64,000 nucleotides of DNA. Origin: Tistrella mobilis KA081020-065. Lineage in GTDB: Bacteria > Pseudomonadota > Alphaproteobacteria > Tistrellales > Tistrellaceae. Below are positions 1 to 64,000 of this stretch, piece by piece. A model generated the notes under the pieces. It was not told the origin of the DNA. It searched no databases and saw nothing but the letters and a program-made list of their open reading frames with translations. Position numbers and translations under genes: made by a program. The stretch is taken from the NCBI RefSeq assembly GCF_000264455.2, contig NC_017958.1:749001-813000 (forward strand), in the 5' to 3' direction. Numbering within the stretch: the stretch's first letter is position 1; each line of letters opens with the position of its first letter.

Positions 1-1
1 A

Positions 2-2170
2 GCCCATCACTGCTACCGGCCGAAGCTCAGCGATGCCGAGGGCAGCACCGAGGCGGATCTGAAGGGCGACGAGAAGAAGCAGGCCCAGGACGACAACGAG
101 ACCGCCCGGCTCTGGTTCTCGGGGATCGAGGCGGTGCGCCGCCGGCTGGGCCTGGCCCTGATCTGCGACCTGTCGGCCACGCCCTTCTTCCTGGCCGGAT
201 CGGGCTATCGCGAAGGTGCGCTCTTCCCCTGGACGATGAGCGATTTCTCGCTGATGGACGCGATCGAATGCGGCATCGTCAAGCTGCCGCGGGTGCCGAT
301 CGCCGACAACATGGCCTCGGGCGACATGCCGATGTTCCGCAATCTCTGGGACCATATCGGCAAAAAAATGCCCAAGAAGGGCAAGAGCCGGTCGGGTGGC
401 GGCGGCTATGACCCGCTGAGCCTGCCCTCGGAACTCCAGACCGCGCTGGCGGCACTTTACGGCCATTACGAGAAGGTGTTCGCGCTCTGGCAGCAGCAGG
501 GCATCGGCGTGCCGCCGGTGTTCATCGTGGTGTGCAACAACACCACCACATCGGATCTGGTCTACCGCTATATCTCGGGGTTTTATCGCGAGGAAGAGAC
601 GAACCAGGGCGACGCCGCGCCCCGGAGAGAGGATGGCGGTCTCAGCGGTCCGTTCGAACAGGGCCGGCTGGCGCTGTTCCGCAATTTCGACGACTACGGC
701 AACCCCCTGCCCCGCCGCAACACCATCCTGATCGACAGCGCGCAGCTGGAAAGCGGCGACGGGTTGAGCGACGCCTTCCGCGCCGCGGCCGCCGACGAGA
801 TCGCCGAGTTCCGCCGCGAGATCGTGGAGCGCACCGGCGACCAGCGCGCCGCCGAGAGCATCGACGATGCCACCCTGCTGCGCGAGGTGATGAACACCGT
901 CGGCAAGCGCGGCCGGCTGGGGGAACAGGTGCGCTGCGTGGTCTCGGTGTCGATGCTCACCGAAGGCTGGGACGCCAACACCGTGACCCATATTCTGGGC
1001 GTGCGGGCCTTCGGCACCCAGCTGCTCTGTGAACAGGTGGTCGGGCGGGGCCTGCGCCGGCAATCCTATGAACTGAATGCCGACGGGCTGTTCGACGTGG
1101 AATATGCCGACATCCTGGGCATTCCCTTCGACTTCACCGCCAAGGCGGTGGTGGCACCGCCGGCCATCCCGCGGGAAACGGTGCGGGTGCGGGCGGTGCG
1201 GCCGGAACGCGACCCGCTGGAGATCGTGTTCCCGCGGGTCGAAGGCTATCGCGTCGATCTGCCCGATGACCGGATCGATGCGGAGTTCAGCGCCGATTCG
1301 GTTCTGGAACTCACCCCCGATCTGGTCGGCCCCTCGATCGTCAAATGCCGCGGCATCGTTGGCGAAGAGGTCGACCTGACCGTCGAACATCTGGACGGCA
1401 TGCGCCCCTCGACGGTGATCTATCACCTGACCCGGCATATGCTCTATACCCGCTTCCGCGACCCTGGCGAGGCGCCGAAACTGCATCTCTTCGGCCAGAT
1501 GAAGCGGGTGGTGCGCCGCTGGATGGAGGGCTGGCTGCGCTGTGCGGGCGGCACCACCCCGGCCCAGCTGATCTATACCGAGATCGCCGACATGGCGGCG
1601 GAGCGGATCATCGCCGCGATCAACCGCGCCATTCTGGGCCAGGATGGCCTGCGGGCCCCCGGCGGGGGGCGGATCCGTGCGATCCTGGACCCGTACAACC
1701 CCTCCGGTTCCAGCCGTCACGTCAACTTCACCACCTCCAAGCCGCTGCGCTGGCAGACATCGCCCGATCACTGCCATGTCGACCTGGTGATCTGCGACAG
1801 CGAATGGGAGGCCGAATTCTGCCGGGTGGCCGAAGCCCATCCCCAGGTCCGGGCCTATGTGAAGAACCAGGGTCTGGGGCTGGAGGTGCCCTATCTGGAC
1901 GCCAACATCCCCCATCGCTACCTGCCGGATTTCATCCTGCGCATCGATGACGGCCGGCCCGACCTGCTGAACCTGATCGTCGAAATCAAGGGCTTCCGCG
2001 GCCGCGACGCCCGGATCAAGGCCGAGACCATGCACACCCATTGGGTGCCGGGGGTGAACAATCTCGGCCAGTTCGGCCGCTGGGCCTTCGCCGAATTCAC
2101 CGCCGTCTATGAAATCGAAGCGGCGTTTGCACGGCTGATGGAAGAGGTACGGGGACAGATGGCTGCCTGA
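2..2170 (+). CDS. DEAH-family restriction helicase-nuclease, 3' part (5' end outside window)
   Basis: ATP-dependent restriction enzyme, probably the cutting and translocating subunit of a Type III-like or BPTD_3080-family system. The reading frame is open from base 2 and begins AHHCYR, so the window starts inside the DEAH box (motif II). Further on are motif III (SAT, at about base 174), motif V (TEGWD, about 960) and motif VI (QVVGRGLRR, about 1035). The C-terminus carries a PD-(D/E)xK nuclease core: PDF at about 1927 and EIK at about 1983. Superfamily 2 helicase plus C-terminal nuclease is the known plan of these restriction subunits. The matching methyltransferase should lie upstream and is not visible. 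An ATG at 194 or the GTG at 134 would cut through the helicase core, so neither is the true start. It converges on the next gene with a 27-base gap. Confidence 0.85.
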   Translation, partial: AHHCYRPKLSDAEGSTEADLKGDEKKQAQDDNETARLWFSGIEAVRRRLGLALICDLSATPFFLAGSGYREGALFPWTMSDFSLMDAIECGIVKLPRVPIADNMASGDMPMFRNLWDHIGKKMPKKGKSRSGGGGYDPLSLPSELQTALAALYGHYEKVFALWQQQGIGVPPVFIVVCNNTTTSDLVYRYISGFYREEETNQGDAAPRREDGGLSGPFEQGRLALFRNFDDYGNPLPRRNTILIDSAQLESGDGLSDAFRAAAADEIAEFRREIVERTGDQRAAESIDDATLLREVMNTVGKRGRLGEQVRCVVSVSMLTEGWDANTVTHILGVRAFGTQLLCEQVVGRGLRRQSYELNADGLFDVEYADILGIPFDFTAKAVVAPPAIPRETVRVRAVRPERDPLEIVFPRVEGYRVDLPDDRIDAEFSADSVLELTPDLVGPSIVKCRGIVGEEVDLTVEHLDGMRPSTVIYHLTRHMLYTRFRDPGEAPKLHLFGQMKRVVRRWMEGWLRCAGGTTPAQLIYTEIADMAAERIIAAINRAILGQDGLRAPGGGRIRAILDPYNPSGSSRHVNFTTSKPLRWQTSPDHCHVDLVICDSEWEAEFCRVAEAHPQVRAYVKNQGLGLEVPYLDANIPHRYLPDFILRIDDGRPDLLNLIVEIKGFRGRDARIKAETMHTHWVPGVNNLGQFGRWAFAEFTAVYEIEAAFARLMEEVRGQMAA

Positions 2171-2197
2171 ACGGGATGGGCAGAACAAGGCCGCCCG

Positions 2198-4318
2198 TCA
2201 GGCTTCAAGATCCGCCAGGAATTCCGAGCCCGGCGCCACGCCCGAAACCAGCAGCCGGTCGCGGGCGCGGGTGCAGGCGACATAGAGCAGATGGCGTTCG
2301 GTGTCGTAAACATGGTCGAGATCGGCTTCGTCGGCGATGGCGGCGATGCGGGCGGCCGATGGCAGCGCGTCATCATCACAGGCCATCACCGCGACCGCGC
2401 GGAATTCCAGCCCCTTGGCCACATGCATGGTGGCGATGGCGATCCGGCCGTCGGCCACCGCGACCTCGGCCCCCAGATGGGCCGGGGCCAGACCAAGTGC
2501 GGCCGCCACCGCCTCGGCGCGTGGCCGCAGGCTGTCGTCGCGGATGATCAGGGCGATTTCCTCGGGCGACATGCCGTCATCCAGCAGGTCGAGCACCCAA
2601 TCGGTGATCAGGCGGATTTCTGTCGTCTCGTCGACGGCAAGACGGATCTCTGGCGGCGGGCCGTCGAACAGTGAGACGGTGCCGTCGCGGCCCTCGCTGA
2701 CGCCGTCGACATCGGCCAACACCTCCGGCAGCAGGCGGTCGGCCCGGGTGCGGATCTGATGCGAGGTACGGTAATTGACCTTGAGCACATGCGACCGGCC
2801 CCGGATGTCGATGCCGAGTGCGGCCCATGAAAAGGGCTGGCGGAAGATCCTCTGGCCCAGATCACCGGCGAAGAAGAGTGCATCGGGGCGGGATGCATCG
2901 GGGCGCCCGGAACCGGAGCGGGCGAGGCTGGCCAGGAAGCGCAGTTCGGCCGGCCCGACATCCTGCGCCTCGTCGACGATCACCGCATCGAAGCGCGCGT
3001 CATCGGTGGGCAGCCCTTGCGGCGGTGTGGCCGGGATGATCGCGGTGTAGATCGCGGCAAGCGTGGTGAAGCCCTGATCGGCCAGATCGGCGCGCACCGC
3101 ATCGACCACCGCCCAGATCTCGTCGCGCTGGCGGGCGCCCAGCCGGGTGCGGCGACCAAGACGCGGCGTGGCCCTGTAGGCCGCCGCATCGGTCAGGGCG
3201 CGGGCCTCGATCACCTCGTGCCATTCGGCGGTGATGAAGCCGGGGCGGAGATGGCGTGGGCCGGTCGGCCCTGCCGCCCGGGCCAGGATCGCCGCCCGCA
3301 CGGTTTCCGCATCGGCGATCCGCACCGGCCCGAGCCGCGCGCGTGCGGCATCTTCCGCCAGATCGGGCAAGGCCCGCACGGTGATGCGGGCCGCAAGGTC
3401 GCTGTCATGGCCGGTCAGCCGCTCCAGCTTGTGGGCCAGGGCGGCGGCGAGCGGTGCCGAAACGGTGGTCAGCAGCACGCGTGCCCGGGCATCCCGGCGG
3501 GCGATCCAGGCCGCGCGATGCAGGGCGACCACGGTCTTGCCGGTGCCGGCAGAGCCGGCGATCCGCACCGGGCCACCATGGTCACGCTCCACCAGCCGGC
3601 GCTGATCCGGATGCAGGAACACGATCCAGCGATCCCAGGGGTAGTCCAGCGCCCGGCGCAGATCTTCCGGGGTGTGGATGGTGCGGAACCGGCGTCCGTC
3701 ATCGGGATGTTCGAAGGCCGCGGTGCCGCCGGCGTCGCGACGGACCGGCAGGCGGCCCGTGGAGACATAGTCGAGCAGCGCCTCGACCGCCTCCTGCGGC
3801 AGGCGTTCGGCCACATCGAAGAAATCGGGCGACGAGGCGTGCCGCACGGCCTGAAGTTCCGAAGGCGGCACGCCGATGCCGAGCATGTCGTCATCGGTAA
3901 GATCCAGGAAAAGCGGCGGATGCCATGGCTCCTGGGGGACGTCTGCCGCCTGCCGCAATGGAGGCGCGGTGCCCTCATCGGGGCCGGCGACTTCCGGCAG
4001 CACCACGATCTGCGTGGCACCGGTCACCGGATGGCGTTCGATGCGCCGCCGTTCGGCCCAGCGATAGGCCGCATCGTGATGGTCGACATAGGCCAGCAGC
4101 AGCGCATCATCCAGCCGGTGCAGAATGATACGGATGTCGGCATTCACCCGCACCGACCAGAAATTCCGATCTGCCGCCCGGTCGAGCCGGTGCATCCGCA
4201 ACCCCGGCGCCGCGGGATCGAGCTGCAGATCGAAAGCCGCGGTCTTGGCGGCTTTCAGATCCGGCCCACGGAGCCTGCGCAGCCCGTCGACAAAACTGTC
4301 GGCGATGCGGAAATCCAT
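2198..4318 (-). CDS. UvrD/Rep-like superfamily 1 helicase with N-terminal RelE-like domain
   Basis: Predicted 706-residue DNA helicase. Residues about 1-95 resemble the RelE/ParE toxin fold (SFVDGLRRL start, then RVNADIRIILHR, then AYVDHHDAAYRWAERR). The rest is a UvrD-type helicase: Walker A GSAGTGKT at about 255-262, Walker B DEAQD at about 449-453, the GD-Q-I-F and NYR motifs after it, VAKGLEF (motif V) and LLYVACTRARDRL (motif VI) near the C-terminus. The ATG follows a GGGGGAGGGG Shine-Dalgarno stretch. Fusion of a RelE-like domain to a helicase suggests a link to nucleic-acid damage or defence, and the convergent restriction gene supports this weakly. The toxin-like domain could be only a structural or DNA-binding module, because I cannot show RNase residues. 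The helicase call is firm; the RelE assignment is by pattern. Confidence 0.82.
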   Translation of the reverse strand: MDFRIADSFVDGLRRLRGPDLKAAKTAAFDLQLDPAAPGLRMHRLDRAADRNFWSVRVNADIRIILHRLDDALLLAYVDHHDAAYRWAERRRIERHPVTGATQIVVLPEVAGPDEGTAPPLRQAADVPQEPWHPPLFLDLTDDDMLGIGVPPSELQAVRHASSPDFFDVAERLPQEAVEALLDYVSTGRLPVRRDAGGTAAFEHPDDGRRFRTIHTPEDLRRALDYPWDRWIVFLHPDQRRLVERDHGGPVRIAGSAGTGKTVVALHRAAWIARRDARARVLLTTVSAPLAAALAHKLERLTGHDSDLAARITVRALPDLAEDAARARLGPVRIADAETVRAAILARAAGPTGPRHLRPGFITAEWHEVIEARALTDAAAYRATPRLGRRTRLGARQRDEIWAVVDAVRADLADQGFTTLAAIYTAIIPATPPQGLPTDDARFDAVIVDEAQDVGPAELRFLASLARSGSGRPDASRPDALFFAGDLGQRIFRQPFSWAALGIDIRGRSHVLKVNYRTSHQIRTRADRLLPEVLADVDGVSEGRDGTVSLFDGPPPEIRLAVDETTEIRLITDWVLDLLDDGMSPEEIALIIRDDSLRPRAEAVAAALGLAPAHLGAEVAVADGRIAIATMHVAKGLEFRAVAVMACDDDALPSAARIAAIADEADLDHVYDTERHLLYVACTRARDRLLVSGVAPGSEFLADLEA

Positions 4319-4340
4319 GGCGCCCCTCCCCCTGCCGATC

Positions 4341-4376
4341 CTGCCCCCGTCTTCGACGTATAAGCCGCGGGGGCAG
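4341..4376 (-). promoter_or_regulatory. Inverted repeat upstream of the RelE-helicase gene
   Basis: Perfect 9-base arms, CTGCCCCCG (4341-4349) and CGGGGGCAG (4368-4376), separated by 18 bases. Read on the minus strand, the spacer contains CTTATACG, which could serve as a -10 box, so a protein bound here would cover the promoter. The start codon lies about 25 bases downstream. Operator function is inference. Confidence 0.35.
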
Positions 4377-4396
4377 ATCGCGCAATGGTAGGGCGT

Positions 4397-5149
4397 TCAG
4401 CAGATGCCGTTGATAATGTCCAGATACCGCCGCACCGTCTCGTCCCAGCCGTAATCCAGCGCCTCGGCGGTGATGGCGTGGCCGATGGAGACTTCCAGGC
4501 AGCCAGGCGCGCGCGACAGGAAGTCGGCGAGGTTGACCAGGTTCAGGTCATGGCCGGCATTGAGGCCGATTTCCGCCTCGGCGGCGGCGCGGGCGGTGGC
4601 GGCCACATAGGCGGCGGCGGGTTCGAAATCCGGGCGGTCCCAGGCCATGGCGTAGATGCCGGTATACATCTCCACCCGGTCGGCCCCCAGCGCCTTCGCC
4701 GCGGCCGGGGCCTTGGGGTCGGGGTTGATGAACACGGCGATGCGCGCGCCCGAGGGCCGCACCAGATCGATGCCGCGGGCGAGTTCTTCGGCCCGGCTGT
4801 CGAAATCCCAGCCCTCTTCCGAAGTGCGCGCCCCCGGCGCGTCGGGGACCAGCGTCACCTGATGCGGGCGGACCTGGTTGACCAGCTCGGCGAAATCTTC
4901 CGACGGGTAGCCTTCGATGTTGAACTCGGCGCCGATCACCTCGGGCAGGTCGGTCGCGAACAGCCCGGCCAGGTCCATCACATCGCTGCGCCGGATATGG
5001 CGCTCATCCGGTCGGGGATGGATGGTGATGCCGTGAGCGCCGGCGCGCAGCACCCGCTTCGCCGTCGCCAGCACGTCGGGATAGCCGTTGTCGCGCTGAT
5101 TGCGGAGCAGCGCCACCTTGTTGAGATTGACGCTGAGCTTGGTGGTCAT
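4397..5149 (-). CDS. pdxJ: Pyridoxine 5'-phosphate synthase
   Basis: Last step of the DXP-dependent vitamin B6 pathway: condenses 1-deoxy-D-xylulose 5-phosphate with 3-amino-2-oxopropyl phosphate to pyridoxine 5'-phosphate in the cytoplasm. At 250 residues it has the usual family length. Diagnostic stretches are the N-terminal LSVNLNKVALLRNQR, the GITIHPRPDERHIR segment (residues about 38-52) and EFNIEGYP (about 75-82), followed by the NAGHDLN motif late in the TIM barrel. The start MTTKLSVNLNK matches the family start. It is a single gene; a strong hairpin upstream (5202-5249) separates it from the ggpS operon on the same strand. Confidence 0.95.
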   Translation of the reverse strand: MTTKLSVNLNKVALLRNQRDNGYPDVLATAKRVLRAGAHGITIHPRPDERHIRRSDVMDLAGLFATDLPEVIGAEFNIEGYPSEDFAELVNQVRPHQVTLVPDAPGARTSEEGWDFDSRAEELARGIDLVRPSGARIAVFINPDPKAPAAAKALGADRVEMYTGIYAMAWDRPDFEPAAAYVAATARAAAEAEIGLNAGHDLNLVNLADFLSRAPGCLEVSIGHAITAEALDYGWDETVRRYLDIINGIC

Positions 5150-5201
5150 CGGCCGCCGTCCCCTGTCGTTCGCACATGCACCCCATGCCGGTCACCCGGG
5201 C

Positions 5202-5249
5202 GAAAACACGCCCCGCCTGCCCTGGCCGAAACGGGCCGGGCTGGCGGGG
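5202..5249 (-). terminator. Probable terminator of the gpsA-HAD-ggpS operon
   Basis: On the minus strand, a long GC-rich stem (outer arms CCCCGCC / GGCGGGG, inner GGCC pairs, loop about 5227-5232) is followed by GTGTTTTC. It lies downstream of the ggpS stop at 5360 and about 50 bases before the pdxJ start, so it would insulate pdxJ. Confidence 0.5.
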
Positions 5250-5359
5250 CGGGGGACAGGATATATCCGGAAGGCCGGCGCCTGCGACCGATTGTTCGGC
5301 GAAATTTCTTCAGCCTGAACCGCAGCCGTCAGCGCCTGCCCGCGCAGGCATGATACGGG

Positions 5360-6880
5360 TCACACCGCCTTCAGCGCCGGCGGTTCGTCGGGCGTGCCGA
5401 TCTGGTCGAACCGCTCGAAGGTGTGGTCGGCCCAACGAGCGACGTCGTAGCGGCGCACGGTCTCGTACATCGCGGCCATGCGCGCCCGCGCCTCGTCGGG
5501 CGCCATGTCGAGCGCCTGGTCGAGGGCGGCATCCATCGCCCGGTCCGAATAGGGGTTGGTCAGGATCGCCTGCGGGAATTCCACCGCGCAGCCGGTGAAT
5601 TCCGACAGCACCAGCGCGCCCTCCTGGCCGCGCTTGGCCGCCACATATTCCTTGGCGACCAGGTTGAGGCCGTCACGCAGCGGCGTGATCACGCAGACAT
5701 CGGCGCGGCGGTAATAGGCGATCAGCTTGTCGAAGGGGATAGCGTTCGAGAACAGCAGGATCGGCGTCCAGCCAAGGGTCGAGAAGCGGCCGTTGATCCG
5801 CCCGACCAGGGTTTCCACCTCGCGCTGGGTGTCACGATAGATCCGCATGCCGGTGGCGGCCTGAACCGACACCACCATCAGCTTGACCTTGGTGTGCAGC
5901 TCCGGCCGGCGTTCCAGCAGGCGTTCGAAGCCCTGCAGGGTCTCGCGGATGCCCTTGGTATAGTCGGTGCGGCCCACCGCCACGATCAGCCGGCGGTCAC
6001 GAAGTTCCTCCTCGATTTCCGACTGAAGCGTCTGGTTGGCCTCGGTGTCGAGCACCTTGGCGACGAAATTCGGGTTGGTGCCCACCGGGAAGGCGTCGAT
6101 GCCGACCTTGTGGCCCTTGTGGCGCACCGCCACCGGCACTTCGGGTTCCGACAGCGCCAGACCCGAGGGCGACATGCCGTCTTCGACCCGCGTGGTCGCC
6201 TCTACCTCCACATCACGCAACGCACGCGCGACATCGGCGAAGTTCTTGGCGTAGCGCGGAATGTGGAAGCCGACCAGATCGCAGGCCAGCAGGCTGTCCA
6301 CGATCTCCTCGCGCCAGGGCAGGATGTTAAATACGTCCGGCCCCGGGAAAGGGGTGTGGTGGAAAAAGGCGATCTTCAGGCTGGGCTTGATCCGGCGCAG
6401 ATAGCCGGGCACCAGCCAGAGATTGTAGTCGTGCACCCAGACCAGCGCATCATCCTCGGCCTGGGCGGCCGCCGCCTCGGCGAACAGCCAGTTCACCTCG
6501 CGGAAGGTGTTCCAGTCGGTGGTGTCGTAGCGGAACAGCCAGGGGAAGGAATGCAGGATCGGCCACAGCGCCTCTTTCGAGGTGACGTGATAGAACATCC
6601 TGACCTGGTCGGCGGTCAGCGGCAGCCGCGAGACCGAATACCGGCCATAGCTGTCCTCGATATCGATCACCCGCTCGAAGCTTTCCTTGCGCTTTGGGCT
6701 GACCTGTTTCCAGGCCACCCAGGCGCCCTTGCCTTCGGGCACGCGGCCGAAAAAGCTCTTCAGCGTCGGAACGATCCCGTTCGGGCTTTTGTTTTCACGA
6801 TAGACGACGCGGTCGCCGACCACCTCTTCCTCATAGGGCTGACGGTGATAGACGATCACGAGCGATGACTTGCGGTTCAT
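5360..6880 (-). CDS. ggpS: Glucosylglycerol-phosphate synthase (GT20 family)
   Basis: Transfers glucose from ADP-glucose to sn-glycerol 3-phosphate, giving the precursor of the osmolyte glucosylglycerol. The 506-residue protein is a GT20 glycosyltransferase, the trehalose-phosphate-synthase family, but details fit GgpS rather than OtsA: the N-terminal SPNGIVPTLKSFF and WVAWKQVSPK segments, FYHVTSKEALWPILHSFPW (about 97-115), and HDYNLWLVP (about 150) where OtsA usually has HDYHL. DGLNLVAKEY near residue 405 is the common sugar-nucleotide site. The recognition rests on recalled cyanobacterial GgpS sequences. Context agrees: it is the last gene of an operon with a sugar-phosphate phosphatase and gpsA, the source of its acceptor. 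OtsA remains the alternative. Confidence 0.8.
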   Translation of the reverse strand: MNRKSSLVIVYHRQPYEEEVVGDRVVYRENKSPNGIVPTLKSFFGRVPEGKGAWVAWKQVSPKRKESFERVIDIEDSYGRYSVSRLPLTADQVRMFYHVTSKEALWPILHSFPWLFRYDTTDWNTFREVNWLFAEAAAAQAEDDALVWVHDYNLWLVPGYLRRIKPSLKIAFFHHTPFPGPDVFNILPWREEIVDSLLACDLVGFHIPRYAKNFADVARALRDVEVEATTRVEDGMSPSGLALSEPEVPVAVRHKGHKVGIDAFPVGTNPNFVAKVLDTEANQTLQSEIEEELRDRRLIVAVGRTDYTKGIRETLQGFERLLERRPELHTKVKLMVVSVQAATGMRIYRDTQREVETLVGRINGRFSTLGWTPILLFSNAIPFDKLIAYYRRADVCVITPLRDGLNLVAKEYVAAKRGQEGALVLSEFTGCAVEFPQAILTNPYSDRAMDAALDQALDMAPDEARARMAAMYETVRRYDVARWADHTFERFDQIGTPDEPPALKAV

Positions 6881-6958
6881 CCCTGTCCCTTTCGATCTCG
6901 GTTGCGGTCCCGGCTGGGGGCGGGCGGGTTCTGCCGGTACCGGCAGGCACCCGCGGGC

Positions 6959-7681
6959 TCAGTCGAGGCCGAAATGGCGGATCGCCTCGGCGATGCCGGC
7001 GGCACCGTGGCCGGTGCTCCGGTAAACCCAGGGCTTGTCGGTCAGCTGCTCAACGAGGCGCGGCTCGGAATTGCCGACCGCCACCCCTTTCAGTCCGGTT
7101 TCGAACAGCGAGAGGTCGTTCAGCGTGTCGCCGGCGACCAGAACCCGGTCGGCCGGCAGGTTGAGGGTTTCGACCAGCTGCAGCAGGGTCGGCCCCTTGG
7201 CCACCCCCTTGGGCAGCACGTCCAGAAAGGTATCGGCCGAGAGCAGCCAGTCGAAACCGGCGGCCGCGATCTTGTCGAGGGTGGCGGTTTCAAGCTCGGC
7301 CGGCTCGTACCAATAGCTCACCCGCCGCTCAAACGGCGTGGGCTGCAGCCGGATGCCGGGCTCCCCCGACAGCATGGACTTGACCCGCTCGCCTGCATCG
7401 TTCCAGGCCCGGGCAATCGGCGCCTGAACCTGGTCGACCACCCGGAAATCGCGGCCGGCGACCACGGTGGTCCCCACATCGCCGATCACGAAATCGGGAT
7501 GCGGCATGCCGGGTTCGGCGACCAGTTCGCGGATGAAGCCCAGATCGCGGCCGGTCACGAAGATCAGCAGTGCGTCGTTCCGGGCCTGAAGCGCCTGATA
7601 GAGCGCGCGCCGTTCTTCGTCCGAGCCCCCGAGGAAGGTGCCATCGAGGTCGGTTGCGAGTATCAGCTTGTGTTCGGTCAT
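6959..7681 (-). CDS. HAD-IIB phosphatase, probable glucosylglycerol-phosphate phosphatase
   Basis: A 240-residue HAD hydrolase of the sucrose-phosphate-phosphatase type. The nucleophile motif is DLDGT (residues 11-15), motif II is the T of FVTGRD (about 42), and the acidic motif is AGDTLND (about 197-203). Family members remove phosphate from sugar phosphates. It lies between gpsA and ggpS and its start overlaps the gpsA stop as TGATG, so coupled translation is likely. The natural substrate in this operon is glucosylglycerol phosphate, by context. The classic cyanobacterial phosphatase (StpA/GgpP) is longer, so this would be a non-orthologous partner. Trehalose or sucrose phosphate are the alternatives. 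Confidence 0.75.
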   Translation of the reverse strand: MTEHKLILATDLDGTFLGGSDEERRALYQALQARNDALLIFVTGRDLGFIRELVAEPGMPHPDFVIGDVGTTVVAGRDFRVVDQVQAPIARAWNDAGERVKSMLSGEPGIRLQPTPFERRVSYWYEPAELETATLDKIAAAGFDWLLSADTFLDVLPKGVAKGPTLLQLVETLNLPADRVLVAGDTLNDLSLFETGLKGVAVGNSEPRLVEQLTDKPWVYRSTGHGAAGIAEAIRHFGLD

Positions 7682-8862
7682 CAGGCGTCCGTCGTCTCGA
7701 GATCGCTCGCGCGGCTGGCGGGGTGGTCGATCGCGACCACCGGCTCCAGCGCGCGGCTTTCTGCCCGGATCGGGCGGGTGAGCAGGGCGGTCATCGCGGC
7801 ATCGATGTCGAGCCGGCCCCGGATGATGGCGTGTACCGCTTCCGAGATCGGCATCTCGACGCCCAGCCTGCGGGCCAGCGCGGTGACGGTCTCGGCATTC
7901 ACGGCCCCTTCGACCACGGCCGACTTGCCGGCCAGCGCCTCGTCGGGCGTGGCGCCGCGGCCCAGCGCCAGGCCGAAGGTGAAGTTGCGCGACTGCTCGC
8001 TGGAGCAGGTGAGCGTCAGATCGCCGATGCCGGCAAGGCCGGTGACGGTCTCGCGCCGGCCGCCCAGCGCCTGGGCCAGCCGCTTCAGCTCCGCCAGCCC
8101 GCGGGTGATGATCGCGGCGCGCGGATTGGAGCCGAGCCCCCGCCCGGCGGCGATGCCGCAGGCGATGGCGAGCACGTTCTTGACCGCGCCGCCGACTTCG
8201 ACCCCGGTCAGATCGTCGGAGAGATAGGGCCGGAAACTGGTGGTCCCCAACGTCACCGCCACCCGCGCCGCCAGCGAGGCGACCAGCGCCGCCCCCATGC
8301 TTTCAGGGTCGAGCGGCCCGTCCTCGTCATCCTCCAGCGGCTGAACATCGGCCGAGGCGATGGTGACGGCGGTGGGCTGGCCCTCGGCCACCTCGGCCGC
8401 GAAGCTGGGGCCGGAAAGCACCGCCTGGGGGCGGCCGGGCATGACCTCGGCGATCACCTGGGTCATCAACAGGCCGGTGTCGCGTTCGATCCCCTTGCTG
8501 CAGATCACGACCGGCATGCCCGGTGCGGCATGGCGCTCCACCTCTGCCGCCATCGCCCGCAGGAATTGCGAGGGGATGACCAGCAGGGCCAGATCGGCGC
8601 CGTCGAGCGCCTGCCCCATGTCGCCGGTGACGGAAATCCCGGCCGGCATGTCGTGGTCTGGAAGAAAGGGATTGCGGCCGCCGGCGCGGATCGCCGCCAC
8701 GGCCTCGGCTTCGCGGATCCACAGACGGGTCTCACGCCCCGCCCGATCCGCCACCATTGCGAGCGCGCTGCCCCAGGCGCCGCCGCCGATCACCGCCACC
8801 CGCCGGAACGGGGTGATGACGGGCACGGGCTCCGGAGCGCTGCTGCTCTCTTCGATACTCAC
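7681..8862 (-). CDS. gpsA: NAD(P)H-dependent glycerol-3-phosphate dehydrogenase
   Basis: Reduces dihydroxyacetone phosphate to sn-glycerol 3-phosphate, for phospholipids and here for the ggpS acceptor. The Rossmann motif GGGAWGSALA is near the N-terminus, followed by ICSKGIE, LSGPSFAAEVA (the family signature), KNVLAIACG with the catalytic lysine, and GDLTLTC. I chose a GTG start at 8862 (VSIEESSS) because GAGGGAG lies about 10 bases upstream. A start at 9009 would add about 49 residues unlike any GpsA. About 393 residues is slightly longer than usual because of an acidic insert at about base 8320 (LEDDEDGPLD). First gene of the operon with the phosphatase and ggpS. It may be a second, osmolyte-dedicated copy. 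Confidence 0.9.
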   Translation of the reverse strand: MSIEESSSAPEPVPVITPFRRVAVIGGGAWGSALAMVADRAGRETRLWIREAEAVAAIRAGGRNPFLPDHDMPAGISVTGDMGQALDGADLALLVIPSQFLRAMAAEVERHAAPGMPVVICSKGIERDTGLLMTQVIAEVMPGRPQAVLSGPSFAAEVAEGQPTAVTIASADVQPLEDDEDGPLDPESMGAALVASLAARVAVTLGTTSFRPYLSDDLTGVEVGGAVKNVLAIACGIAAGRGLGSNPRAAIITRGLAELKRLAQALGGRRETVTGLAGIGDLTLTCSSEQSRNFTFGLALGRGATPDEALAGKSAVVEGAVNAETVTALARRLGVEMPISEAVHAIIRGRLDIDAAMTALLTRPIRAESRALEPVVAIDHPASRASDLETTDA

Positions 8863-9071
8863 CGCGATGATGCTCCCTCGTTGTTGTCGGTCGCGCCGCC
8901 CCGGCGCAGCAGGCCGCACCGCGGGGCACGTTGGTCTTAAATATATGCTGCGCTGCAGCGGAATGAAGGGTGTCCCACGGAAAACCGCCAAAGGACGCGT
9001 GAAACCCACGGATCAATGCGTATGATCATAGCACGATGCGCCAGCGGGTGCGACAGCGAAGGGACGAGCCT

Positions 9072-10703
9072 ATGCAATGGTGGCGAGGTGCGGTGATCTA
9101 TCAGGTGTATCCGCGCAGCTTCCAGGACACGAACGGGGATGGTGTCGGTGATCTTCCGGGTGTTACCAGGCGATTGGGGCACCTGGCGGCATTGGGTGTA
9201 GACGCCGTCTGGATTTCACCCTTCTTCAAGTCCCCGATGGCCGATTTCGGCTATGACGTCGAAAACTACCGGGAAGTCGACCCGCTATTCGGAACGCTCG
9301 ACGATTTTGATGTGATGCTGGCAGAGGCGCACCGGCTGGGGCTCAAGGTCGTGGTCGACATGGTGTTGAGCCATACCTCGCAGCGCCATCGCTGGTTTCA
9401 GGAAAGCCGGCGCAGCCGCGAAAATGCCCGCGCCGACTGGTATGTCTGGGCCGATCCGCGCCCCGACGGCACGCCGCCCAACAACTGGCTGTCGATGTTC
9501 GGTGGCAGTGCCTGGACCTGGGAACCGCGGCGGCGGCAATACTATCTGCACAACTTCCTGGCCGATCAGCCGGATCTGAACCTGCACCTGCCCGCGGTGC
9601 AGGATGCCCTGCTCGACGAGTGCCGCTTCTGGCTGAACCGCGGCGTCGACGGCTTCCGGCTGGATGCCTGCAACTGCCTGACCCATGACCTGCAATTGCG
9701 GAACAACCCGCCGCGCCCCGCCGATATGCCGCCCACCGAGGCGGTGACGCCGTCCAATCCATACAACTACCAGCGGCATCTTTATAATAAATCTCAACCT
9801 GAGACCCTGGGGTTCCTCAGGCGCCTGCGCGCGCTCACCGATGAATACGGTGATATTCTGCTGATCGCAGAGATCGCCGACGACGACAGCCTGAAGGTGA
9901 TGCGCGACTATGCCGGCCCGAAGGCGCCGCTTCATACCGCCTATTCCTTCGCCCTGCTCGGCCCGGAATTCGATCCGCGCCATGTGACCGGTGCGGTCGA
10001 CGCCTTTCATGCCGACGGCATCGACGGCCGGCCGGGGCGCGACGGCTGGCCCAGCTGGGCATTCAGCAACCATGATGTCGAGCGGGTGGTCTCGCGCTGG
10101 GGCGGGCGGGATGCGCCGCCGGAATTCGCCAAGGCCCTGATCGCGCTGCTGTGTTCGCTGCGCGGCACGGTCTTCCTCTATCAGGGCGAGGAACTGGGCC
10201 TGCCCGAGGCGGACGTGCCCTATGAACAGCTGAAGGATCCTTACGGGCTCAACTTCTTCCCCGATTTCGCCGGCCGCGACGGCTGCCGCACGCCGATGCC
10301 GTGGGAGGATGGCGACCGCCATGCCGGCTTTTCCACCGTCGACGGCTGGCTACCGATCCCCAACGACCATCTGCTGAGGGCGGTGGCGGCCCAGGCGGCC
10401 GATCCCCAATCGGTGCTGTCCTTCACCCGCCATTTCCTGCGCTGGCGCAAGGCACGGCCCGAGCTTGTGACCGGCGACATCGACATCGTCGAGGCCACCG
10501 AGCACATGATCTGCCTGGTGCGCAGCCTGAACGGCCGCCGGCTGATGGTGGCGATCGAACTGGCCGGCCGCGGCGGATCGGTGGCACTGGCGGGCGAGGT
10601 GGACGAGGTGGACGAGGATCACCGCCTGGCGCTGGGCTGGGTGGAGGGCGACCGCGTCACCCTGCCGCCCTATGGTGCGGTTTTCGCCTGGCTGCGCGAC
10701 TGA
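9072..10703 (+). CDS. GH13 alpha-glucosidase (oligo-1,6-glucosidase / amylase family)
   Basis: Alpha-glycoside hydrolase of glycoside hydrolase family 13, about 543 residues and apparently cytoplasmic since no signal peptide is seen. It opens WWRGAVIYQVYPRSFQDTNG, typical of alpha-glucosidases. The conserved regions are VVDMVLSHTS, DGFRLDAC (nucleophile Asp), LLIAEIADD (acid/base Glu) and SNHDVERV (transition-state Asp). The ATG at 9072 has GAAGGGA about 8 bases upstream; a start at 9036 lacks this. It is divergent from the ggpS operon across about 210 bases, so it may act on glucosylglycerol or a related alpha-glucoside when osmotic stress ends. That role is inference. Confidence 0.88.
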   Translation: MQWWRGAVIYQVYPRSFQDTNGDGVGDLPGVTRRLGHLAALGVDAVWISPFFKSPMADFGYDVENYREVDPLFGTLDDFDVMLAEAHRLGLKVVVDMVLSHTSQRHRWFQESRRSRENARADWYVWADPRPDGTPPNNWLSMFGGSAWTWEPRRRQYYLHNFLADQPDLNLHLPAVQDALLDECRFWLNRGVDGFRLDACNCLTHDLQLRNNPPRPADMPPTEAVTPSNPYNYQRHLYNKSQPETLGFLRRLRALTDEYGDILLIAEIADDDSLKVMRDYAGPKAPLHTAYSFALLGPEFDPRHVTGAVDAFHADGIDGRPGRDGWPSWAFSNHDVERVVSRWGGRDAPPEFAKALIALLCSLRGTVFLYQGEELGLPEADVPYEQLKDPYGLNFFPDFAGRDGCRTPMPWEDGDRHAGFSTVDGWLPIPNDHLLRAVAAQAADPQSVLSFTRHFLRWRKARPELVTGDIDIVEATEHMICLVRSLNGRRLMVAIELAGRGGSVALAGEVDEVDEDHRLALGWVEGDRVTLPPYGAVFAWLRD

Positions 10704-10737
10704 GCCTGCCCCCCACCCCCGAAACGGGAAACGCGAA

Positions 10738-11196
10738 ATGGATGATAAAATTCCCGGGACCTGCCGCTGCGGCGCGGTGACCTTCGAGGTCGAAGGCCGG
10801 CCGCTGATCACCATGGCCTGCCATTGCCATGAATGCCAGCACATGACCGGCAGCGCCTTTTCGCTGAGCAGTCTTTATCTCTCCGACCGCTTCCGGGTGA
10901 CGACGGGCACGCCGGTGGCGCGGCGGGTGGGGCAGATGGCCACCCATCATTTCTGCCCCGACTGCGCCAGCTGGCTGTTCACCCGCCCCGACGGCATGGA
11001 CGAGCTGGTGAATGTCCGTGCCACCCTGCTGGCCGATGCGGCCGGTTTCAGCCCCTTCATGGAAACCTGGACCGCGGACAAACTCCCCTGGGCCACCACC
11101 CCCGCGGTGCACAGTTATCCGGGCTTCCCGCCGATGGAGGCATACCCGGCCCTTCTGGCCGAATTCGCCGGAGGCACGACGGCACCCGGATCCTGA
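10738..11196 (+). CDS. GFA / CENP-V family zinc protein
   Basis: A 152-residue protein of the glutathione-dependent formaldehyde-activating enzyme (GFA) family, a small zinc fold. Zinc-binding cysteines are clear: CRCGAV (about residues 9-14), CHCHEC (about 28-33) and CPDC (about 73-76). Family members often act on glutathione adducts, but many have no known substrate. The start at 10738 gives the normal family N-terminus. It lies 34 bases after the GH13 gene on the same strand and ends in a strong terminator, so the two may be cotranscribed. Confidence 0.85.
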   Translation: MDDKIPGTCRCGAVTFEVEGRPLITMACHCHECQHMTGSAFSLSSLYLSDRFRVTTGTPVARRVGQMATHHFCPDCASWLFTRPDGMDELVNVRATLLADAAGFSPFMETWTADKLPWATTPAVHSYPGFPPMEAYPALLAEFAGGTTAPGS

Positions 11197-11203
11197 CGAC
11201 AGG

Positions 11204-11228
11204 GGCGGCTCTTCGGGGCCGCCTTTTT
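11204..11228 (+). terminator. Rho-independent terminator after the GFA gene
   Basis: Stem GGCGGCTC / GGGCCGCC closed by a TTCG tetraloop and followed by TTTTT. It is a textbook intrinsic terminator 7 bases after the stop codon. Confidence 0.9.
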
Positions 11229-11354
11229 CATGGCCCCTGCCCTTCCCTCACAAAACTCGAATTAATTCGAATTTACCGGCTTGAGCGCCCCCAAATCTCA
11301 CGCTAGGCTCTTCTTCAGACAGAATCGCATCGACTTCAGTTCGGGGGGAGCCGG

Positions 11355-11999
11355 ATGACGTCGACGGTCGCAGACGCGCCCAGACAACGGCGCGGAAGGC
11401 TGCGTTTCGAGAGCATTCTCGACGCGGCGGAAAGCGTGCTTCAGCAGCGGGGCACCACCGAAATCAGCCTGCCCGAAGTGGCGGCGGCGGCAGGTGTGCC
11501 GCCGGCCTCTCTCTACCACTACTTTCCCAACACGCGGGTGCTGCTGTTCGAGCTGGCCCGGCGGTATATGGAGAAGTTCGAGGTTCTGGCCGAAGAGGAG
11601 GTCGATCACGACCGGCTCGCAGCCTGGACCGATCTGTTCCGCATCCATTGCGACCGGGCGCTCGATTTCTATCGCAACCATCCGGTGGCGATGCGGCTGC
11701 TGCTCGGACCTGAAAGCGGCTGGCAGATCCGATCGGCCGACCTGTCCGCCAACCGGCAGATCGGCGAGATCCAGTATGACCGGCTGCTGCGCCATTTCGT
11801 GGTGCCCGACAGCGACGAACTGGCCCGCGCCCTGCCAGTCTCCATGACCATCGGCGATGCGATCTGGGCGCTGTCTTTCGCCCGCGACGGCGATGTGACG
11901 CCCGAGATGGCCGCGGAATCGCTCCGCGCCCGCATCGCCTATCTGCGCCTCTACATTGCCGAGAACACGCCCAAGCGCGTCCATCCCCTGGGGGGTTGA
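11355..11999 (+). CDS. TetR family transcriptional regulator
   Basis: A 214-residue TetR-type repressor. The N-terminal helix-turn-helix spans about residues 12-60: ILDAAESVLQQRG, then ISLPEVAAAAGVPPASLYHYF, the usual TetR recognition-helix pattern. The C-terminal ligand domain is unrecognisable by eye, as is normal. The ATG at 11355 follows GGGGGGAGCCGG. Three bases separate it from the downstream aminotransferase, so it probably controls this operon as well as itself. The upstream region holds AATTCGAATT-like AT-rich sequence at about 11256-11275 that could be an operator. Confidence 0.88.
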   Translation: MTSTVADAPRQRRGRLRFESILDAAESVLQQRGTTEISLPEVAAAAGVPPASLYHYFPNTRVLLFELARRYMEKFEVLAEEEVDHDRLAAWTDLFRIHCDRALDFYRNHPVAMRLLLGPESGWQIRSADLSANRQIGEIQYDRLLRHFVVPDSDELARALPVSMTIGDAIWALSFARDGDVTPEMAAESLRARIAYLRLYIAENTPKRVHPLGG

Positions 12000-12002
12000 G
12001 CC

Positions 12003-12953
12003 ATGACTGATCAGAACGAGACCGGGACGGGCCGCTTCGCCGGCGGCGCCGCCTGGGTCCGCGGCCGTTTCGTGCCGATGGACGAGGCCGTCCTGCCCGT
12101 CACCGACTGGGGCTTCACCCGGTCGGACGTGGTCTATGACGTGGTCCATGTCCATGACGGCGCCTTTTTCCGCCTGCAGGACCATCTGGACCGCTTCGAG
12201 CGGGCCATGGCCCGCCGCCGGCTGAAGCCGGCCGAGGACCGGGCGGCGATCGAGGCGATCCTGCATCGCTGTGTGGCGCTGGCGGGGCTGTCCCATGCCT
12301 ATGTCGCCATGGCCTGTTCGCGCGGCCGGCCGCGGGTCGCGGGCTCGCGCCGTCCGGAAGACTGCGACAACCATCTGATCGCCTATGCCATCCCCTGGAT
12401 CGACGTGATCCCCAAGGACGTGCAGGCCCGCGGCGCGCATCTCTGGATCGCCGGCACGCCGCGCGTGCCCGACGCCTCGGTCGACCCCACGGTCAAGAAC
12501 TATCAGTGGAACGACCTGACCTCGGGCCTGCTGGAAGCCCATGACGAGGGCTATGACACCGCGATCCTGTTCGACCGCGACGGCTTCCTGACCGAGGGGC
12601 CGGGCTTCAACGTCTTCATCGTGTCGGGCGACCGGGTGCTGACCCCCGATCGGGGCGCGCTCCAGGGCATCACCCGCAAGACGGTGCTCGAGCTGTGCGA
12701 CGGGCTGGGCCTGGAAGGCCGGGTGGCGCCGATCACGCGCGAGATGCTGGACGAGGCCGACGAGGTCTTCACCACCACCACCGCCGGTGGGGTGATGCCG
12801 GTCTCGCGCGTCGGCGGCCGGATCCTGGGCAATGACCGGCCGGGCCCCGTGACCATGCGGCTCTACGATGCCTATTGGGCGGCCCATGCCGATCCGCGCT
12901 ATGCCACACCGGTGCTGCCGCTGGAGGCCACCGCCGGGCTGGAGGCCGCCTGA
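12003..12953 (+). CDS. Class IV PLP aminotransferase (branched-chain / D-amino acid / R-selective amine type)
   Basis: A 316-residue fold-type IV PLP enzyme. The PLP lysine is K165 in DPTVKNYQWN. Also visible are the N-terminal DWGFTRSDVVYDVVHV, LTEGPGFNVFIV (about 197-208), GITRKTVLEL and TTTTAGGVMPV (about 258-268), which binds the PLP phosphate. Family members move amino groups between branched-chain amino acids, D-amino acids or amines and 2-oxo acids, or act as aminodeoxychorismate lyase. Substrate cannot be fixed here. The gene is followed by a dimethylformamidase-like gene with a TGATG overlap, suggesting joint action on a nitrogen compound. Confidence 0.87.
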   Translation: MTDQNETGTGRFAGGAAWVRGRFVPMDEAVLPVTDWGFTRSDVVYDVVHVHDGAFFRLQDHLDRFERAMARRRLKPAEDRAAIEAILHRCVALAGLSHAYVAMACSRGRPRVAGSRRPEDCDNHLIAYAIPWIDVIPKDVQARGAHLWIAGTPRVPDASVDPTVKNYQWNDLTSGLLEAHDEGYDTAILFDRDGFLTEGPGFNVFIVSGDRVLTPDRGALQGITRKTVLELCDGLGLEGRVAPITREMLDEADEVFTTTTAGGVMPVSRVGGRILGNDRPGPVTMRLYDAYWAAHADPRYATPVLPLEATAGLEAA

Positions 12954-14626
12954 TGAGCGAGACGGCAACCGGTTCCGGATCGGCACGGGGCGACCGCCCC
13001 GGCGGGGATCTGCGCGCGCAACCGTTTTCGGGGCCACGCAACGGCGCTCGCGAACTCTGGGCGGAACGCCCCGAGCCGGACGGACCGGCAGCCGCCTGGT
13101 GCTATTCCGACCGGCGGAGCTACCGGCCGGGAGAAACGGTGCGGCTGCACCTGTCGTCGACCTTGAAAGCGGTGCGCCTGCGCATCCTGCGCGAGGGGGC
13201 GTCGCCACGGCTCGCGGCCGAAATGGGGCCGCTGGAAACCAGGTTCCATGCGGTGCCTGAACGGGCCTGGGAGACCGGCTGCGGCTGGCCGGTGGCCCAT
13301 GACTGGACCATCCCTGCCGATCTGGCCCCCGGCGGCTATCTGATCGAAATCCGCGACGCGGCCGACCCGGACGCCCTGCCGCTCGGCCATCATCTGGTGG
13401 TGATCCGCAATCCCGCGCCCGCGGGCGGCATCGCCCTGGTCGCGGCCACCGGCACCTGGTCGGCCTATAACGACTGGGGCGGCGCCAATCACTATTACGG
13501 CATGGACCCCGAACGTCCGCGCGGCCGATCCCCCATCCTCTCGACCCAGAGACCCTGGGCGCGCGGCCAGATCTGGCTGCCCGAAGGGGCGCCGCGCTCG
13601 GTCAACGCCGTCCGTCCACGCGGCCCTGGTCCGGCGCGCTATGACTGCGTGGAATGGGCCTTCCTGCATGGATTCACCAAATACTACGCCCTCGCCGGCT
13701 GGGCTTCCTATGAACGGCCCTTCCTGATCTGGGCGGAACAGGCCGGCTATCGGGTCGAGGTGCTGACCCAGGAAGATATCCACGCCGATCCGGCAGCGCT
13801 GGATGGCTATGACTGCGCGGTCTTCGTGGGCCATGACGAATACTGGTCGGCCGAAATGCGCGACACGGTGGACGGCTATGTCGCGGGCGGCGGCAGGGTG
13901 GCGCGCTTCGCCGGCAATTTCCTCTGGCAGATCCGGCTGGAGGACGATCTCCGCCGCCAGGTTTCGTACAAATACGATGCCCGCGGCCATGATCCGATCC
14001 GGCTGTCGGGCGACACCACCCGCCTCACCAGCGCCTGGGAAGACCCGCTGGTCGGCCGGCCGGGGGCGGAAACCTTCGGCGTGAACGCACTCCGCGGCAT
14101 CTATGCGGCCTTCGGCGGCATGGCGCGGCGGGCACCGCGCGGCTTCACCGTGTTCCGGCCGGAACACTGGGCCTTCGCCGGCACGGGGCTCTGCTATGCC
14201 GACATGTTCGGCGATGAGGCCAATATCTTCGGCTTCGAAATGGACGGGCTGGACTACACCTTCACCGACGGCCTGCCGGAACCGACCTTCACCGACGGCG
14301 CGCCCGAAGGCCTTCAGATCCTGGCCATGGGCTGGGCGACCCTGGCCGAAGGCGGACGGCCCGAGGACGGCTGGTCACTGATGCTGGGCGATGCCGACGC
14401 CCGCTTCCGCGCCGCGCTGCTGACCGACGATGCGTCGGAGGAAAGCCTCCGCAAACATGCCCGCGGCAGCGGCATGGTGGTGCATTTCACCAAAGGCGCC
14501 GGCGAGGTGTTCACCGCCGGCACCTGCGAATGGGTCAACGGGCTGATCACCCGCGATCCCTATACCGAGCGGGTGACGCGCAACGTGCTGGACCGGTTTT
14601 GTGGGGGGCAGGTGCACGGAAGTTGA
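12953..14626 (+). CDS. N,N-dimethylformamidase beta (large) subunit-like protein
   Basis: A 557-residue protein that fits the large-subunit family of N,N-dimethylformamidase, an iron enzyme hydrolysing formamides and related amides. Visible family patterns are CYSDRRSYRPGETVRLHLS (about 46-64), ATGTWSAYNDWGGANHYYG (about 164-182), then VFVGHDEYWSAEMRD (about 290-304), a glutamine-amidotransferase-like segment with GGGRVARFAGNFLWQ. No small-subunit gene is present. The start overlaps the aminotransferase stop (TGATG). The hydrolysed amide is unknown; an amine released by it could feed the neighbouring aminotransferase. Confidence 0.75.
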   Translation: MSETATGSGSARGDRPGGDLRAQPFSGPRNGARELWAERPEPDGPAAAWCYSDRRSYRPGETVRLHLSSTLKAVRLRILREGASPRLAAEMGPLETRFHAVPERAWETGCGWPVAHDWTIPADLAPGGYLIEIRDAADPDALPLGHHLVVIRNPAPAGGIALVAATGTWSAYNDWGGANHYYGMDPERPRGRSPILSTQRPWARGQIWLPEGAPRSVNAVRPRGPGPARYDCVEWAFLHGFTKYYALAGWASYERPFLIWAEQAGYRVEVLTQEDIHADPAALDGYDCAVFVGHDEYWSAEMRDTVDGYVAGGGRVARFAGNFLWQIRLEDDLRRQVSYKYDARGHDPIRLSGDTTRLTSAWEDPLVGRPGAETFGVNALRGIYAAFGGMARRAPRGFTVFRPEHWAFAGTGLCYADMFGDEANIFGFEMDGLDYTFTDGLPEPTFTDGAPEGLQILAMGWATLAEGGRPEDGWSLMLGDADARFRAALLTDDASEESLRKHARGSGMVVHFTKGAGEVFTAGTCEWVNGLITRDPYTERVTRNVLDRFCGGQVHGS

Positions 14627-14682
14627 TTGCACTCCCAATCTTCAAGCCGTACTGCAGGGGCCCTTATCCTGCGTACTTTCCG

Positions 14683-14705
14683 AGGCCCGCGCTTAGCGCG
14701 GGTCT
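14683..14705 (+). terminator. Terminator-like hairpin after the dimethylformamidase-like gene
   Basis: Stem of about 10 pairs, core CCCGCGC / GCGCGGG, with a TTA loop and a short T-rich tail (TCTTCGTGT). It lies 56 bases after the stop codon of the dimethylformamidase-like gene. Confidence 0.6.
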
Positions 14706-14718
14706 TCGTGTATCCGGT

Positions 14719-14794
14719 GCTTGCAATGATGTACATTGCCGCCGCAAGCTTCCGGGAGTGCTGCGACCGAAGAAGTCGTCGCGGCACTCCCGGA
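14719..14794. repeat. Two consecutive inverted repeats in the 14627-14849 intergenic region
   Basis: First, GCTTGC (14719-14724) pairs with GCAAGC (14744-14749), with CAATG / CATTG nested inside. Second, an 11-base perfect arm TCCGGGAGTGC (14751-14761) pairs with GCACTCCCGGA (14784-14794), with GCGAC / GTCGTCGC-type pairing inside. Neither is followed by a T-run. They lie between convergent genes and could be the 3' end structure of the enoyl-CoA hydratase mRNA or a small RNA. Confidence 0.6.
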
Positions 14795-14849
14795 CGCGAC
14801 CGGGCAGAAGTGACGCCCGGATATACAGGCAGTCAGGAGCCGACAGCCG

Positions 14850-15644
14850 TTACAACTGCACCTTCTCCGTCCGCTTGCCGACGAAATCGCCCAGCCGGCC
14901 CTGGACGTCGTCGATGGCGGTCTGGACCATGCACATGATCAGGCCTTCGGTATAAAGACCGTCGGTGGCCGACATGTCCGAGATCTTGTTGATCGCGGTG
15001 ACGATGGCGTAGTTCGACAGCCGGGCATTGCCGGCGATCTTGCGGGCGAGGTCGAGTGCCGTCGCGCGGGCGTCGTCGGCGATGTAATGGGCAAGGCCCA
15101 GGCGCCGCCCCTCTTCCACATCGATCACGCGGCCGGTCAGCATCAGCTCGATCATCCGGCCGGGGGTGATGATACGGGCGACGCGGACGGTCGCGCCGCC
15201 GCCGGTGAAGATGCCGCGCTGGCCCTCGGGCAGGGCGAAATAGGCGGTGCGGTCGGCGACGCGGACATGGGCGGCGGCGGCGAGTTCAAGCCCGCCGCCG
15301 ACCACCGCACCCTGCATGGCCGCTACGATCGGGATGCCGCCATGCTGCATCTTGTCGAAAGCGCGGTGCCAGCCCTGGCAGACCCGCATGAATTCGGTCG
15401 GCGAGCGGCGCTTGGCGTGGTGTTCCTTCAGATCCAGGCCGGCGCAGAAATGCGGGCCTTCGGTCTGGAGCACGACCGCGCCCACCTCGGGCGGCACATT
15501 GGAGAAGAAGGCGTCGATCTTCGCCACGGCCGCCTCGTCGAGCGCATTGCGCATCTCGGGGCGGTTGATAGTGACGATCGCGACATTGCCGTCGATCTCG
15601 ATCTTGAGCACGTCGTCGGACGAGGGGGCGGGAATGGTGGTCAT
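14850..15644 (-). CDS. Enoyl-CoA hydratase/isomerase family protein (crotonase fold)
   Basis: A 264-residue crotonase, acting on acyl-CoA thioesters in fatty-acid or aromatic-acid breakdown. The first oxyanion-hole strand is HFCAGLDLKEH (about 60-70) and the second is AVVGGGLELAAAAHVRVAD (about 106-124). FALPEGQRGIFTGGGATVRV (about 129-148) follows, where hydratases carry a catalytic Glu. The start at 15644 (MTTIPAP) has CGGAGAG upstream; the longer frame to 15854 would add a non-family leader. It is divergent from an AraC regulator, its likely controller. Reaction and acyl chain are not determined. Confidence 0.9.
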   Translation of the reverse strand: MTTIPAPSSDDVLKIEIDGNVAIVTINRPEMRNALDEAAVAKIDAFFSNVPPEVGAVVLQTEGPHFCAGLDLKEHHAKRRSPTEFMRVCQGWHRAFDKMQHGGIPIVAAMQGAVVGGGLELAAAAHVRVADRTAYFALPEGQRGIFTGGGATVRVARIITPGRMIELMLTGRVIDVEEGRRLGLAHYIADDARATALDLARKIAGNARLSNYAIVTAINKISDMSATDGLYTEGLIMCMVQTAIDDVQGRLGDFVGKRTEKVQL

Positions 15645-15809
15645 GCTGGCTCTCCGGATCTGCTGGCGGAATGCGCCGCGCGCGGCACACGGTGCCGGCG
15701 TCTCATCGGCAGGCATACGCTGAAATCCCGCCGGAAAAAATCCCACGACCCGCCGCCCGATATGCATAATCCGCCAAACTTCATCCCCCCATGCCAGGAG
15801 GGCGGAGAC

Positions 15810-16886
15810 ATGCACACCGATGCCGGCGACACGCTCTCCACCGGTTTCGTGCACGGGCTGCTGGAGGCGGCAGCCGGCATCACCACGCCCGACCGGCTGC
15901 GCGGCTTCGTGGCGGCGGCCGGCATCGCCCCCGACCTGCTGGATGCCCCGGCGGCACGCGTGACCCGCGACCAGATGGTGGCGCTGTATCAGCAGGTGGC
16001 GATCGGCACCGGCGACGAGATGATGGGGCTGTGGTCGCGGCGGATCCGCACCGGATCACTGAAGCTGCTCTGCACCGCGATGCTGGATGCGCCCTCGATC
16101 CTGACCGCGCTCTATCGCTTCACCCGGGTCTGGAACCTGCTGCTCGACGACTGGCGGCTGGAGTGCCACCGCCTGGGCGAGACCATCGAGGTGACGCTTG
16201 AGAGGGCAGCCGACGACGCCGTCACCCGCCCCTTCGGCCATGCGCTGATGATGAAGCTGCATCACGGCGTGACCTCGTGGCTGGCCGGCCGCGAGACCCC
16301 GGTGACCGGGGTGGACTTCGCCTTTCCGGCCCCGGCCCATGCCGCCGATCATGCCTTGCTCTTCCCCTGCCCCGTGCGCTTCGACGCGCCGGTCACCCGG
16401 CTGTGCATGCCGGCCGCGATCGGGCGGGAGAGCTTTCGGCGCAGCCGGCAGGAGATGCTGCCCTTCCTGCATGCCGCGCCAAGGCAGTGGCTGTTCACCA
16501 CGCTGCGCGAGCCGCAGATGGCCGATCGGGTACGCGACGAGCTGGCCCGCCATCTGTCCGGCCCCACGGATCTGGCGACGGTCGCCGCGGCCCTCGGCCA
16601 GTCCACCCGCAGCCTGTCGCGGCGGCTGGCCGAGGAAGGCACCAGCTTCCGGGCGGTGAAAGAGGCGCTGCGCCGCGACGTCGCGATCCGCGAGCTGACC
16701 CGCACCGACCGGCCGATCGCGGCGATCGCAGCCGAGCTGGGCTTCGATTCCGCCGCGGTCTTCCATCGCGCCTTCAAAGCCTGGACCGGCAGCACGCCGG
16801 GTGCCTATCGCCAGCCCGGCGGCGGCGCGGCCGGCGGGGAGAGCGCCGCCCCTATTTCCCGGCGCGGAACACGAGCGGGTTCATGA
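15810..16886 (+). CDS. AraC family transcriptional regulator
   Basis: A 358-residue regulator: an N-terminal arabinose-binding-type (OruR/ArgR-like) domain over about residues 20-210 and a C-terminal AraC double helix-turn-helix. In the latter, DLATVAAALGQSTRSLSRRLAEEG (about 255-278) and PIAAIAAELGFDSAAVFHRAFKAWTG (about 303-328) are the two recognition units. The ATG at 15810 follows AGGAGGGCGGAGAC. Divergent from the enoyl-CoA hydratase gene across 165 bases, which it probably regulates. Its last 35 bases overlap the 3' end of the FAD dehydrogenase on the other strand. Confidence 0.9.
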   Translation: MHTDAGDTLSTGFVHGLLEAAAGITTPDRLRGFVAAAGIAPDLLDAPAARVTRDQMVALYQQVAIGTGDEMMGLWSRRIRTGSLKLLCTAMLDAPSILTALYRFTRVWNLLLDDWRLECHRLGETIEVTLERAADDAVTRPFGHALMMKLHHGVTSWLAGRETPVTGVDFAFPAPAHAADHALLFPCPVRFDAPVTRLCMPAAIGRESFRRSRQEMLPFLHAAPRQWLFTTLREPQMADRVRDELARHLSGPTDLATVAAALGQSTRSLSRRLAEEGTSFRAVKEALRRDVAIRELTRTDRPIAAIAAELGFDSAAVFHRAFKAWTGSTPGAYRQPGGGAAGGESAAPISRRGTRAGS

Positions 16887-18279
16887 GCCCCTTGGGATCC
16901 ACCGCCTTGCGCAGCCGGGCGATCAGCTCGGCGCGCGGCTTCGGGCAGCGTTTGGCATAGGAGGCGGCCTTCAGCCGGCCGATGCCGTGCTCGGCGCTGA
17001 TCGAGCCCGAAAACTGGTCGACCACCCGGTAGGTGATGTCGGACACGCCGTCGACCGCATCCCTGGACGCGCCAGCCGCCAGCTGAACGTTGAAGTGGAT
17101 GTTGCCGTCGCCCAGATGGCCGAAGGGGTTGATCAGCGCATCCGGATGCACCCGCCAGATCGCTTCCGACGCCGCATGGACGAAGGCGGGCACGTCGGAG
17201 ACCTGAACCGAGACGTCGTGCTTGATCTGGATGCCCGGCGCCAGGCGCTGGCCTTCGACGATGGCTTCGCGCAGCAGCCAGAGCGCCTTGGCCTGGGCCT
17301 CGCTTTGGGCAATCGTGCCGTCGGTGACGAGCCCGGCCGAGAAAGCCTCTTCGACCAGCCGGTCCAGATCCTCCTGCAGGCGCTCGTCGGAGCGGCCGGA
17401 GATTTCGGTCAGCACCGTCCATTCCGGCCGCCCCTCCAGCGGGTCGACCACGCCCGCCACATGGGCGATAGCGAAATCGATGCCTTGGCGCGGGATCAGC
17501 TCGAAGCTTTCCACCGCATCGCCGGTGAACTCGCGGCAGAGCGACAGCAGCTTCGGCCCGTCGGCGAGCGAGGGCAGCGCGAAGAACAGGGTGCGGCTGG
17601 CGCGCAGCTGCGGGAACAGCTTGAGCGAGGCGGCCGTCACGATGCCGAGCGTGCCTTCCGCGCCGATGAACAGCTGCTTCAGGTCGTAGCCGACATTGTT
17701 TTTGCGCAGGGTGGTCAGCTCCGACAGCACCGAGCCGTCGGGCAGCACCACCTCCAGCCCCAGCACCAGATCGCGCATCATGCCATAGCGCATGACATGG
17801 ATGCCGCCGGCATTGGTCGCGATCAGCCCACCGATCTGGGCGGTCCCTTCGGCGCCGAGGCTGAGCGGGAATTTGCGCCCGGCATCGGCGGCGGCACGCT
17901 GCACCGTCTCCAGCACGCAGCCAGCTTCCACCACCATCGAGAAATCGAGCGTGTCGAGCGTGCGGATCCGGTTCATCCGGCCCAGCTGCAGCAGGATCGA
18001 GGCACCGTCGAGCCCCGGCACCGCCCCGCCGACCAGGCCGGTATTGCCGCCCTGGGGCACGATCGCGATCCCGGCCTCGGCACAAAGCCGCACCACGCCC
18101 GCGACCTCTTCGGTCGATTGCGGGCGCACCACGGCGATCGCCCGGCCCCTGTAAAGCTTCCGCCAGTCCTCGAGAAACGGCGCCATGTCGCCGTCATCGG
18201 TGATCAGACCGCGCGGGCCGGTGATCCCGCGCAGGCGGTCGATCAGGGTATCGGGCGCGATGGTGGCGGCGGCAGGCAT
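16852..18279 (-). CDS. FAD-linked D-2-hydroxyacid dehydrogenase (GlcD / D-lactate / D-2-hydroxyglutarate type)
   Basis: Oxidises a D-2-hydroxyacid to the 2-oxo acid. The PCMH-type FAD-binding domain spans about residues 1-230: VVRPQSTEEVAGVVRLC, VPQGGNTGLVGGAVP (pyrophosphate loop), then LSLGAEGTAQIGGLIATNAGG and FIGAEGTLGIVT. The C-terminal cap has the metal and substrate motifs NPFGHLGDGNIHFN and SISAEHGIGR. Length (475) is normal. The ATG at 18279 follows GGAGGAAC; the longer frame to 18396 is dropped. It is divergent from the GntR-lactonase fusion, with a perfect GntR-like palindrome between them, so it probably belongs to the same hydroxyacid or sugar-acid pathway. Confidence 0.9.
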   Translation of the reverse strand: MPAAATIAPDTLIDRLRGITGPRGLITDDGDMAPFLEDWRKLYRGRAIAVVRPQSTEEVAGVVRLCAEAGIAIVPQGGNTGLVGGAVPGLDGASILLQLGRMNRIRTLDTLDFSMVVEAGCVLETVQRAAADAGRKFPLSLGAEGTAQIGGLIATNAGGIHVMRYGMMRDLVLGLEVVLPDGSVLSELTTLRKNNVGYDLKQLFIGAEGTLGIVTAASLKLFPQLRASRTLFFALPSLADGPKLLSLCREFTGDAVESFELIPRQGIDFAIAHVAGVVDPLEGRPEWTVLTEISGRSDERLQEDLDRLVEEAFSAGLVTDGTIAQSEAQAKALWLLREAIVEGQRLAPGIQIKHDVSVQVSDVPAFVHAASEAIWRVHPDALINPFGHLGDGNIHFNVQLAAGASRDAVDGVSDITYRVVDQFSGSISAEHGIGRLKAASYAKRCPKPRAELIARLRKAVDPKGLMNPLVFRAGK

Positions 18280-18402
18280 GGGTCCGGTTCCTCCGAATGA
18301 TTGGCCGCGGCGCGCATACCCGAGGTGACGAGCGGGCCGGCGGCGGGGCGAGGATGGCAGGCTTGCAGGGCACTGCCCAGGGCTAAATTCATACATCGGA
18401 TT

Positions 18403-18421
18403 TCAGTTGTCAGACAACTGA
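18403..18421. promoter_or_regulatory. Perfect 19-base palindrome, probable GntR (FadR subfamily) operator
   Basis: TCAGTTGTCAGACAACTGA is fully self-complementary around a central A. The GT-x-AC half-site layout is typical for FadR-type GntR regulators. It lies in the divergent gap between the FAD dehydrogenase and the gene that encodes a GntR domain, so autoregulation plus control of the dehydrogenase is likely. Confidence 0.7.
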
Positions 18422-18523
18422 CGTCATGCTAGTCGTGACAACAGGCTGCGCCACTGGCATCAAGACCCCGAGGGGGCCCGTTCTGCGGGCTCCACATTCA
18501 AGGACAAGGCGCGACAGACGGGG

Positions 18524-20188
18524 ATGAAACACGTGACCGACCGCAGCGGAAAGGCGCCGGAACGTCAGTTCCAGGCACTCAATCGCCCGAAGAGACTGTC
18601 CGACGAGATCGCCCGGCAGATTTCCGAGCGGATCGCGACCGGCGTCTTCGCCCCGGGCGAACGCATGCCGACCGAGGCCGAACTCGCCGTCGAGTTCGCC
18701 GTGGGCCGCAGCGCCATCCGCGAGGCGATCGCAAAACTGAGGCAGGAAGGCCTGGTCACCACCCGCCAGGGTGTGGGCGCCTTCGTGACCGAGGATCCGG
18801 GTGCCGCCTCGTTCCAGATCGACACCGACGGGCTCAGGACCATCGAGGATTTCCGTCATGTGATGGAACTCCGCATGGAACTGGAGGTCAGCGTCGCGGC
18901 CATGGCCGCACGCCGGCGCAGCCGCGCCCAGCTGGAGAAGGTCGAAGAGGCGTTCCAGGCCCTCAAATCCCGGCTGGAGCGCGGGGAAGCGGCGGTCGAC
19001 GAACAGCACGCCTTTCACCGCGCGATCGCCATCGCGAGCAACAACCCGCATTTCCGCGACTTCATGCAGTTCCTGGCCTCGCGCATCCGCGTGGCGCTGT
19101 CGGTGGAAACCGAACGCGCGACCGGCGGCCGCGATGCCGCGCGCAAGCTGCTGCGTGAATTCGAGGGGATCCTGACGGCCGTCCGCCTGGGCGATCCGGA
19201 CAAGGCCCGCCGCGCGGCCTGGTTCCATCTGCTCAGATCCGCCGACCGCCTGGGCCTCCGCGGCCTGCAGGGTTGGGAAGAAAGCAGGATGACCTTGATC
19301 GGAGAGAACCTCATACCGGTCTGCGCGCCCGCAGATCCGCAGCCCCGCAAGCCGCGCTTCACCCCGCCGCCGGGCGCCTGCGACTGCCATGCGCATATTT
19401 TCGGGCCGGAAAGCCGCTACCCCTATACGCGGCACCGCACCTACACCCCGCCGGATGCCCTGCTGCCGGCCTATAAGCACATGCTCGCCACGCTGGGCAT
19501 CCAGCGCGCGGTGATCGTGCAGCCCAGCGTCTACGGCACCGACAACCGCGCGACGCTGGATGCGATCCGCGCCGGCGGCCCGGATTTCCGCGGCGTGGTA
19601 GTGGTGGACGAGAACATCGACACCGCCGAGATGGAACGGATGCACGAGGCCGGCGTGCGCGGCGTGCGCATCAACCTGCTGTTCAAGAGCGGGATCGAGG
19701 TCTCGGACGTCCGCCGTCTGGCCGAGAAGATCGCCCCCTTCGGCTGGCATATGCAGATGCTGATCGACGTGTCGGAATTCGCCGACATCCGCGAGACCCT
19801 GGGCCGCCTGCCGGTCGATGTGGTCTTCGACCATCTGGGCCATATGCCGACCTCGATCGGCACCGACCATCCGGGCTTTCAGGAGATGCTGTCGCTGCTG
19901 GCCGACGGCCGCGCCTGGGCCAAGATCTCGGGCGCCTATCGCATCACCTCGGCCAGCCGCACGCCCTATGACGACGTGGCGCCCTATGCCCGCGCGATCA
20001 TCGCGGCCAATCCGGAACGGGTGGTCTGGGCCAGCGACTGGCCGCACCCCTACGTCAACATCCCGATGCCGAATGACGGCGACCTGCTCGACATGCTCGA
20101 CGACTGGTCGCCCGACGCCGCCACGCGCGACCGCATTCTGGCAACCAACCCCGCCAGGCTCTACGGCTTCGAGGAGTCGTCGTTTTAG
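18524..20188 (+). CDS. GntR regulator fused to a lactonase-type amidohydrolase
   Basis: A single 554-residue frame with two complete domains. Residues about 20-250 are a FadR-type GntR regulator: winged helix (RIATGVFAPGERMPTEAEL, then GRSAIREAIAKLRQEGLV) and an FCD ligand domain ending at about 250. Residues about 275-550 are an amidohydrolase of the 2-pyrone-4,6-dicarboxylate lactonase / galactarolactone isomerase group: CDCHAHIFGP (metal-site H-x-H), FDHLGHM and WASDWPHP. An in-frame ATG at 19289, after purine-rich GGAAGAAAG, could start a separate enzyme. Usually these are two genes, so this is a true fusion or a frame with an internal start. The TRAP operon follows; its substrate is probably a lactone or sugar-type acid. 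Confidence 0.85.
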   Translation: MKHVTDRSGKAPERQFQALNRPKRLSDEIARQISERIATGVFAPGERMPTEAELAVEFAVGRSAIREAIAKLRQEGLVTTRQGVGAFVTEDPGAASFQIDTDGLRTIEDFRHVMELRMELEVSVAAMAARRRSRAQLEKVEEAFQALKSRLERGEAAVDEQHAFHRAIAIASNNPHFRDFMQFLASRIRVALSVETERATGGRDAARKLLREFEGILTAVRLGDPDKARRAAWFHLLRSADRLGLRGLQGWEESRMTLIGENLIPVCAPADPQPRKPRFTPPPGACDCHAHIFGPESRYPYTRHRTYTPPDALLPAYKHMLATLGIQRAVIVQPSVYGTDNRATLDAIRAGGPDFRGVVVVDENIDTAEMERMHEAGVRGVRINLLFKSGIEVSDVRRLAEKIAPFGWHMQMLIDVSEFADIRETLGRLPVDVVFDHLGHMPTSIGTDHPGFQEMLSLLADGRAWAKISGAYRITSASRTPYDDVAPYARAIIAANPERVVWASDWPHPYVNIPMPNDGDLLDMLDDWSPDAATRDRILATNPARLYGFEESSF

Positions 20189-20352
20189 CCCCTCGCCGGG
20201 CGGGCGCTCCCGCGCCCTTGGCCCCCGCCTCAATGGCGGGAGTCGTTTTAGCCCCTCGCCGGGCGGGCGCTCCCGCGCCCTTGGCCCCCGCCTCAATGGC
20301 GGGAGTCTGTCAGTCCCCCGGCCCAAGCGGGCGCTCCCGCGCCCTCGCCCCC
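20179..20352 (+). repeat. 63-base tandem repeat, two exact copies plus a degenerate third
   Basis: Copies at 20179-20241 and 20242-20304 are identical by eye; 20305 to about 20352 is a decayed third copy. The first copy contains the TAG stop codon of the fusion gene. Each full unit can form two hairpins: GGGCGC / GCGCCC with a TCCC loop, and CCGCC / GGCGG with a TCAAT loop. The block lies just upstream of the TRAP binding-protein gene, so it may act as an attenuator or RNA-stability element. Confidence 0.85.
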
Positions 20353-20390
20353 GTCTCGCGAACTGCCTGAAAAGCAAGAGGAACGCACCC

Positions 20391-21386
20391 ATGGGTTTCA
20401 CCCGACGCACCCTTCTCGGCGCAGCACTCGGCCTTGGCGCGCTGGTCGCCACCGTGCCGGCGATGGCCGCCGACGTGACCCTGAAGCTGGGCTGGACCAC
20501 CTCTGACGGTGCCACCGACCCCTATGCGATTGCGGCGCGCGACTTCGCCGCGGCGCTTGAGGCAGAGATGCCCGGCGTGTTCGAGGTGAAGTACTTCCCG
20601 AACCGCCAGCTGGGCGACGAGAAGGAAATGATCGAAGGCATGTCCTTCGGCACCATCGACGGCGGCATCATCACCAATGCGGTGATCGCCAATGTCGAGC
20701 CGGCCTTCCAGCTGCTGGACCTGCCCTTCCTGTTCGCGAACGAGGCCCAGGCCCACAAGGTTCTGGACGGCGATGTCGGCCAGGAGCTGATGGGCAAGCT
20801 GCGCAACCGCGGCATCATCGGCCTGGGCTTCGCCGAGGGCGGCTTCCGCCACATGATCAACAACACCCGCCCGGTGGCCCAGCCCGACGACGTGTCGGGC
20901 GTGAAGTACCGGGTGATGCAGAACCCGGTCTTCCTGGAAATGTTCAGCTCGCTGGGCGGCAACCCGGTGCCGATGGCCTGGGGCGAGACCTTCACCGCCG
21001 TGCAGCAGGGCACGATCGACGGGCTGGAAATTCCGGTCGCGGTCATCCAGGCCAACAAGTTCGCCGAGGTCACCAAGTATCTTTCGCTCACCCGCCATAC
21101 CTATTCGGCGCTGGGCGTGCTGATCTCGAAGCGCAGCTTCGAGAAGATGACCAAAGAACAGCAGGAGGCGGTGCTGCGCGCGGCCCCCAAGGCGATCGCC
21201 GCCCAGCGCGCCCAGGTGGCAGACAACACCAGGCAGATCATCGAAGAGCTGAAGGCCGCCGGCATGACGGTCAACGAGATCAGCGATCCCGCCGCCTTCC
21301 GGTCCAAGGTGACCGGCGTCTACGACCGCTTCAAGCCGCGGATCGGCGCCGAGTTGATGGACAAGGCCCTCGCCGAGGTCAACTGA
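20391..21386 (+). CDS. TRAP transporter solute-binding protein (DctP family)
   Basis: Periplasmic receptor of a TRAP transporter, 331 residues. The N-terminus MGFTRRTLLGAALGLGALV...AMAA looks like a Tat-type signal (RR followed by a hydrophobic stretch). Family patterns: YFPNRQLGDEKEMIEGM (about 65-81), then KYRVMQNPVFLEMFSSLGGNPVPM (split here at the conserved Arg that binds the ligand carboxylate, in VKYRVMQNP) and EIPVAVIQANKF. The ATG at 20391 has AGAGGAA upstream. First of dctP-Q-M in this operon. The ligand is probably a carboxylate handled by the upstream lactonase domain. Confidence 0.92.
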   Translation: MGFTRRTLLGAALGLGALVATVPAMAADVTLKLGWTTSDGATDPYAIAARDFAAALEAEMPGVFEVKYFPNRQLGDEKEMIEGMSFGTIDGGIITNAVIANVEPAFQLLDLPFLFANEAQAHKVLDGDVGQELMGKLRNRGIIGLGFAEGGFRHMINNTRPVAQPDDVSGVKYRVMQNPVFLEMFSSLGGNPVPMAWGETFTAVQQGTIDGLEIPVAVIQANKFAEVTKYLSLTRHTYSALGVLISKRSFEKMTKEQQEAVLRAAPKAIAAQRAQVADNTRQIIEELKAAGMTVNEISDPAAFRSKVTGVYDRFKPRIGAELMDKALAEVN

Positions 21387-21491
21387 CCCTGGTGACGGAC
21401 CGTCCGGCCGGCAGTGCGCCCCCCGCGCTGCCGGCCGGATGCCATTCCGGACCTGCGCATCCCCCGATCCTGACGGCAGACGGTGCCCCCC

Positions 21492-21998
21492 ATGTCGGCT
21501 TTGCTCCAGACCCTCTCGCGCGGGCTCGCCCGGGTGACCGGCTGGGTGATCGTGGCCATCACCACCGTGATGATGGTGAGCCTGATCCTCCAGGTGTTCT
21601 CGCGCTATGTGCTCGGCCAGGGCTTCACCTGGACCGAGGAACTCGCCCTGTTCCTGTTCACCTGGGTGGTGCTGCTCGCCGCCACGACCGCGATCCGCGA
21701 CGACGGCCATGTCCGCCTGCAGCTGTTCATCGACCTGCTGCCCGGGGCGGCACGGCGCATCTGGATGCGCTGTCTGACGCTGACGGTGCTGATCTTCTGC
21801 TTGGTGTTCGCGGCAACCGGGGCCGAATACGTCTCGGCCACGCTGGGCCAGGTTTCGGCCGCGGTGCAATACCCGATCGAGGCGCTGCACATGGCGGCCC
21901 CGGTGACCGGCGTGCTGGGGGCGATCCACGCCCTGGCCCGGCTGCTGGCTCCGCAATCGGTGATCGACGGCACGCCCGAAACCGGAGGCATGGTATGA
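21492..21998 (+). CDS. TRAP transporter small permease (DctQ family)
   Basis: Small integral-membrane subunit, about 168 residues with four predicted helices (about 12-35, 48-70, 90-112, 130-150). The hallmark DctQ segment is RYVLGQGFTWTEELALFLFTW, with TEE typical of the family, followed by the DDGHVRLQLF segment. The start is either the ATG at 21492 (chosen) or the GTG at 21483; neither has a strong ribosome site. Its stop overlaps the next start (ATGA). Works with DctM to pass the solute using the sodium gradient. Confidence 0.9.
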   Translation: MSALLQTLSRGLARVTGWVIVAITTVMMVSLILQVFSRYVLGQGFTWTEELALFLFTWVVLLAATTAIRDDGHVRLQLFIDLLPGAARRIWMRCLTLTVLIFCLVFAATGAEYVSATLGQVSAAVQYPIEALHMAAPVTGVLGAIHALARLLAPQSVIDGTPETGGMV

Positions 21999-23278
21999 GC
22001 ACCGCCGCAGCCGTTCTGCTGATCGCCTTCGCCGTCTGCCTGTTCAGCGGCGTGCCGATCGTCTTCTCGCTGGGCCTTGCCGCCATCGCCGGGCTCTGGG
22101 CTGCCGATTTCGACCTGATCGTGCTGGCCCAGCGGACGATTTCGGGCACCCAGGTCTTCACCCTGCTCGCCATTCCGGGCTTCGTGCTGGCCGGCGATCT
22201 GATGATGCATGGCGGGCTGTCGCGCCGCCTGGTCCGGCTCTGCCAGGTTCTGGTGCAGCATGTGACCGGCGGGCTCGGCATGGTCACTGTGCTCTCGGCC
22301 ACCTTCTTCGCCGCGATCTCGGGCTCGGCACCGGCCACCACCGCCGCCATCGGCGGCATCATGGTGCCCGAGATGGAGCGCCACGGCTGGAGCCGCCGCT
22401 TCGCCGCAGCACTCTCCACCGCCGCCGGCCCGATCGGGCAGATGATCCCGCCCTCGATCCCCATGGTCATCTGGGGCGTGGTCGCCGAACAGTCGATCAC
22501 CAAACTGTTCCTGGCGGGCATCGTGCCCGGCATCCTGATCGCCATCGGGCTGATGACGGTGTGCTGGTTCGCCGCCCGCGCCCAGGGCATCCCCAAGGCG
22601 ACCCGCCGGGCGACCGCCCGCGAACTGCTGGTGGCGCTGAATGACGGCAAATGGGCGCTGGCGGCGCCGCTGGTCATTCTGGGCGGCATCTATGGCGGCA
22701 TCTTCACCCCCACCGAGGCCTCGGCGATCGGCGTCGCCTATGCCTTCGTGGTCGGCATGTTCATCTATCGCGAGTTGAAGGTCCGCGACCTGCCGGGCAT
22801 TCTGCTCCAGTCGATGCGCACCACCACCATCGTCTGCAGCATCATCGCCGTCGCCTCGGCCTTCGGCTGGCTGGTCGCCATCGAACAGCTGCCGACGGTG
22901 ATCGCCGAAGCCATACTGTCGGTCTCGTCGAACCCGATCGTCATCCTGATGATGATCAACGTGTTGCTGCTGTTCATCGGCGCGATCATGGACAATGTGG
23001 CGGCGATGATCATCCTGGGCGGCGTGCTGACCAGCATCGGCGCCAGCCTGGGGCTGGACCCGATCCATCTGGGCGCGATCGTGGTGATCAACTTCGCGAT
23101 CGGCATGGCCACCCCACCCTTCGGCTATTCGCTGTTCGTCGGCGCCGCGATCAGCAGGCTGTCGGTCGAAGAGGTCTCCAAAGCGCTCTGGCCGATGCTG
23201 CTGGTCAAGATCCTGGTGCTGGCGCTGATCACCTATGTTCCCGGGGTGGTTCTGGCCCTGCCGCGGCTGCTCGGCTGA
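21995..23278 (+). CDS. TRAP transporter large permease (DctM family)
   Basis: The 427-residue channel subunit, about 11-12 membrane helices. Family signatures: the N-terminal VCLFSGVPIVFSLGLAA, LLAIPGFVLAGDLM (about 58-71), AAISGSAPATTAAIGGIMVP (about 107-126) and IPPSIPMVIWGV (about 148-159), then GIFTPTEASAIGV and IGMATPPFGYSLFVG in the second half. Start ATG overlaps the dctQ stop. Last gene of the unit, followed by a strong terminator. Confidence 0.93.
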   Translation: MSTAAAVLLIAFAVCLFSGVPIVFSLGLAAIAGLWAADFDLIVLAQRTISGTQVFTLLAIPGFVLAGDLMMHGGLSRRLVRLCQVLVQHVTGGLGMVTVLSATFFAAISGSAPATTAAIGGIMVPEMERHGWSRRFAAALSTAAGPIGQMIPPSIPMVIWGVVAEQSITKLFLAGIVPGILIAIGLMTVCWFAARAQGIPKATRRATARELLVALNDGKWALAAPLVILGGIYGGIFTPTEASAIGVAYAFVVGMFIYRELKVRDLPGILLQSMRTTTIVCSIIAVASAFGWLVAIEQLPTVIAEAILSVSSNPIVILMMINVLLLFIGAIMDNVAAMIILGGVLTSIGASLGLDPIHLGAIVVINFAIGMATPPFGYSLFVGAAISRLSVEEVSKALWPMLLVKILVLALITYVPGVVLALPRLLG

Positions 23279-23305
23279 CCGCGCCCCTCCGACCTGTTCC
23301 GAACC

Positions 23306-23340
23306 GCCCCCGCCGGCCATCGGCGGGGGCCGTTTCGTTT
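23306..23340 (+). terminator. Rho-independent terminator after the first TRAP operon
   Basis: Perfect 10-base stem GCCCCCGCCG / CGGCGGGGGC with a GCCAT loop, followed by CGTTTCGTTTT. It lies 27 bases after the dctM stop. Confidence 0.88.
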
Positions 23341-23399
23341 TGCGGCAAGGGCTCCCCGATTCTTAGAACCTTAAGTTTATTTTTGTCCGGCAAAATTCC

Positions 23400-23427
23400 T
23401 TGACGCGATTGTTTCGCATGTTACAGT
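23400..23427 (+). promoter_or_regulatory. Probable sigma-70 promoter of the small-molecule biosynthesis operon
   Basis: TTGACG (23400-23405) and TACAGT (23422-23427) are separated by 16 bases in a locally AT-rich stretch. The first gene starts 63 bases downstream. Confidence 0.55.
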
Positions 23428-23490
23428 CGCGCCTGAATTGAACAGTGGCAGTCTGTAGTCCATTCTTCATCAGCTGGGGAGCGGCATTCG

Positions 23491-24513
23491 ATGAAGGTCT
23501 ACGACTCGGTCCTGGATGCCGTCGGCGATACGCCGATGGTCCGGATCCGCCGCGTTGCGAGGGAGCTGCCGGCGGAGATCTTCGCCAAGCTCGAATTCAT
23601 GAACCCCGGTGGCAGCGTCAAGGACCGCCTGGTCCGCTACCTGCTGGAGCGGTATGAGGAAGCGGGCGCGCTGACGCCCGAGACCGTGCTGGTCGAGAAT
23701 TCCTCGGGCAATACCGGCGCCGCCCTGTCGATGGCGGCGGCCGTCCGCGGCATCGGCTGCGTGGTGACCATCCCCGACAAGATGAGCCCCGAGAAGATCG
23801 CCCGGATGCGCGCCTTCGGCACGAAGGTGGTGGTGGCCCCCACCGCCGTGCCGGCGGAAGCGCCCGAAAGCTATTACAGCCAGGCCCGGCGTATCGCCGA
23901 AGAGACGCCCGGAGCGATCTATCCGGACCAGTACAACAACCCGCTGAATGCAGCCGCCCATTACGCCAGCACCGGGCCCGAGATCTGGGAACAGACCGGC
24001 GGCCGGATCGACGCCTTCGTCTGCGGCATCGGCACCGGCGGCACGATCAGCGGCGTGGGCCGCTATCTGAAGGAACGGGATCCGTCGATCCGGGTGATCG
24101 GCGTCGACCCGGAAGGCAGCGTCTTCCACGACCAGTTCCATCACGGCCGGTTGAGCACACCGCATGTCTATCAGGTGGAGGGCATTGGCGAGGATTATCT
24201 GGTCGAGGCGGTGGATTTCTCGGTGATCGACGACATCATCCGGGTCGACGACAGGTCTTCGTTCCTGACCGCGCGCCGGCTGGTGCGCGAGGAAGGGCTG
24301 CTCTGCGGCGGATCGAGCGGGGCTGCGATGTGGGGCGCGCTGCAGGTGGCGGACCGCTTCCCCGGCGGCCGGATCGTGGTGCTGCTGCCCGATTCCGGCA
24401 ACATGTATCGCAGCAAGTTCCTGGATGATGCCTGGATGGTCCGGCATGGCCATCTGGCGGCTCCGACGGCAGCAACGCCGCAGGCCATGGCGGCCGTGGC
24501 AGGTGCAGAATGA
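23491..24513 (+). CDS. PLP-dependent cystathionine beta-synthase / cysteine synthase family enzyme
   Basis: A 340-residue fold-type II PLP enzyme that replaces the beta substituent of serine or an activated serine. The PLP lysine is K44 in GGSVKDR; NSSGNTG (70-76) binds the substrate carboxylate; GTGGT (181-185) holds the PLP phosphate. VDPEGS, QVEGIG and EEGLLCGGSSGAA match cystathionine beta-synthase closely, but the CBS regulatory domain is absent. SbnA, which makes diaminopropionate precursors for siderophores, belongs to the same fold. First gene of the operon; it overlaps the next start (ATGA). With no other cysteine or methionine genes nearby it probably makes a building block, such as a beta-substituted alanine, for the pathway. 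Confidence 0.88.
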   Translation: MKVYDSVLDAVGDTPMVRIRRVARELPAEIFAKLEFMNPGGSVKDRLVRYLLERYEEAGALTPETVLVENSSGNTGAALSMAAAVRGIGCVVTIPDKMSPEKIARMRAFGTKVVVAPTAVPAEAPESYYSQARRIAEETPGAIYPDQYNNPLNAAAHYASTGPEIWEQTGGRIDAFVCGIGTGGTISGVGRYLKERDPSIRVIGVDPEGSVFHDQFHHGRLSTPHVYQVEGIGEDYLVEAVDFSVIDDIIRVDDRSSFLTARRLVREEGLLCGGSSGAAMWGALQVADRFPGGRIVVLLPDSGNMYRSKFLDDAWMVRHGHLAAPTAATPQAMAAVAGAE

Positions 24514-25922
24514 CCGCCGTCGCAGCCGGGCCGTCCGTGGCCGAATCCCCGGTGGCGGCCGGCGTGATGCCGGGCGCGCGCTGGGCCTTCGCCGACCGCA
24601 TCGACCTGATGGACGAAAGCCTGCGCGAGGGCGCCGAACGCGCCAGCGTGCCGCCGGACCTGGACGCCAAATGCGATCTGGCCCGGGCGATCGCCGATGT
24701 CGGCATCCGCACGCTGGTGGTCGGCATGTTCCCCGACGTGCCGCAGAATGCCGAGTTGCTGGCACGGCTGGTGCGCCGCCAGCAGGCCGGGCAGCTGCCC
24801 GCCGATCTGCGCTTCATGGTCATCTCTCATGTCGGCGTGACCATGCGCCAGACGCTGGCCATGCTCGACGAACTGGCGATCCCGCTCGACACGGTGCATG
24901 TGATCGCGATCCATTCGGTTTCGGATCTGCAGATCACCCATCTGTTTCCGACCATTCTGCGCAAGGACGGCGCCGTCGACTGGGATCAGGCCGCCTGGGA
25001 GGCGCTGGACGATGCCACGCGGCGGGCGCGCAATCTGGACTGGCTGGCCGATTTCCTGCCGGTGGTGACCGGCTGGCGCGGCGGCGGGGTGATGGTCGGG
25101 TTGCTGGATGCCTTCCGCGCCGATCACGGCCATCTGATGAATGCGGTGGCAACCGTGGCCGCGGCCGGCATCCGCCAGATCCGCCTGGTCGACACCGCCG
25201 GCACCTGCCTGCCCCATCAGCTGCCCCAGACCGTGGGCGAGCCGGTGACGCGCTTCCCCGACATCGCCTTCTACGGCCATTTCCACGACGATTTCGGCAT
25301 GTCGACCGCCAATGCGGTGATGGGGCTGTCGCTGGGGCTGAAGGGGGTCGACGTCTCGGTCGGCGGCTTCGCCAACCGGGCCGGACATCCGCCGCTGGCC
25401 GAGGTGGTGATGGCGCTGCGCAAACTCTACGGCGTGGAGCTGCCGGGCGTGGACCCCAGCCGGCTGCACGGGCTGAGCCGGATGGCAGAGCGGATCTACG
25501 GGCTGATGGAAAACCCCGCCCAGGCGATCACCGGCGTCGTCACCCACAGCGTGCAGAGCGGCATCCGTACCGAGTTGCTGCGCAAGGCCCCGCGGATCTT
25601 CGACGCGATCGCCCCCGAAGAGGTCGGTGCCCGACTGGTGGCGATGTTCGGGGTGCGCAGCGGTCGCGACGGGCTGCTGCGCTTTCTGCGCGAACGCCAG
25701 CTGCTCGCCCCCTTCGGCCTGGAGCCGACGCCCGAGATCGCCGACGCGCTGTTCGAACATCTGGACGCCGAATGGGCCCGCCGCAGCGCCGGCGCCCGCG
25801 CAAGGCTGGGCGAGCTGATCGAACAGTATCAGGACACGCTGAACGCATCCTTCTTTACCGAAGAGGCTATGACGTCATGGCTGAGCGCGCATCTGACCGC
25901 CGTGCATATGAAGACGGCCTGA
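24510..25922 (+). CDS. DRE-TIM metallolyase, isopropylmalate / homocitrate synthase-like
   Basis: A 470-residue enzyme of the HMG-CoA lyase-like superfamily, which joins an acyl-CoA to a 2-oxo acid or cleaves such products. The barrel covers about residues 30-300. DESLREG (35-41) stands where LeuA has DTTLRDG; metal ligands are D35 and the two histidines of GHFHDDFGM (257 and 259). VDTAGTCLPHQLP (228-240) and SVGGFANRAGHPPL follow. The changed DRE motif (D-x-x-x-R-E) and the short C-terminus without the LeuA allosteric domain argue against leucine synthesis. Its place among PLP, diiron and ATP-grasp enzymes suggests it makes a special acid unit. Substrates are unknown. Confidence 0.82.
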   Translation: MTAVAAGPSVAESPVAAGVMPGARWAFADRIDLMDESLREGAERASVPPDLDAKCDLARAIADVGIRTLVVGMFPDVPQNAELLARLVRRQQAGQLPADLRFMVISHVGVTMRQTLAMLDELAIPLDTVHVIAIHSVSDLQITHLFPTILRKDGAVDWDQAAWEALDDATRRARNLDWLADFLPVVTGWRGGGVMVGLLDAFRADHGHLMNAVATVAAAGIRQIRLVDTAGTCLPHQLPQTVGEPVTRFPDIAFYGHFHDDFGMSTANAVMGLSLGLKGVDVSVGGFANRAGHPPLAEVVMALRKLYGVELPGVDPSRLHGLSRMAERIYGLMENPAQAITGVVTHSVQSGIRTELLRKAPRIFDAIAPEEVGARLVAMFGVRSGRDGLLRFLRERQLLAPFGLEPTPEIADALFEHLDAEWARRSAGARARLGELIEQYQDTLNASFFTEEAMTSWLSAHLTAVHMKTA

Positions 25923-26938
25923 CCGCCACCGCCGCCGCGACCGCGCTCTGGCCGATCTTCCGCGACCGGGTCGCCGGCGCCGATGAGGAACAGTGGCGCG
26001 ACATGCTCGACCTTGCGGCAATCGCGGCCGCCGGGCTGGCGCAGGAGGACGGGCTGGACCCGGTGGGCGACCTGGCCGTGCACCGGATGCTGTATGCCAT
26101 CTATGCCGGGCGGATCCTGGTGCCCTGGTCGCCGCAATGGCGCGATCTGGACGATGTCCGGGTCGATCTGCTGCGCCGGACGCTGGAAACCGGTTGGGAG
26201 GCGGCCGAACGCCGCCGGCTGACCGGCTTCTTCGGCCCCCTGCCGCAAGTGACGGATTTCGCCGGCTGGGCCACGCATCACTGCCAGGCCCACCGGTCCA
26301 ATGTCGGCCATCCGCTGTTCGATTTCCTGAGCGACCGGGCCAGCTTCGACCAGCTGCGCAGCTTCATCGTTCAGGAAACCCCCTTCGACATCCATTTCGG
26401 CGACATCGTGGCCATGATGCTGCCGGGGGTGCATGGCGGCGCCAAGGCCGAGTTCTCGCGCAATTTCTGGGACGAGATGGGCCGCGGCGACCAGCGGCTG
26501 GCGCATCGCCAGCTCCGGCTCGACATGATGACGGCGCTGGGCGTGCGCGAGGATGTACATGTCACCGAGGTCGAGGCCTTCTGCCTGGAGGAACTTCGCC
26601 TCGCCAACATGTATTTCCACAGCGTGTTCAACCGCGCCCTGCTGCCCCAGGCGATCGGCATGATGCTGGCCACCGAACTGATGGTTCCCGGGCGGCTGGA
26701 CCGGCAGATCCAGGGCTGGCGGCGGGTCGGGCTGGATGACGACACCATGCGCTATCTGATCGAACACACCGTGGTCGACATCGAACACGCCGCCGGCTGG
26801 ATGAACGAGGTGGTGCTGCCGATGCTGGCCGAGCGCCCCGAGGTGATGGGCGAGATCGTCCTCGGCATGGCCCGCCGGCTGGAACATGCCGCCGCGGTCT
26901 GCGACCGGATGATGATGCTCCTGCCTGCGGCGGCCTGA
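25877..26938 (+). CDS. Haem-oxygenase-like diiron oxidase (iron-containing redox enzyme family)
   Basis: A 353-residue, largely helical protein of the iron-containing redox enzyme (HDO) family. Candidate metal ligands are spaced as in that family: E167 (IVQE), E200 and H210 (NFWDEMGRGDQRLAH), and D301/H304 (DIEHAAGW), with E267 (ATELM) between. Known relatives such as SznF, BesC and UndA use O2 for N-oxygenation or C-C cleavage in natural-product pathways. The ATG at 25877 overlaps the previous gene by 46 bases; a later start would lose the first helix. The N-terminal 120 residues are less familiar. The exact reaction cannot be given. Confidence 0.8.
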   Translation: MAERASDRRAYEDGLTATAAATALWPIFRDRVAGADEEQWRDMLDLAAIAAAGLAQEDGLDPVGDLAVHRMLYAIYAGRILVPWSPQWRDLDDVRVDLLRRTLETGWEAAERRRLTGFFGPLPQVTDFAGWATHHCQAHRSNVGHPLFDFLSDRASFDQLRSFIVQETPFDIHFGDIVAMMLPGVHGGAKAEFSRNFWDEMGRGDQRLAHRQLRLDMMTALGVREDVHVTEVEAFCLEELRLANMYFHSVFNRALLPQAIGMMLATELMVPGRLDRQIQGWRRVGLDDDTMRYLIEHTVVDIEHAAGWMNEVVLPMLAERPEVMGEIVLGMARRLEHAAAVCDRMMMLLPAAA

Positions 26939-28183
26939 ATGACCGCCCTCGCCGTTGGAGACCTTCTCTCCCAAACCCCTGCCGCTGAGATCGTCCTTGC
27001 CGGCTGCGGGCTGAGGGGCATGGGGCTGCTCACTGCGACTCCGGCCCTGCTCGACCACCGCCTGACGGTGATCGATGCGGGGCCGCGGCCGGGGCCTGGG
27101 GCTTTTCCGGGATACCGGATCCAGTCCAATTCGACCGGCTCGGATTTCTTCGGCTGGGTGGATCCGGCGGGGCCCTTCGGCCCCGTGCTGGACGATCCGG
27201 CCGTGCGCCGGCTGCGCGAGCACCGGGGCGCCTTCGATCTGGCGCTGCTGGCAGGCGCCCTCGACCGCTTCGGCGACAGGCTGGCCACGCTGCTGCCGCC
27301 CGACCGGCTGATCCGGGAAGATCCGCTGGTGCATGTAGCGGTGGACAAAGAGGCGATCGGGCTGACCCTCGCCTCGGGCCGCCGCATCGACACCCGGGCA
27401 CTGGTGCTGGCGCTGGGCATCACCGAGCCCGCCCATGACGCTCTCGCCCCCTGGGCGGCGCGTACGATCCCGTCGGGCCGGATCGTACGCGACCATCTGG
27501 CCGCCCTGCCGCCTCTACCCGCAGACAGACCGGTGCGGATCGTGATCGCCGGCGGATCGCACAGCGCCTATTCGGCCGCCCTGGTGCTGGCCGATGCCGT
27601 GGATGCGGGCCGGCTTTCGGCCGAGGTCACCATCCTGCATCGCGGACCCGCCCGGCTGTTCTACCCGAACATGGACGCCCAGGTCGCCGAGCCGCATGGC
27701 CCGCTGGAGGCCCTGCCCGACCTCGCCCGCGACATCTGCCCGGAAACCGGCCAGGTCTTTCGCTATTCGGGGCTGCGCCACCGGGCCCGCGCCCTGTTCC
27801 GCGAGATCGCCCAAGGCGCGCGCCAGGGCTTCACCCAGCGGCAGATCCCGGCGATCGACGATGCGGCCGACCTGCTGGACCGGGCCGATCTGATCGTCCA
27901 GGCGCTGGGCTATCAAAGCCGCAGACTGGCCATGACCATCGACGGCCGGCCCTGGGATCCCGCAGGCGGACGGGCCGTGGTCCGCCCCGGCCCTGACGGC
28001 CGGATCCCGCTGCCCGAGGGGTCGCCCGCGCAGATCTTCGTGATGGGCATGGACCCCTACCCCTATGACGACGGCGCGCTGACCCCGACGGGGCAGTATG
28101 CGTTGCGTGGCGGCCAGATTCTGGCCGCCCTTGCCCGGCCGCCTGCGGCCGGACAGCCCCTCCCCCTCGCAGAACCCGTATGA
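26939..28183 (+). CDS. FAD/NAD(P)-binding oxidoreductase, N-hydroxylase-like
   Basis: A 414-residue flavoprotein. The N-terminal dinucleotide loop is AGCGLRGMG (about 21-29) and a second nucleotide loop, IAGGSHSAYSAALVL (about 202-216), fits NADPH binding as in SidA/PvdA/IucD-type N-hydroxylating monooxygenases. QALGYQSRRL near 320 resembles the family's ALGY motif. The start ATG immediately follows the preceding stop (TGAATG). In this operon it could N-hydroxylate an amine or reduce an intermediate. The monooxygenase reading is inference; a simple disulfide- or thioredoxin-reductase-like role is the alternative, though no CxxC pair is seen. Confidence 0.72.
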   Translation: MTALAVGDLLSQTPAAEIVLAGCGLRGMGLLTATPALLDHRLTVIDAGPRPGPGAFPGYRIQSNSTGSDFFGWVDPAGPFGPVLDDPAVRRLREHRGAFDLALLAGALDRFGDRLATLLPPDRLIREDPLVHVAVDKEAIGLTLASGRRIDTRALVLALGITEPAHDALAPWAARTIPSGRIVRDHLAALPPLPADRPVRIVIAGGSHSAYSAALVLADAVDAGRLSAEVTILHRGPARLFYPNMDAQVAEPHGPLEALPDLARDICPETGQVFRYSGLRHRARALFREIAQGARQGFTQRQIPAIDDAADLLDRADLIVQALGYQSRRLAMTIDGRPWDPAGGRAVVRPGPDGRIPLPEGSPAQIFVMGMDPYPYDDGALTPTGQYALRGGQILAALARPPAAGQPLPLAEPV

Positions 28184-28192
28184 GGTACGGCC

Positions 28193-29479
28193 ATGGCGCA
28201 TATGGTCTTCGTGGAAACCACCCGCCCCGCCACGCGGGCGATCGATCATGCGCTGGCCATGGGGCACGAGGTGACGCTGATCCGCTCCGGCCGTTTCGAC
28301 TGGCTGTTACCGCCCGCCGAGCATGAGCGGATCCGCACGCTCGGCATCCGCCGGGTGGAGATCGCCGACACCCGCTCGGATACGCTGATCGAGGCGGCGC
28401 TGCGGGATCTGATGGCCGGCGGGCCGGTCGATGCGGTGCTGACCGCCCTGCAGCCGGCGGCCACCCCGGCGGCGATCGCGGCCGGCCGGCTCGGCATCCG
28501 GGCCACGGCGGCACGGGGCATGATCAATGCCCGCGACAAGGCGCTGACGCGGGCGGCACTCGACCGCGCCGGGCTGCCCTCGGTCGCCCATGCCACCGTC
28601 CGCACGCTGGAAGATGCCCTCGACGCCGCGGCGCGCATCGGCTACCCGGTGATCGTGAAGCCGGTGAACGGTCTGGGCAAGGCACTGACCACCTGGGCGA
28701 AGACGCCCGACGACATCCACCGCCATTTCGCCACCCTGGCCGAACGCCGCGAGGTGCTGCAGACCGGTCTTGCCGACGAGCTGGCCGATGCCGCTTTCAT
28801 CATCGAAGAGATCGCCCGTGGCCCGCTGCATTCGCTGGAACTGGCGGGCCTCGCCTCGGGCGCCAAGGTGCCGCTGATCCTGGTGCGGCGGAAGACCGGC
28901 CGTGACGATCCGGTTCTGGAGATGGGCTCCACCGTCCCCGCCCCGCTTTCCGCCGAAGACCGCCGGGCGGCGGGGGATTATGCGGTGGCCGTGGCCGAGG
29001 CGCTGGGCCTCGACATCGGCATCTTCCATATCGAGTTGATCATGACCGACAGGGGGCCGCGGCTGGTGGAGGTGAACCCGCGGATTGCCGGCGGCGCCAT
29101 CCCCGATCTGATCCGCACCGCCACCGGCATCGACCCGTTCGAGCTGCTGGTGCGCGTCCATGCCGGCGAAAGCCCGGTTTCGGACTGGCTGCCCGAGACC
29201 TGTGCCGCCAGCCACAGCTTCATCACCATGGCCGAAGACTGCACCGTGCGCGCCGATCTGGCACCCGACTGGTTCGAAGCCTTCCGGCCGCGCATGGCCT
29301 CGGGTGGTTGCGACATCCGCCCCGGGGCCAGCTACCGGCGCATGGACGGCAACCAGGACGTGTTAGGTGTTGTTCGAATGGTTGCACCAACCATCGGCGA
29401 GGCGGCCGCCGCCTGCGAGGCGCTGCGGGCCGAGATCGCCGAAACACTGGGCGTGAAACTGGTGGAGCTGGTCGAATGA
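28193..29479 (+). CDS. ATP-grasp carboxylate-amine ligase
   Basis: A 428-residue ATP-grasp ligase, which activates a carboxylate as acyl phosphate and couples it to an amine. Residues about 1-100 form the pre-ATP-grasp domain; ARDKALTRAALDRAGLP (about 113-129) and PVIVKPVNGLGKAL (about 151-164) begin the ATP domain. IEEIARG (about 203-209) and the Mg-binding VEVNPRIAGGAIPDLI (about 285-300) complete it. This resembles L-amino acid ligases (BacD type) that build dipeptides. It follows the FAD gene after 9 bases and overlaps the MFS start (ATGA). Probably joins the two building blocks made by the upstream enzymes. Confidence 0.88.
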   Translation: MAHMVFVETTRPATRAIDHALAMGHEVTLIRSGRFDWLLPPAEHERIRTLGIRRVEIADTRSDTLIEAALRDLMAGGPVDAVLTALQPAATPAAIAAGRLGIRATAARGMINARDKALTRAALDRAGLPSVAHATVRTLEDALDAAARIGYPVIVKPVNGLGKALTTWAKTPDDIHRHFATLAERREVLQTGLADELADAAFIIEEIARGPLHSLELAGLASGAKVPLILVRRKTGRDDPVLEMGSTVPAPLSAEDRRAAGDYAVAVAEALGLDIGIFHIELIMTDRGPRLVEVNPRIAGGAIPDLIRTATGIDPFELLVRVHAGESPVSDWLPETCAASHSFITMAEDCTVRADLAPDWFEAFRPRMASGGCDIRPGASYRRMDGNQDVLGVVRMVAPTIGEAAAACEALRAEIAETLGVKLVELVE

Positions 29480-30720
29480 GCGGCACCACCCCAGCCCTGC
29501 CCTCGCGGCTTGCGCTCTTCGCCGATCGGCGGTTCCTGCTGCTCTGGGCGGCGATGCTGGTCAGCGCCACCGGCACCTTCATGCTGCTGCTTGCGGTTTC
29601 GGCCGAATTACTGAAGCGCCACGGCTCGGGGCTGGGTGCCGCCTCGGTCTTCGCCTTTCAGTGGATCCTGCCGGTGGTGGCGGTGTCGCTGGTCCGCCGG
29701 CTGGCGGAAAGCCGGCGGCTGCGCCGCACGGTGATCCTGGCCGAAATCGCCGGGGCCGTGATCTCTCTGGCGATCGGCCTGCTGCTGACCGCCGATCTGA
29801 CCGTGGCGGTGCTCGCCTGCTTCCTGATCCGGGGCCTGGCCGAAGCGGTGACCAAGACCTCGCGGGTGGTGCTGGTCAAGCTGATGTTCCAGGGGCCGGC
29901 GCTGACGCTTGCCTCGTCCACCTTCAACCTGTCCTTTTATGTCGGCGGGGCGCTGGGCGGGCTGGCGGGTGCGGTGGCGGTAGAACATCTGCCGCTGATC
30001 GGCGTCTGCGCGGTCGACGCCATGACCTTCCTGATCTCGGCCGCCTGCTATCGGGCGCTGCCCGATCTGAGGCCGGCCGACGACGCAGCCCCCCGCGCGC
30101 CCGGCCGGCGAAGGGGCGCGATTGCCGAAGCGCTGACGCTGATGCGCGCCGATCGGCGGCTCTGGCTGGCGGCGGGCTATGTCGTGGCCGCAACCGGCGT
30201 GCTGCAGGGGTTTCACAACACCGCCCGGGTGGTGCTGCCCATGCGCCATCTGGGGCTGGATGAAAGCGCGGTGATGCATCTGCAGATCACCAGCGGCCTC
30301 GCCATCATCCTGGGGGCGGTGGCGATCCCGGTGCTGGGGGCGCTGGCCCGCCATCGCAGCTTCGCGCCGCTCACCCATCTGGGGGCCTGCGTGATGCTTT
30401 GGGCGGTGACGCTGGTCGCCGGCGAGACGGGGCTACATCTCGGCTATTTCGCCTATATCTTCCTGTTCGAAGCCGCCTTCACCGCCGCCCAGGCCCAGCT
30501 GATCCAGGCCACGCCCAGCCGCGACATGGCCACGATGCAGGCGGCGGTGGGGGCGCTGGGCACCAGCCTGCTGATCGGCTGCACGCTGTTGAGCGGCGCG
30601 CTCGCCGATCTGATGCCGCTGCCGGTGGTCGCTGCGATCACGGCCGGGATCGGGGTCGTCATCCTGCTCGGCATCGAGGCCGGCAGCCGCCACGGCAGCC
30701 GCAAGGCGGCCGGTATCTGA
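29476..30720 (+). CDS. MFS transporter, copy 1
   Basis: A 414-residue major facilitator protein with about 12 hydrophobic helices, similar to small-molecule exporters of the EntS/MFS_3 kind. The first pair of helices contains SATGTFMLLLAVSAELL and the loop after helix 2 is basic (VRRLAESRRLRR). The start overlaps the ATP-grasp stop by ATGA. It is paralogous to the next gene across its whole length. In a biosynthetic operon it most likely exports the product, or imports its metal complex. Confidence 0.88.
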   Translation: MSGTTPALPSRLALFADRRFLLLWAAMLVSATGTFMLLLAVSAELLKRHGSGLGAASVFAFQWILPVVAVSLVRRLAESRRLRRTVILAEIAGAVISLAIGLLLTADLTVAVLACFLIRGLAEAVTKTSRVVLVKLMFQGPALTLASSTFNLSFYVGGALGGLAGAVAVEHLPLIGVCAVDAMTFLISAACYRALPDLRPADDAAPRAPGRRRGAIAEALTLMRADRRLWLAAGYVVAATGVLQGFHNTARVVLPMRHLGLDESAVMHLQITSGLAIILGAVAIPVLGALARHRSFAPLTHLGACVMLWAVTLVAGETGLHLGYFAYIFLFEAAFTAAQAQLIQATPSRDMATMQAAVGALGTSLLIGCTLLSGALADLMPLPVVAAITAGIGVVILLGIEAGSRHGSRKAAGI

Positions 30721-30736
30721 TGAAGGCCCATATCTG

Positions 30737-32011
30737 GTGAAGGGACTGCTGCACGACCGCAACTTCCTGCTGATCCAGGCGGCGACGCTGATCAGCGCCA
30801 CCGGCAGCTTCATGCTGCTGCTGGCGGTTTCGGCCGAGCTGTTGCGGCGGTCGGGATCGGGGCTGGGGGCGGCGTCGGTCTTCGCCTTTCAATGGATCCT
30901 GCCGGTTCTGGCGGTCTCGGCCGTGCGCCGGATTGCCGATCAGCCGGGGCTGCGGCGGGTGCTGGTCCTGGCGGAACTGGCCGGCGGCGCGCTGTCGCTC
31001 GCCATCGGCCTGCTGCTCACGGCCGATCTGCTGCCGCTCGTCCTCGGCTGCTTCCTGCTGCGCGGCTTCGGCGAGGGGGTGACCCGCACCGGCCGCGTCG
31101 TCCTGCTGCGCCGGCTGTTCGACGGCCCGCGTCTGGCCGCGGCCGCGTCCAGCTTCAACATCGCCTTCTACACCGGTGCCACGCTGGGCGGCGTGGCGGG
31201 CGGGCTGGTGGTCGGGCGGCTGCCGCTGACCGAAATCTGCGCCCTCGATGCCGCAAGCTTCGTGGTGGCGGCGTTGTGCTGGCGGGCACTACCCGATGCA
31301 CGCGGCAGCACAGATACAACAAAAAGAAGTAGCGGCGCCATTCGCGACGCCCTGCGGCTGATGGCCGGCAACCCGGCCCTGCTGCGTCAGGCCGGCTATG
31401 TCGTGCTCTCGACCGGCATCTTCCAGGGCTTCCACAATGCCGCCCGCACCCTGTTGCCCATGCGCGGGCTGGGACTGGACGACCGGGCGGTGATGCATCT
31501 GCAGGTGGCAAGCGGGCTTGCCATCATCCTGGGGGCGGTGCTGGTGCCGCTGCTGGGCGGGCTCTCCCGCCGCCGCTGGCTGACGCCCTGCGCCTGTGCT
31601 CTTGCCTGCCTGCTGCTGGTGGCCGCCAGCCGCGCCCCCGGGCTCGGCCTGCTGATCGCCGCCTATCTGGCCTTCCTGGTCGCCTTCGAACTGGCCTTCA
31701 CCGCCGCCCAGGCCGGGCTGATCCAGGCCGCAACCACCAGCCAGATGGCGACCATGCAGGCCGCCGCCAATGCCGGCGGCACGGCCCTGGTCATCCTGGT
31801 GACGCTGGCGACCGGCGGGCTGGCCGATCTGATGCCGATGGCGGCCGTGGGCCCGGTGATCGGCGTTGCGGGGCTGACGCTGATCGCCGGGCTGGAGCTG
31901 GTGGCGCGGCGGACTCGGGCAATGCTGTCTCAGGCGATGCTGTCGACCACGCCGCCATCCACCCGCAGGGCGGCGCCGGTGGTGGCGGACGACAGCGGCG
32001 AGGCCAGATAG
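30737..32011 (+). CDS. MFS transporter, copy 2 (tandem paralogue)
   Basis: A 424-residue major facilitator protein, plainly a sister of the preceding gene: both share SATG-FMLLLAVSAELL, GSGLGAASVFAFQWILPV and a SGLAIILGAV helix. It uses a GTG start at 30737; an ATG at 30721 leads to a stop after six codons. Its last 82 bases overlap the 3' end of the SDR gene on the other strand, where the tail (about 25 residues) is hydrophilic and unlike copy 1. Both copies are intact, so they may form a pair or handle different products. Confidence 0.86.
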   Translation: MKGLLHDRNFLLIQAATLISATGSFMLLLAVSAELLRRSGSGLGAASVFAFQWILPVLAVSAVRRIADQPGLRRVLVLAELAGGALSLAIGLLLTADLLPLVLGCFLLRGFGEGVTRTGRVVLLRRLFDGPRLAAAASSFNIAFYTGATLGGVAGGLVVGRLPLTEICALDAASFVVAALCWRALPDARGSTDTTKRSSGAIRDALRLMAGNPALLRQAGYVVLSTGIFQGFHNAARTLLPMRGLGLDDRAVMHLQVASGLAIILGAVLVPLLGGLSRRRWLTPCACALACLLLVAASRAPGLGLLIAAYLAFLVAFELAFTAAQAGLIQAATTSQMATMQAAANAGGTALVILVTLATGGLADLMPMAAVGPVIGVAGLTLIAGLELVARRTRAMLSQAMLSTTPPSTRRAAPVVADDSGEAR

Positions 32012-32727
32012 ACCGCCAGATTGGCGACCTCGTCCACCGAGGCGGCGCGCCGGATCAGCGAGCCCGGCCGGTTGTCGGCCACGAAATTCGCGGCACTGTC
32101 TTCGATCATATCCCCGTCCACCGGCCGGCCATCCGCCTCCAGCATGCGCCGGAGCCCGCGGGAGAGGGTCGGACCGGGCAGGATGGCATTGGCGGTGACG
32201 CCGGTGCCGGCCAGCCGCTTGGCGAGCCCCCGCGACAGGGCGAGATAAGCGGTTTTGGTGACGCCGTAATGGATCATGTCGGCCGGGATGTTGAGGGCGG
32301 ATTCCGACGACAGGAAGATCACCCGCCCCCAGCCGCGATCGACCATGCCCGGCACCAGCGCCCGCGACAGGCGCATGCCCGACAGGAAGTTGACCGCCAG
32401 GATCTGCTGCCAGAGATCGTCATCGGCCTCGAAGAAATCGGCCGGACCGAAAAAGCCGACATTGTTGACCAGAATATCCGGATGCGCGACCGCCCCGGCC
32501 AGGGTGTCGCAGCCGGTTTCGGTACCGAGATCGGCGGCGATGCCGCGCACCTCCGCCCCGGGAACCGCCTGCTTCAGCTCTGCCACCGCCTGGTCGACAT
32601 CCGGTTGACGCCGGCCGTTCAGCACCACGGACGCCCCCGCCCCGGCCAGGCCCCGGGCGATGGCATGGCCGATACCGGCGGTGGAACCGGTGACGACGGC
32701 CGAGCGGTCGGTGAGATCGATCTTCAT
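31930..32727 (-). CDS. SDR family oxidoreductase
   Basis: A 265-residue classical short-chain dehydrogenase. NAD(P) loop TGSTAGIGHAIA (about 13-24), NNVGFFG (NAG-like motif, about 88), catalytic Ser in LSSESALN (about 141), and YGVTKTAY (Y about 153, K about 157). The C-terminal LRVDGGVVDSIA is typical of FabG-like members. The ATG at 32727 has GGAGG eight bases upstream; the frame could start at a TTG five codons earlier. It follows another SDR gene on the same strand after 78 bases. Substrate unknown. Confidence 0.9.
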   Translation of the reverse strand: MKIDLTDRSAVVTGSTAGIGHAIARGLAGAGASVVLNGRRQPDVDQAVAELKQAVPGAEVRGIAADLGTETGCDTLAGAVAHPDILVNNVGFFGPADFFEADDDLWQQILAVNFLSGMRLSRALVPGMVDRGWGRVIFLSSESALNIPADMIHYGVTKTAYLALSRGLAKRLAGTGVTANAILPGPTLSRGLRRMLEADGRPVDGDMIEDSAANFVADNRPGSLIRRAASVDEVANLAVYLASPLSSATTGAALRVDGGVVDSIA

Positions 32728-32805
32728 CGGGTTTGCCTCCAAACGACTGCGGGATCGTTTGAGGTGCGAACGCCGTGGCAGGCGATGCGTTCCGCCGGCG
32801 GCGGC

Positions 32806-33717
32806 TCAGCGATAGCCGGTGGGATCGGCGGCGAGGCCCGCCTCCTGAACCTCCACCAGATAGCGGAAACAGTCGGGGCGCGAGCCGTCGAGGTCGTCGA
32901 TGCCGTAGATCCGGGCCAGATCACCGCTGGAAGTCGAGGCCCCGTTCCAGCGCATCCGCTCCGGATCGGCCGCCAGCGCCGCAATGCCGCGGCCAAGGAA
33001 ACGGGGGGTTTCCGAGATGCAGAAATGCGGTTCCCGCGCAATCGCCTCGCGCCAGCCGGCCTCGGTCACGCCGTAATGGTCAAGCATCATCTCGGAGCGC
33101 ATCCAGCCCGGCGTCACTGCGACCGAACAGCAGCCATGGGGCTCAAGATCGCGGCCATGGGCCCAGGCCATGCGGATCACCGACATCTTGGCCAGATCGT
33201 AGAAGGGCGACAGCCGGTAGCGGCCGGCATTGTAATCGGCGGTGCCGTCGGTCACCTCGACCAGAACCCCGCCGGGCCGGCGGATCATCAGCGGCAGCAG
33301 GTGATGGGCGGCGATCAGATGGGTGTCGACCGCGTTGTGCAGCAGCCGCAACCCTCTGTCGAGATCGTGCCCCCAGACCGGGACGTTCCATTCGGTCAGC
33401 AATTCGCCGCCCCAGACATCGTTGACCAGCAGGTCGAGCCGGCCATGGGCCGCGTCGATCCGGGCGGCGAGCGCCGCCACCGCCGCCGGGTCCAGATGGT
33501 CGAGCACGACCGGAATGCCGCAGCCGCCGGCCGCCGTGACCAGGGAAGCCGTTTCCTCGATCGTCTCGGGCCGGTTGTAGTCCGAGCGGCGACCGGCGGT
33601 GGAGCGGCCGGTGACATAGACCGTGGCCCCGGCGGCGCCCAGCTCGACCGCGATTCCGCGCCCGGCGCCGCGCGTCGCGCCGGCGACCACGGCAATCCTG
33701 TCCGAAAGAGCCGTCAT
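32806..33717 (-). CDS. SDR family oxidoreductase (DHRS1-like)
   Basis: A 303-residue short-chain dehydrogenase. Cofactor loop AGATRGAGRGIA (about 12-23), then YVTGRST, typical of the DHRS1-like branch; LVNDVWGG stands for the usual NNAG. The expected YxxxK is YDLAKMSV (about 190-197). The C-terminus is longer than in classical SDRs. The ATG at 33717 has GGGAGGCAGG upstream. It is divergent from a TetR gene, with a near-perfect palindrome between, so both SDR genes probably answer to that repressor. Confidence 0.88.
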   Translation of the reverse strand: MTALSDRIAVVAGATRGAGRGIAVELGAAGATVYVTGRSTAGRRSDYNRPETIEETASLVTAAGGCGIPVVLDHLDPAAVAALAARIDAAHGRLDLLVNDVWGGELLTEWNVPVWGHDLDRGLRLLHNAVDTHLIAAHHLLPLMIRRPGGVLVEVTDGTADYNAGRYRLSPFYDLAKMSVIRMAWAHGRDLEPHGCCSVAVTPGWMRSEMMLDHYGVTEAGWREAIAREPHFCISETPRFLGRGIAALAADPERMRWNGASTSSGDLARIYGIDDLDGSRPDCFRYLVEVQEAGLAADPTGYR

Positions 33718-33765
33718 GAACCCTGCCTCCCTGGATACGGCGCTTCCATCTGCGCCTTGGATAAT

Positions 33766-33789
33766 TTATAAACGAATATTCATTTATAA
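33766..33789. promoter_or_regulatory. AT-rich 24-base palindrome, probable TetR operator
   Basis: TTATAAACGAAT (33766-33777) and ATTCATTTATAA (33778-33789) are complementary except at one pair. It lies midway between the SDR gene and the TetR gene in an otherwise GC-rich stretch and can cover promoters of both. Confidence 0.7.
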
Positions 33790-33821
33790 TGGAATCCCGA
33801 GATCTGCAAGGGGAGGACGAC

Positions 33822-34403
33822 ATGGCCCGCCGACGCAGCCTGCCCGATGACCGGATTCTGGAGATCACCCTCGCCCTGATGCACCGGCTGGGGCCGCAGG
33901 CGGTCACCTTCGCAGCGGTGGCGGCGGAAACCGGACTTTCCGGCGCCACGCTGGTCCAGCGCTTCGGCAGCAAGCCGGCGATGATCCGGGCCGCGCTCGA
34001 TCTTGCCTGGACGCGGCTGGAGACCGCCACGGCCGAGGCGATCGCCGCCTGCCAGCCGACGCCGGAGGGCGCCGTCGCCCTGCTCGCCGGGCTCTCCCAG
34101 GGCTATGGCGACATCGACAGCTATGCCGACGGGCTGATGGTGCTGCGCGAGGATCTGCGCGACCCGGAGCTGCGCGCCCGCGGCACCCGCTGGGGCAACG
34201 GCCTGGCGGCAGCGATCGACCGCTGCTTTCCCGGCCAGCCGGGTGCCGGCCGGTTGATGATCACCCAATGGCAGGGCGCGCTGATCTGGTGGGGCTTCGC
34301 CCCCGACCGGCCGATCGACCGGGTGGTGGCGGAAGAACTTGGCAGCCTGGCCGGTCTGCTCGCCGGACGGCCGGTCCCGGCGGAACCGGCCGTCCGCGGA
34401 TGA
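33822..34403 (+). CDS. TetR family transcriptional regulator
   Basis: A 193-residue regulator. Helix-turn-helix region: ILEITLALMHRLGPQAVTFAAVAAETG then SGATLVQRFGSKPAMIRAAL, with LVQRFGSK replacing the common LYYHFGSK. The ATG at 33822 follows GGGGAGGACGAC; an upstream ATG at 33789 would lie inside the palindrome. It is divergent from the SDR gene and ends 13 bases before the convergent IclR gene. Confidence 0.87.
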   Translation: MARRRSLPDDRILEITLALMHRLGPQAVTFAAVAAETGLSGATLVQRFGSKPAMIRAALDLAWTRLETATAEAIAACQPTPEGAVALLAGLSQGYGDIDSYADGLMVLREDLRDPELRARGTRWGNGLAAAIDRCFPGQPGAGRLMITQWQGALIWWGFAPDRPIDRVVAEELGSLAGLLAGRPVPAEPAVRG

Positions 34404-34416
34404 CTGCGCCCCGGTC

Positions 34417-35214
34417 TCAGGCCGTGGCACCCAGATCTTCCGAGATGATCCGGCAGCGTTCGGCCAGCAGCAGGGCGGCCGGATGGTCGGGGTCGGCAAG
34501 GGCACGGTCGGTGCCGATCAGGGTCAGCACGCATTGCGCCTCGTTCTGCCAGTCGAGCACGGGGCTCGAGGCGGCGGCAAGGCCCGGCACCACCGAACCG
34601 TCGACGGTGGCGACCCGGCGGGCGCGGATCTCCGCCACCAGTGCGTCGACATCGACCGGCGGCAGATCCCGGCCGGCGGCACGGGTTTCGGTGGCGAGCA
34701 CCGGCGCGGTGACGCTTTCGGGCAGCCAGGCCAGAAAGGTGCGGCCGGTGGCCGAGCGCAGCAGCGGCATCACCGAGCCCAGGCTGAGCGCCCCCACGAA
34801 GGGCACGCGGCTGCGATGCAGCCGGACGACGACGGCACCGTGCAGGCTCCAGACCGCCAGATGGGCGGTGAACCCCGAGGCCTCGGCCAGCGCCGGCAGT
34901 TCGGCCGCGGCCCGCGCCACCGGATCGAGCCGGCCCATGGCGGCCAGCCCCAGCTGCAAGGCGATCGGCCCCAGATCATAGCGGCCGCCATCGCCATCCT
35001 GCACCACCAGCCCGTCGCGGACATAGCTCGCCAGATAGCGATGGGCATTGCTGGCCGAGATGCCGGCCGCCTGGGCGATCGCCTTCAGCGGCAGCGGCCC
35101 GCCGGCCCGCATCAGCACCATCAGCACGCGGTTGCCGATCTCCACCGACTGAATGCCGCGCGACCCGGCGGCCGCGCCGATCGCGCCCCCCTCTTCCAGC
35201 TCGATCGCTGCCAT
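34417..35214 (-). CDS. IclR family regulator, probable gentisate operon regulator
   Basis: A 265-residue IclR-type regulator. N-terminal winged helix: GNRVLMVLMRAGGPLPLKAIAQAAGISASNAHRYLASYVRDGLV (in pieces, about residues 26-70). The C-terminal effector domain includes GSVMPLLRSATGRTFLAWL. I chose the ATG at 35214 because GGAGGACAGGA precedes it; starts at 35235 and 35283 are possible. It is divergent from the gentisate dioxygenase gene across about 280 bases and probably controls the operon with gentisate or a product as ligand. Confidence 0.87.
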   Translation of the reverse strand: MAAIELEEGGAIGAAAGSRGIQSVEIGNRVLMVLMRAGGPLPLKAIAQAAGISASNAHRYLASYVRDGLVVQDGDGGRYDLGPIALQLGLAAMGRLDPVARAAAELPALAEASGFTAHLAVWSLHGAVVVRLHRSRVPFVGALSLGSVMPLLRSATGRTFLAWLPESVTAPVLATETRAAGRDLPPVDVDALVAEIRARRVATVDGSVVPGLAAASSPVLDWQNEAQCVLTLIGTDRALADPDHPAALLLAERCRIISEDLGATA

Positions 35215-35310
35215 GGCGGGGTCCTGTCCTCCCATTGTTTTCGGCGCCTTGCGGCAGATCGCCGCCGCGGCGATCGACCGCATCGACGCCTGTATTGGCG
35301 TTTGCTTCTG

Positions 35311-35325
35311 AGCAATCGTTTTGCT
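35311..35325. promoter_or_regulatory. Inverted repeat AGCAA-N5-TTGCT, possible IclR operator
   Basis: AGCAA (35311-35315) and TTGCT (35321-35325) lie between IclR and the gentisate operon, with a second overlapping pair TTGC/GCAA starting at 35303. A weak -10-like TAATAG follows. Assignment is tentative. Confidence 0.35.
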
Positions 35326-35490
35326 AATAGAGAATACAGAGCCCGAAGACGGGTGACAACATGTCGCACCGACGGCCGGCGATCTTCAGTGTCGCCCCGG
35401 CCCAACGGTCGCACAGCAGAGGCCGGGTCATCAGCGGGTCGCGTGGGAAACGCCGCCGTCCTCCCGGCATGTGCCCATGGAGGAATTCAG

Positions 35491-36555
35491 ATGACCGCTC
35501 CCACCGCTTCCGGCCCCACCTCTTCAGGACTCCCTGAAAACTACGCCGCCGAACTCGACCGGCTGGACATGGCGCCGCTCTGGACGGTGCTGGCCGATCT
35601 GGTGCCCGAACATCCGCGCCCGAAGGCCGTGCCCCATCTCTGGCCCTATGCGACCGCGCGCGAGGTGCTGCTGGAAAGCGGCCGGCTGATTTCGGCCGAA
35701 AAGGCCGAGCGCCGGGTGCTGGTGCTGGAAAATCCCGGCCATCGCGGCGAGCATCGCGCCACGGCGTCGATCTATGCCGGCCTACAGCTGATTCTGCCCG
35801 GGGAACGGGCGCCCGAACACCGCCATACCCAGTCGGCGCTGCGCTTCGTGATCGAAAGCGACGGCGCCTATACCACTGTCGAAGGTGCGCGGGTCGACAT
35901 GGCGCCCTTCGATCTGGTGCTGACGCCGCGCTGGCGCTGGCATGCCCATGGCCACGACGGCAAACAGCCGGGTGTCTGGCTGGACGGGCTCGACATCCCG
36001 ATGATCAGCCTGTTCCAGGGCGGTTTCGCCGAGCGGATCGGCGACAACGAGGCCCCCGCCCGCCGCCCGGACGTGTCGCCCGCCATGCATGCCGCGGGAC
36101 TGCGGCCGGCGGCCGGCACTGCCGCCGCCGCCCATGGCCTGCTGCATTATCCCTTCGCCAGCTGGCGCCCGGCGCTGGATGCCGCGCGCGCGGCCGGGGG
36201 CGTGGAGCCCCATGACGGCGTGCGGCTGGAATTCACCGATCCGGCCACCGGCGGCCCGGTGCTGCCGACGCTGTCGGCCTTCGCGCAGCTGGTGCCGGCC
36301 GGCACCGCCACCCGGGCCGTGCGCCGCACCGAAAGCGCCATCATCGTCGGTGTCGAAGGCCGCGGCATGCTGGAAATGAGCCGCGCCGACGGGAGCCGCG
36401 TGGCGCTTGCCATCGGCCCGCGCGACGTGGCCGTGATACCCTCCTGGTCCGATCTGTCGATCACCGCCGAAGCCGGCGAGGACCTGGTTCTGTTCAGCCT
36501 GTCGGACCGCGCCGCACAGAGCGCGCTCGGCCTCTATCGCGAGGAACGTGCATGA
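35491..36555 (+). CDS. gtdA: Gentisate 1,2-dioxygenase (bicupin)
   Basis: Ring-cleaving iron(II) dioxygenase: gentisate plus O2 gives maleylpyruvate. At 354 residues it is the normal bicupin length. First cupin: PGERAPEHRHTQSALRFVIE (about 109-128), with the H-x-H and downstream Glu/His ligands, and the second His in RWRWHAHGHDG. DGLDIPMISLFQGGF (about 169-183) is a family signature. The second cupin (about 255-345) has lost most ligands, which is usual. The ATG at 35491 follows GGAGGAATTC. Its stop overlaps the next start (ATGA). Confidence 0.9.
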   Translation: MTAPTASGPTSSGLPENYAAELDRLDMAPLWTVLADLVPEHPRPKAVPHLWPYATAREVLLESGRLISAEKAERRVLVLENPGHRGEHRATASIYAGLQLILPGERAPEHRHTQSALRFVIESDGAYTTVEGARVDMAPFDLVLTPRWRWHAHGHDGKQPGVWLDGLDIPMISLFQGGFAERIGDNEAPARRPDVSPAMHAAGLRPAAGTAAAAHGLLHYPFASWRPALDAARAAGGVEPHDGVRLEFTDPATGGPVLPTLSAFAQLVPAGTATRAVRRTESAIIVGVEGRGMLEMSRADGSRVALAIGPRDVAVIPSWSDLSITAEAGEDLVLFSLSDRAAQSALGLYREERA

Positions 36556-37268
36556 CCACCGCTGCCACCAGCCCGGAGATCACCGCCGGCGGCACCGCCC
36601 CCACCGTCATCGTGCCCGTCGAGGGCGGCGGCGGCTTCGCGGTGCGCCGGGTGTTCTGCGTCGGCCGCAACTATGCCGCCCATGCCCGCGAGATGGGCCG
36701 CGACCCGGATCGCGAGCCGCCCTTCTTCTTCACCAAATGGGCCGAAAGCGTGGTGCCCGGCAGCGGCGCCATCACCTATCCGCCGCGCACCGCCAATTAT
36801 CACCACGAGGTCGAACTGGTGGTGGCGATTGCCGAAGGCGGCGCCAACATCCCGCAGGACCGGGCGCTGGATCATGTGTTCGGCTATGCGGTCGGCCTGG
36901 ACATGACCCGCCGCGACCTGCAGCTGGCCGCCCGCGACCTGGGCCGGCCCTGGGACGAGGGCAAGAATGTCGAGCAGAGCTGCCCGATGGCGGCGCTGGT
37001 GCCGGCCGCCCGCATCGGCCACCCGGAACGGGGCCGGATCGTGCTGACGGTGGACGGCGCGGTGCGCCAGGAGGCGGACCTTGCCGACCTGATCTGGAGC
37101 GTGCCCGAGATCGTGTCGATCCTGTCGGAGAGCTGGACCCTTCAGCCCGGCGATCTGATCTTCACCGGCACACCCGCGGGCGTCGGTGCGGTTGTGCCGG
37201 GTGCGGTGATGCATGCCGAGATCGACGGCCTGCCGGCGCTGGACCTGACGGTGGTCAAGGCCAGCTGA
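36552..37268 (+). CDS. Fumarylpyruvate hydrolase (fumarylacetoacetate hydrolase family)
   Basis: Hydrolyses fumarylpyruvate to fumarate and pyruvate, ending the gentisate route. The 238-residue protein has CVGRNYAAHAREMG (about 36-49), PFFFTKWAESV, YHHEVELVVAI (metal ligands Glu) and GYAVGLDMTRRDLQ (about 111-124); LIFTGTPAGVG near the end is the family signature. Starts within the gtdA stop (ATGA). Gene order after gtdA identifies it as fumarylpyruvate rather than fumarylacetoacetate hydrolase. Confidence 0.88.
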   Translation: MTTAATSPEITAGGTAPTVIVPVEGGGGFAVRRVFCVGRNYAAHAREMGRDPDREPPFFFTKWAESVVPGSGAITYPPRTANYHHEVELVVAIAEGGANIPQDRALDHVFGYAVGLDMTRRDLQLAARDLGRPWDEGKNVEQSCPMAALVPAARIGHPERGRIVLTVDGAVRQEADLADLIWSVPEIVSILSESWTLQPGDLIFTGTPAGVGAVVPGAVMHAEIDGLPALDLTVVKAS

Positions 37269-37339
37269 CGGACGAGAGACGGGTGCGGCCGGCGGGGAAT
37301 GACCGGCCGCCCCTTCATGACATTGGGGAGGAGACGACC

Positions 37340-38383
37340 ATGCGCGGTTTCATCGCGGCGGCCTTCGGTGCCGCCCTCACCTTCGCCGGGCTCGGCGGCG
37401 GCATCGCGCCGGCCGCGGCGCAGGAGACGGTGACGCTGAAGATCAGCCACTATCTGCCGGCCAGCCACGGCTTCCAGACCGATTTCCTGGGCCCCTGGGC
37501 GGAAGAGCTGGAGCGGCGCACCAACGGCAAGGTGAAGGCCGAGATCTATCCCGGCACCAGCAGCTTCGGCAATGCCGCCCGCCAGGCCGATCAGGTCCGC
37601 GCCGGGGTGATCGACATCGCGCTGGGGCTGCGCGGCATTCCGCGCGGCCGGTTCGAGCGCAGCTCGGTCTTCGAACTGCCCTTCGTCGTCAGCGAGGCCG
37701 GTGCCGGTACGAAGGCAATGTGGGAGATGTATAAATCGGGTGCGCTGGCCGACGACTACAAGGATTACAAGGTCCTGGCGCTGTTCGTGCACAATGGCGG
37801 CCTGTTCCACACCACCTCTGTCCCCGTGCATGAGCTGTCGGATCTGAAGGGTCTGCGCCTGCGCACGCCGAGCGAGGCGGTGTCGGTGATGCTGCAGTCG
37901 CTGGGTGCCAGCGCCGTGGGCCTGCCGCCGAGCGAGATTTACGAGAACCTGCAGAAGGGCACGCTGGACGGGCTGGTCACCACCTGGGACCTGGTCGGCG
38001 CCACCCGGCTGAACGAGGTGGTCAAGTACCACACCGACGGCCGGGTCTATACCGCGGCCTTCTACGTACTGATGAACAAGCGCAAGTATGAGAGCCTGCC
38101 CGCCGACGTGAAGCAGGCGATCGACGAGACCACCGGCGATGCGCTGGTCGCGAAGTTCGGCGACTGGTGGGCGAAGTGGGACAAGGCCGGCCGCGAGGAC
38201 GCGGTCGCGCGCGGCCACGAGATCATCGAGATCGACGAGGCCACCCGCAACCGCTGGCGCGAAGAGCTGACGCCGATGATCAACGCCTATATCGAGCGGC
38301 TGCAGAACAACGGCGTCGCCGATGCCCGCGCGCTCTACGACCAGGCCCGCGACCTCACCGCCCGCTACGAGGCCGCGGAATGA
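37340..38383 (+). CDS. TRAP transporter solute-binding protein (DctP family), gentisate operon
   Basis: A 347-residue periplasmic receptor with a Sec signal peptide (MRGFIAAAFGAALTFAGLGG, cleaved near APAAAQ). Family patterns: KISHYLPASHGFQTDF, VRAGVIDIALGL, and LKGLRLRTPSEAVSVM (about 171-186) with the carboxylate-binding Arg. The ATG at 37340 follows GGGGAGGAGACGACC. Placement between ring-cleavage genes suggests it binds gentisate or another hydroxybenzoate. Confidence 0.92.
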   Translation: MRGFIAAAFGAALTFAGLGGGIAPAAAQETVTLKISHYLPASHGFQTDFLGPWAEELERRTNGKVKAEIYPGTSSFGNAARQADQVRAGVIDIALGLRGIPRGRFERSSVFELPFVVSEAGAGTKAMWEMYKSGALADDYKDYKVLALFVHNGGLFHTTSVPVHELSDLKGLRLRTPSEAVSVMLQSLGASAVGLPPSEIYENLQKGTLDGLVTTWDLVGATRLNEVVKYHTDGRVYTAAFYVLMNKRKYESLPADVKQAIDETTGDALVAKFGDWWAKWDKAGREDAVARGHEIIEIDEATRNRWREELTPMINAYIERLQNNGVADARALYDQARDLTARYEAAE

Positions 38384-38946
38384 CCAAAAGCCCCTCGGCA
38401 TCGCCCCGGCCCGCACGCGGCGGTGCCGTCCGGCTGATCGACGGCCTGATCGAGGCGGCGGCGCTGTTCGGCGTCGCCTGCCTCGGCATCGGGATCGTCG
38501 CCACGGTGGCCGATGTTCTCGGCCGCCAGGTTCTCGGCTTTCAGGTGACCGGCACCGTCGACCTCACCCAGCTGGCGGTCGTTACCTGCGCCTTTCTCTC
38601 CCTGCCCTTCGGCTTCCGCCGCGGCGCCCATGTCGCGGTCGAACTGCTCGACGACCGGCTGCCGCCCGCGGCCCTGCGTGCGCTGGATCTGCTGGCCGGC
38701 ATCGCCGGGCTGGCGGTCATGTTCGTGATCGCCTGGCGCGGCTGGGGCGAGCTGGAGCTGGCGCTCGACTATGGTTCGATTTCGCAGGATCTGGGCCTGC
38801 CGCTCTGGATCCATCGCGGCCTGGTCGTGGCCGGCGGCGCGCTCGGCGTGCTCGCCTGCCTGATGAACATGGCCGAGGCCCTGGGTCTCTGGTCACGCCC
38901 CGCGCCCGCTCCTGCCGGCGCCTCCGTCTCCGTCAACGAGGGCTGA
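38380..38946 (+). CDS. TRAP transporter small permease (DctQ family), gentisate operon
   Basis: A 188-residue membrane protein with four predicted helices (about 20-45, 60-80, 98-120, 142-165). RQVLGFQVTGTVDLTQLAVV is the DctQ-type second helix, followed by GFRRGAHVAVELL. Start overlaps the dctP stop (ATGA). The hydrophilic tail (PAPAPAGASVSVNEG) is longer than usual. Confidence 0.88.
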   Translation: MTKSPSASPRPARGGAVRLIDGLIEAAALFGVACLGIGIVATVADVLGRQVLGFQVTGTVDLTQLAVVTCAFLSLPFGFRRGAHVAVELLDDRLPPAALRALDLLAGIAGLAVMFVIAWRGWGELELALDYGSISQDLGLPLWIHRGLVVAGGALGVLACLMNMAEALGLWSRPAPAPAGASVSVNEG

Positions 38947-38952
38947 GTTCCC

Positions 38953-40257
38953 ATGGATCTGACGATCGGCGTGCTCGGCTTCGTGGCCGTGCTCGTGCTG
39001 GGCATCCTGCGCGTGCCCGTGGCCGTGGCGATGGCCGTGGTTGGCCTGGCCGGCGGTGCGGCTCTGGGCGGGCTCGACGGCATTCTCTATCTGTCGGGCA
39101 CCCTGCCCTATGACGCCGTCTCGCCCTATGGCCTGTCGGTCGTGCCGCTTTTCGTGATGATGGGCGTGTTCGCCGGCCGCGCCGGGCTGTCGCGGGCGCT
39201 TTACGATGTGGCGGATCTTCTGGTCGGCCGCTTCCGCGGCGGCCTCGCCATGGCCACGATCGGCGCCAGCGCCGGCTTCGGCGCGATCTGCGGGTCCAGC
39301 CTCGCCACCTGTGCGACCATCGGCAAGGTGGCGCTGCCCGAAATGCGCCGCCACGGCTATCCCGACGACCTGGCGGCGGGCGCGGTTGCAGCCGGCGGCA
39401 CGCTGGGCGTGCTGATCCCGCCCTCGGTGATCATCGTGCTTTATGCGCTGATCACCGAACAGTCGATCGGCGCACTGTTCGCCGCTGCCCTGGTCCCCGG
39501 GCTGATCGCCACCCTCTATTACATGATCGCCGCCCGGATCTCGGCCCGCCGGCTGCCGCGGCGCGGCGAGCGCCCGCAGGACGCCGCGCAAAAGCGCGGC
39601 GGGGGCCTGCGCCTGCTCGCCATCGCCGATATCGTGGTGCTGTTCGGCCTGGTGATCGGCGGCATCTATGCCGGCCTGTTCTCCCCCACCGAAGCGGCCG
39701 CGATCGGTGCCGGCGGTGCCGCCCTGCTCGCCTGGGTGCGCGGCGGGCTGAAGGGCGGCGAGCTGCGCGGCGCGATGGTGGAAACCGCGCTCACCTCGGG
39801 CATGATCTTCCTGATCCTGATCGGCGCGGCGCTGTTCAACTATTTCGTCGAGACCTCGGGCCTGCCCCAGGCGCTGGTGGGTGCGATCGCGGCCGCGGGC
39901 CTCGGCCAGCTGGAAGTCATCCTGCTGCTGGTCGCCTTCTATCTGGTGCTCGGCTGCTTCATGGACAGCATGTCGATGGTGCTGCTGACGGTGCCCGCAG
40001 TCTTCCCGCTGATCCAGGCCAGCGGCATCGATCCGATCTGGTTCGGCATTCTGCTGGTGACGGTGGTTGAACTCGGCCTGATCACGCCGCCGATCGGCAT
40101 GAACCTGTTCGTGCTGAAGGGCATCGATGCCCGGCTGGATCTGGGCGTAGTGATCCGCGGCGTGCTGCCCTTCATCGGCGCCGATGTGGTGCGGGTGGTC
40201 ACGCTGATCGCCCTGCCCCAGGTCGTGCTGTTCCTGCCCCATCTGCTCGGCTTCTGA
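38953..40257 (+). CDS. TRAP transporter large permease (DctM family), gentisate operon
   Basis: A 434-residue permease with about 12 helices. Signatures: RVPVAVAMAVVGLAGG, VPLFVMMGVFAGRAGL, GSSLATCATIGKVALPEM (about 115-132), LGVLIPPSVIIVLYAL and GLFSPTEAAAIGAGG. The second half ends with ELGLITPPIGMNLFVLKGI. It starts 6 bases after dctQ. Confidence 0.93.
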   Translation: MDLTIGVLGFVAVLVLGILRVPVAVAMAVVGLAGGAALGGLDGILYLSGTLPYDAVSPYGLSVVPLFVMMGVFAGRAGLSRALYDVADLLVGRFRGGLAMATIGASAGFGAICGSSLATCATIGKVALPEMRRHGYPDDLAAGAVAAGGTLGVLIPPSVIIVLYALITEQSIGALFAAALVPGLIATLYYMIAARISARRLPRRGERPQDAAQKRGGGLRLLAIADIVVLFGLVIGGIYAGLFSPTEAAAIGAGGAALLAWVRGGLKGGELRGAMVETALTSGMIFLILIGAALFNYFVETSGLPQALVGAIAAAGLGQLEVILLLVAFYLVLGCFMDSMSMVLLTVPAVFPLIQASGIDPIWFGILLVTVVELGLITPPIGMNLFVLKGIDARLDLGVVIRGVLPFIGADVVRVVTLIALPQVVLFLPHLLGF

Positions 40258-40270
40258 GGACCCTGCCCCC

Positions 40271-40945
40271 ATGACCATCGAACCCGATACCGGCGGAACC
40301 GATACCGTCTTCCACGGCTATTTCCGCTCCTCCGCCGCCTATCGCTGCCGCATCGCCTTCAACCTGAAGGGCTTTGCGCCCGCGCAGCGCTTCGTGCATC
40401 TGCGCAAGGGCGAACAGAAGAGCGCCGCCTACAAGGCGCTCTCACCCGCAGGGCTGGTGCCGGCGCTGGAAACGCCGCGCGGCGTGCTCACCCAGTCGCT
40501 GGCGATCATCGAATGGCTGGACGAGACCATGCCCGATCCGGCGCTGCTGCCGGCGGATGCCTGGACGCGTGCCAAGGCCCGCGCCTTCGCCCAGACCATC
40601 GCCTGCGACATCCACCCGGTGAACAATCTGCGGATCCTGGGCTATCTCAAGACCCCGCTCGGCCACGACCAGGCGACGGTCGACACCTGGTACCGCCACT
40701 GGATCGCCGAGGGCCTGAGTGCCGCGGAAGCCCTGGCGCAGGATGCCGGCGGACACGGCAGCTTCCTGTTCGGCGATGCGCCGGGCCTGGCCGAAATCTG
40801 CCTGGTGCCCCAGCTCTACAATGCCCGCCGCTTCGCCTGCCCGATGGAGGCCTATCCGCGGCTGCTGGCGGTGGAAACGGCCTGCAACGCCCTGCCCGCC
40901 TTCGCAGACGCCGCCCCCGATCGCCAGCCGGACGCCGAGGGTTGA
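40271..40945 (+). CDS. Maleylpyruvate isomerase (zeta-class GST; MaiA-like)
   Basis: Glutathione-dependent cis-trans isomerase turning maleylpyruvate into fumarylpyruvate, the middle step of the gentisate route. At 224 residues it has the zeta GST plan. The active-site motif YFRSSAAYRCRIAFNLKG (about 17-34) has the SS-x-x-x-R pattern; QSLAIIEWLDE binds glutathione; CDIHPVNNLRILGYL (about 115-129) is specific to maleylacetoacetate/maleylpyruvate isomerases. It lies 13 bases after the TRAP permease, closing the operon. Maleylacetoacetate isomerase is the sequence-level alternative; context favours maleylpyruvate. Confidence 0.88.
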   Translation: MTIEPDTGGTDTVFHGYFRSSAAYRCRIAFNLKGFAPAQRFVHLRKGEQKSAAYKALSPAGLVPALETPRGVLTQSLAIIEWLDETMPDPALLPADAWTRAKARAFAQTIACDIHPVNNLRILGYLKTPLGHDQATVDTWYRHWIAEGLSAAEALAQDAGGHGSFLFGDAPGLAEICLVPQLYNARRFACPMEAYPRLLAVETACNALPAFADAAPDRQPDAEG

Positions 40946-40973
40946 GGGCCAGGGTCGGGACGTCTCAGACCTG

Positions 40974-41022
40974 AAAAACGGGCGGACGAAGATCAGGCTG
41001 GTAAGGCCATCCGCTCGTTTTT
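40974..41022. terminator. Bidirectional terminator between the gentisate operon and the HipB-like gene
   Basis: AAAAACGGGCGGA (40974-40986) pairs with TCCGCTCGTTTTT (41010-41022) with a single G-T wobble. A-run on one side and T-run on the other suit termination from both directions. Confidence 0.75.
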
Positions 41023-41052
41023 CGTTTCGCGACGGCCTGGAGGACCGCCAGA

Positions 41053-41355
41053 TCAGACATCGTCCTCGTCCTCATCGAGCTGATAGACGGGGCGAGGTTC
41101 CGCCTGGCCGGATGTCAGGGATGCGATGACGGCAAGAACCGCCGGCAATGCCTTGCGCGGCACGAGCACGGGTTCCAGATCGAGCACCCGGGCCAGTTCG
41201 ATCAGGCTGGAGAGCTGCAGATCGACGGTGCCGGTCTCGATCTTCGAGATGTGACTCTGGGGCAGGCCGGTCAGCGAACCAAGGGCCCGTTGCGTAAGGC
41301 CCTTGCCCCGCCGCGCGGCCTTCAGCTCCTGGGCAATGTCGGGAATCTCGTACAT
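41053..41355 (-). CDS. HipB-like helix-turn-helix regulator (XRE family), no partner toxin nearby
   Basis: A 100-residue protein whose XRE/Cro helix-turn-helix covers about residues 9-63: LTQRALGSLTGLPQSHISKIETG (in two helices) then LSSLIELARVLDLEPVLVPR, the pattern of HipB antitoxins. The C-terminus is acidic (LDEDEDDV). I prefer the ATG at 41355; a start at 41391 would lie inside the palindrome. HipB partners normally sit beside hipA, but there is no toxin gene on either side. It lies downstream of, and on the same strand as, the cysteine desulfurases, with its own palindromic upstream site. Confidence 0.82.
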   Translation of the reverse strand: MYEIPDIAQELKAARRGKGLTQRALGSLTGLPQSHISKIETGTVDLQLSSLIELARVLDLEPVLVPRKALPAVLAVIASLTSGQAEPRPVYQLDEDEDDV

Positions 41356-41408
41356 CTGATCTGCTTTCGTATATATCGACCTGCGCGACATATACTAAAA
41401 CAGATCAG
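41356..41408. promoter_or_regulatory. 53-base nested palindrome directly upstream of the HipB-like gene
   Basis: Outer arms CTGATCTG (41356-41363) and CAGATCAG (41401-41408) are perfect. Inner arms GTATATATCG (41369-41378) and CGACATATAC (41386-41395) differ at one pair. Spacings are symmetrical (5, 7 and 5 bases). It abuts the start codon, so it is likely an autoregulatory operator or a 5' leader hairpin. Confidence 0.75.
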
Positions 41409-41422
41409 GCTCTCCCGCGACC

Positions 41423-42625
41423 TCAACTCCGGGCGCCGGCAGCCTTCGCCAGCATGGCCACGGCGCGGTCGACCTCGGCCTCGGTGGTGAATCGGCCGAG
41501 GCCGAGGCGCAGGGCCGCCGTCACCCGCGCATCGGCGAGTTTCAGCGCCCGGAGCACGTAGGACGGCTCCACCGCCGCCGAGGAACAGGCCGAACCGGCC
41601 GACATGGCGATGTCGGGCAGCGCCCGGATGATCCGGTCGGCCTCGGTGCCGGGGATCGAGAGATTGAGGTTGTGCGGCACCCGGGGGGTATGGCCGGGGG
41701 CATCGGTGCCGGTAAAGGCGGCACCGTTGATTTCGGGCGTGAGCCCGGCGGCACTCAACCCAGCCAGCAGGCGCAGATGCAGCCGGCCGATGCGCTGCGT
41801 TTCTTCCGGCCCTTCCTGACGCGCCAGACGGGCCGCCTCGCCCAGGCCGACGACAAGTGGGGTCGGCAGGGTGCCGGCCCGCAGGCCGCGTTCCTGGCGG
41901 CCGCCATCGAACAGCGGCTGGATGCGGTCCTCGATCCCCCGGCGCACGAACAATGCGCCAACGCCCTTGGGGCCGTAGATCTTGTGGCCCGACAGGCTGA
42001 GCATGTCGACGGGGACACGGCGCAGGTCGAGCGGGATGCGCCCTGCCGCCTGGGCGGCATCGGTGTGGACCAGGGCGCCCCGATCATGGGCGCGGGCGGC
42101 GATTTCGGCGACCGGCTGGACGGTGCCGATCTCGTTGTTCACCGCCATCACCGAGACCAGCAGCGTGTCGTCGCGCAGCACCGCCGCGACCGCATCGGCC
42201 CGCACGATGCCGTCGGGACCGGGCGGCACCACCGTCACCTCGAAGCCATGGGCTGCGGCCATGCGCTCGGCCGCCGCCAGCACGCAGCGATGCTCGATCG
42301 CGCTCACCACCAGATGCCGGCGCGGATCGCCGGCCGCCACCGCCGCCAGCGCCACGCCCTTGATCGCGAGGTTGTTCGATTCGGTGGCGCCCGAGGTGAA
42401 GACGATCTCGCCCTGATCGGCGCCGATCAGGGTCGCAACCTGGCGCCGCGCCTTGACCACCGCGGCATCGGCATCCCAGCCCCAGCGATGGGTGGCGGAA
42501 TGCGGGTTGCCGAACTGGGTGGTGAGATAGGGCATCATCGCCTCAAGCACCCGCGGGTCCATGGGCGTGGTCGCCTGGTTGTCCAGATAGATCGGCGCCG
42601 CCGGACAGTCGGTATCGTCGCTCAT
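41423..42625 (-). CDS. Cysteine desulfurase (IscS/NifS family)
   Basis: Takes sulfur from cysteine as an enzyme persulfide for Fe-S clusters and other sulfur uses. The 400-residue protein has YLDNQATTPMDPRV at the N-terminus, TSGATESNN, the PLP lysine in SLSGHKIYGPKG (about 211) and the active cysteine in SAGSACSSAAVEPS (about 336), close to the IscS loop. The ATG at 42625 has GGAGG 11 bases upstream; longer starts at 42643 and 42652 are possible. It follows a second desulfurase on the same strand. The usual scaffold genes (iscU or sufB) are not in the window. Confidence 0.9.
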   Translation of the reverse strand: MSDDTDCPAAPIYLDNQATTPMDPRVLEAMMPYLTTQFGNPHSATHRWGWDADAAVVKARRQVATLIGADQGEIVFTSGATESNNLAIKGVALAAVAAGDPRRHLVVSAIEHRCVLAAAERMAAAHGFEVTVVPPGPDGIVRADAVAAVLRDDTLLVSVMAVNNEIGTVQPVAEIAARAHDRGALVHTDAAQAAGRIPLDLRRVPVDMLSLSGHKIYGPKGVGALFVRRGIEDRIQPLFDGGRQERGLRAGTLPTPLVVGLGEAARLARQEGPEETQRIGRLHLRLLAGLSAAGLTPEINGAAFTGTDAPGHTPRVPHNLNLSIPGTEADRIIRALPDIAMSAGSACSSAAVEPSYVLRALKLADARVTAALRLGLGRFTTEAEVDRAVAMLAKAAGARS

Positions 42626-42744
42626 GCGGCCGGGAGCCTCCATAGCGGTCATCGCATCACGTCTCCGTCACCGGCCCGATCGGGGCCCCCGGTTGTCGTT
42701 CCGTCGCAGTCGGCACCCGCCGGATGACGCACGCGCCGCAGATC

Positions 42745-43881
42745 TCATTCGGCCGCAGCCCGGTTCCGCCGGGCTGCCATGCGGCACCAGGCGGCGATGA
42801 AGGCCTCGGCGTCATCGGCCGTGCTGCCGGCCCCCAGGCTGACCCTGATCGCCTGGCCGGCCAGATCCCCCAGCCCCATCGCGGCCAGCACCGGGCTTGC
42901 CGCCACCTTGCCCGAGGAGCAGGCGGAGCCGGCCGAGACCGCGATGCCGGCCAGATCCATCCGCATCACCTGGGTTTCGGCGGCGATGCCCGGCAGCACC
43001 ACCGACAGGGTGTTGGCGACCCGGCCGAAGGCGGCATCCCGCCCCGGGAACAGGACATCCGGCGCCGCATCGGCAAGTGCGGCCTGGATCCGGTCGCGCA
43101 GCGCCGCCAGACGCAGCGCCTCGGCCGCCCGATCCGTGGCGCCGAGCACCGCGGCCGCCGCCCCGAAACCGGCAATGCCGGCCAGGTTCTCGGTACCGCC
43201 GCGGCGGCGGTATTCCTGCCCGCCGGGGATCAGCGCCGCAGGTTCGATCTCCGGCCCCGCGACCAGCACGCCCACCCCCTTGGGGCCGCCGATCTTATGG
43301 GCGGAGAGTGACAGGAAATCGACGGCACCGCACAAGGTTCCGAGGTCGAGCCGTCCGGCGGCCTGCACCGCGTCGCAGGCGACGCGCCCGCCCCGGGCAT
43401 GGACCAGCGCCGCGATCTCCGCCACCGGCTGGATGACCCCGGTCTCGTTGTTGACCGCCATCACCGCGACGAGCGCACCGGCGCCGCCATCCGGCAGCCG
43501 ATCCAGCATGGCCGCGACCGCATGCGGGTGGACGACGCCCTGATCGTCGACCGGAATGCGCGGGGCATGGGGCGCCGCCGCCAGCACGCTGTCATGCTCT
43601 ACGGCCGACACCGCAAGCGGGCCCATCCCCGCCTGATGTAGCATCCAGGCATTGGATTCGCTGCCGCCCGAGGTGAACAGCACACGGTCGGGCCGGGCGC
43701 CGCAGAGTGCGGCGATCTCGGCCCGGGCCTGTTCTACCACCGCCCGCGCGGCGCGGCCCTCGGCATGAACCGAGGACGGGTTGCCGGCCAGATCCAGCAC
43801 CTCGATCATTCGCGCCCGCGCCGCCGGCAGCAACGGCGCGCCGGCATTGTGATCCAGGAAATGACGCACGGCACCGGTCAT
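42745..43881 (-). CDS. Cysteine desulfurase family protein, second copy
   Basis: A 378-residue NifS-like PLP enzyme. FLDHNAGAPLLPAAR at the N-terminus, TSGGSESNAW, the PLP lysine in SLSAHKIGGPKGVG (about 190) and the active cysteine in SAGSACSSGKV (about 317). N-A-G in place of the common N-A-T-T and a shortened middle set it apart from the copy downstream. Its start overlaps the Rrf2 stop (4 bases). Rrf2 - desulfurase - desulfurase runs are common in alphaproteobacterial Suf loci, so this probably opens a sulfur-mobilising operon. Confidence 0.88.
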   Translation of the reverse strand: MTGAVRHFLDHNAGAPLLPAARARMIEVLDLAGNPSSVHAEGRAARAVVEQARAEIAALCGARPDRVLFTSGGSESNAWMLHQAGMGPLAVSAVEHDSVLAAAPHAPRIPVDDQGVVHPHAVAAMLDRLPDGGAGALVAVMAVNNETGVIQPVAEIAALVHARGGRVACDAVQAAGRLDLGTLCGAVDFLSLSAHKIGGPKGVGVLVAGPEIEPAALIPGGQEYRRRGGTENLAGIAGFGAAAAVLGATDRAAEALRLAALRDRIQAALADAAPDVLFPGRDAAFGRVANTLSVVLPGIAAETQVMRMDLAGIAVSAGSACSSGKVAASPVLAAMGLGDLAGQAIRVSLGAGSTADDAEAFIAAWCRMAARRNRAAAE

Positions 43882-44399
43882 GGGTGATCACCCCGATGCG
43901 CCGCGGCCAGATCGGCGATGCTGACCCGGGCGAGCCTGTCGCGGACCCCGGCATCGACCGCCTGCCAGAGGGCGACCACGCCGCAGCCGAAACGGCCTTC
44001 CACCCCCCGCAGCCGGCCATCGCCACCTTCGACCGCGGCCACCACATCGGCAACGCTGATCGCCTCGGGCGCGCGGGTCAGGCAGTAGCCGCCGGCAGCC
44101 CCCCGGGCGCTGCGCACCAGGCCGCGCCGGCGCAACTTGCGGAACAGCTGCTCCAGATAGGCGGGCGGAATGTCGGCACAGGTGGCGATGTCGGAAATGC
44201 AGGTCGGCGTGGCGCAGCGCCGCCGGGCCAGTTCAACCATGGCCACCACCGCATAATGCGCGCGCGCGCCCACCCGGACCACGCCCGACCCGCCCGCCGC
44301 CTCACGCGCGGCCGGGCGGGCGCGCCGGGGCAGATCGGCGGTCCCGGAACAGTCGGGCTCGGCGGTTTCGATGGCGGCACTGTCGAAGCTGTCGGGCAT
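43878..44399 (-). CDS. Rrf2 family transcriptional regulator (IscR-like, single cysteine)
   Basis: A 173-residue Rrf2 regulator. The winged helix covers ARAHYAVVAMVELARR through PPAYLEQLFRKLRRRGLVRSARGAAGGYCL. Enterobacterial IscR holds its 2Fe-2S cluster with three cysteines and a histidine; here only one cysteine (FGCGVV) lies in that loop, as in the Rhodobacter IscR-like protein that still senses iron. The ATG at 44399 leaves about 40 low-complexity residues before the normal family start, so a GTG at about the VGARAHYAVV position may be the real start. It is followed by two desulfurases with a 4-base overlap and preceded by cysE. Confidence 0.85.
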   Translation of the reverse strand: MPDSFDSAAIETAEPDCSGTADLPRRARPAAREAAGGSGVVRVGARAHYAVVAMVELARRRCATPTCISDIATCADIPPAYLEQLFRKLRRRGLVRSARGAAGGYCLTRAPEAISVADVVAAVEGGDGRLRGVEGRFGCGVVALWQAVDAGVRDRLARVSIADLAAAHRGDHP

Positions 44400-44440
44400 G
44401 GGGCGCAGCCTGGGCTTTGTGAATTCGTAAGAGGTGCTGG

Positions 44441-45181
44441 TCAGCGCCGGTCGGCGGCGCCGGGCAGGCGGTGGATGCGGGCTTCGGCATCGGTGACGGC
44501 CCGGGCATGGGCGTCGGGGTCGAGCCCGGCCTCCAGCTCGCTCACCCGCGCCGACAGGCGCTGCACCTCGCTCAACAGCCCGTCGACGATCCGCGACATC
44601 GGGTCCGGCAGGTCCGGGGTGCCGATCGCATAGGCGTCGAAACGGCGCATCTCTTCGTCCAGCCCGCCGCGGGCCTTGACGATCCGGCCCGGGATGCCGA
44701 CCACGGTGGCGCCCGGCGGAACGTCCTTGACCACCACGGCGTTGGAGCCGATGCGAGCATCGGCGCCGACCGTGATCGGCCCCAGCACCTTGGCACCCGC
44801 ACCCACGATGGTGCCTTCCAGCACGGTGGGATGGCGCTTGCCCTTCTCCCAGCTGGTGCCGCCCAGCGTCACACCCTGATAGAGGGTGACGTTGTCGGCG
44901 ATCTCGGTGGTTTCGCCGATCACCACGCCCATGCCGTGGTCGATGAAGAAGCCATGGCCGATGGTGGCGCCGGGATGAATTTCGATCGCGGTCAGGAAGC
45001 GCCCCAGATGCGACACCCAGCGCCCGAGCAGCTTGAAATTCCGCCGCCACAGCCAGTTCGCGACCCGGTAAATCATGATCGCGTGGAAGCCGGGATAGCA
45101 GAGAATCACCTCCAGCCGGCTGCGCACCGCAGGGTCACGATCGAACACCACGTCGATCTCGCGTTTCAGGCTCTTGAACAT
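44441..45181 (-). CDS. cysE: Serine O-acetyltransferase
   Basis: Acetyl-CoA plus L-serine gives O-acetylserine, the cysteine precursor. The 246-residue protein ends its N-terminal helices with a left-handed beta-helix of hexapeptide repeats: [23 protein letters not shown] (in pieces), [13 protein letters not shown] and [15 protein letters not shown]. The catalytic histidine lies in IDHGMG. The start [10 protein letters not shown] fits the family. It lies 41 bases ahead of the Rrf2 gene, so cysteine supply and cysteine desulfuration are in one transcription unit. The C-terminal tail (from about 195) is helical and longer than in E. coli. Confidence 0.92.
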
Positions 45182-45378
45182 GGCCTCGCACCGTGTGATA
45201 TCATCCGCCACCCTGCGTCCGGCGACGGACTCCGTTTTGGCGCCCCGACCGCTGCGCGCGACCCGACGTCGTTTCGACGGACTCTACGGATATCCGACCG
45301 AAACAGTCAAGATTGTCCGTCATCACCGGCCCCCATCCGGGCGCTTAGACGTCGGCAACGACAATACTGGGAGCAGCA

Positions 45379-46017
45379 ATGCCCGAAGTGATCATCAACG
45401 GACCCGAAGGACGCCTTGAAGGCCGGTATCACCACGGGACGGCGAAAAACGCGCCGATCGCGCTGATCCTGCATCCGCATCCGCAGCATGGCGGCACGAT
45501 GAACAACAAGGTGGCCTACACCTTGTTCCAGACGTTCAAGGCCCGCGGCTTCTCGGTGCTCCGCTTCAACTTCCGCGGCGTCGGCCGGTCCCAGGGCAGT
45601 TTCGACAACGGTCAGGGCGAGCTGTCGGATGCGGCATCCGCCCTCGACTGGATGCAGAACTACAACCCGAACGCCACCGGCTGCTGGATCGCCGGCTTCT
45701 CGTTCGGGGCCTGGATCGCCATGCAGCTGCTGATGCGCCGGCCCGAGATCGACGGCTTCATCTCGGTCGCGCCGCCGGCGAATATGTATGATTTCACCTT
45801 CCTCGCCCCCTGCCCGTCTTCGGGCCTGATCATCCATGGCGACCGCGACGACATCGTCTCGCCCGATTCGGTGACCAAGCTGTCGGCGAAGCTGAACAGC
45901 CAGAAAGGCATCACCATCGAGCACAAGGTGGTGCCCGGCGCCGACCATTTCTTCGGCCAGCAGCTGGAGACGGTGGCGGCGCTCAGCGACGATTATCTGA
46001 CCCGCGCAGGGCTCTGA
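45379..46017 (+). CDS. Alpha/beta hydrolase (dienelactone-hydrolase-like)
   Basis: A 212-residue cytosolic alpha/beta hydrolase. LHPHPQHGGTMNNKV (about 32-46) is the oxyanion region seen in this small family; FNFRGVGRSQG follows, the nucleophile elbow is AGFSFGAW (Ser about 115), then HGDRDDIV (Asp) and ADHFF (His). The substrate is unknown. It is divergent from cysE and ends in a bidirectional terminator. The family is widely conserved in alphaproteobacteria, often next to Suf or cysteine genes. Confidence 0.87.
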   Translation: MPEVIINGPEGRLEGRYHHGTAKNAPIALILHPHPQHGGTMNNKVAYTLFQTFKARGFSVLRFNFRGVGRSQGSFDNGQGELSDAASALDWMQNYNPNATGCWIAGFSFGAWIAMQLLMRRPEIDGFISVAPPANMYDFTFLAPCPSSGLIIHGDRDDIVSPDSVTKLSAKLNSQKGITIEHKVVPGADHFFGQQLETVAALSDDYLTRAGL

Positions 46018-46035
46018 GCGGCGGATATAACAGGA

Positions 46036-46059
46036 AAGGATCCGCAGACGCGGATCCTT
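46036..46059. terminator. Bidirectional hairpin between convergent genes
   Basis: Perfect 10-base arms AAGGATCCGC / GCGGATCCTT with an AGAC loop, lying between the alpha/beta hydrolase stop and the threonine-synthase-like stop. T-runs are short. Confidence 0.7.
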
Positions 46060-46087
46060 ATCCCGAGCGCCCGGGCGGCGTAGTGCG

Positions 46088-47383
46088 TCAGGCCGGGCCG
46101 GCACCGAATTCCGCCGTCAGGTGTTTCAACACCTCGTCCAGCCCACCGGTGACCCTGTAGCGCGTCGCGGGATGCGGCGGCCGCTGGTCGATGTCCTTGA
46201 GCCCGCTTGCGGTCATGATACAGACCACGCTGTCATCCGGACCGATGATCCCGCGCCGGCGCAGCTGACCGGCCGCCGCGATCGAGGTAACCCCCGACAA
46301 TTCGCCGAAGATGCCTTCGTGACGGGCAAGACCGGCCTGGGTCTGCCAGAGCGCTGCATCCGTCACAACCTCTGCCGTCCCGCCCGACCGGCGCACCGAG
46401 ACCAGCGACTGGAAAGTCCCCTGCACCGTGCCGATGGACAGCGCCCGGGTCGGAAACGGGTCCCGGGCCGTGACGAGCGTATCGGCCGGCCGGGCAAGGC
46501 TGTCGCGGACCGACCCATGGATCTCGGCCGCGACCATCTTCGGCAGGCGGTCGATGACCCCCGCCGCGCGAAGATCGCAGAACCCCCGCCAGATGCCGCG
46601 GAGATTGTCGCCATAGGCGGTCGGGACCACGACCCAGTCGGGCACCCGCCCCTGCTGCTGCAGGACGAGTTCACAGGCAATGGTCTTGTAGCCTTCGATG
46701 CCGTCGGGATGGCTGCCCACCACCGGCGTCTCGAAGGGCGAGGTCACGAACCAGCCGAAGCGCGCGACCCCCTCGGCCAGGATCGGCCAGCGCCTGGTCT
46801 TGTCGGCAAGCTCGACCACCACGGCGCCGTAGCGGCCGATCTGATCGACCATCGGTCCCGGCGCGCCCTCGAAGGTCACCACCAGACAGGTGAGCCCGGC
46901 TCTGGCGGCATAGGCAGCCAGCGACGCCCCGGCATTGCCGGACGACGCGGTCGCCACGAACCGATGGCCCTGCCGTTTCGCGGCCGACACGGCCACCGCC
47001 GAAAACCGGTCCTTGTGCGACCAGGTGGGGTTGCGGCTCTCATCCTTGATCAGAAGATTTCCGATCCCGAGACGCCGGCCCAGCCGGGCCGCCGGGATCA
47101 GCGGTGTGTGCCCCTCGCCGAGGCTCACCATCTCGTCCGCATCGACCGGCAGATAATCAGCGAAGGCGGCGAGCCCGTCTGCGGGCGACATCTGCGGCAT
47201 CGTCCGCCGGGCGAGGCTTTCCGCAGTATAGGCCACCTCCAGATTAGACGGGGCATCGCGTCTGCAGATCCCGCAGCCCCTGGAATCGATCGGATGATCC
47301 GCAGGATATGCCGCGCCACAGCGCAGGCAGGCATAGCCGGCCACCCGGGGATTTCCCCGGGCGTTCGGATGAGGTTCGGACAT
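46088..47383 (-). CDS. Threonine-synthase-like PLP enzyme
   Basis: A 431-residue fold-type II PLP enzyme. An N-terminal four-cysteine zinc-ribbon-like segment (CLRCG and CGIC, about residues 19-39) precedes the catalytic domain, as in archaeal-type ThrC. The PLP lysine is in NPTWSHKDRF (about 119); SSGNAGASLA (about 143) binds phosphate or carboxylate, and a GDN-type loop is visible in TAYGDNLRG. Biosynthetic threonine synthase would sit with thrA or thrB. Here it ends an operon with a TAXI transporter and a peptidase, so a catabolic or ammonia-lyase role on an imported amino acid is likely. The ATG at 47383 has GGGAAACGG upstream. Confidence 0.8.
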   Translation of the reverse strand: MSEPHPNARGNPRVAGYACLRCGAAYPADHPIDSRGCGICRRDAPSNLEVAYTAESLARRTMPQMSPADGLAAFADYLPVDADEMVSLGEGHTPLIPAARLGRRLGIGNLLIKDESRNPTWSHKDRFSAVAVSAAKRQGHRFVATASSGNAGASLAAYAARAGLTCLVVTFEGAPGPMVDQIGRYGAVVVELADKTRRWPILAEGVARFGWFVTSPFETPVVGSHPDGIEGYKTIACELVLQQQGRVPDWVVVPTAYGDNLRGIWRGFCDLRAAGVIDRLPKMVAAEIHGSVRDSLARPADTLVTARDPFPTRALSIGTVQGTFQSLVSVRRSGGTAEVVTDAALWQTQAGLARHEGIFGELSGVTSIAAAGQLRRRGIIGPDDSVVCIMTASGLKDIDQRPPHPATRYRVTGGLDEVLKHLTAEFGAGPA

Positions 47384-47415
47384 GGCCGTTTCCCGTTCGG
47401 TCTGTGCGGGGGATA

Positions 47416-49362
47416 TCAGGAAGTCGCCGGGCGCCGCCACTGCAGCCACAGCAGAAGTGCCACTGCGGCAATGGTGGTCAGGCCGAGCACGTCGCTCAGC
47501 GTGCCGGGAAAGATCATGCCGATCGCGCCGGCGACCAGGATCAGCCGCATCACCGGATGCAGCGGCCGCAGAAACCAGCCGGTGGCGGCAATGGAGAGCA
47601 CGGAGATGCCGATCACGGCGGTCAGCATGGCATGGCCGACCTCCAGCAGGCTTCCCTGCCCCAGCAGGGCCGGTTCATAGACGAAGATGAACGGCAGCAG
47701 GAAGACGCCCACCCCCATCTTGACCGCATGCACGCTGGTCCGCCACGGATCGCCGCCGGCCACGGCAGCAGCTGCAAAGGAGGCGATGGCGAGCGGTGGC
47801 GTGATGTTCGACATCACCGCACCGAAGAAGATGAACATGTGCGCCGCCAGCGGCTGGAAGCCGAGGTCCACCATGCCCGGTGCCAGGATCGAGGCCAGGA
47901 TGATATAGACCGCCGAGGTCGGCATGCCCATGCCCAGGATCACCGCCACGATCATGGTCAGCGCCAGGAACAGGATCGCGCTGTCACCCGCGACATAGGT
48001 GATGATGCTGGTGAACCGCACCCCCAGCCCGGTGAGCGAGATGATGCCGGCGATGATCCCGCCCACGGCACAGGCGGCGATGACCGGCGCCATCATTTTC
48101 GGGGCCTCGATCGCCGCTTCCAGAAAGATCCGGACGATCCGGCGCGGCTCCCGCCGGTAGCGGACGGTCAGACAGAGCAGGAAGGCCAGGATACCGTAGA
48201 GCCCGGCCAACGACGGCGTCAGCCCCTGAAGCAGGGTCGCGATCATCACCCCGAGCGGCAGGAGCATGAACAGCCCCTCCTTCAGGATCTGACGGAGGCT
48301 TTCACCGCCGGCATCCCGCGGCGGGGTCAGCCGGTTGCGCCGGGCCTCCACGTCGACGGCGATGAAGATCGCGACGAAATAGAGGAAGGCCGGGATCGCC
48401 GCGGCGATCATGATGTCGGAATAGGAGAGGCCCAGGAAGTCGGCCATGATGAAGGCGGCCGCCCCCATCACCGGCGGCGTGATCAGCCCGCCGGTCGAGG
48501 CCACGGCCTCGACACCGGCCGCGAATTCCCGGTTATAGCCGTATGTGCGCATCGCCGGGATGGTGAAGGACCCGGTGGTGACGACATTGGCGGTAGAGCT
48601 GCCGGAGAGCATGCTCATCATCGCACTGGAGAGGACGGCGGTCTTGGCCGGACCGCCGGTGACGTTGCCGGTCAGCGCATTGGCGAAGCGGCTGAAGAAG
48701 GTGCCTGCCCCGGACGAGACCAGAAGCGCGCCGAACAGCACGAACAGGAAGATGTAGCTGGCCGAGGCCCCGATCGGGATGCCCCACAGCCCGTCGACGC
48801 TGAGATAGATCTGCTCGATCACCTGATCGATCGGGTAGCCGCGATGCCAGAACGGGTAAGGCAGATGGGGCCCCGCCTGGGTGTAGATCAGGAAGATCAG
48901 GCTGAGGATGACCATCGGCCAGCCCAGCAGCCGCCGTGTCGCCTCCAGCGTCGCCACCACGACCACCCAGCCCAGGATCTCCTGCGATGGGGTGACCGGC
49001 GTGACATAGAGCATCCGCGAGGCGATGCCATAGGCGTCGATGACGACATAGCCCGCAGGAACCAGGATCGCGCAGAGAAAGACGAGATCGATGACGATCT
49101 GGCGCGGCCGGCGGGTTTCCGTGGCAGAGATCGTACCCAGGCAGAACAGGACCGCAATGCCGAGCATGAAATGCGTGGCACGGTGGGCCTCGGTGATCGG
49201 CGGGCCGACCACCGCCACCACCAGATGGTAGGCCGAGAGGGCCAGTGCCAGAACGGCGGCAAGCCTGCGCATCAGGACCGCGATCCGCCACCAGATCCCG
49301 GTCGGATGAGGAGCAGTGCGTGCCGGCTGGATGGCCTCCGGAGTGCTGTCGTTGGGGTGCAT
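47416..49362 (-). CDS. TRAP transporter fused permease (TAXI-type, 4TM plus 12TM)
   Basis: A 648-residue membrane protein combining the DctQ-like and DctM-like parts in one chain, as is usual for TAXI-type TRAP systems. About four helices lie in residues 25-180, and the DctM part begins near 220. Signatures: SGSSTANVVTTGSFTIPAM (about 263-281), GGLITPPVMGAAAFIMADFL, LGMGMPTSAVYIILASILAPG and FGAVMSNITPPLAIASFAAA. The ATG at 49362 gives a typical N-terminus; the preceding 16 residues are doubtful. It starts 68 bases after the binding protein and is followed by the PLP enzyme. Confidence 0.92.
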   Translation of the reverse strand: MHPNDSTPEAIQPARTAPHPTGIWWRIAVLMRRLAAVLALALSAYHLVVAVVGPPITEAHRATHFMLGIAVLFCLGTISATETRRPRQIVIDLVFLCAILVPAGYVVIDAYGIASRMLYVTPVTPSQEILGWVVVVATLEATRRLLGWPMVILSLIFLIYTQAGPHLPYPFWHRGYPIDQVIEQIYLSVDGLWGIPIGASASYIFLFVLFGALLVSSGAGTFFSRFANALTGNVTGGPAKTAVLSSAMMSMLSGSSTANVVTTGSFTIPAMRTYGYNREFAAGVEAVASTGGLITPPVMGAAAFIMADFLGLSYSDIMIAAAIPAFLYFVAIFIAVDVEARRNRLTPPRDAGGESLRQILKEGLFMLLPLGVMIATLLQGLTPSLAGLYGILAFLLCLTVRYRREPRRIVRIFLEAAIEAPKMMAPVIAACAVGGIIAGIISLTGLGVRFTSIITYVAGDSAILFLALTMIVAVILGMGMPTSAVYIILASILAPGMVDLGFQPLAAHMFIFFGAVMSNITPPLAIASFAAAAVAGGDPWRTSVHAVKMGVGVFLLPFIFVYEPALLGQGSLLEVGHAMLTAVIGISVLSIAATGWFLRPLHPVMRLILVAGAIGMIFPGTLSDVLGLTTIAAVALLLWLQWRRPATS

Positions 49363-49430
49363 GTGACCTGACCTGAAGGCGGCATTGTGGAGCGAACGGC
49401 GCCGCTCCACCTGTCTCGAGCGGCGGGCGC

Positions 49431-50414
49431 CTATTTGATTGCGCCCGTCTCGTTGATTGCGCCCGTCTCGCGGTAATATTTCTCCGCCCCCGGATGCAGA
49501 TGACCACCCGCGACATTGGCCAGATCGGACACCGTCAGATCCTGGAAAGATCCATGGACCTTCTTCAGTGCCTCCAGATTCTCAGTCAGGGTTTTTGCGA
49601 TCCAGTAGGCCTCGCCATCCGGCATGTCATCGGCCGCCACGACCACCATCTGCGCGCTGACGGTCGCAACGTCGGAATCCTGCCCCGCGTAAACGCCGCC
49701 GCCGATCACGGCACGGCCGAGCGTCGGCATGTCGCTCTTCAGCTTTGCAAAGGCTGCGTCATCCACCGGAAGAAGCCTCAGCGGCACCGTGTTCGCAAGC
49801 TCATTGCCCCAGCTGGAGGGATAGGAAGCGACCGAGATCATCCCCTCGACGCGGCCATCCTTCATCGCATCGGTCTGCTCGTTGAGATCACCCGAGGACA
49901 GCCTGAGGTCGCCCGAGCCGAGGCCGACGGATTTCAGTGCCGCCTCGAAGACGATCGCCGAGATGGTGCCGGGACGCTGGGTCATGAAGGACCGGCCGGC
50001 AAGATCGCCGAGCGCGGCGATACCGGCATCCTGCCGGACGAAGACATGCATCAGCGAACTGGACAGGCCGGCGACGACGCGCACGTTCCGGATCGGTTCA
50101 GGAAACGGCGGCTGGCCGCGGGCTGCGACCGTCAGTGCCGGTGCGACCGTGAAGCCCAGTTCGCCCTTGTGATAGCCGACATTGGCGACGTTGGAGAGCC
50201 CGGCCCCCAGCTCCGGATTGGCCGGCACGCCGTTTTTCGCGAAGATCTCGGCCATGCCGGCACCGATACCGTACCAGCTGCTGCCGGAGACGGAGGTGAA
50301 GATCGTGAGATTGCGGGGTTTGTCTTCGGCGTGCAGCGGCACCGTGGTCGCAAAACATGCCGTGACCGCGAGTGTCGCAATGCGACAGGTCGCGAGAAGT
50401 TGGTTGCGGTCCAT
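49431..50414 (-). CDS. TRAP transporter solute-binding protein, TAXI family
   Basis: A 327-residue periplasmic receptor with a Sec signal peptide (about residues 1-29, cleaved near LHAED). TIFTSVSGSSWYGIGAGMAEIFAK is the TAXI-family ligand-binding opening, with GLSNVANVGYHKGELGF (about 70-86) and RVEGMISVASYPS later. The last residues carry a duplicated six-residue unit, ETGAIN, encoded by an 18-base tandem repeat. TAXI proteins bind glutamate, alpha-keto acids and similar small acids; the ligand here is unknown. Confidence 0.9.
   Translation of the reverse strand: MDRNQLLATCRIATLAVTACFATTVPLHAEDKPRNLTIFTSVSGSSWYGIGAGMAEIFAKNGVPANPELGAGLSNVANVGYHKGELGFTVAPALTVAARGQPPFPEPIRNVRVVAGLSSSLMHVFVRQDAGIAALGDLAGRSFMTQRPGTISAIVFEAALKSVGLGSGDLRLSSGDLNEQTDAMKDGRVEGMISVASYPSSWGNELANTVPLRLLPVDDAAFAKLKSDMPTLGRAVIGGGVYAGQDSDVATVSAQMVVVAADDMPDGEAYWIAKTLTENLEALKKVHGSFQDLTVSDLANVAGGHLHPGAEKYYRETGAINETGAIK
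49435..49470 (-). repeat. 18-base tandem duplication at the 3' end of the TAXI gene
   Basis: Two exact copies of an 18-base unit (49435-49452 and 49453-49470) lie in frame, adding six residues next to the stop codon. The region is otherwise non-repetitive. Confidence 0.9.
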
Positions 50415-50524
50415 GTCAGTCTCCCTGGCCTTCGGGCTCCCTGGCCTCCGGCCCCTGGTTTCTGGTTTCCCGGTTCTTATCTTCTGGTCTTCTTGAGAGG
50501 ATTCCGGTCTTCTTATGATGAGGC

Positions 50525-51322
50525 TCAGCTGGCCGCGAGGTGCCGCTCCGCCGGCAAAGCGCTGGCCGGACAGCCGAGGCGGAGGGAAATCTCCCGAGCA
50601 GCCTCGACGATCTTCAGCGTCAGCTCGTCGAACCGGACCCCGGTCTGAAGGGTCGGCGCATAGGCGGCACTGATCGCGCCGGCGATCTGACCGTTCGAGC
50701 CTCGGACCACGGCGCCGACCGAATCGATACCGGTCAGGTTTTCGCCGATCGCGGTCGCATAGCCCTGACGCCGTATCTCGTGCAGGTGTTCGAGCAGAGC
50801 ATCCTCGGCCGTGATGGTACGGTCGGTGAACTGTGGCAGGGGCCGGGCGCGGATCAGCGACAGGGCCCGGCCTTCCGGCAGTTCGGCGAGGATCGCCTTG
50901 CCCAGCGCCGTAGAATGCAGGGCGAGCGGCTGCCCCGTCCGGGAATTGATCGAGATCGGCCCCTGGCTCTGCAGGGACAGCAGGTAGACGACCTGATCAC
51001 CGAGGAGAGACCCCAGGAAGCTGTTGACCTCCATCGCCTGGGTCAGCGCCTGCAGAACCTCCATCGAGGACGAAACGAGGCGGTTGTCGTTCAGCAGCGA
51101 GGTGCCGAGCGACAATGCCTTATAGCCCAGCGAATAGCGGTTGCGCTCCGTATCGCGGGCAAGAAAGCCCTCTTCCAGGAGCGTGTTCACCAATCGCTGC
51201 GTGGTCGCGGGATTGAGGTCCAGCCGGCGGCCGATTTCACGGACCCCCAGGCTTTCCGCGGCCCGTTCCAGCTCCGACAGGATCGCCAGACCTCTCTGCA
51301 GGGATTGATTGCCGTTGCTCAA
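50525..51322 (-). CDS. IclR family transcriptional regulator
   Basis: A 265-residue IclR regulator. Winged helix: SLQRGLAILSELERAAESLGVREIGRRLDLNPATTQRLVNTLLEEGFL (in segments, about residues 7-54). The effector domain has the usual LHSTALGKAILAELP (about 133-147) and YATAIGENLTGIDSVGAVV. The start is TTG at 51322 with AGAAGGA nine bases upstream. It lies between the M24 gene (38 bases) and the TAXI gene, and probably represses the whole unit. Confidence 0.9.
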   Translation of the reverse strand: MSNGNQSLQRGLAILSELERAAESLGVREIGRRLDLNPATTQRLVNTLLEEGFLARDTERNRYSLGYKALSLGTSLLNDNRLVSSSMEVLQALTQAMEVNSFLGSLLGDQVVYLLSLQSQGPISINSRTGQPLALHSTALGKAILAELPEGRALSLIRARPLPQFTDRTITAEDALLEHLHEIRRQGYATAIGENLTGIDSVGAVVRGSNGQIAGAISAAYAPTLQTGVRFDELTLKIVEAAREISLRLGCPASALPAERHLAAS

Positions 51323-51360
51323 AGACGTGTGTCCTTCTCATGCACTGCGCCCGGGCGGCC

Positions 51361-52581
51361 TCAGCCGAGGCGGATCAGGTCGCGGGGGATGGTCGTGATC
51401 GGCTCGTGGCCCTCCCGGGTTACCAGGATGGTGTCCTCGATCATCATTCCACCCCAGCCGATCCGGTAATACGGCGTCTCCACGCAAAGGCACATGCCGG
51501 CCTCCAGCCGGTCCTTCGTCTGCGGGGTCAGAACCGGCATGTCGTAGCCACCGCCGAGGCCGATGCCATGGCCGACATGCTGGCGGCGATAGGACGGAAT
51601 GCCGTTCTCGCGGACGACCCGGACCGTTTCGTCGAACAGCCCGGCCACGTCCACGCCCTCGCGGATGACCTCCAGCTCGTAGTCGATACCGGCCCTGATC
51701 GCGGCATAGCAGCGGACCTGCTCCGCATCCGGCTCGCCGAAGACGAAGGTGCGCGCCATGTCCGAGGCATAGCCCTGATAGATGCAGCCGGCGTCGATCC
51801 GGATCAGGTCGCCCGGTGCCACGCGGCGAGCCGTCGCATAGGCATCCGCCAGTGCCGAGCGCGGACCGGACGTCACGCTGACGAAGCGCGGGATGGCGCC
51901 GCCGGCGACCATCCCGGCGGCAATGATCGCCGCCATGTCCTGTTCGGTCATGCCGGGGGCGAACTGGCGGGCGACATCGAGCAGGCCGGTCTCGACCAGA
52001 CGGGTCGCCTGACGGACCCGCGCCACCTCACCCGGCAGCTTGTGGCGCCGTGCCCGGGTGATGGCATCGGTGATGTCGGTCAGGAACCGGGTCTTCATGC
52101 CCTGCGCGATCACGTTCCAGGCCCGATCGTCGCCCGACCGGTCGATCCCGATGGTCCGGGCATCACCCGCCACCTCGCGGAGTGCCGCAAGCAGCGCCTC
52201 GTCGAACGACGCAAATCCGGCCGCGTCATAGCCGTCGGCACCGGTGCCGTCGACCTGTTCGAAACAGAAGAAGCCATAGCGGAACAGAGCGGCCGGATCG
52301 CCGGTCTCTTCCAGGGCAGGTCCTGCATCCGATGCGCTGACCACCAGGGCCACCCTGTCCCTGGTGGCGACGACCGCACTCAGGTACCGCGGGTTGAGGT
52401 CGTGGACGATGCTGAAATAGCCGCTGAGATAACCCTTATGCGCTGCGTGACAGGACACCAGCACATCGACGGCATCCCCCACCAGGGCGAAGCATTTGGC
52501 CCGCACCTCTGCGGCCAGCGCCATGCTGCCGGCAACCTGCGTCGCCCGATCCGCACGATGCGCTCCCATCGTCGCGTTCAT
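51361..52581 (-). CDS. M24 family metallopeptidase (Xaa-Pro aminopeptidase-like)
   Basis: A 406-residue pita-bread-fold peptidase. The C-terminal catalytic domain (about 180-400) has all five metal ligands: Asp in RIDAGC, Asp in ASDMARTF, His in QHVGHGIG, Glu in CVETPYYR and Glu in MMIEDT. The N-terminal creatinase-like domain covers the first 170 residues. Family members cleave Xaa-Pro peptides, or act as creatinase or dimethylsulfoniopropionate lyase (DddP), so other substrates are possible. Its AAAGGAGGTGAG ribosome site is strong. First gene of the operon. Confidence 0.88.
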   Translation of the reverse strand: MNATMGAHRADRATQVAGSMALAAEVRAKCFALVGDAVDVLVSCHAAHKGYLSGYFSIVHDLNPRYLSAVVATRDRVALVVSASDAGPALEETGDPAALFRYGFFCFEQVDGTGADGYDAAGFASFDEALLAALREVAGDARTIGIDRSGDDRAWNVIAQGMKTRFLTDITDAITRARRHKLPGEVARVRQATRLVETGLLDVARQFAPGMTEQDMAAIIAAGMVAGGAIPRFVSVTSGPRSALADAYATARRVAPGDLIRIDAGCIYQGYASDMARTFVFGEPDAEQVRCYAAIRAGIDYELEVIREGVDVAGLFDETVRVVRENGIPSYRRQHVGHGIGLGGGYDMPVLTPQTKDRLEAGMCLCVETPYYRIGWGGMMIEDTILVTREGHEPITTIPRDLIRLG

Positions 52582-52589
52582 CTCACCTC

Positions 52590-52634
52590 CTTTGTTCCTA
52601 TAATCGATCTATCGTTTCATTTATCGTGTCACCC
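52590..52634 (-). promoter_or_regulatory. Upstream region of the M24 operon with repeated CGAT motifs
   Basis: An AT-rich stretch with three CGATA/CGATT-like elements spaced about one helical turn apart, just ahead of the strong Shine-Dalgarno sequence. On the minus strand GTGACA could serve as a -35 box. It is the likely site for the operon's own IclR regulator; tentative. Confidence 0.35.
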
Positions 52635-52711
52635 TAGCCTCGCCATTCCGGAGCTGTCAAGCGCCCGCTTCAGAAGGGTCAGGGGCGGGGAAGGACGACA
52701 CCCCTCAGACG

Positions 52712-52753
52712 CGGTTCTGCCCGGGCCTGCGAATGCAGACCCGGGCAGAACCG
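52712..52753. terminator. Long perfect hairpin downstream of the metal ATPase gene
   Basis: Fourteen consecutive pairs (CGGTTCTGCCCGGG / CCCGGGCAGAACCG), one mismatch, four further pairs and a GAAT loop. There is no T-run, so it may stabilise the mRNA 3' end or cause pausing rather than act as a classical terminator. It lies 48 bases after the ATPase stop. Confidence 0.6.
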
Positions 52754-52800
52754 GCGATGATCAATCGATGGAGTCGGCGCCCGACAGCAGAGGGGAAGGC

Positions 52801-55002
52801 TCAGCTGCGCCTCAACAGGCGCAGCGCATTGGCGGTGACCAGCACGGTGGCGCCGGTGTCGGCCAGGATCGCCGGCCACATGCCGGTCAGCCCGGCGATG
52901 GTGGTGACCAGGAAAACCAGTTTCAGGCCGATGGCGATCGCGACATTCTGACGGATCACGCCCATGGTCCGGCGCGCGAGGTCGATCAGCGCCGGCACGC
53001 CGGTGACGCGGTCGTCGAGCAGAGCCGCATCAGCGGTTTCCAGCGCCACATCGGTGCCGCCGCCCATGGCGATGCCGACCGAGGCCGCCGCCAGCGCCGG
53101 GGCGTCGTTGATGCCATCGCCGAGTTTGGCGACCGGGCCGCGGCCGGAACGGGTCAGATCCTGCACGATCCGGGCCTTGTCTTCAGGCATCAGCCCGCCA
53201 TGGCCCTCGATACCGAGACGCCGGGCCATCGCCGACGCGGTGGCCGGGGTGTCGCCGGTCAGCATCACCGCGCCGATGCCGCGGCGCTTCAGGGCGGCCA
53301 GCCCGTCCAGCGCATCGCCGCGCGGGGCATCCTCCATCGCGATCAGGCCCAGCGGCCGGCCGGTCTCGGTCAACACCGCGATGCTGTGGCCGGCCTCACC
53401 CGCGCGCGCAATCGCCGCGGCCAGGCCCGCATCATCCTGTCGGCGGCCACTGCCGAGCAGAAGACTGCGTCCCTCGACCACCCCGCTCAACCCCTCCCCC
53501 GGGATCGCACGAACATCGCGCGCCGGCGGCAGGGTCAGGTCGCGGGTGCCGGCCTCATCCAGGATCGCACGGGCGATCGGATGGGCGGCGCCGGTCTCCA
53601 GCGCCGCCGCCAGGCGCACGACCTCGTCGGCCGCAAGGGTGCCGAAGCCTTCGACCGTCACCACCCGCGGCCGGCCCTCGGTCAGGGTGCCGGTCTTGTC
53701 GAAGGCGACGGTGCGGATGGCCGCCAGCTTTTCCAGCACCGCGCCGCCCTTGATCAGCAGGCCCCGGCGGGCGCCGGCAGCCAGCCCCGAGGCGATCGCC
53801 GCCGGGGTGGAGATGACCAGCGCGCAGGGACAGGCGATCAGCAGCAAAGCGAGGCCGCGATAGATCCAGACCGACCACTCGGCCCCGCCAAGCAGCGGCG
53901 GCAGCACGGCAGTCGCAAGTGCCAGCCCCACCGCGATCGGCATGTAGATGCGCGCGAACCGGTCGATGAACCGGGCGACCGGGGCCTTGGCCTCCTGCGC
54001 CTCTTCCACCAGCCGCACCACCCGGGCGATGGTGTTGTCGGCCGCAGCCGCCGTGACCTCGACGGTGATCGCGCGGTCCTGAACGACGGTGCCGGCGAAG
54101 ACGTCGTCGCCGGTCAGCTTCTCGCGCGGGACCGATTCGCCGTTGACCGGGCTTTCATCGATCAGGGCCGCGCCCTCGACGACGGTGCCGTCGGCCGGCA
54201 CCCGGTCGCCCGGGCGGACCAGAACCCGCTCGCCCACGGCAAGCTCTGCCGCGGGCACCTCGCGCACGCTGCCGTCGGCAGCAACCCGCCGTGCCGTACG
54301 CGGCACCAGATCGGCCAGCGCCTTGATGCCCTTGCGTGCCCGGGCGGCGGCAACGCCTTCCAGCAGTTCGCCCACCGCGAACAGGAAGACCACCGTCGCG
54401 GCTTCGCCGGCAGCCCCGATCGCCAGCGCGCCGAGCGCCGCGATGGTCATCAGCATCTCGATGGTCAGAACGGATCCGCCGCGCGCCGCGCGAAACGCCT
54501 GGCGCGCAACCGGCGCCAGCCCGATCAGCGCCGCGATCACGAAGGGCCAGGGATCGGCCACCGGCCAGGTCACCTCCAGCACCATCGCCACCGCCAGCAT
54601 CAGCCCGGCGATGCCGACCAGCCGCGCCTTGGGGGTCTGCCACCAGGGGCCATCGATCGCGGCGCCGTGGGCGTGATCATGGCCGGTACCGTCACCATGA
54701 TCGTGACCGTGATCATGGCCACAGCCCGCCGTCGGCGCACCGCCGATGGTGTAGCCGAGCGCCGTGATCGCCGCCTCTACCGCCGGCCGCTCCGGGGGCG
54801 TGGCGCCGGCCGGCGTGTCGACGCGCACCGTGCCGCCGGTCACGTTGACGCTGACCTCGGACGCTGGTGCGACCCTGCCGACCGCCCGCTCGATCTTGAG
54901 CGCGCAGGAGGCGCAGTCCATGCCGCCGACCGCCAGGCGGAGCACGGGGGCGGCACCGCCTTCGATGGCGGCTTCGGGGTCGTGAGGGCTGGCACGTCGC
55001 AT
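52801..55002 (-). CDS. Heavy-metal P1B-type ATPase (ZntA/CadA-like)
   Basis: Exports Zn(II), Cd(II) or Pb(II) across the inner membrane using ATP; 733 residues. An N-terminal HMA domain has GMDCASC (about 27-33), followed by a histidine-rich linker (CGHDHGHDHGDG, about 93-105), then eight predicted helices. The translocation motif is ACPCALV, the phosphorylation site is FDKTGTLTEG and the hinge is GDGINDAPAL. CPC plus the His-rich linker fits a divalent soft-metal pump. The ATG at 55002 has GAGG nine bases upstream. Divergent from the MerR regulator over a MerR-type promoter. Confidence 0.93.
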   Translation of the reverse strand: MRRASPHDPEAAIEGGAAPVLRLAVGGMDCASCALKIERAVGRVAPASEVSVNVTGGTVRVDTPAGATPPERPAVEAAITALGYTIGGAPTAGCGHDHGHDHGDGTGHDHAHGAAIDGPWWQTPKARLVGIAGLMLAVAMVLEVTWPVADPWPFVIAALIGLAPVARQAFRAARGGSVLTIEMLMTIAALGALAIGAAGEAATVVFLFAVGELLEGVAAARARKGIKALADLVPRTARRVAADGSVREVPAAELAVGERVLVRPGDRVPADGTVVEGAALIDESPVNGESVPREKLTGDDVFAGTVVQDRAITVEVTAAAADNTIARVVRLVEEAQEAKAPVARFIDRFARIYMPIAVGLALATAVLPPLLGGAEWSVWIYRGLALLLIACPCALVISTPAAIASGLAAGARRGLLIKGGAVLEKLAAIRTVAFDKTGTLTEGRPRVVTVEGFGTLAADEVVRLAAALETGAAHPIARAILDEAGTRDLTLPPARDVRAIPGEGLSGVVEGRSLLLGSGRRQDDAGLAAAIARAGEAGHSIAVLTETGRPLGLIAMEDAPRGDALDGLAALKRRGIGAVMLTGDTPATASAMARRLGIEGHGGLMPEDKARIVQDLTRSGRGPVAKLGDGINDAPALAAASVGIAMGGGTDVALETADAALLDDRVTGVPALIDLARRTMGVIRQNVAIAIGLKLVFLVTTIAGLTGMWPAILADTGATVLVTANALRLLRRS

Positions 55003-55046
55003 CGCAGGGCCTCGCAGTTCGGGGGGAACGTCCTTGGATGCCCCCG

Positions 55047-55077
55047 ATCCTGAGACCTACAGCGACTGTAGCTTCAA
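55047..55077 (-). promoter_or_regulatory. MerR-type promoter/operator of the metal ATPase
   Basis: On the minus strand: -35 TTGAAG (55072-55077), a perfect 15-base dyad CTACAGTCGCTGTAG (55057-55071) filling the spacer, then -10 CAGGAT (55047-55052). The spacer is 19 bases, the stretched length that MerR-family activators untwist. The dyad lies between the divergent ATPase and MerR genes. Confidence 0.8.
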
Positions 55078-55140
55078 GCCCTTTTTTGCGAACCGGTCGC
55101 ACCCCACATATCCAACAGCATTCCCGAGGGGAGACCCGGC

Positions 55141-55641
55141 ATGACCGGCGGCAGGGCAGCGGCCCTTTCCATCGGATCCCTGGCGCGCGAGACCGGCGCC
55201 AAGGTCCAGACCATCCGCTATTACGAGCAGATCGGCCTGCTGCCGGAACCGGCGCGCACCGCCGGCAATCAGCGGGTCTATGGCAAGAGCCATCGCGACC
55301 GGCTGGCCTTCATCCGCCATGCCCGCGAACTGGGCTTCCCGCTGGATGCGATCCGCGAACTGCTCTCGCTTTCGGACGATCCGGCCGCCCCCTGTGCGAC
55401 CGCCGACCATATCGCCCGCGATCAGCTGGCGGCGGTGGAAGCGCGCATCCGCCGGCTGGAGGCGCTGAAGATCGAACTCGAACGCATGCTCTGCGATCAT
55501 GCCCGCACCGGCACGATCGCCGATTGCCGGGTGATCGAGGTGCTGGCCGATCACAGTCACGGGCATTGTGTGGTCCACCATGAAGCACCCGAGGCCGCAT
55601 CTGACCTGACGGACACACCGACGACGGTGAAAACTTCGTGA
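55141..55641 (+). CDS. MerR family regulator (Zn/Cd/Pb type)
   Basis: A 166-residue metal sensor. Winged helix: SIGSLARETGAKVQTIRYYEQIGLLPEPAR, then NQRVYGKSHRDRLAFIRHARELGF. A long dimer helix follows. Metal-site cysteines fit the ZntR/CadR/PbrR group: one in PCATADH (about 81), two in MLCDHARTGTIADCRVIE (about 118 and 129), plus a His/Cys-rich tail HSHGHCVVHH. The ATG at 55141 follows GAGGGGAGACC. It activates the divergent ATPase gene on metal binding. Confidence 0.92.
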   Translation: MTGGRAAALSIGSLARETGAKVQTIRYYEQIGLLPEPARTAGNQRVYGKSHRDRLAFIRHARELGFPLDAIRELLSLSDDPAAPCATADHIARDQLAAVEARIRRLEALKIELERMLCDHARTGTIADCRVIEVLADHSHGHCVVHHEAPEAASDLTDTPTTVKTS

Positions 55642-55743
55642 GACATCAGGAAGCCCGCGTCAGAGGCGTGGGAGTGTGCTATCCAAAAAGCGTCGGGCCG
55701 GATGAAGAGGCCGAAGGACAAAAGGCGGACGGGACGGGCGGGC

Positions 55744-56394
55744 ATGGTGACGTTTTCGATGAAGCGGGCGGGCTGTGCGGAGCATCGCCGGACCGCACGT
55801 GGCCGGGGCAGCGATTTTGTCGCCTTCTTTCGCGCCTGGATGGGCGATCCGCTCCGGGTCGCCTCGGTCATGCCCTCGGGCGAAGGGCTGGCGCGGCTGA
55901 TCACGTCTGAAGTGACGCCTGCAACCGGTCCGGTCCTGGAACTCGGCCCCGGCACCGGTGTTTTCACCCGGGCCCTGCTGGCGCGCGGCGTGGCCGAACG
56001 CGACCTGACCCTGATCGAATTCGGCGCCGAATTTGCCGGCATGCTGACCCGGCGTTTCCCCGAGGCCCGCATCGTACAGGCCGATGCGGCGAAGCTGAAG
56101 CAGTGCCGGCTGTATGACGGTGCCCTGGCCGGCGCTGTGATCAGCGGCCTGCCGGTGCTGTCGATGCCCGCCCGCAAGGTGATGGCGATCCTGACCGGCG
56201 CCTTCGGCTATCTGAAGCCGGGCGGCGCCTTCTATCAGTTCACCTACGGGCCGCGCTGCCCGATTTCGCGCCGGATTCTGGACCGGCTGGGGCTGAAGGC
56301 GGTCAAGATCGGCTCCACCCGCCGCAATCTGCCGCCGGCCTCGGTCTATCGGATCACCCGGCGGCCGGCGCTGAAATCAGCGGTTGCGGCCTGA
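55744..56394 (+). CDS. SAM-dependent methyltransferase, phospholipid N-methyltransferase (PmtA)-like
   Basis: About 216 residues. The SAM-binding motif is VLELGPGTGVFTRALL (about 64-79), with IEFGAEFA (motif post-I) and IVQADAAKL (motif II); ISGLPVLSMP (about 133-142) and GAFYQFTYGP are typical of PmtA-like and rRNA dimethylase-like proteins. Family members methylate phosphatidylethanolamine toward phosphatidylcholine. The start is unsure: 55744 is chosen, but 55702 and 55759 are also open. It lies about 100 bases downstream of the MerR gene on the same strand but has no functional link to it. Confidence 0.78.
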   Translation: MVTFSMKRAGCAEHRRTARGRGSDFVAFFRAWMGDPLRVASVMPSGEGLARLITSEVTPATGPVLELGPGTGVFTRALLARGVAERDLTLIEFGAEFAGMLTRRFPEARIVQADAAKLKQCRLYDGALAGAVISGLPVLSMPARKVMAILTGAFGYLKPGGAFYQFTYGPRCPISRRILDRLGLKAVKIGSTRRNLPPASVYRITRRPALKSAVAA

Positions 56395-58521
56395 TACCTG
56401 CCGCGCCAACTGGGCCCCCACCACCTGCGCCCGATGCAGCGCCCCGCCGGTGACCGCACCGTCGGTGGCGGTGGTCGAGGCATAGGAGAGGGCGAGCCCG
56501 TCGGCCGCCCGAACCGCCAGCACCGCGAAGGCCTGGGCTTCAAGCGCATCGCCGTCGAGGCCGACCTCGTCCACCGGTGCAACCGGCAGGTTGGACCGCG
56601 CGGCGATGGCGGCGCGCAAGGTGCGGTTGTGGCGGCCGCCACCCGCCAGCAGCACCCGTTCCGGCGGTTCGGCACCGGCCGCGACCGCCAGGCTGAGGCC
56701 GCGGGCGACCGCGCGGGCGGTGAACTGCGTCAGCGTGGCCGCCGCATCGGCCAGCGGCAGATCCGCGACCAGGTCGAGTGCCGCGGCGAAGCGGTCGCGA
56801 TCGAGCGATTTGGGCGGTGACCGGTCGAAGAAGGGATCGGCAAGCAGCCGGTCGAGGATCGCCTCGTCGGCATGGCCGCCCGCCGCGGTGCCGCCATCCT
56901 GATCGAAGGCCTGGCCGGTGCGGCGGCGCATCAGATCGTCGATCAACGCGCCGCCCGGCCCGCAATCGAAGGCGAGCAGCCCGCCATCGGCGCCGATGAA
57001 GGTGAGATTGGCGACGCCGCCGATGTTCAGCACCGCGACCGGCGGCATCACCCCCGCCCAGGCCATCATCGCCCGGTGAACCACCGGCACCAGCGGCGCG
57101 CCCTCCCCGCCCCGGGCCATGTCGGCGCGGCGGAAATCCGAGACCGTGTCGATGCCGGTCAGGGCGGCGAGCCTTGCGCCGTCGGCCAGCTGCACGGTGA
57201 TGCCCTCGTCCGGCAGATGCAGCACGGTCTGGCCATGAAAGCCGATCAGCCGGACATGGGGCGCGATCTCCGGCACCGTTTCCAGCAGCGCGGTCACGGC
57301 GTCGGCCTGGGCGCGGGTCAACGCCGCCTCGGCCCGGGCGGCATCGACGAGCGGCGCCCGGCCGCCCAGCAGCCGGGACAGCGCCTCGCGCAGATCCGCC
57401 GGATAGGGCCGGAACAGGGTCGGCCCGAAGCCGGTGATGTCAACCCCGTCGGTCTCGACCAGCGCGGCATCGATGCCGTCGAGCGAGGTGCCGCTCATCA
57501 ACCCCACCGCCCAGACCGGCCGGCGGCGCGGCGCGCCGTCATCGGCAGAGGCGGCAATGACGGTGGGGTCGGGATCGGCCGGCACCGGCCGGCCGGCCAT
57601 GCGGGCTGCGATGGCGACCAGCGATGGCGGTGCGGGGAAGCCCAGCGCACGGGCGCGCGACCAGTCCTGTGCCGCCGGCCAGCCGGTGACGGCGGCCGTG
57701 GGCGCCGCCTCGGGCGCGATGGTGATCAATCCCGCCGCCTCTGGCCCCGCGACGCGGGCAACGGCACCGACCAGATCCCCCGCCCGTATGGTGCGTGCGG
57801 GCAGGGCCACCAGCGGGTCGCCGCCCAGCGCCGCCGCCGGCAGACCGGCCAGCCGGATCAGCCCGTCCACGGTAGAGGCGACATCGGAAACCGCAAGCTT
57901 CACCCCCGCCGGCAGCGGCAGCACCACCGCCTCTCCGGCAGGTGCCGCCGACAGCACCCGGGCCAGGCGGGCGACCGCGCTGGTGCCGCCGGCGGCGGCC
58001 GGCCGGTCGATGATGCTGGCGATGCGGGCGATGCGCGGATCGACCACGCCGCGGCGGCCGGCATCGGCGAGCAGCAGCTCGGCCGCAGCCTTGGTCGCGC
58101 CATAGGTGGTGGCCGGGCGCGGCGCATCGTCGTCGCCTGCGCTCGCCCGCGCCGTCCGCCCGCCATGGACCGAGATGGTCGAGGCGAAGACCAGCCGCGT
58201 CTGCCGCCCGCTTGCGGCGATCGCCCCGATCAGATGACGCACGGCATCGAGATTGAGGGCGGCCGCGGCCTCAGGGTCGGCCTCGCCCGAGGGCGTGTTG
58301 CCGGCGGCCAGATGGAAGATCAGATCGGCCCCCGCGCCGATCAGCGCGCGCACTGCATCGGCGCGGGTCAGATCGACGGCAGGCGCGCCGCCGCGGGCGA
58401 CCTCGTCCAGCCGCTCGATCGGCCGGGCGGCGCCGTCGATCAGGATCGTGCCCGCCGCCTTCAGCTGCCCGACCAGCGCCCGGCCGATGAAGCCAGTCGC
58501 CCCGGTCACGATGATGCGCAT
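56377..58521 (-). CDS. anmK: DenD-like SDR dehydrogenase fused to anhydro-N-acetylmuramic acid kinase
   Basis: One uninterrupted 714-residue frame with two enzymes. Residues about 1-312 form an extended NAD-dependent epimerase/dehydrogenase: TGATGFIGRAL (6-16), FASTISVHGG (112-121), catalytic Y140 and K144 in TYGATKAAAE; the ELLLADAGRRGVVDPR pattern resembles D-erythronate dehydrogenase (DenD). Residues about 335-714 are AnmK: AVGLMSGTSLDGIDAAL (about 338-354), GFHGQTVLH, NIGGVANLTF, FDCGPGGALIDDLM and LAGGGRHN. AnmK recycles 1,6-anhydro-MurNAc to MurNAc-6-phosphate. AnmK divergent from tyrS is a common alphaproteobacterial pair, so the SDR part is the extra. I see no in-frame ATG at the junction for an independent AnmK. 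Confidence 0.85.
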   Translation of the reverse strand: MRIIVTGATGFIGRALVGQLKAAGTILIDGAARPIERLDEVARGGAPAVDLTRADAVRALIGAGADLIFHLAAGNTPSGEADPEAAAALNLDAVRHLIGAIAASGRQTRLVFASTISVHGGRTARASAGDDDAPRPATTYGATKAAAELLLADAGRRGVVDPRIARIASIIDRPAAAGGTSAVARLARVLSAAPAGEAVVLPLPAGVKLAVSDVASTVDGLIRLAGLPAAALGGDPLVALPARTIRAGDLVGAVARVAGPEAAGLITIAPEAAPTAAVTGWPAAQDWSRARALGFPAPPSLVAIAARMAGRPVPADPDPTVIAASADDGAPRRRPVWAVGLMSGTSLDGIDAALVETDGVDITGFGPTLFRPYPADLREALSRLLGGRAPLVDAARAEAALTRAQADAVTALLETVPEIAPHVRLIGFHGQTVLHLPDEGITVQLADGARLAALTGIDTVSDFRRADMARGGEGAPLVPVVHRAMMAWAGVMPPVAVLNIGGVANLTFIGADGGLLAFDCGPGGALIDDLMRRRTGQAFDQDGGTAAGGHADEAILDRLLADPFFDRSPPKSLDRDRFAAALDLVADLPLADAAATLTQFTARAVARGLSLAVAAGAEPPERVLLAGGGRHNRTLRAAIAARSNLPVAPVDEVGLDGDALEAQAFAVLAVRAADGLALSYASTTATDGAVTGGALHRAQVVGAQLARQVSGRNR

Positions 58522-58708
58522 CGGTCACGTCCCTCCGAGACTGCGTTGATCTGCCTGACCACGGATCGTCATCCCGCGGCCGGTCATCTGGCGGCCCGTC
58601 ATCTGGCGGTGCGGGCGGTTTCGTGCTACATCCGCCCGCGTATCCAAACCCGGTCGGCCCCCTGAACGATCCACGGCCGGCCGCTTTCGTGCAAGAGGAA
58701 CCCTGCCG

Positions 58709-59965
58709 ATGACCGATCGCCGCTACGTGTCCGACTTCGTGCGCGTAATGGTCGAGCGCGGCTATCTCCACCAGGCAACCGACCTGGAGGGGCTCGACGA
58801 GCGCTTGAACCAGGGCACGGTCGCCGGCTATATCGGCTTCGACTGCACGGCGAAAAGCCTGCATGTCGGCAGCCTGGTGCAGATCATGATGCTGCGCTGG
58901 CTGCAGAAGACCGGCCACAAGCCGATCGTGCTGCTGGGTGGCGGCACCACCCGGATCGGCGATCCGACCGGCCGCGACGAGGCCCGCAAGATGCTCGACG
59001 ATGCCGCCATCGCCGAGAACATGGCCGGCATCCGCCAGGTCTTCGACAAGTTCGTGCAGTTCGGCGACGGCGCCACCGATGCGGTGATGGTCAACAACGC
59101 CGACTGGCTGGACGGGCTGGGCTACATCTCGTTCCTGCGCGACTATGGCCGGCACTTCTCGGTCAACCGCATGCTGACCTTCGAGTCGGTCAAGCTGCGG
59201 CTGGAGCGCGAGCAGCCGATGTCGTTCCTGGAATTCAACTACATGATCCTCCAGGCCTACGACTTCCTGGAACTGTCGCGCCGGCAGAACTGCCTGCTGC
59301 AGATGGGCGGCTCGGACCAGTGGGGCAACATCATCAACGGCGTGGAGCTGGGCCGACGGGTGGACGAGCGCGGCCTGTTCGGCCTGACCTCGCCGCTGAT
59401 CACCCTCGCCTCGGGCCAGAAGATGGGCAAAACCGCGGGCGGTGCGGTGTGGCTGAACGCCGAGATGCTGTCGGCCTATGACTACTGGCAGTTCTGGCGC
59501 AACACCGCCGATGCCGATGTCGGCCGCTTCCTGAAGCTGTTCACCGAACTGCCGCTGGACGAAATCGCCCGGCTGGAAGCGCTGGGCGGCGCCGAGATCA
59601 ACGAGGCCAAGAAGATCCTGGCCCATGAGGCGACGAAGATGGCGCATGGCGAAGAGGCGGCGCTCTCCGCCGCCGAAACCGCCCGCCGCACGTTTGAGGA
59701 AGGCGCCGCCGGCGAGGATCTGCCGGTGATCGTCATCCCCGCCGCGGAACTGGATGCCGGCATCCCGGCCTTCGAACTCTTCGCCCGCGCCGGCCTCGCC
59801 CCCAGCCGCAAGGAAGCCCGCCGCACCATCCAGGGCGGCGGCGCCCGCCTCAATGGCGAGAAGATCGAGGACGAACAGCAGCCGATCACCACGGCCCGGC
59901 TGGTTGACGGCCAGATCAAGCTGTCGGCCGGCCGCAAGCGCCACGCGCTGGTGAAGGTCGGCTGA
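58709..59965 (+). CDS. tyrS: Tyrosyl-tRNA synthetase
   Basis: Charges tRNA-Tyr. The 418-residue class I synthetase has [16 protein letters not shown] (about 41-56; LHVGSL is the HIGH-type motif), [13 protein letters not shown] (about 76-88), [11 protein letters not shown] (about 205-215) and the KMSKS-type KMGKT (about 236-240). The S4 RNA-binding domain lies at about 350-415 ([20 protein letters not shown]). The ATG at 58709 follows AAGAGGAA. Confidence 0.96.
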
Positions 59966-59995
59966 GCCGCACCGGACAAGCGGTCGGGACGAAAT

Positions 59996-60029
59996 ACGGG
60001 CGGCACCGGTCGGGGCCGCCCGTTTCCTT
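59996..60029. terminator. Terminator after tyrS, possibly used from both sides
   Basis: Stem ACGGGCGGC / GCCGCCCGT followed by TTCCTT. The convergent YceI gene ends 24 bases further on, and the reverse strand has ATTTCG after the stem, so it may serve both. Confidence 0.72.
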
Positions 60030-60046
60030 ATAGGCGACGTCCGGTG

Positions 60047-60682
60047 TTACGACGCCGCCTCAAACGCCGCACCGATCTCCAGCATCACCTCGTCCGAGAC
60101 CATCGGCACGATATAGGTCATGCCGAAATCGCTGCGGCGGATGGTGGTCTCCGCCTCGAAGCCGATGGTGGCGGCCTGGTTCATGGGGTTGACGCCGGCG
60201 CCGGTGAAGCGGGCGTCGAGCACCACCGGCTTCGTGACGCCGCGGATGGTGAGGTCGCCGGCGATCTTCGCCGTCATGCCGTCCACCTCGACCGCGGTGG
60301 AGCGGAAGGTGATGGTGGGGTGGGACGCCATGTCGAAGAAATCGGGGCTCCGGAGATGCTCGTCCAGCTCCGCGCTGGTGGTGACCAGGCCGTCGACCGG
60401 GATCTCCATCGCCACGCTGGCCTTCGACGGGTCGGCCGGATCGATCTGAAGCGTGCCGGTGGCGCCGCCGGCAATGCCGCGATAGGCGTTGAAGCCGAAA
60501 TGGTCGACCGTGAAGGTGATCTGGGTATGGGAGGGATCGGCCGTGTAGCGGCCCGCGGCCACCCGTGACGGATCGGCCGCACCCGGCACCTGCTGCGCCA
60601 TGGCGGGGACGGCAACGGCGCCGAGGCCCAGGCCGGCGCCGAGGATCGCGGCGGAGAGAACGGTCTTCATCATCGGCGGCAT
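60047..60682 (-). CDS. YceI family periplasmic lipid-binding protein
   Basis: A 211-residue exported lipocalin-like protein. A Sec signal peptide covers about residues 1-31 (MMKTVLSAAILGAGLGLG, cleavage after AMAQ). The mature part has the YceI pattern: YTADPSHTQITFTVDHFGFNAY (in pieces), TTSAELDEHLRSPDFFDMASHPTITF and LTIRGVTKPVVLDARF. Family members bind isoprenoid-type lipids in an eight-stranded barrel. The ATG at 60682 has AAAGGA nine bases upstream. Confidence 0.92.
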   Translation of the reverse strand: MPPMMKTVLSAAILGAGLGLGAVAVPAMAQQVPGAADPSRVAAGRYTADPSHTQITFTVDHFGFNAYRGIAGGATGTLQIDPADPSKASVAMEIPVDGLVTTSAELDEHLRSPDFFDMASHPTITFRSTAVEVDGMTAKIAGDLTIRGVTKPVVLDARFTGAGVNPMNQAATIGFEAETTIRRSDFGMTYIVPMVSDEVMLEIGAAFEAAS

Positions 60683-60890
60683 CCGATCATCCTTTCGAAA
60701 CCGGTAGACGGCATATCCGTCCCGCAGTCTTTCACATCCGTCGTGACCATTGCGTGTTCGCGAAGGCGTGACACCCCGCACAGCCCTGCCCGGCCTGCAA
60801 AGCCGCCCCGCAACCGCGGGACTTGCACGGGCGGCCGATCCGGCATAAATGTCGCCAGACAATCATTAGCAGCCTATATATGTGGTCCCT

Positions 60891-61358
60891 ATGAAATCCC
60901 GCCCCGCCACCCTGCGCTCCGACGTCACCAACGAGCTGGCCACCGCCAGCCGCAAGATGCGCACCGGCTTCGATGCGCTGGTCCGCACCCGCGGGCTGAC
61001 GCTGGCCCGGGCACGGGCGCTGATGCTGCTGGCCCGCCATCCGGGGATCAGCCAGACCGAGCTGGCCGGGCTGCTGGAAATCGAGAACCCGACCGTGGTC
61101 CGCCTGCTCGACGGGCTGGAGAAACAGGGGCTGATCCGGCGGACGCCCGCCGAGACCGACCGGCGGGTGAAGCGGATCGATCTGACCGAAGCGGCCGAAG
61201 ACCAGGTCGACGAGATCGAGGATCTGGCCGAGGTGATGCGCGGCACCATGGCGCGCGGCATTCCCGAGGCCGATCTGACCGTCACCCTGAACGTGCTGCG
61301 CCGGATGATCGCCAATCTGGAGAGCGGCCCCGCCGCCGATGACGGGGAGGCGGATTGA
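60891..61358 (+). CDS. MarR family transcriptional regulator
   Basis: A 155-residue winged-helix repressor. LTLARARALMLLARHPGISQTELAGLLEIENPTVVRLLDGLEKQGLIRR (in segments, about residues 34-83) and the wing residues DRRVKRIDLT form the MarR core. The ATG at 60891 has no clear ribosome site and a GTG at 60882 is possible; a leaderless or weak start is likely. A plausible promoter (TTGCAC, 17 bases, TAAATG) lies at about 60822-60851. Followed after one base by the MFS gene, its probable target. Confidence 0.88.
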   Translation: MKSRPATLRSDVTNELATASRKMRTGFDALVRTRGLTLARARALMLLARHPGISQTELAGLLEIENPTVVRLLDGLEKQGLIRRTPAETDRRVKRIDLTEAAEDQVDEIEDLAEVMRGTMARGIPEADLTVTLNVLRRMIANLESGPAADDGEAD

Positions 61359-61359
61359 G

Positions 61360-62934
61360 GTGACCGAGGAGCCCGGCATCCCCATCCGGCGGATGATCGC
61401 CTGCATCGCAACCTCGGCCCTGCTCTGGTCGGCGCAGGGCCTGGGCATGAACCTGATTGCCGCCAACACCACACAGATCTCGGGCGCGCTCGGCGCCACC
61501 ACCAACGAGACGATGTGGCTGGTGGCGGCCTATATGGCGCCCAATGTCAGCCTGACCATGCTGCTGACCAAGGTGCGCAACCAGTTCGGCCTGAGGCGCT
61601 TCACCGAAATCGGCATCGCACTCTTCGTCGCCGTGTCGTGCCTGCACCTCTTCGTCCAGGACCTGCATGCCGCCCTGGTGGTGCGCTTCCTGGCCGGGGT
61701 CGCCGCCTCGCCCATGTCGACGCTCGGCTTCCTTTATATGCTGGAGGCCTTCCCGCAATCGAAGAAGCTGTCCTGGGGGCTCAGCCTCGCGCTCACCTGC
61801 ACCACGCTCAGCGCGCCGCTCGCCCGGATCATCTCACCCACCCTGCTCGACCTCGGCCTCTGGCACGGGCTTTATCTGATGGAGGCGGGGGTCGCCCTGA
61901 TCGCCATGGCCGCCGTGCACCGGCTGCCGCTGACGCCGATCCCGCATACGAAGATGCTCCACCCGCTGGATGCCGTCAGCTATCCGCTGGTCGCGACCGG
62001 CTTCGGCCTGCTGGCGGTGGTGATGGTGATGGGCCGCTATGAATGGTGGCTGGAGGCGCGGTGGATCGGGATCTGCCTCGCCCTTTCCGCCCTTTGCATC
62101 GCTGTCGCGGCCGCGATCGAGATCCATCGCGAAACGCCGCTGCTCAACATCCGCTGGCTGACCAGCCCCGAGATCCTGCATGTGGCGGCCATCCTGCTGG
62201 TCTTTCGGCTGGTGCTGTCGGAACAGACCTCGGGCGCCTTCGGCCTGTTCCAGACGCTGGGCCTGCTCAACGATCAGAGCCGGTCCCTGCAGGTCGTGAT
62301 CCTGCTGGCCTCGATCGCGGGCGGGATCACCTGCGGGATGCTGCTGAAGCCGGGGCGCGACGCCGCCTTTCACGCGGTCGCCCTGCTCTGCATCATGGCC
62401 GGCGCCTTCATGGACGGTCATGCGACCAGCCTGACCCGCCCGGGCCAGATGTATCTGAGCCAGGCGCTGATCGCCTTCGGGGGCATGCTGTTCCTGCCGC
62501 CGGCCATGCTGACCGGGCTGATGCACACCCTGAAACAGGGGCCGACCTTCATCACCAGCTTCATCGCCGTCTTCCTGTTCACTCAAAGCCTGGGCGGGCT
62601 GATGGGTTCGGCGCTGTTCGGCAGCTTCGTCACGCTTCGCGAGAAGTTCCATTCGGCCCGGCTGGTCGAGGATGTGGTGCTGACCGATCCGCTGGTCGCG
62701 GCGCGCGTGAAGCAGCTGGGCGGCGCCTATGGTCATGTGCTGACCGATCCTGCCCTGACCAATGCGGAAGGCATCGCCCTGCTCGCAAAACAGGCGACGC
62801 GCGAGGCGACGGTGCTCGCCTATAACGACGCCTTCCTCGCCATTTCGGCCCTGGCAGCCCTGGCGCTTGCCGGCCTTGTCCTCCATCTGCTCGTCGCCCG
62901 GGTCCACCGGACGGCGGATGCGATCGCTTCCTGA
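61360..62934 (+). CDS. MFS drug efflux transporter (DHA2 / EmrB-like)
   Basis: A 524-residue transporter with about 14 membrane helices, as in EmrB-type proton-driven pumps. ATTNETMWLVAAYMAPNVSLT sits where EmrB has its W-x-x-t-aYml signature, and FLAGVAASPMSTLGFLYMLEAFP follows. The start is GTG at 61360 with GGGGAGGCGG about seven bases upstream, immediately after the MarR stop. A large loop near residues 430-480 precedes the last helix, as in EmrB. It works with the HlyD protein downstream. Confidence 0.88.
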   Translation: MTEEPGIPIRRMIACIATSALLWSAQGLGMNLIAANTTQISGALGATTNETMWLVAAYMAPNVSLTMLLTKVRNQFGLRRFTEIGIALFVAVSCLHLFVQDLHAALVVRFLAGVAASPMSTLGFLYMLEAFPQSKKLSWGLSLALTCTTLSAPLARIISPTLLDLGLWHGLYLMEAGVALIAMAAVHRLPLTPIPHTKMLHPLDAVSYPLVATGFGLLAVVMVMGRYEWWLEARWIGICLALSALCIAVAAAIEIHRETPLLNIRWLTSPEILHVAAILLVFRLVLSEQTSGAFGLFQTLGLLNDQSRSLQVVILLASIAGGITCGMLLKPGRDAAFHAVALLCIMAGAFMDGHATSLTRPGQMYLSQALIAFGGMLFLPPAMLTGLMHTLKQGPTFITSFIAVFLFTQSLGGLMGSALFGSFVTLREKFHSARLVEDVVLTDPLVAARVKQLGGAYGHVLTDPALTNAEGIALLAKQATREATVLAYNDAFLAISALAALALAGLVLHLLVARVHRTADAIAS

Positions 62935-62941
62935 TGTCCCC

Positions 62942-63994
62942 ATGGCCAAGAAAATCTTCCATTTCAAGACCCTGATCATCCTCGCCGCCGGCCTTGCAGG
63001 TGCGCTGCTCGTCCTTTACGCCTGGCGGCTGCCGCCCTTCGACAGCGGCGTCGAGGTCACCGAGAATGCCTATATCCGCGGCCGGGTCACCCTGCTCGCC
63101 CCCCAGCTTTCGGGCTATGTGACGGATATCGCGGTCAGGGATTTCGAGACGGTCCGGGCCGGTCAGGTGCTGGTGCGGATCGACGACCGGATCTATGCCC
63201 GCCGGCTGGAGCAGGCCGAGGCGGAGCTGGCCGGCAGGCAGGCCGCGCTGGCCAATGCCGATCAGGACCGGCTTGCCGCCGAGGCGCGCATCGCCTCGGC
63301 GAAGGCGGCGGTCGACAGCGCGCAGGCGGCCCTCACCCGCAGCCGCGCCGATGCGGGCCGGGTGGATGCGTTGATCACCCGCGGCGCCGCAACACGCGCC
63401 GCGGCTGATGCCGCCCATGCCGCCCGCGACCAGGCGGCCGCCGCCCTCGCCCAGGCAGAGGCGGCGGTGGAGGTGGCGAAACAGGATCTCCAGAGCGTGA
63501 TCGTCGGCCGCGGCACGCTGGACGCGGCGGTGGAAGCGGCACGCGCGGCGGTGCGGCTGGCGCGGATCGACCTCGACAATACCCGGATCACGGCGCCGGT
63601 CGACGGGCGGATGGGCGAGATCGGCGTCCGGCTCGGCCAGTATGTCACGGCCGGCACCCAGCTGGCGGCGATCGTGCCGGCCGATCGCTGGATCATCGCC
63701 AATTTCAAGGAAACCCAGCTCAGCGGCATGCGGCCCGGTCAGCCGGTCTCGTTCACCGTCGATGCCCTGCCCGGCCAGAGCTTCCGGGGGCGGATCGAGC
63801 GCTTCTCCCCCGCCACCGGCTCGGAATTCGCGGTGCTGAAGCCCGACAACGCCACCGGCAACTTCACCAAGGTAGCGCAGCGCCTGCCGGTCCGGATCGC
63901 GATCGACCACGACCAGCCGGCGCTGGACGGCCTGGCACCGGGGCTGTCGGTGGTGGTGCGGGTCGACACCGAAGGCGGTGCCGGCCGCGGCTGA
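62942..63994 (+). CDS. HlyD family membrane fusion protein (EmrA-like)
   Basis: A 350-residue periplasmic adaptor anchored by one N-terminal helix (about 9-28). The lipoyl half-motifs are AYIRGRVTLLAPQLSGYVTDI (in pieces, about 42-62) and ITAPVDGRMGEIGVRLGQYV (about 216-235); between them lies a long alanine-rich coiled coil (about 80-200). It couples the MFS pump to an outer-membrane channel such as TolC, not seen in the window. It starts 7 bases after the MFS stop and ends 6 bases before the window edge, complete. Confidence 0.92.
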   Translation: MAKKIFHFKTLIILAAGLAGALLVLYAWRLPPFDSGVEVTENAYIRGRVTLLAPQLSGYVTDIAVRDFETVRAGQVLVRIDDRIYARRLEQAEAELAGRQAALANADQDRLAAEARIASAKAAVDSAQAALTRSRADAGRVDALITRGAATRAAADAAHAARDQAAAALAQAEAAVEVAKQDLQSVIVGRGTLDAAVEAARAAVRLARIDLDNTRITAPVDGRMGEIGVRLGQYVTAGTQLAAIVPADRWIIANFKETQLSGMRPGQPVSFTVDALPGQSFRGRIERFSPATGSEFAVLKPDNATGNFTKVAQRLPVRIAIDHDQPALDGLAPGLSVVVRVDTEGGAGRG

Positions 63995-64000
63995 TCGGCC

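Follow-up and report, generated by a model that had tools for sequence, protein, structure and literature searches.

Can a complete repressor and a complete enzyme be joined in one polypeptide, and what becomes of the repressor's sensor when they are? The question is raised by a locus of Tistrella mobilis KA081020-065 where a FadR-type GntR regulator and a lactonase-like amidohydrolase are read in a single frame. We analysed this locus within a stretch of 64,000 nucleotides (contig NC_017958.1, positions 749,001 to 813,000; hereafter the window), which belongs to a 6.5 Mb genome in five contigs. Coordinates are those of the window and are collected in Table 1.

Table 1. Features of the fused gene and its surroundings
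Feature	Position	Strand	Basis
Divergent FAD-linked 2-hydroxyacid dehydrogenase, D-2-hydroxyglutarate-dehydrogenase-like	16852..18300	-	PF02913/PF01565
Operator-like palindrome GTTGTCAGACAAC, resembling the DhdR operator GTTATCAGATAAC	18406..18418		Unique in genome, conserved
Fused gene: GntR (FadR/FCD) regulator, linker, LigI-like amidohydrolase, 554 aa	18524..20188	+	Open frame, Pfam, G142/G001, omega
Winged helix DNA-binding domain, residues 25-88	18596..18787	+	PF00392, 72.6 bits
FCD effector/dimerisation domain, residues 113-236	18860..19231	+	PF07729, 71.8 bits
Flexible linker from FCD to enzyme, residues 248-270	19265..19333	+	Predicted structure, pLDDT <50
In-frame ATG (Met256), relic start codon of free-standing enzyme	19289..19291	+	Alignment, Shine-Dalgarno energy test
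LigI-like lactonase domain, residues 286-549	19379..20170	+	PF04909, 193.8 bits; LigI 4d8l; Foldseek
TRAP transporter dctP, dctQ, dctM, downstream of fusion	20391..23278	+	Pfam; same order in G135, G236, G317

A regulator and an enzyme in one frame

The frame runs without interruption from ATG 18524 to TAG 20188 (554 codons) and is a true regulator-enzyme fusion. Its three domains score well over the curated Pfam cut-offs and are complete or nearly so: the GntR domain covers 64/64 model positions, the FCD domain positions 2-123 of 125 and the Amidohydro_2 domain 289/289. The predicted structure (mean pLDDT 74, pTM 0.53; one row from a plasmid record was left out of the alignment) consists of a winged helix, a seven-helix FCD bundle and a TIM barrel, with a linker of about 40 residues between FCD and enzyme whose core is disordered. 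When the model was compared with the PDB by Foldseek, the regulator led to DhdR and the barrel to LigI, whose entries were the top matches (TMt 0.84-0.85). The initial annotation, which had described two complete domains in one frame, a FadR-type GntR regulator and a lactonase-like enzyme, is thus borne out. The winged helix and seven-helix domain assign the N-terminal half to the FadR/FCD members of the GntR superfamily, and the TIM barrel with its HxH, His and Asp assigns the C-terminal half to the Amidohydro_2/LigI-like lactonases. The protein falls outside the MocR/GabR group: NCBIfam MocR models cover the N-terminal regulator part only, and an aminotransferase domain is absent.

Could assembly or sequencing have fused two separate genes? 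A change of one base at an ATGA overlap would suffice, but the possibility is practically nil. A frameshift or stop between the domains had been named as what would refute the fusion; instead, the same fused frame is open in two more genomes, one of the same species (G142) and one of another species in the genus (G001), that is, in 3/3 genomes of the order compared, and the two species differ within it at 47 synonymous positions. The identical frame in three assemblies also rules out an oddity of one strain.

Against these 47 synonymous differences stand only 3 nonsynonymous ones (omega, dN/dS, 0.019), whereas omega is 0.08-0.09 for the neighbouring GlcD (dehydrogenase) and DctM. Between the two species the winged helix (residues 21-92) carries 0 nonsynonymous and 5 synonymous differences, the linker (residues 241-285) carries no nonsynonymous difference, and omega of the regulator half is 0.02. 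With omega near 0.02 and an unchanged winged helix and linker, both halves and the linker therefore appear to be selected as protein. Decay of the regulator is ruled out by dN/dS. The wider proposal of a relic, a regulator half that no longer regulates and only dimerises the enzyme, or that is decaying, draws on the loss of metal ligands described below and on the recognition-helix motif, where position 61, Ser in nearly all relatives, is Gly in the fusion. We regard it as quite improbable, given the silent pattern of change in the winged helix, the low omega of the whole half and an operator that is identical in both species.

The enzyme half has LigI (4d8l) as a full-length homologue (E 1e-55). 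LigI H31, H33, R124, H180, R217 and D248 correspond to H289, H291, R382, H437, R473 and D505 of the fusion, so the catalytic His and Asp residues (H289, H291, H437, D505) are intact. On this evidence of sequence and predicted fold the half is a lactonase-type enzyme. It is not LigI proper, the 2-pyrone-4,6-dicarboxylate lactonase (hydrolase), which itself lacks a regulator domain: LigI R130, Y156 and R183, which we take to hold the substrate carboxylates, are represented in the fusion by a gap, L413 and H440. The substrate is therefore probably not 2-pyrone-4,6-dicarboxylate. The best NCBIfam model is 4-sulfomuconolactone hydrolase (NF042924), and this identity was rejected at 226.8 bits, far under the equivalog cut-off of 500 bits.

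Origin of the fused gene and its internal start codon

How did the two genes come to be one? Outside the genus, the relatives of the enzyme are free-standing in all genomes and loci examined. A match across both halves was found outside the genus in none of 142 relatives and in none of 398 genomes of the phylum, nor among the matches listed for another family of the phylum (399 genomes). None of 80 named loci has a fused frame, plasmid records show nothing closer than two pieces in neighbouring genes, and a search for literature on GntR-amidohydrolase fusions returned nothing relevant. The merge of a complete FCD repressor with a lactonase was thus found in no other genome searched here. The initial annotation had counted separate genes in relatives, combined with an isolated fusion in this strain, against its reading. 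Separation outside the genus holds, but isolation does not: the fusion is fixed in the two species, as seen in three genomes, and purifying selection on it is strong.

Two further features of the relatives deserve mention. A free-standing amidohydrolase without a GntR domain in Sphingobium sp. TomTYG72 (L118, 6034-6927; BDX88983.1) is annotated 'GntR family transcriptional regulator', a label that may stem from a fused protein such as the 554-residue one. In six loci from Bradyrhizobium and other genomes (L100, L105, L106, L062, L110, L114) the lactonase gene lies in tandem pairs.

A likely state before the merge is preserved in three genomes of another alphaproteobacterial genus (G135, G236, G317), where gntR, lactonase, dctP, dctQ and dctM follow one another in the order seen in the window, apart from gntR and lactonase being separate genes. 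The stop of gntR and the start of the lactonase gene overlap as ATGA in G135 and G317 and lie two bases apart in G236; in an Achromobacter locus (L117) the genes are 32 bases apart. Aligned by hand, the junction reads GAG GAA TCG ACA TGA in G135 and GAA GAA AGC AGG ATG A in the window. One net extra base in the window brings the former ATG into the reading frame and shifts the former TGA out of it, which explains the merging of the genes. As relatives carry separate genes, parsimony suggests that the fusion is the derived state.

Is the old start codon still in use? It was proposed at the outset that an in-frame ATG at 19289 with a purine-rich leader might yield the enzyme alone, so that one gene would give two products: a repressor, which is the full fusion, and the lactonase by itself. 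The in-frame ATG is real. When the free-standing relatives L010 and L011 are aligned with the fusion, their first Met falls on Met256; the codon is therefore the relic start, exactly at the ancestral position. Both ATG and leader are identical in the two species, but conservation of so short a stretch is expected anyway at such identity. The leader, for its part, proved to be a weak Shine-Dalgarno sequence. In G135, G236 and G317 the start of the unfused lactonase gene is preceded by GGAGGAA (dG -9.3 in G135), and the fused gene has GGGAAGAAAGCAGG (dG -5.0), which points to degradation of a strong site; it ranks 82/211 among in-frame start-like codons of nearby genes and 25/75 among ATG codons. 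The Shine-Dalgarno test thus lends no support to an efficient internal start, the two-protein proposal is weakened, and we consider it unlikely.

The operator-like palindrome and the neighbouring genes

What might the fused regulator control? Its closest solved relative is DhdR (E 3.5e-40), the repressor of D-2-hydroxyglutarate catabolism, whose footprint contains GTTATCAGATAAC (PMC8651671). DhdR of Achromobacter denitrificans (PDB 9jpj, 9vkn; PMC8651671) is likewise a GntR regulator of the FCD type, with about 38-39% identity to the fusion, and is likewise linked to a D-2-hydroxyglutarate dehydrogenase gene. It differs in lacking an enzyme domain and in keeping D-H-H-H at the metal site, where the fusion has a C-terminal lactonase and Q-H-F-H. 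The palindrome that had been pointed out at 18403-18421 is real. Its core, GTTGTCAGACAAC, is the sole site within one mismatch in the whole genome and lies between the fusion and the divergent dehydrogenase gene. Like the DhdR operator, it is a 13-bp palindrome with a 1-bp centre; GTTATCAGACAAC stands directly before gntR in G135, G236 and G317. The operator-like site together with the divergent D-2-hydroxyglutarate-dehydrogenase-like gene reproduces the context of DhdR-type regulators, by sequence similarity only. A scan for sigma-70 promoters found none. Because the putative operator lies between the fusion and the dehydrogenase gene, autorepression and control of the divergent gene may be expected.

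The closest solved relatives of the dehydrogenase are 3pm9 and human D2HGDH (6lpn). The TRAP binding protein, the product of dctP, which starts at ATG 20391, is closest to 4pdd, 4nq8, 4p47, 4p9k and 4pdh, presumably the same set as the published structures of related binding proteins. Those structures are reported with pantoate or erythronate bound, not 2-hydroxyglutarate (PMC11668362). Dehydrogenase, lactonase and transporter together suggest as substrate an (R)-2-hydroxy acid able to form a gamma-lactone. D-2-hydroxyglutarate would be the first candidate because the regulator is DhdR-like, but we infer the substrate from neighbouring genes only, with D-erythronate or pantoate as alternatives. 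In Pandoraea cepalis (L090, 2678-5861) gntR, a D2HGDH-like dehydrogenase gene and the lactonase gene follow one another on the same strand, an arrangement that speaks for all three acting in one pathway.

The sequences downstream of the fusion have features of their own. Between the fusion and dctP stand two tandem copies (20179-20304) of a 63-bp direct repeat, GTCGTTTTAG...CAATGGCGGGA, with a partial third copy at 20316-20352. The repeat contains the stop codon of the fusion, and the two species differ there. Its core, with up to 3 mismatches allowed, has 17 copies in the genome, often paired about 62-64 bp apart, and the repeat is a REP-like element. The region 3' of dctM (23491-25922, compared with L122 and L123) is variable within the genus: the distance from dctM to the cysteine-synthase-like gene is about 4.8 kb greater in G001, and the gene was not found in the stretch of G142 compared, which has a second partial dctM match downstream.

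A changed metal site and the question of sensing

A specific change in the regulator half concerns the metal site of the FCD domain, which reads Q161-H165-F213-H235 in every fused genome. At the same positions (161, 165, 213, 235) 28/28 unfused relatives have D-H-H-H, as does DhdR, and the His at position 213 is kept by all 23 other FCD regulators of the same genome. The fusion thus departs from the D/N-H-H-H pattern of metal-dependent FCD regulators of the DhdR, DgoR, CitO and LldR type. In DgoR the metal ligands D146, H150 and H195 are required for effector binding (PMC7674646), and the H191A change in CitO reduces the response to metal and citrate (PMC4746285). From the contrast of Q-H-F-H with D-H-H-H, the classical metal-dependent pocket is predicted to have been lost in the fused lineage. 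Altered sensing is therefore plausible with two metal ligands gone, yet metal-free FCD sensors exist: in FadR Phe, Tyr and Tyr replace His residues, and the domain senses its ligand without metal.

What are the implications for the fused protein? A DhdR-like FCD-type GntR regulator and a LigI-like lactonase have merged in this genus into one conserved protein, and we think it fairly probable that it works as an autorepressor-lactonase, resembling a trigger enzyme, for a lactone-forming (R)-2-hydroxy acid. The dimeric fusion protein would bind GTTGTCAGACAAC and control the divergent D-2-hydroxyacid dehydrogenase, its own gene and the TRAP transporter. The (R)-2-hydroxy acid would be imported, its lactone opened by the tethered TIM barrel and the resulting acid then oxidised by the dehydrogenase. 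Repressor and enzyme would be produced 1:1 and limit themselves, as is the case for PutA and other trigger enzymes. The original metal-dependent pocket would no longer work as it does in DhdR, and induction might therefore proceed through a metal-free ligand site of the FCD domain, as in FadR, or through substrate occupancy of the attached enzyme.

The second route, which the initial annotation had raised as direct sensing of the substrate by a catalytic domain on a repressor, can be taken further. Metal-dependent binding of the effector may have been lost from the FCD domain, and the catalytic barrel may have become the sensor, substrate occupancy or turnover releasing the repressor from DNA. 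This relocation of the sensor is a tentative proposal, to which we give a rather low probability. The predicted structure has no regulator-enzyme contact of fixed geometry (pTM 0.53), so coupling between the halves is not evident. Fusion and ligand loss were each seen in one lineage only, and their association is therefore statistically a single coincidence. A merge of convenience has a better chance, if somewhat less than an even one: repressor and enzyme would act independently on a flexible tether, without cross-talk, the FCD domain sensing its own ligand free of metal. Such a neutral merge is consistent with the disordered linker and low pTM, with an otherwise preserved FCD fold that retains the effector-contacting R117, with the FadR precedent and with the sufficiency of one net extra base at the ATGA overlap. 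It sits less well with the fact that 2/4 metal ligands, invariant elsewhere, were lost in just the lineage that carries the fusion, which suggests a change in sensing, and with a linker constraint stronger than a neutral tether needs, small as the sample is.

The autorepressor-lactonase that we favour is not without precedent, since the regulator-enzyme fusions PutA, BirA and MocR are already known. The trigger enzymes PutA, BirA and NadR (PMC8249747) likewise combine an enzyme and a DNA-binding domain in one polypeptide, and this architecture is present in the predicted protein. PutA moreover binds between divergent metabolic and transporter genes, as our model proposes for the fusion. Those proteins use other DNA-binding and catalytic folds, whereas in the fusion a classical repressor is kept whole, effector domain included. 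In MocR/GabR proteins, too, a flexible linker connects a GntR-superfamily winged helix with an enzyme fold, but MocR lacks an FCD domain and its aminotransferase fold acts as sensor instead; the fusion has both FCD domain and lactonase. What is new here is the change of the FCD metal site to Q-H-F-H in a fused protein. The locus unites a fusion with a likely before state, an apparent one-base origin, a clear operator-like site and a sensing pocket altered at specific residues. If sensor relocation is true, the fusion would be a repressor with an active site as its inducer site, and the unmerged, ancestor-like state is still there for comparison. The locus may thus offer a compact system for learning how a repressor changes its sensor once it is joined to an enzyme under its control.

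What the first reader, a model, noticed from the sequence alone, without database searches (positions are those of the whole stretch)
23491..32011. Seven-gene operon that looks like an undescribed NRPS/PKS-free small-molecule or metallophore pathway
Seen: one promoter-like site, then a CBS-like PLP enzyme, an isopropylmalate-synthase-like condensing enzyme with an altered DRE motif, a haem-oxygenase-like diiron enzyme, an FAD N-hydroxylase-like enzyme, an ATP-grasp ligase and two MFS transporters, mostly with overlapping stop/start codons. Known: each family recurs in amino-acid-derived natural products (SbnA-type PLP enzymes in staphyloferrin B, SznF/BesC-type diiron enzymes, BacD-type ligases). 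I do not know this combination. Inference: a PLP-made amino acid and a condensed acid unit are oxidised at nitrogen or carbon, ligated, and exported.
Basis: partly seen in the sequence, partly recalled or inferred. Interest (0 to 1): 0.82.

Follow-up and report, generated by a model that had tools for sequence, protein, structure and literature searches.

The report
Undescribed amino-acid-derived metabolite gene cluster
A seven-gene operon that very probably builds and exports a small oxidised amino-acid conjugate; its core genes recur, rarely, in unrelated bacteria, and one of its enzymes has lost residues that its best-known relatives use.

Summary
The operon is real and more than chance. 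All six gene types cluster again in two Burkholderia, three Pseudomonas and one Actinomadura, four of them in two Streptomyces; all seven genes are under purifying selection against a same-genus genome. None of the listings and passages from ten library searches describes it. The haem-oxygenase-like enzyme (HDO) is nearest to the lysine N-oxygenase HrmI; the flavoenzyme folds like N-hydroxylating monooxygenases. A CBS gene is clustered with this HDO type in three CBS lineages, once without the HMGL gene, so the HDO may act on a CBS product. HMGL and HDO are one fused protein in Pseudomonas fontis, so they probably act in sequence. Best reading: a CBS-made thioether amino acid is oxidised by the HDO, changed at carbon by a Claisen-incompetent DRE-TIM enzyme, N-hydroxylated, ligated and exported. 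Substrate, order and product are inferred. New variant of a known kind.

The parts
23306..23330 (+). Terminator-like hairpin between the upstream TRAP transporter and the operon
   Evidence: 11-pair stem, T-rich tail; weak alone (4 found, 3.5 expected); similar sequence at the same place in L048
23361..23427 (+). AT-rich block and sigma-70-like promoter TTGACG-16-TACAGT
   Evidence: hexamers, spacing and AT-rich block the same in L048
23491..24513 (+). PLP enzyme, CBS type without the regulatory domain (340 aa)
   Evidence: PALP 281.7 bits; TIGR01137 CBS 408 bits, below its cut-off 510; best PDB sequence matches are CBS; tree
24510..25922 (+). HMGL-like / DRE-TIM enzyme with the Claisen Glu and His positions changed (470 aa)
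   Evidence: HMGL-like 93 bits; model to homocitrate synthase 6ktq Z 28.9, rmsd 2.5, 270 aligned; residue comparison
25877..26938 (+). Haem-oxygenase-like diiron oxidase/oxygenase, HrmI-like (353 aa)
   Evidence: Haem_oxygenas_2 144.8 bits; best PDB HrmI E 6e-25; E200, H210, E267, H297, D301, H304 invariant in 13 of 13
26939..28183 (+). Flavoenzyme with the fold of N-hydroxylating monooxygenases (414 aa)
   Evidence: Pyr_redox_2 below cut-off; AlphaFold2 pLDDT 82.7; Foldseek best rows putrescine, cadaverine and ornithine N-hydroxylases; VIA-align best row PvdA, tied with general flavin monooxygenases
28193..29479 (+). ATP-grasp ligase, L-amino-acid-ligase-like (428 aa)
   Evidence: ATP-grasp_4 54.8 bits; best PDB BL00235 and BacD
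29476..30720 (+). MFS transporter 1, presumed exporter (414 aa)
   Evidence: MFS_1 66 bits; H+ antiporter model 40.5 bits, far below cut-off 319.6
30737..32011 (+). MFS transporter 2, 56% identical to MFS1 (424 aa)
   Evidence: MFS_1 62.8 bits; identity; only one such gene in L004-L008 and L010

Best explanation
A biosynthetic operon for a small, exported, N-oxygenated amino-acid conjugate. Proposed order: (1) the CBS-type PLP enzyme makes a beta-substituted alanine, most likely L-cystathionine or another thioether (my probability for a thioether about 0.35); (2) the diiron HDO oxidises that product, by homology at nitrogen, less likely by C-C cleavage; (3) the DRE-TIM protein, working in tandem with the HDO and lacking the Claisen acid/base pair, makes or breaks a carbon-carbon bond on the oxidised intermediate without a standard acetyl-CoA condensation; (4) the flavoenzyme N-hydroxylates an amine; (5) the ATP-grasp ligase joins the unit to an amino acid; (6) MFS proteins export it. 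Shown: genes, families, synteny, fusion, residue changes, purifying selection. Inferred: substrates, order, product, direction of transport. An antimetabolite role is the likeliest use (inference).
For: HMGL+HDO adjacent in 11 of 11 close loci; FAD and ATP-grasp in 9 of 11, PLP in 8 of 11, this MFS in 6 of 11. HMGL-HDO fusion, 823 aa without inner stop, in P. fontis L009. A CBS-type gene clustered with this HDO in three CBS lineages: proteobacterial cluster clade (support 1.0); Actinomadura L010, a full-length CBS at the far end of the cluster, with a second CBS elsewhere in the genome; B. stagnalis L090, directly upstream of the HDO, with no HMGL match in the 20.9-kb locus. HDO nearest to HrmI. 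N-hydroxylase fold. Ligase family. dN/dS 0.07-0.22 for all seven genes. Distances of five genes correlate pairwise at 0.84-0.98.
Against: L011, L013 (Streptomyces) and L014 have no PLP match in the locus, so step 1 may be supplied elsewhere or be dispensable; L014 is only 6 kb. L009 and L012 have no FAD or ATP-grasp match, so steps 4-5 are optional. The L090 pairing is a single locus, and a Legionella PLP 62.6% identical to the L090 one has no annotated HDO neighbour. The joint support for the CBS grouping is 0.9 in one tree and 0.71 in the other. No substrate was tested, and HDO reactions vary widely (PMC13108848, passages and section 4 read). Transport direction rests on weak models.
Confidence: 0.55

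Rival explanations
1. Metallophore operon: an aminocarboxylate or hydroxamate chelator is made and exported for iron, zinc or copper.
For: N-hydroxylase fold; CBS homologues make aminopolycarboxylate chelators such as aspergillomarasmine (recalled); MFS genes.
Against: No TonB receptor or siderophore uptake family among 20 further window ORFs scanned, 2 of which matched nothing, nor among 10 proteins flanking relatives. One Rrf2-type regulator, a family described as iron-dependent, lies about 12 kb away. If the strain is Tistrella mobilis KA081020-065 (recall), it has one siderophore cluster, on plasmid 2 (PMC10391617, passages).
Confidence: 0.1
2. The HMGL-like protein is an ordinary isopropylmalate/homocitrate-type synthase that condenses acetyl-CoA with a 2-oxoacid to supply an acid unit.
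For: Best sequence and fold matches are IPMS and homocitrate synthases; DRE and both metal histidines intact.
Against: Positions aligned with the LeuA Glu (CED) and His (SGIH) are Leu/Ile and Arg in 12 of 12; GER Glu is Asn and AGN Asn is His. No isomerase or dehydrogenase in the operon. Catalytic roles of the LeuA residues are recalled, and not every own-genome homologue shows that Glu in the alignment.
Confidence: 0.15
3. A belactosin/hormaomycin-like route: the HDO makes a nitro amino acid from lysine, which is then built into a ligated peptide.
For: HDO nearest to HrmI; ATP-grasp ligase present.
Against: No 2-oxoglutarate enzyme among the seven genes, whereas a Streptomyces plasmid HDO 34.5% identical to ours has one beside it; the CBS clustering is unexplained.
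Confidence: 0.1
4. A catabolic operon that breaks down a thioether or nitro compound.
For: Neighbouring genes look catabolic (TRAP transporter, FAA hydrolase, cupin, SDRs).
Against: ATP-grasp ligase; in L009 and L012 the same core sits beside KS/ACP or condensation-thioesterase and AMP-ligase genes; rare, patchy distribution.
Confidence: 0.06

Closest known systems
Mangotoxin operon mboABCDEF (PMC13185094; abstract, part 1 of 6 and passages read)
   Same: NRPS-free: HDO plus ATP-grasp ligases in a small operon making a peptide antimetabolite
   Different: Mbo has two ligases, a flavin/Fe2S2 reductase MboB and an arginine deiminase MboE; ours has CBS, DRE-TIM and an N-hydroxylase-fold enzyme. 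The paper counts at least 25 HDO+ATP-grasp cluster types; whether ours is one could not be read (supplement)
HrmI/BelK lysine N-oxygenases (hormaomycin, belactosin)
   Same: Closest solved relative of the HDO; the six metal-ligand positions agree in the alignment
   Different: No 2-oxoglutarate partner enzyme in the operon; substrate unknown
Cystathionine beta-synthase
   Same: PLP enzyme falls in the CBS part of the tree
   Different: No regulatory domain in the window copy; below the NCBIfam cut-off
Isopropylmalate/homocitrate synthases (DRE-TIM)
   Same: Fold, DRE motif, metal histidines
   Different: Glu and His positions changed; ANRAGH in place of GERAGN
PvdA/KtzI/DfoA N-hydroxylating monooxygenases
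   Same: Fold
   Different: 12-16% identity in the structural alignments; only Pyr_redox_2, below cut-off, in Pfam
BacD and BL00235 L-amino-acid ligases
   Same: ATP-grasp_4 domain; LAL_C2 below cut-off
   Different: NF053745 50.7 bits against cut-off 850

Membership tests
HDO superfamily | Haem_oxygenas_2 domain | tested here: met
   144.8 bits, cut-off 28.9
HDO superfamily | 3 His / 3 carboxylate ligand set | tested here: met
   E200, H210, E267, H297, D301, H304 invariant in 13 of 13 and aligned with HrmI; ligand roles by analogy
HDO superfamily | Binds two irons and activates oxygen | not testable with these tools
   needs purified protein
DRE-TIM metallolyases | DRE motif and metal histidines | tested here: met
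   D35, R39, E40, H257, H259 in 12 of 12
Claisen-condensing IPMS/HCS subgroup | Glu of the CED/SPED segment and His of SGIH (roles recalled) | tested here: not met
   Leu/Ile199 and Arg353 in 12 of 12; own-genome LeuA (L076) has both; two PDB alignments agree
SbnA | NCBIfam TIGR03945 cut-off | tested here: not met
   240.9 against 349.95
Cystathionine beta-synthase | Groups with CBS rather than cysteine synthase | tested here: met
   tree of 30 sequences, joint support 0.9; 0.71 with L090 added; PDB ranking
Cystathionine beta-synthase | TIGR01137 equivalog cut-off | tested here: not met
   408.4 against 510.25; model end unmatched
Class B N-hydroxylating monooxygenases | Fold | tested here: met
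   VIA Z 22.1 to PvdA, rmsd 4.4, 331 aligned, tied with general flavin monooxygenases; Foldseek
Class B N-hydroxylating monooxygenases | NADPH-dependent N-hydroxylation | not testable with these tools
   flavin monooxygenase and reductase folds score Z 17-22 too
L-amino-acid ligases | ATP-grasp_4 domain | tested here: met
   54.8 bits, cut-off 27
Mangotoxin operon | MboB-type flavin/Fe2S2 reductase and MboE-type deiminase | tested here: not met
   no such family among the seven genes
Metallophore operon | Linked uptake receptor or metal regulator | tested here: inconclusive
   no receptor among 20 window ORFs and 10 proteins flanking relatives; one Rrf2 gene 12 kb away; unlinked genes not excluded

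The most novel reading that the evidence does not exclude
The HMGL-like family is a new kind of DRE-TIM enzyme: paired or fused with an N-oxygenating HDO, it forms or breaks a carbon-carbon bond next to an N-oxidised carbon (nitro or oxime activated, Henry-type), which would need neither acetyl-CoA nor the lost acid/base pair, and it does so on a cystathionine-derived amino acid.
Probability: 0.1. Interest if true: 0.85.

Novelty: new variant of a known kind. Interest (0 to 1): 0.56.

Why it matters
It offers a compact, patchily distributed pathway to an unknown natural product, with two enzymes worth assaying on their own: a DRE-TIM protein without the Claisen pair that is fused to a diiron oxygenase in one species, and an HDO that repeatedly clusters with cystathionine beta-synthase. 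The five enzymes could be reconstituted in vitro, as was done for mangotoxin.

Tried and rejected
SbnA/diaminopropionate route: rejected on NCBIfam score and tree. Standard isopropylmalate-type condensation: made unlikely by residue changes. Mangotoxin identity: rejected on gene content. Metallophore: no linked receptor found.

Led nowhere: plasmid search with the HMGL protein, no match at 1e-40; PHROGs, nothing for HDO or FAD. Rarity searches at E 1e-100 found no carrier beyond the seed genomes: 1 of 397 Pseudomonadota (the own genome), 2 of 398 in the genus of L006, 1 of 392 in the genus of L011, 1 of 250 in the family of L010, 2 of 65 in the genus of L004 (samples, except the last). The HDO alone in 96 relatives: 3, of which own genome, the same-genus genome and one 26% match. 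HDO alignment in 377 Pseudomonadota: 6 at 1e-30; the five besides the own genome are 29-32% identical with no other operon gene matched in their 3.7-kb loci.

Caveats and dropped rows. The 32 relatives (33 loci; L047 fell to a length filter) were fetched by patterns of this protein and are themselves mostly atypical at the Glu and His positions (Glu in 2, His in 2 of 32), so the argument rests on the own-genome LeuA and two PDB alignments. In one search L077 also shows the Glu, L078 and L079 do not at that column; L078 and L079 show the His, L077 does not; L080 gave no match and was dropped. The model is poor at 335-385, where R353 lies. In one search the pair L004-L005 was left out; the permutation (0 or 1 of 5000 reaching the observed value) does not correct for shared ancestry. 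The L009 start and other starts were chosen by eye.

Literature, all ten searches; searches returned nothing. Papers seen: PMC13185094 (abstract, part 1 of 6, passages), PMC13108848 (passages, section 4), PMC7912996, PMC5592201, PMC9964501, PMC10391617 (passages only); the rest as listings. None describes the cluster; supplements were not open to me. B. singularis LMG 28155 inhibits bacteria but no fraction kept the activity (PMC7912996): a loose hint; that strain was not checked for the cluster (LMG 28154 has it).
Full report
Observation. The seven genes are present at the stated coordinates on the + strand. The junctions are tight: -4, -46, 0, +9, -4 and +16 bases. A terminator-like hairpin and one sigma-70-like site precede the first gene; neither exceeds chance clearly by itself, but the hexamers, their spacing and an AT-rich block are the same in a same-genus genome, L048. 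In that genome all seven genes are present at 84-97% protein identity with dN/dS of 0.07-0.22 and no inner stops. The operon lies on a 1,126,962-base contig of a genome whose contig C1 has 3,919,492 bases; from recall these sizes fit Tistrella mobilis KA081020-065, which I did not verify.

Conservation. A search of one genome per species with the HMGL-like protein returned 44 loci. The 11 with 57-69% identity come from Burkholderia (2), Pseudomonas (4), Actinomadura (1), Streptomyces (2) and two metagenome bins. All 11 have the HDO directly downstream; 9 of 11 have the flavoenzyme, 9 the ATP-grasp gene, 8 the PLP gene and 6 an MFS gene of this type. Of the other 33 loci (24-36% identity) none matches PLP, HDO, FAD, ATP-grasp or MFS at E 1e-5 (6 match a flanking SDR gene), though several are cut by contig ends. 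In L004-L008 the order PLP-HMGL-HDO-FAD-ATP-grasp-MFS is that of the window. Pairwise distances of the five enzymes correlate at 0.84-0.98. The cluster is rare: in five further samples only the seed genomes carried it. Patchy presence across two phyla with co-varying genes points to horizontal transfer as a unit (inference).

Variants. In Pseudomonas fontis (L009) the HMGL-like and HDO parts are one 823-residue protein, followed by two fatty acid desaturases, a protein of no known family, a PLP decarboxylase, an acyl carrier protein and a ketosynthase. In a betaproteobacterial bin (L012) the core lies with a condensation-carrier-thioesterase protein, a FAD monooxygenase and an AMP ligase. In both Streptomyces loci a second ATP-grasp gene follows the first (family check of L011) and no PLP gene is found. 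So HMGL+HDO, mostly with PLP, is a building-block module, and the FAD/ATP-grasp/MFS part is one of at least three ways of using it (inference).

PLP enzyme. It scores highest against the CBS model (408 bits, cut-off 510) and below the SbnA cut-off; its best PDB relatives are CBS enzymes. In a tree of 30 sequences the nine proteobacterial cluster copies form a clade (support 1.0) that joins actinobacterial CBS (0.9), while the Actinomadura cluster copy, a full-length CBS at the far end of its cluster, groups with the other CBS of its genome (0.93) and those of Streptomyces (1.0). A third case is B. stagnalis L090: a CBS-like gene lies directly upstream of an HDO 44.6% identical to ours, with no HMGL match in the locus, and that CBS groups (1.0) with a full-length CBS, L059, of the genome that holds L014. 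A CBS gene has thus been brought together with this HDO type more than once, which suggests that the HDO acts on a CBS product. Against this: both Streptomyces clusters lack the gene (their genomes hold a CBS), L090 is one locus, and a Legionella relative of its PLP has no annotated HDO beside it.

HMGL-like enzyme. The AlphaFold2 model (pLDDT 75.7; poor at 335-385) matches homocitrate and isopropylmalate synthases (6ktq Z 28.9, rmsd 2.5, 270 aligned). DRE and the metal histidines are intact. Compared with the LeuA of the same genome, the Glu of the CED segment is Leu (10) or Ile (2), the His of SGIH is Arg, GER Glu is Asn and AGN Asn is His in 12 of 12 family members; the two PDB alignments printed agree for Glu and His. 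The roles of that Glu and His in the Claisen reaction are recalled. Other own-genome homologues are mixed at the Glu column. The likeliest meaning is a changed reaction, not loss of function, since purifying selection persists.

HDO and flavoenzyme. The HDO's nearest solved relative is HrmI (E 6e-25); 3bjd, 8w1q and SznF follow at 2e-5 to 5e-5. Six metal-ligand positions are invariant in 13 of 13. HrmI turns the lysine side-chain amine into a nitro group (PMC13108848, passages), hence N-oxygenation as first guess. The flavoenzyme has almost no sequence relatives in the libraries searched, but Foldseek ranks putrescine, cadaverine and ornithine N-hydroxylases first for its model (pLDDT 82.7). 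In the second alignment PvdA is first (Z 22.1) but tied with general flavin monooxygenases.

Known systems. The nearest described cluster in the papers seen is mangotoxin (PMC13185094; abstract, first sixth and passages read): HDO plus ATP-grasp ligases, but different partners. That paper counts at least 25 cluster types with an HDO and an ATP-grasp gene; ours may be one of them, unnamed. Ten searches of the library gave no description of this gene set in what I saw; subscription papers are mostly not held.

Verdict. A real, conserved, apparently undescribed biosynthetic cluster. The product class (oxidised, ligated, exported amino-acid conjugate) follows from family content; the substrate (a thioether such as cystathionine) and the DRE-TIM reaction are hypotheses.

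Noticed in passing
window 18524-20188: A GntR/FCD regulator and an Amidohydro_2 enzyme are read as one 554-aa open frame; a frame with the same start region is open at L048 286-2046 (586 aa).
   Followed up: no
window 20179-20357: Tandem array of a 63-base GC-rich unit, 2.8 copies, 89% matches, at the end of the amidohydrolase frame and before the DctP gene.
   Followed up: partly
L048 5119-9940: In the same-genus genome several kilobases with other genes lie between the TRAP operon and the hairpin and promoter of this operon, so the hairpin stays with the operon.
   Followed up: partly
L090 7380-18143: B. stagnalis cluster: FA_hydroxylase, CBS-like, HDO, fatty acid desaturase, DAO, metallo-beta-lactamase fold, DUF3291, PLP decarboxylase, LuxR regulator; similar desaturase (26%) and decarboxylase (30%) in P. 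fontis L009.
   Followed up: partly
L092 9731-12359: Streptomyces plasmid: HDO beside a 2OG-Fe dioxygenase and dapF, as in hormaomycin/belactosin-type modules (label recalled).
   Followed up: no
L093 5072-8627: Paraburkholderia plasmid: HDO near a peptide ligase PGM1-related gene and a 2OG-Fe dioxygenase, another HDO-ligase neighbourhood.
   Followed up: no
L007 138-978: Fragments that look like a transposase lie upstream of the P. avellanae copy (reading, no family search).
   Followed up: no
window 41426-45050: Two Aminotran_5 proteins and an Rrf2 regulator, perhaps an iron-sulfur assembly operon.
   Followed up: no
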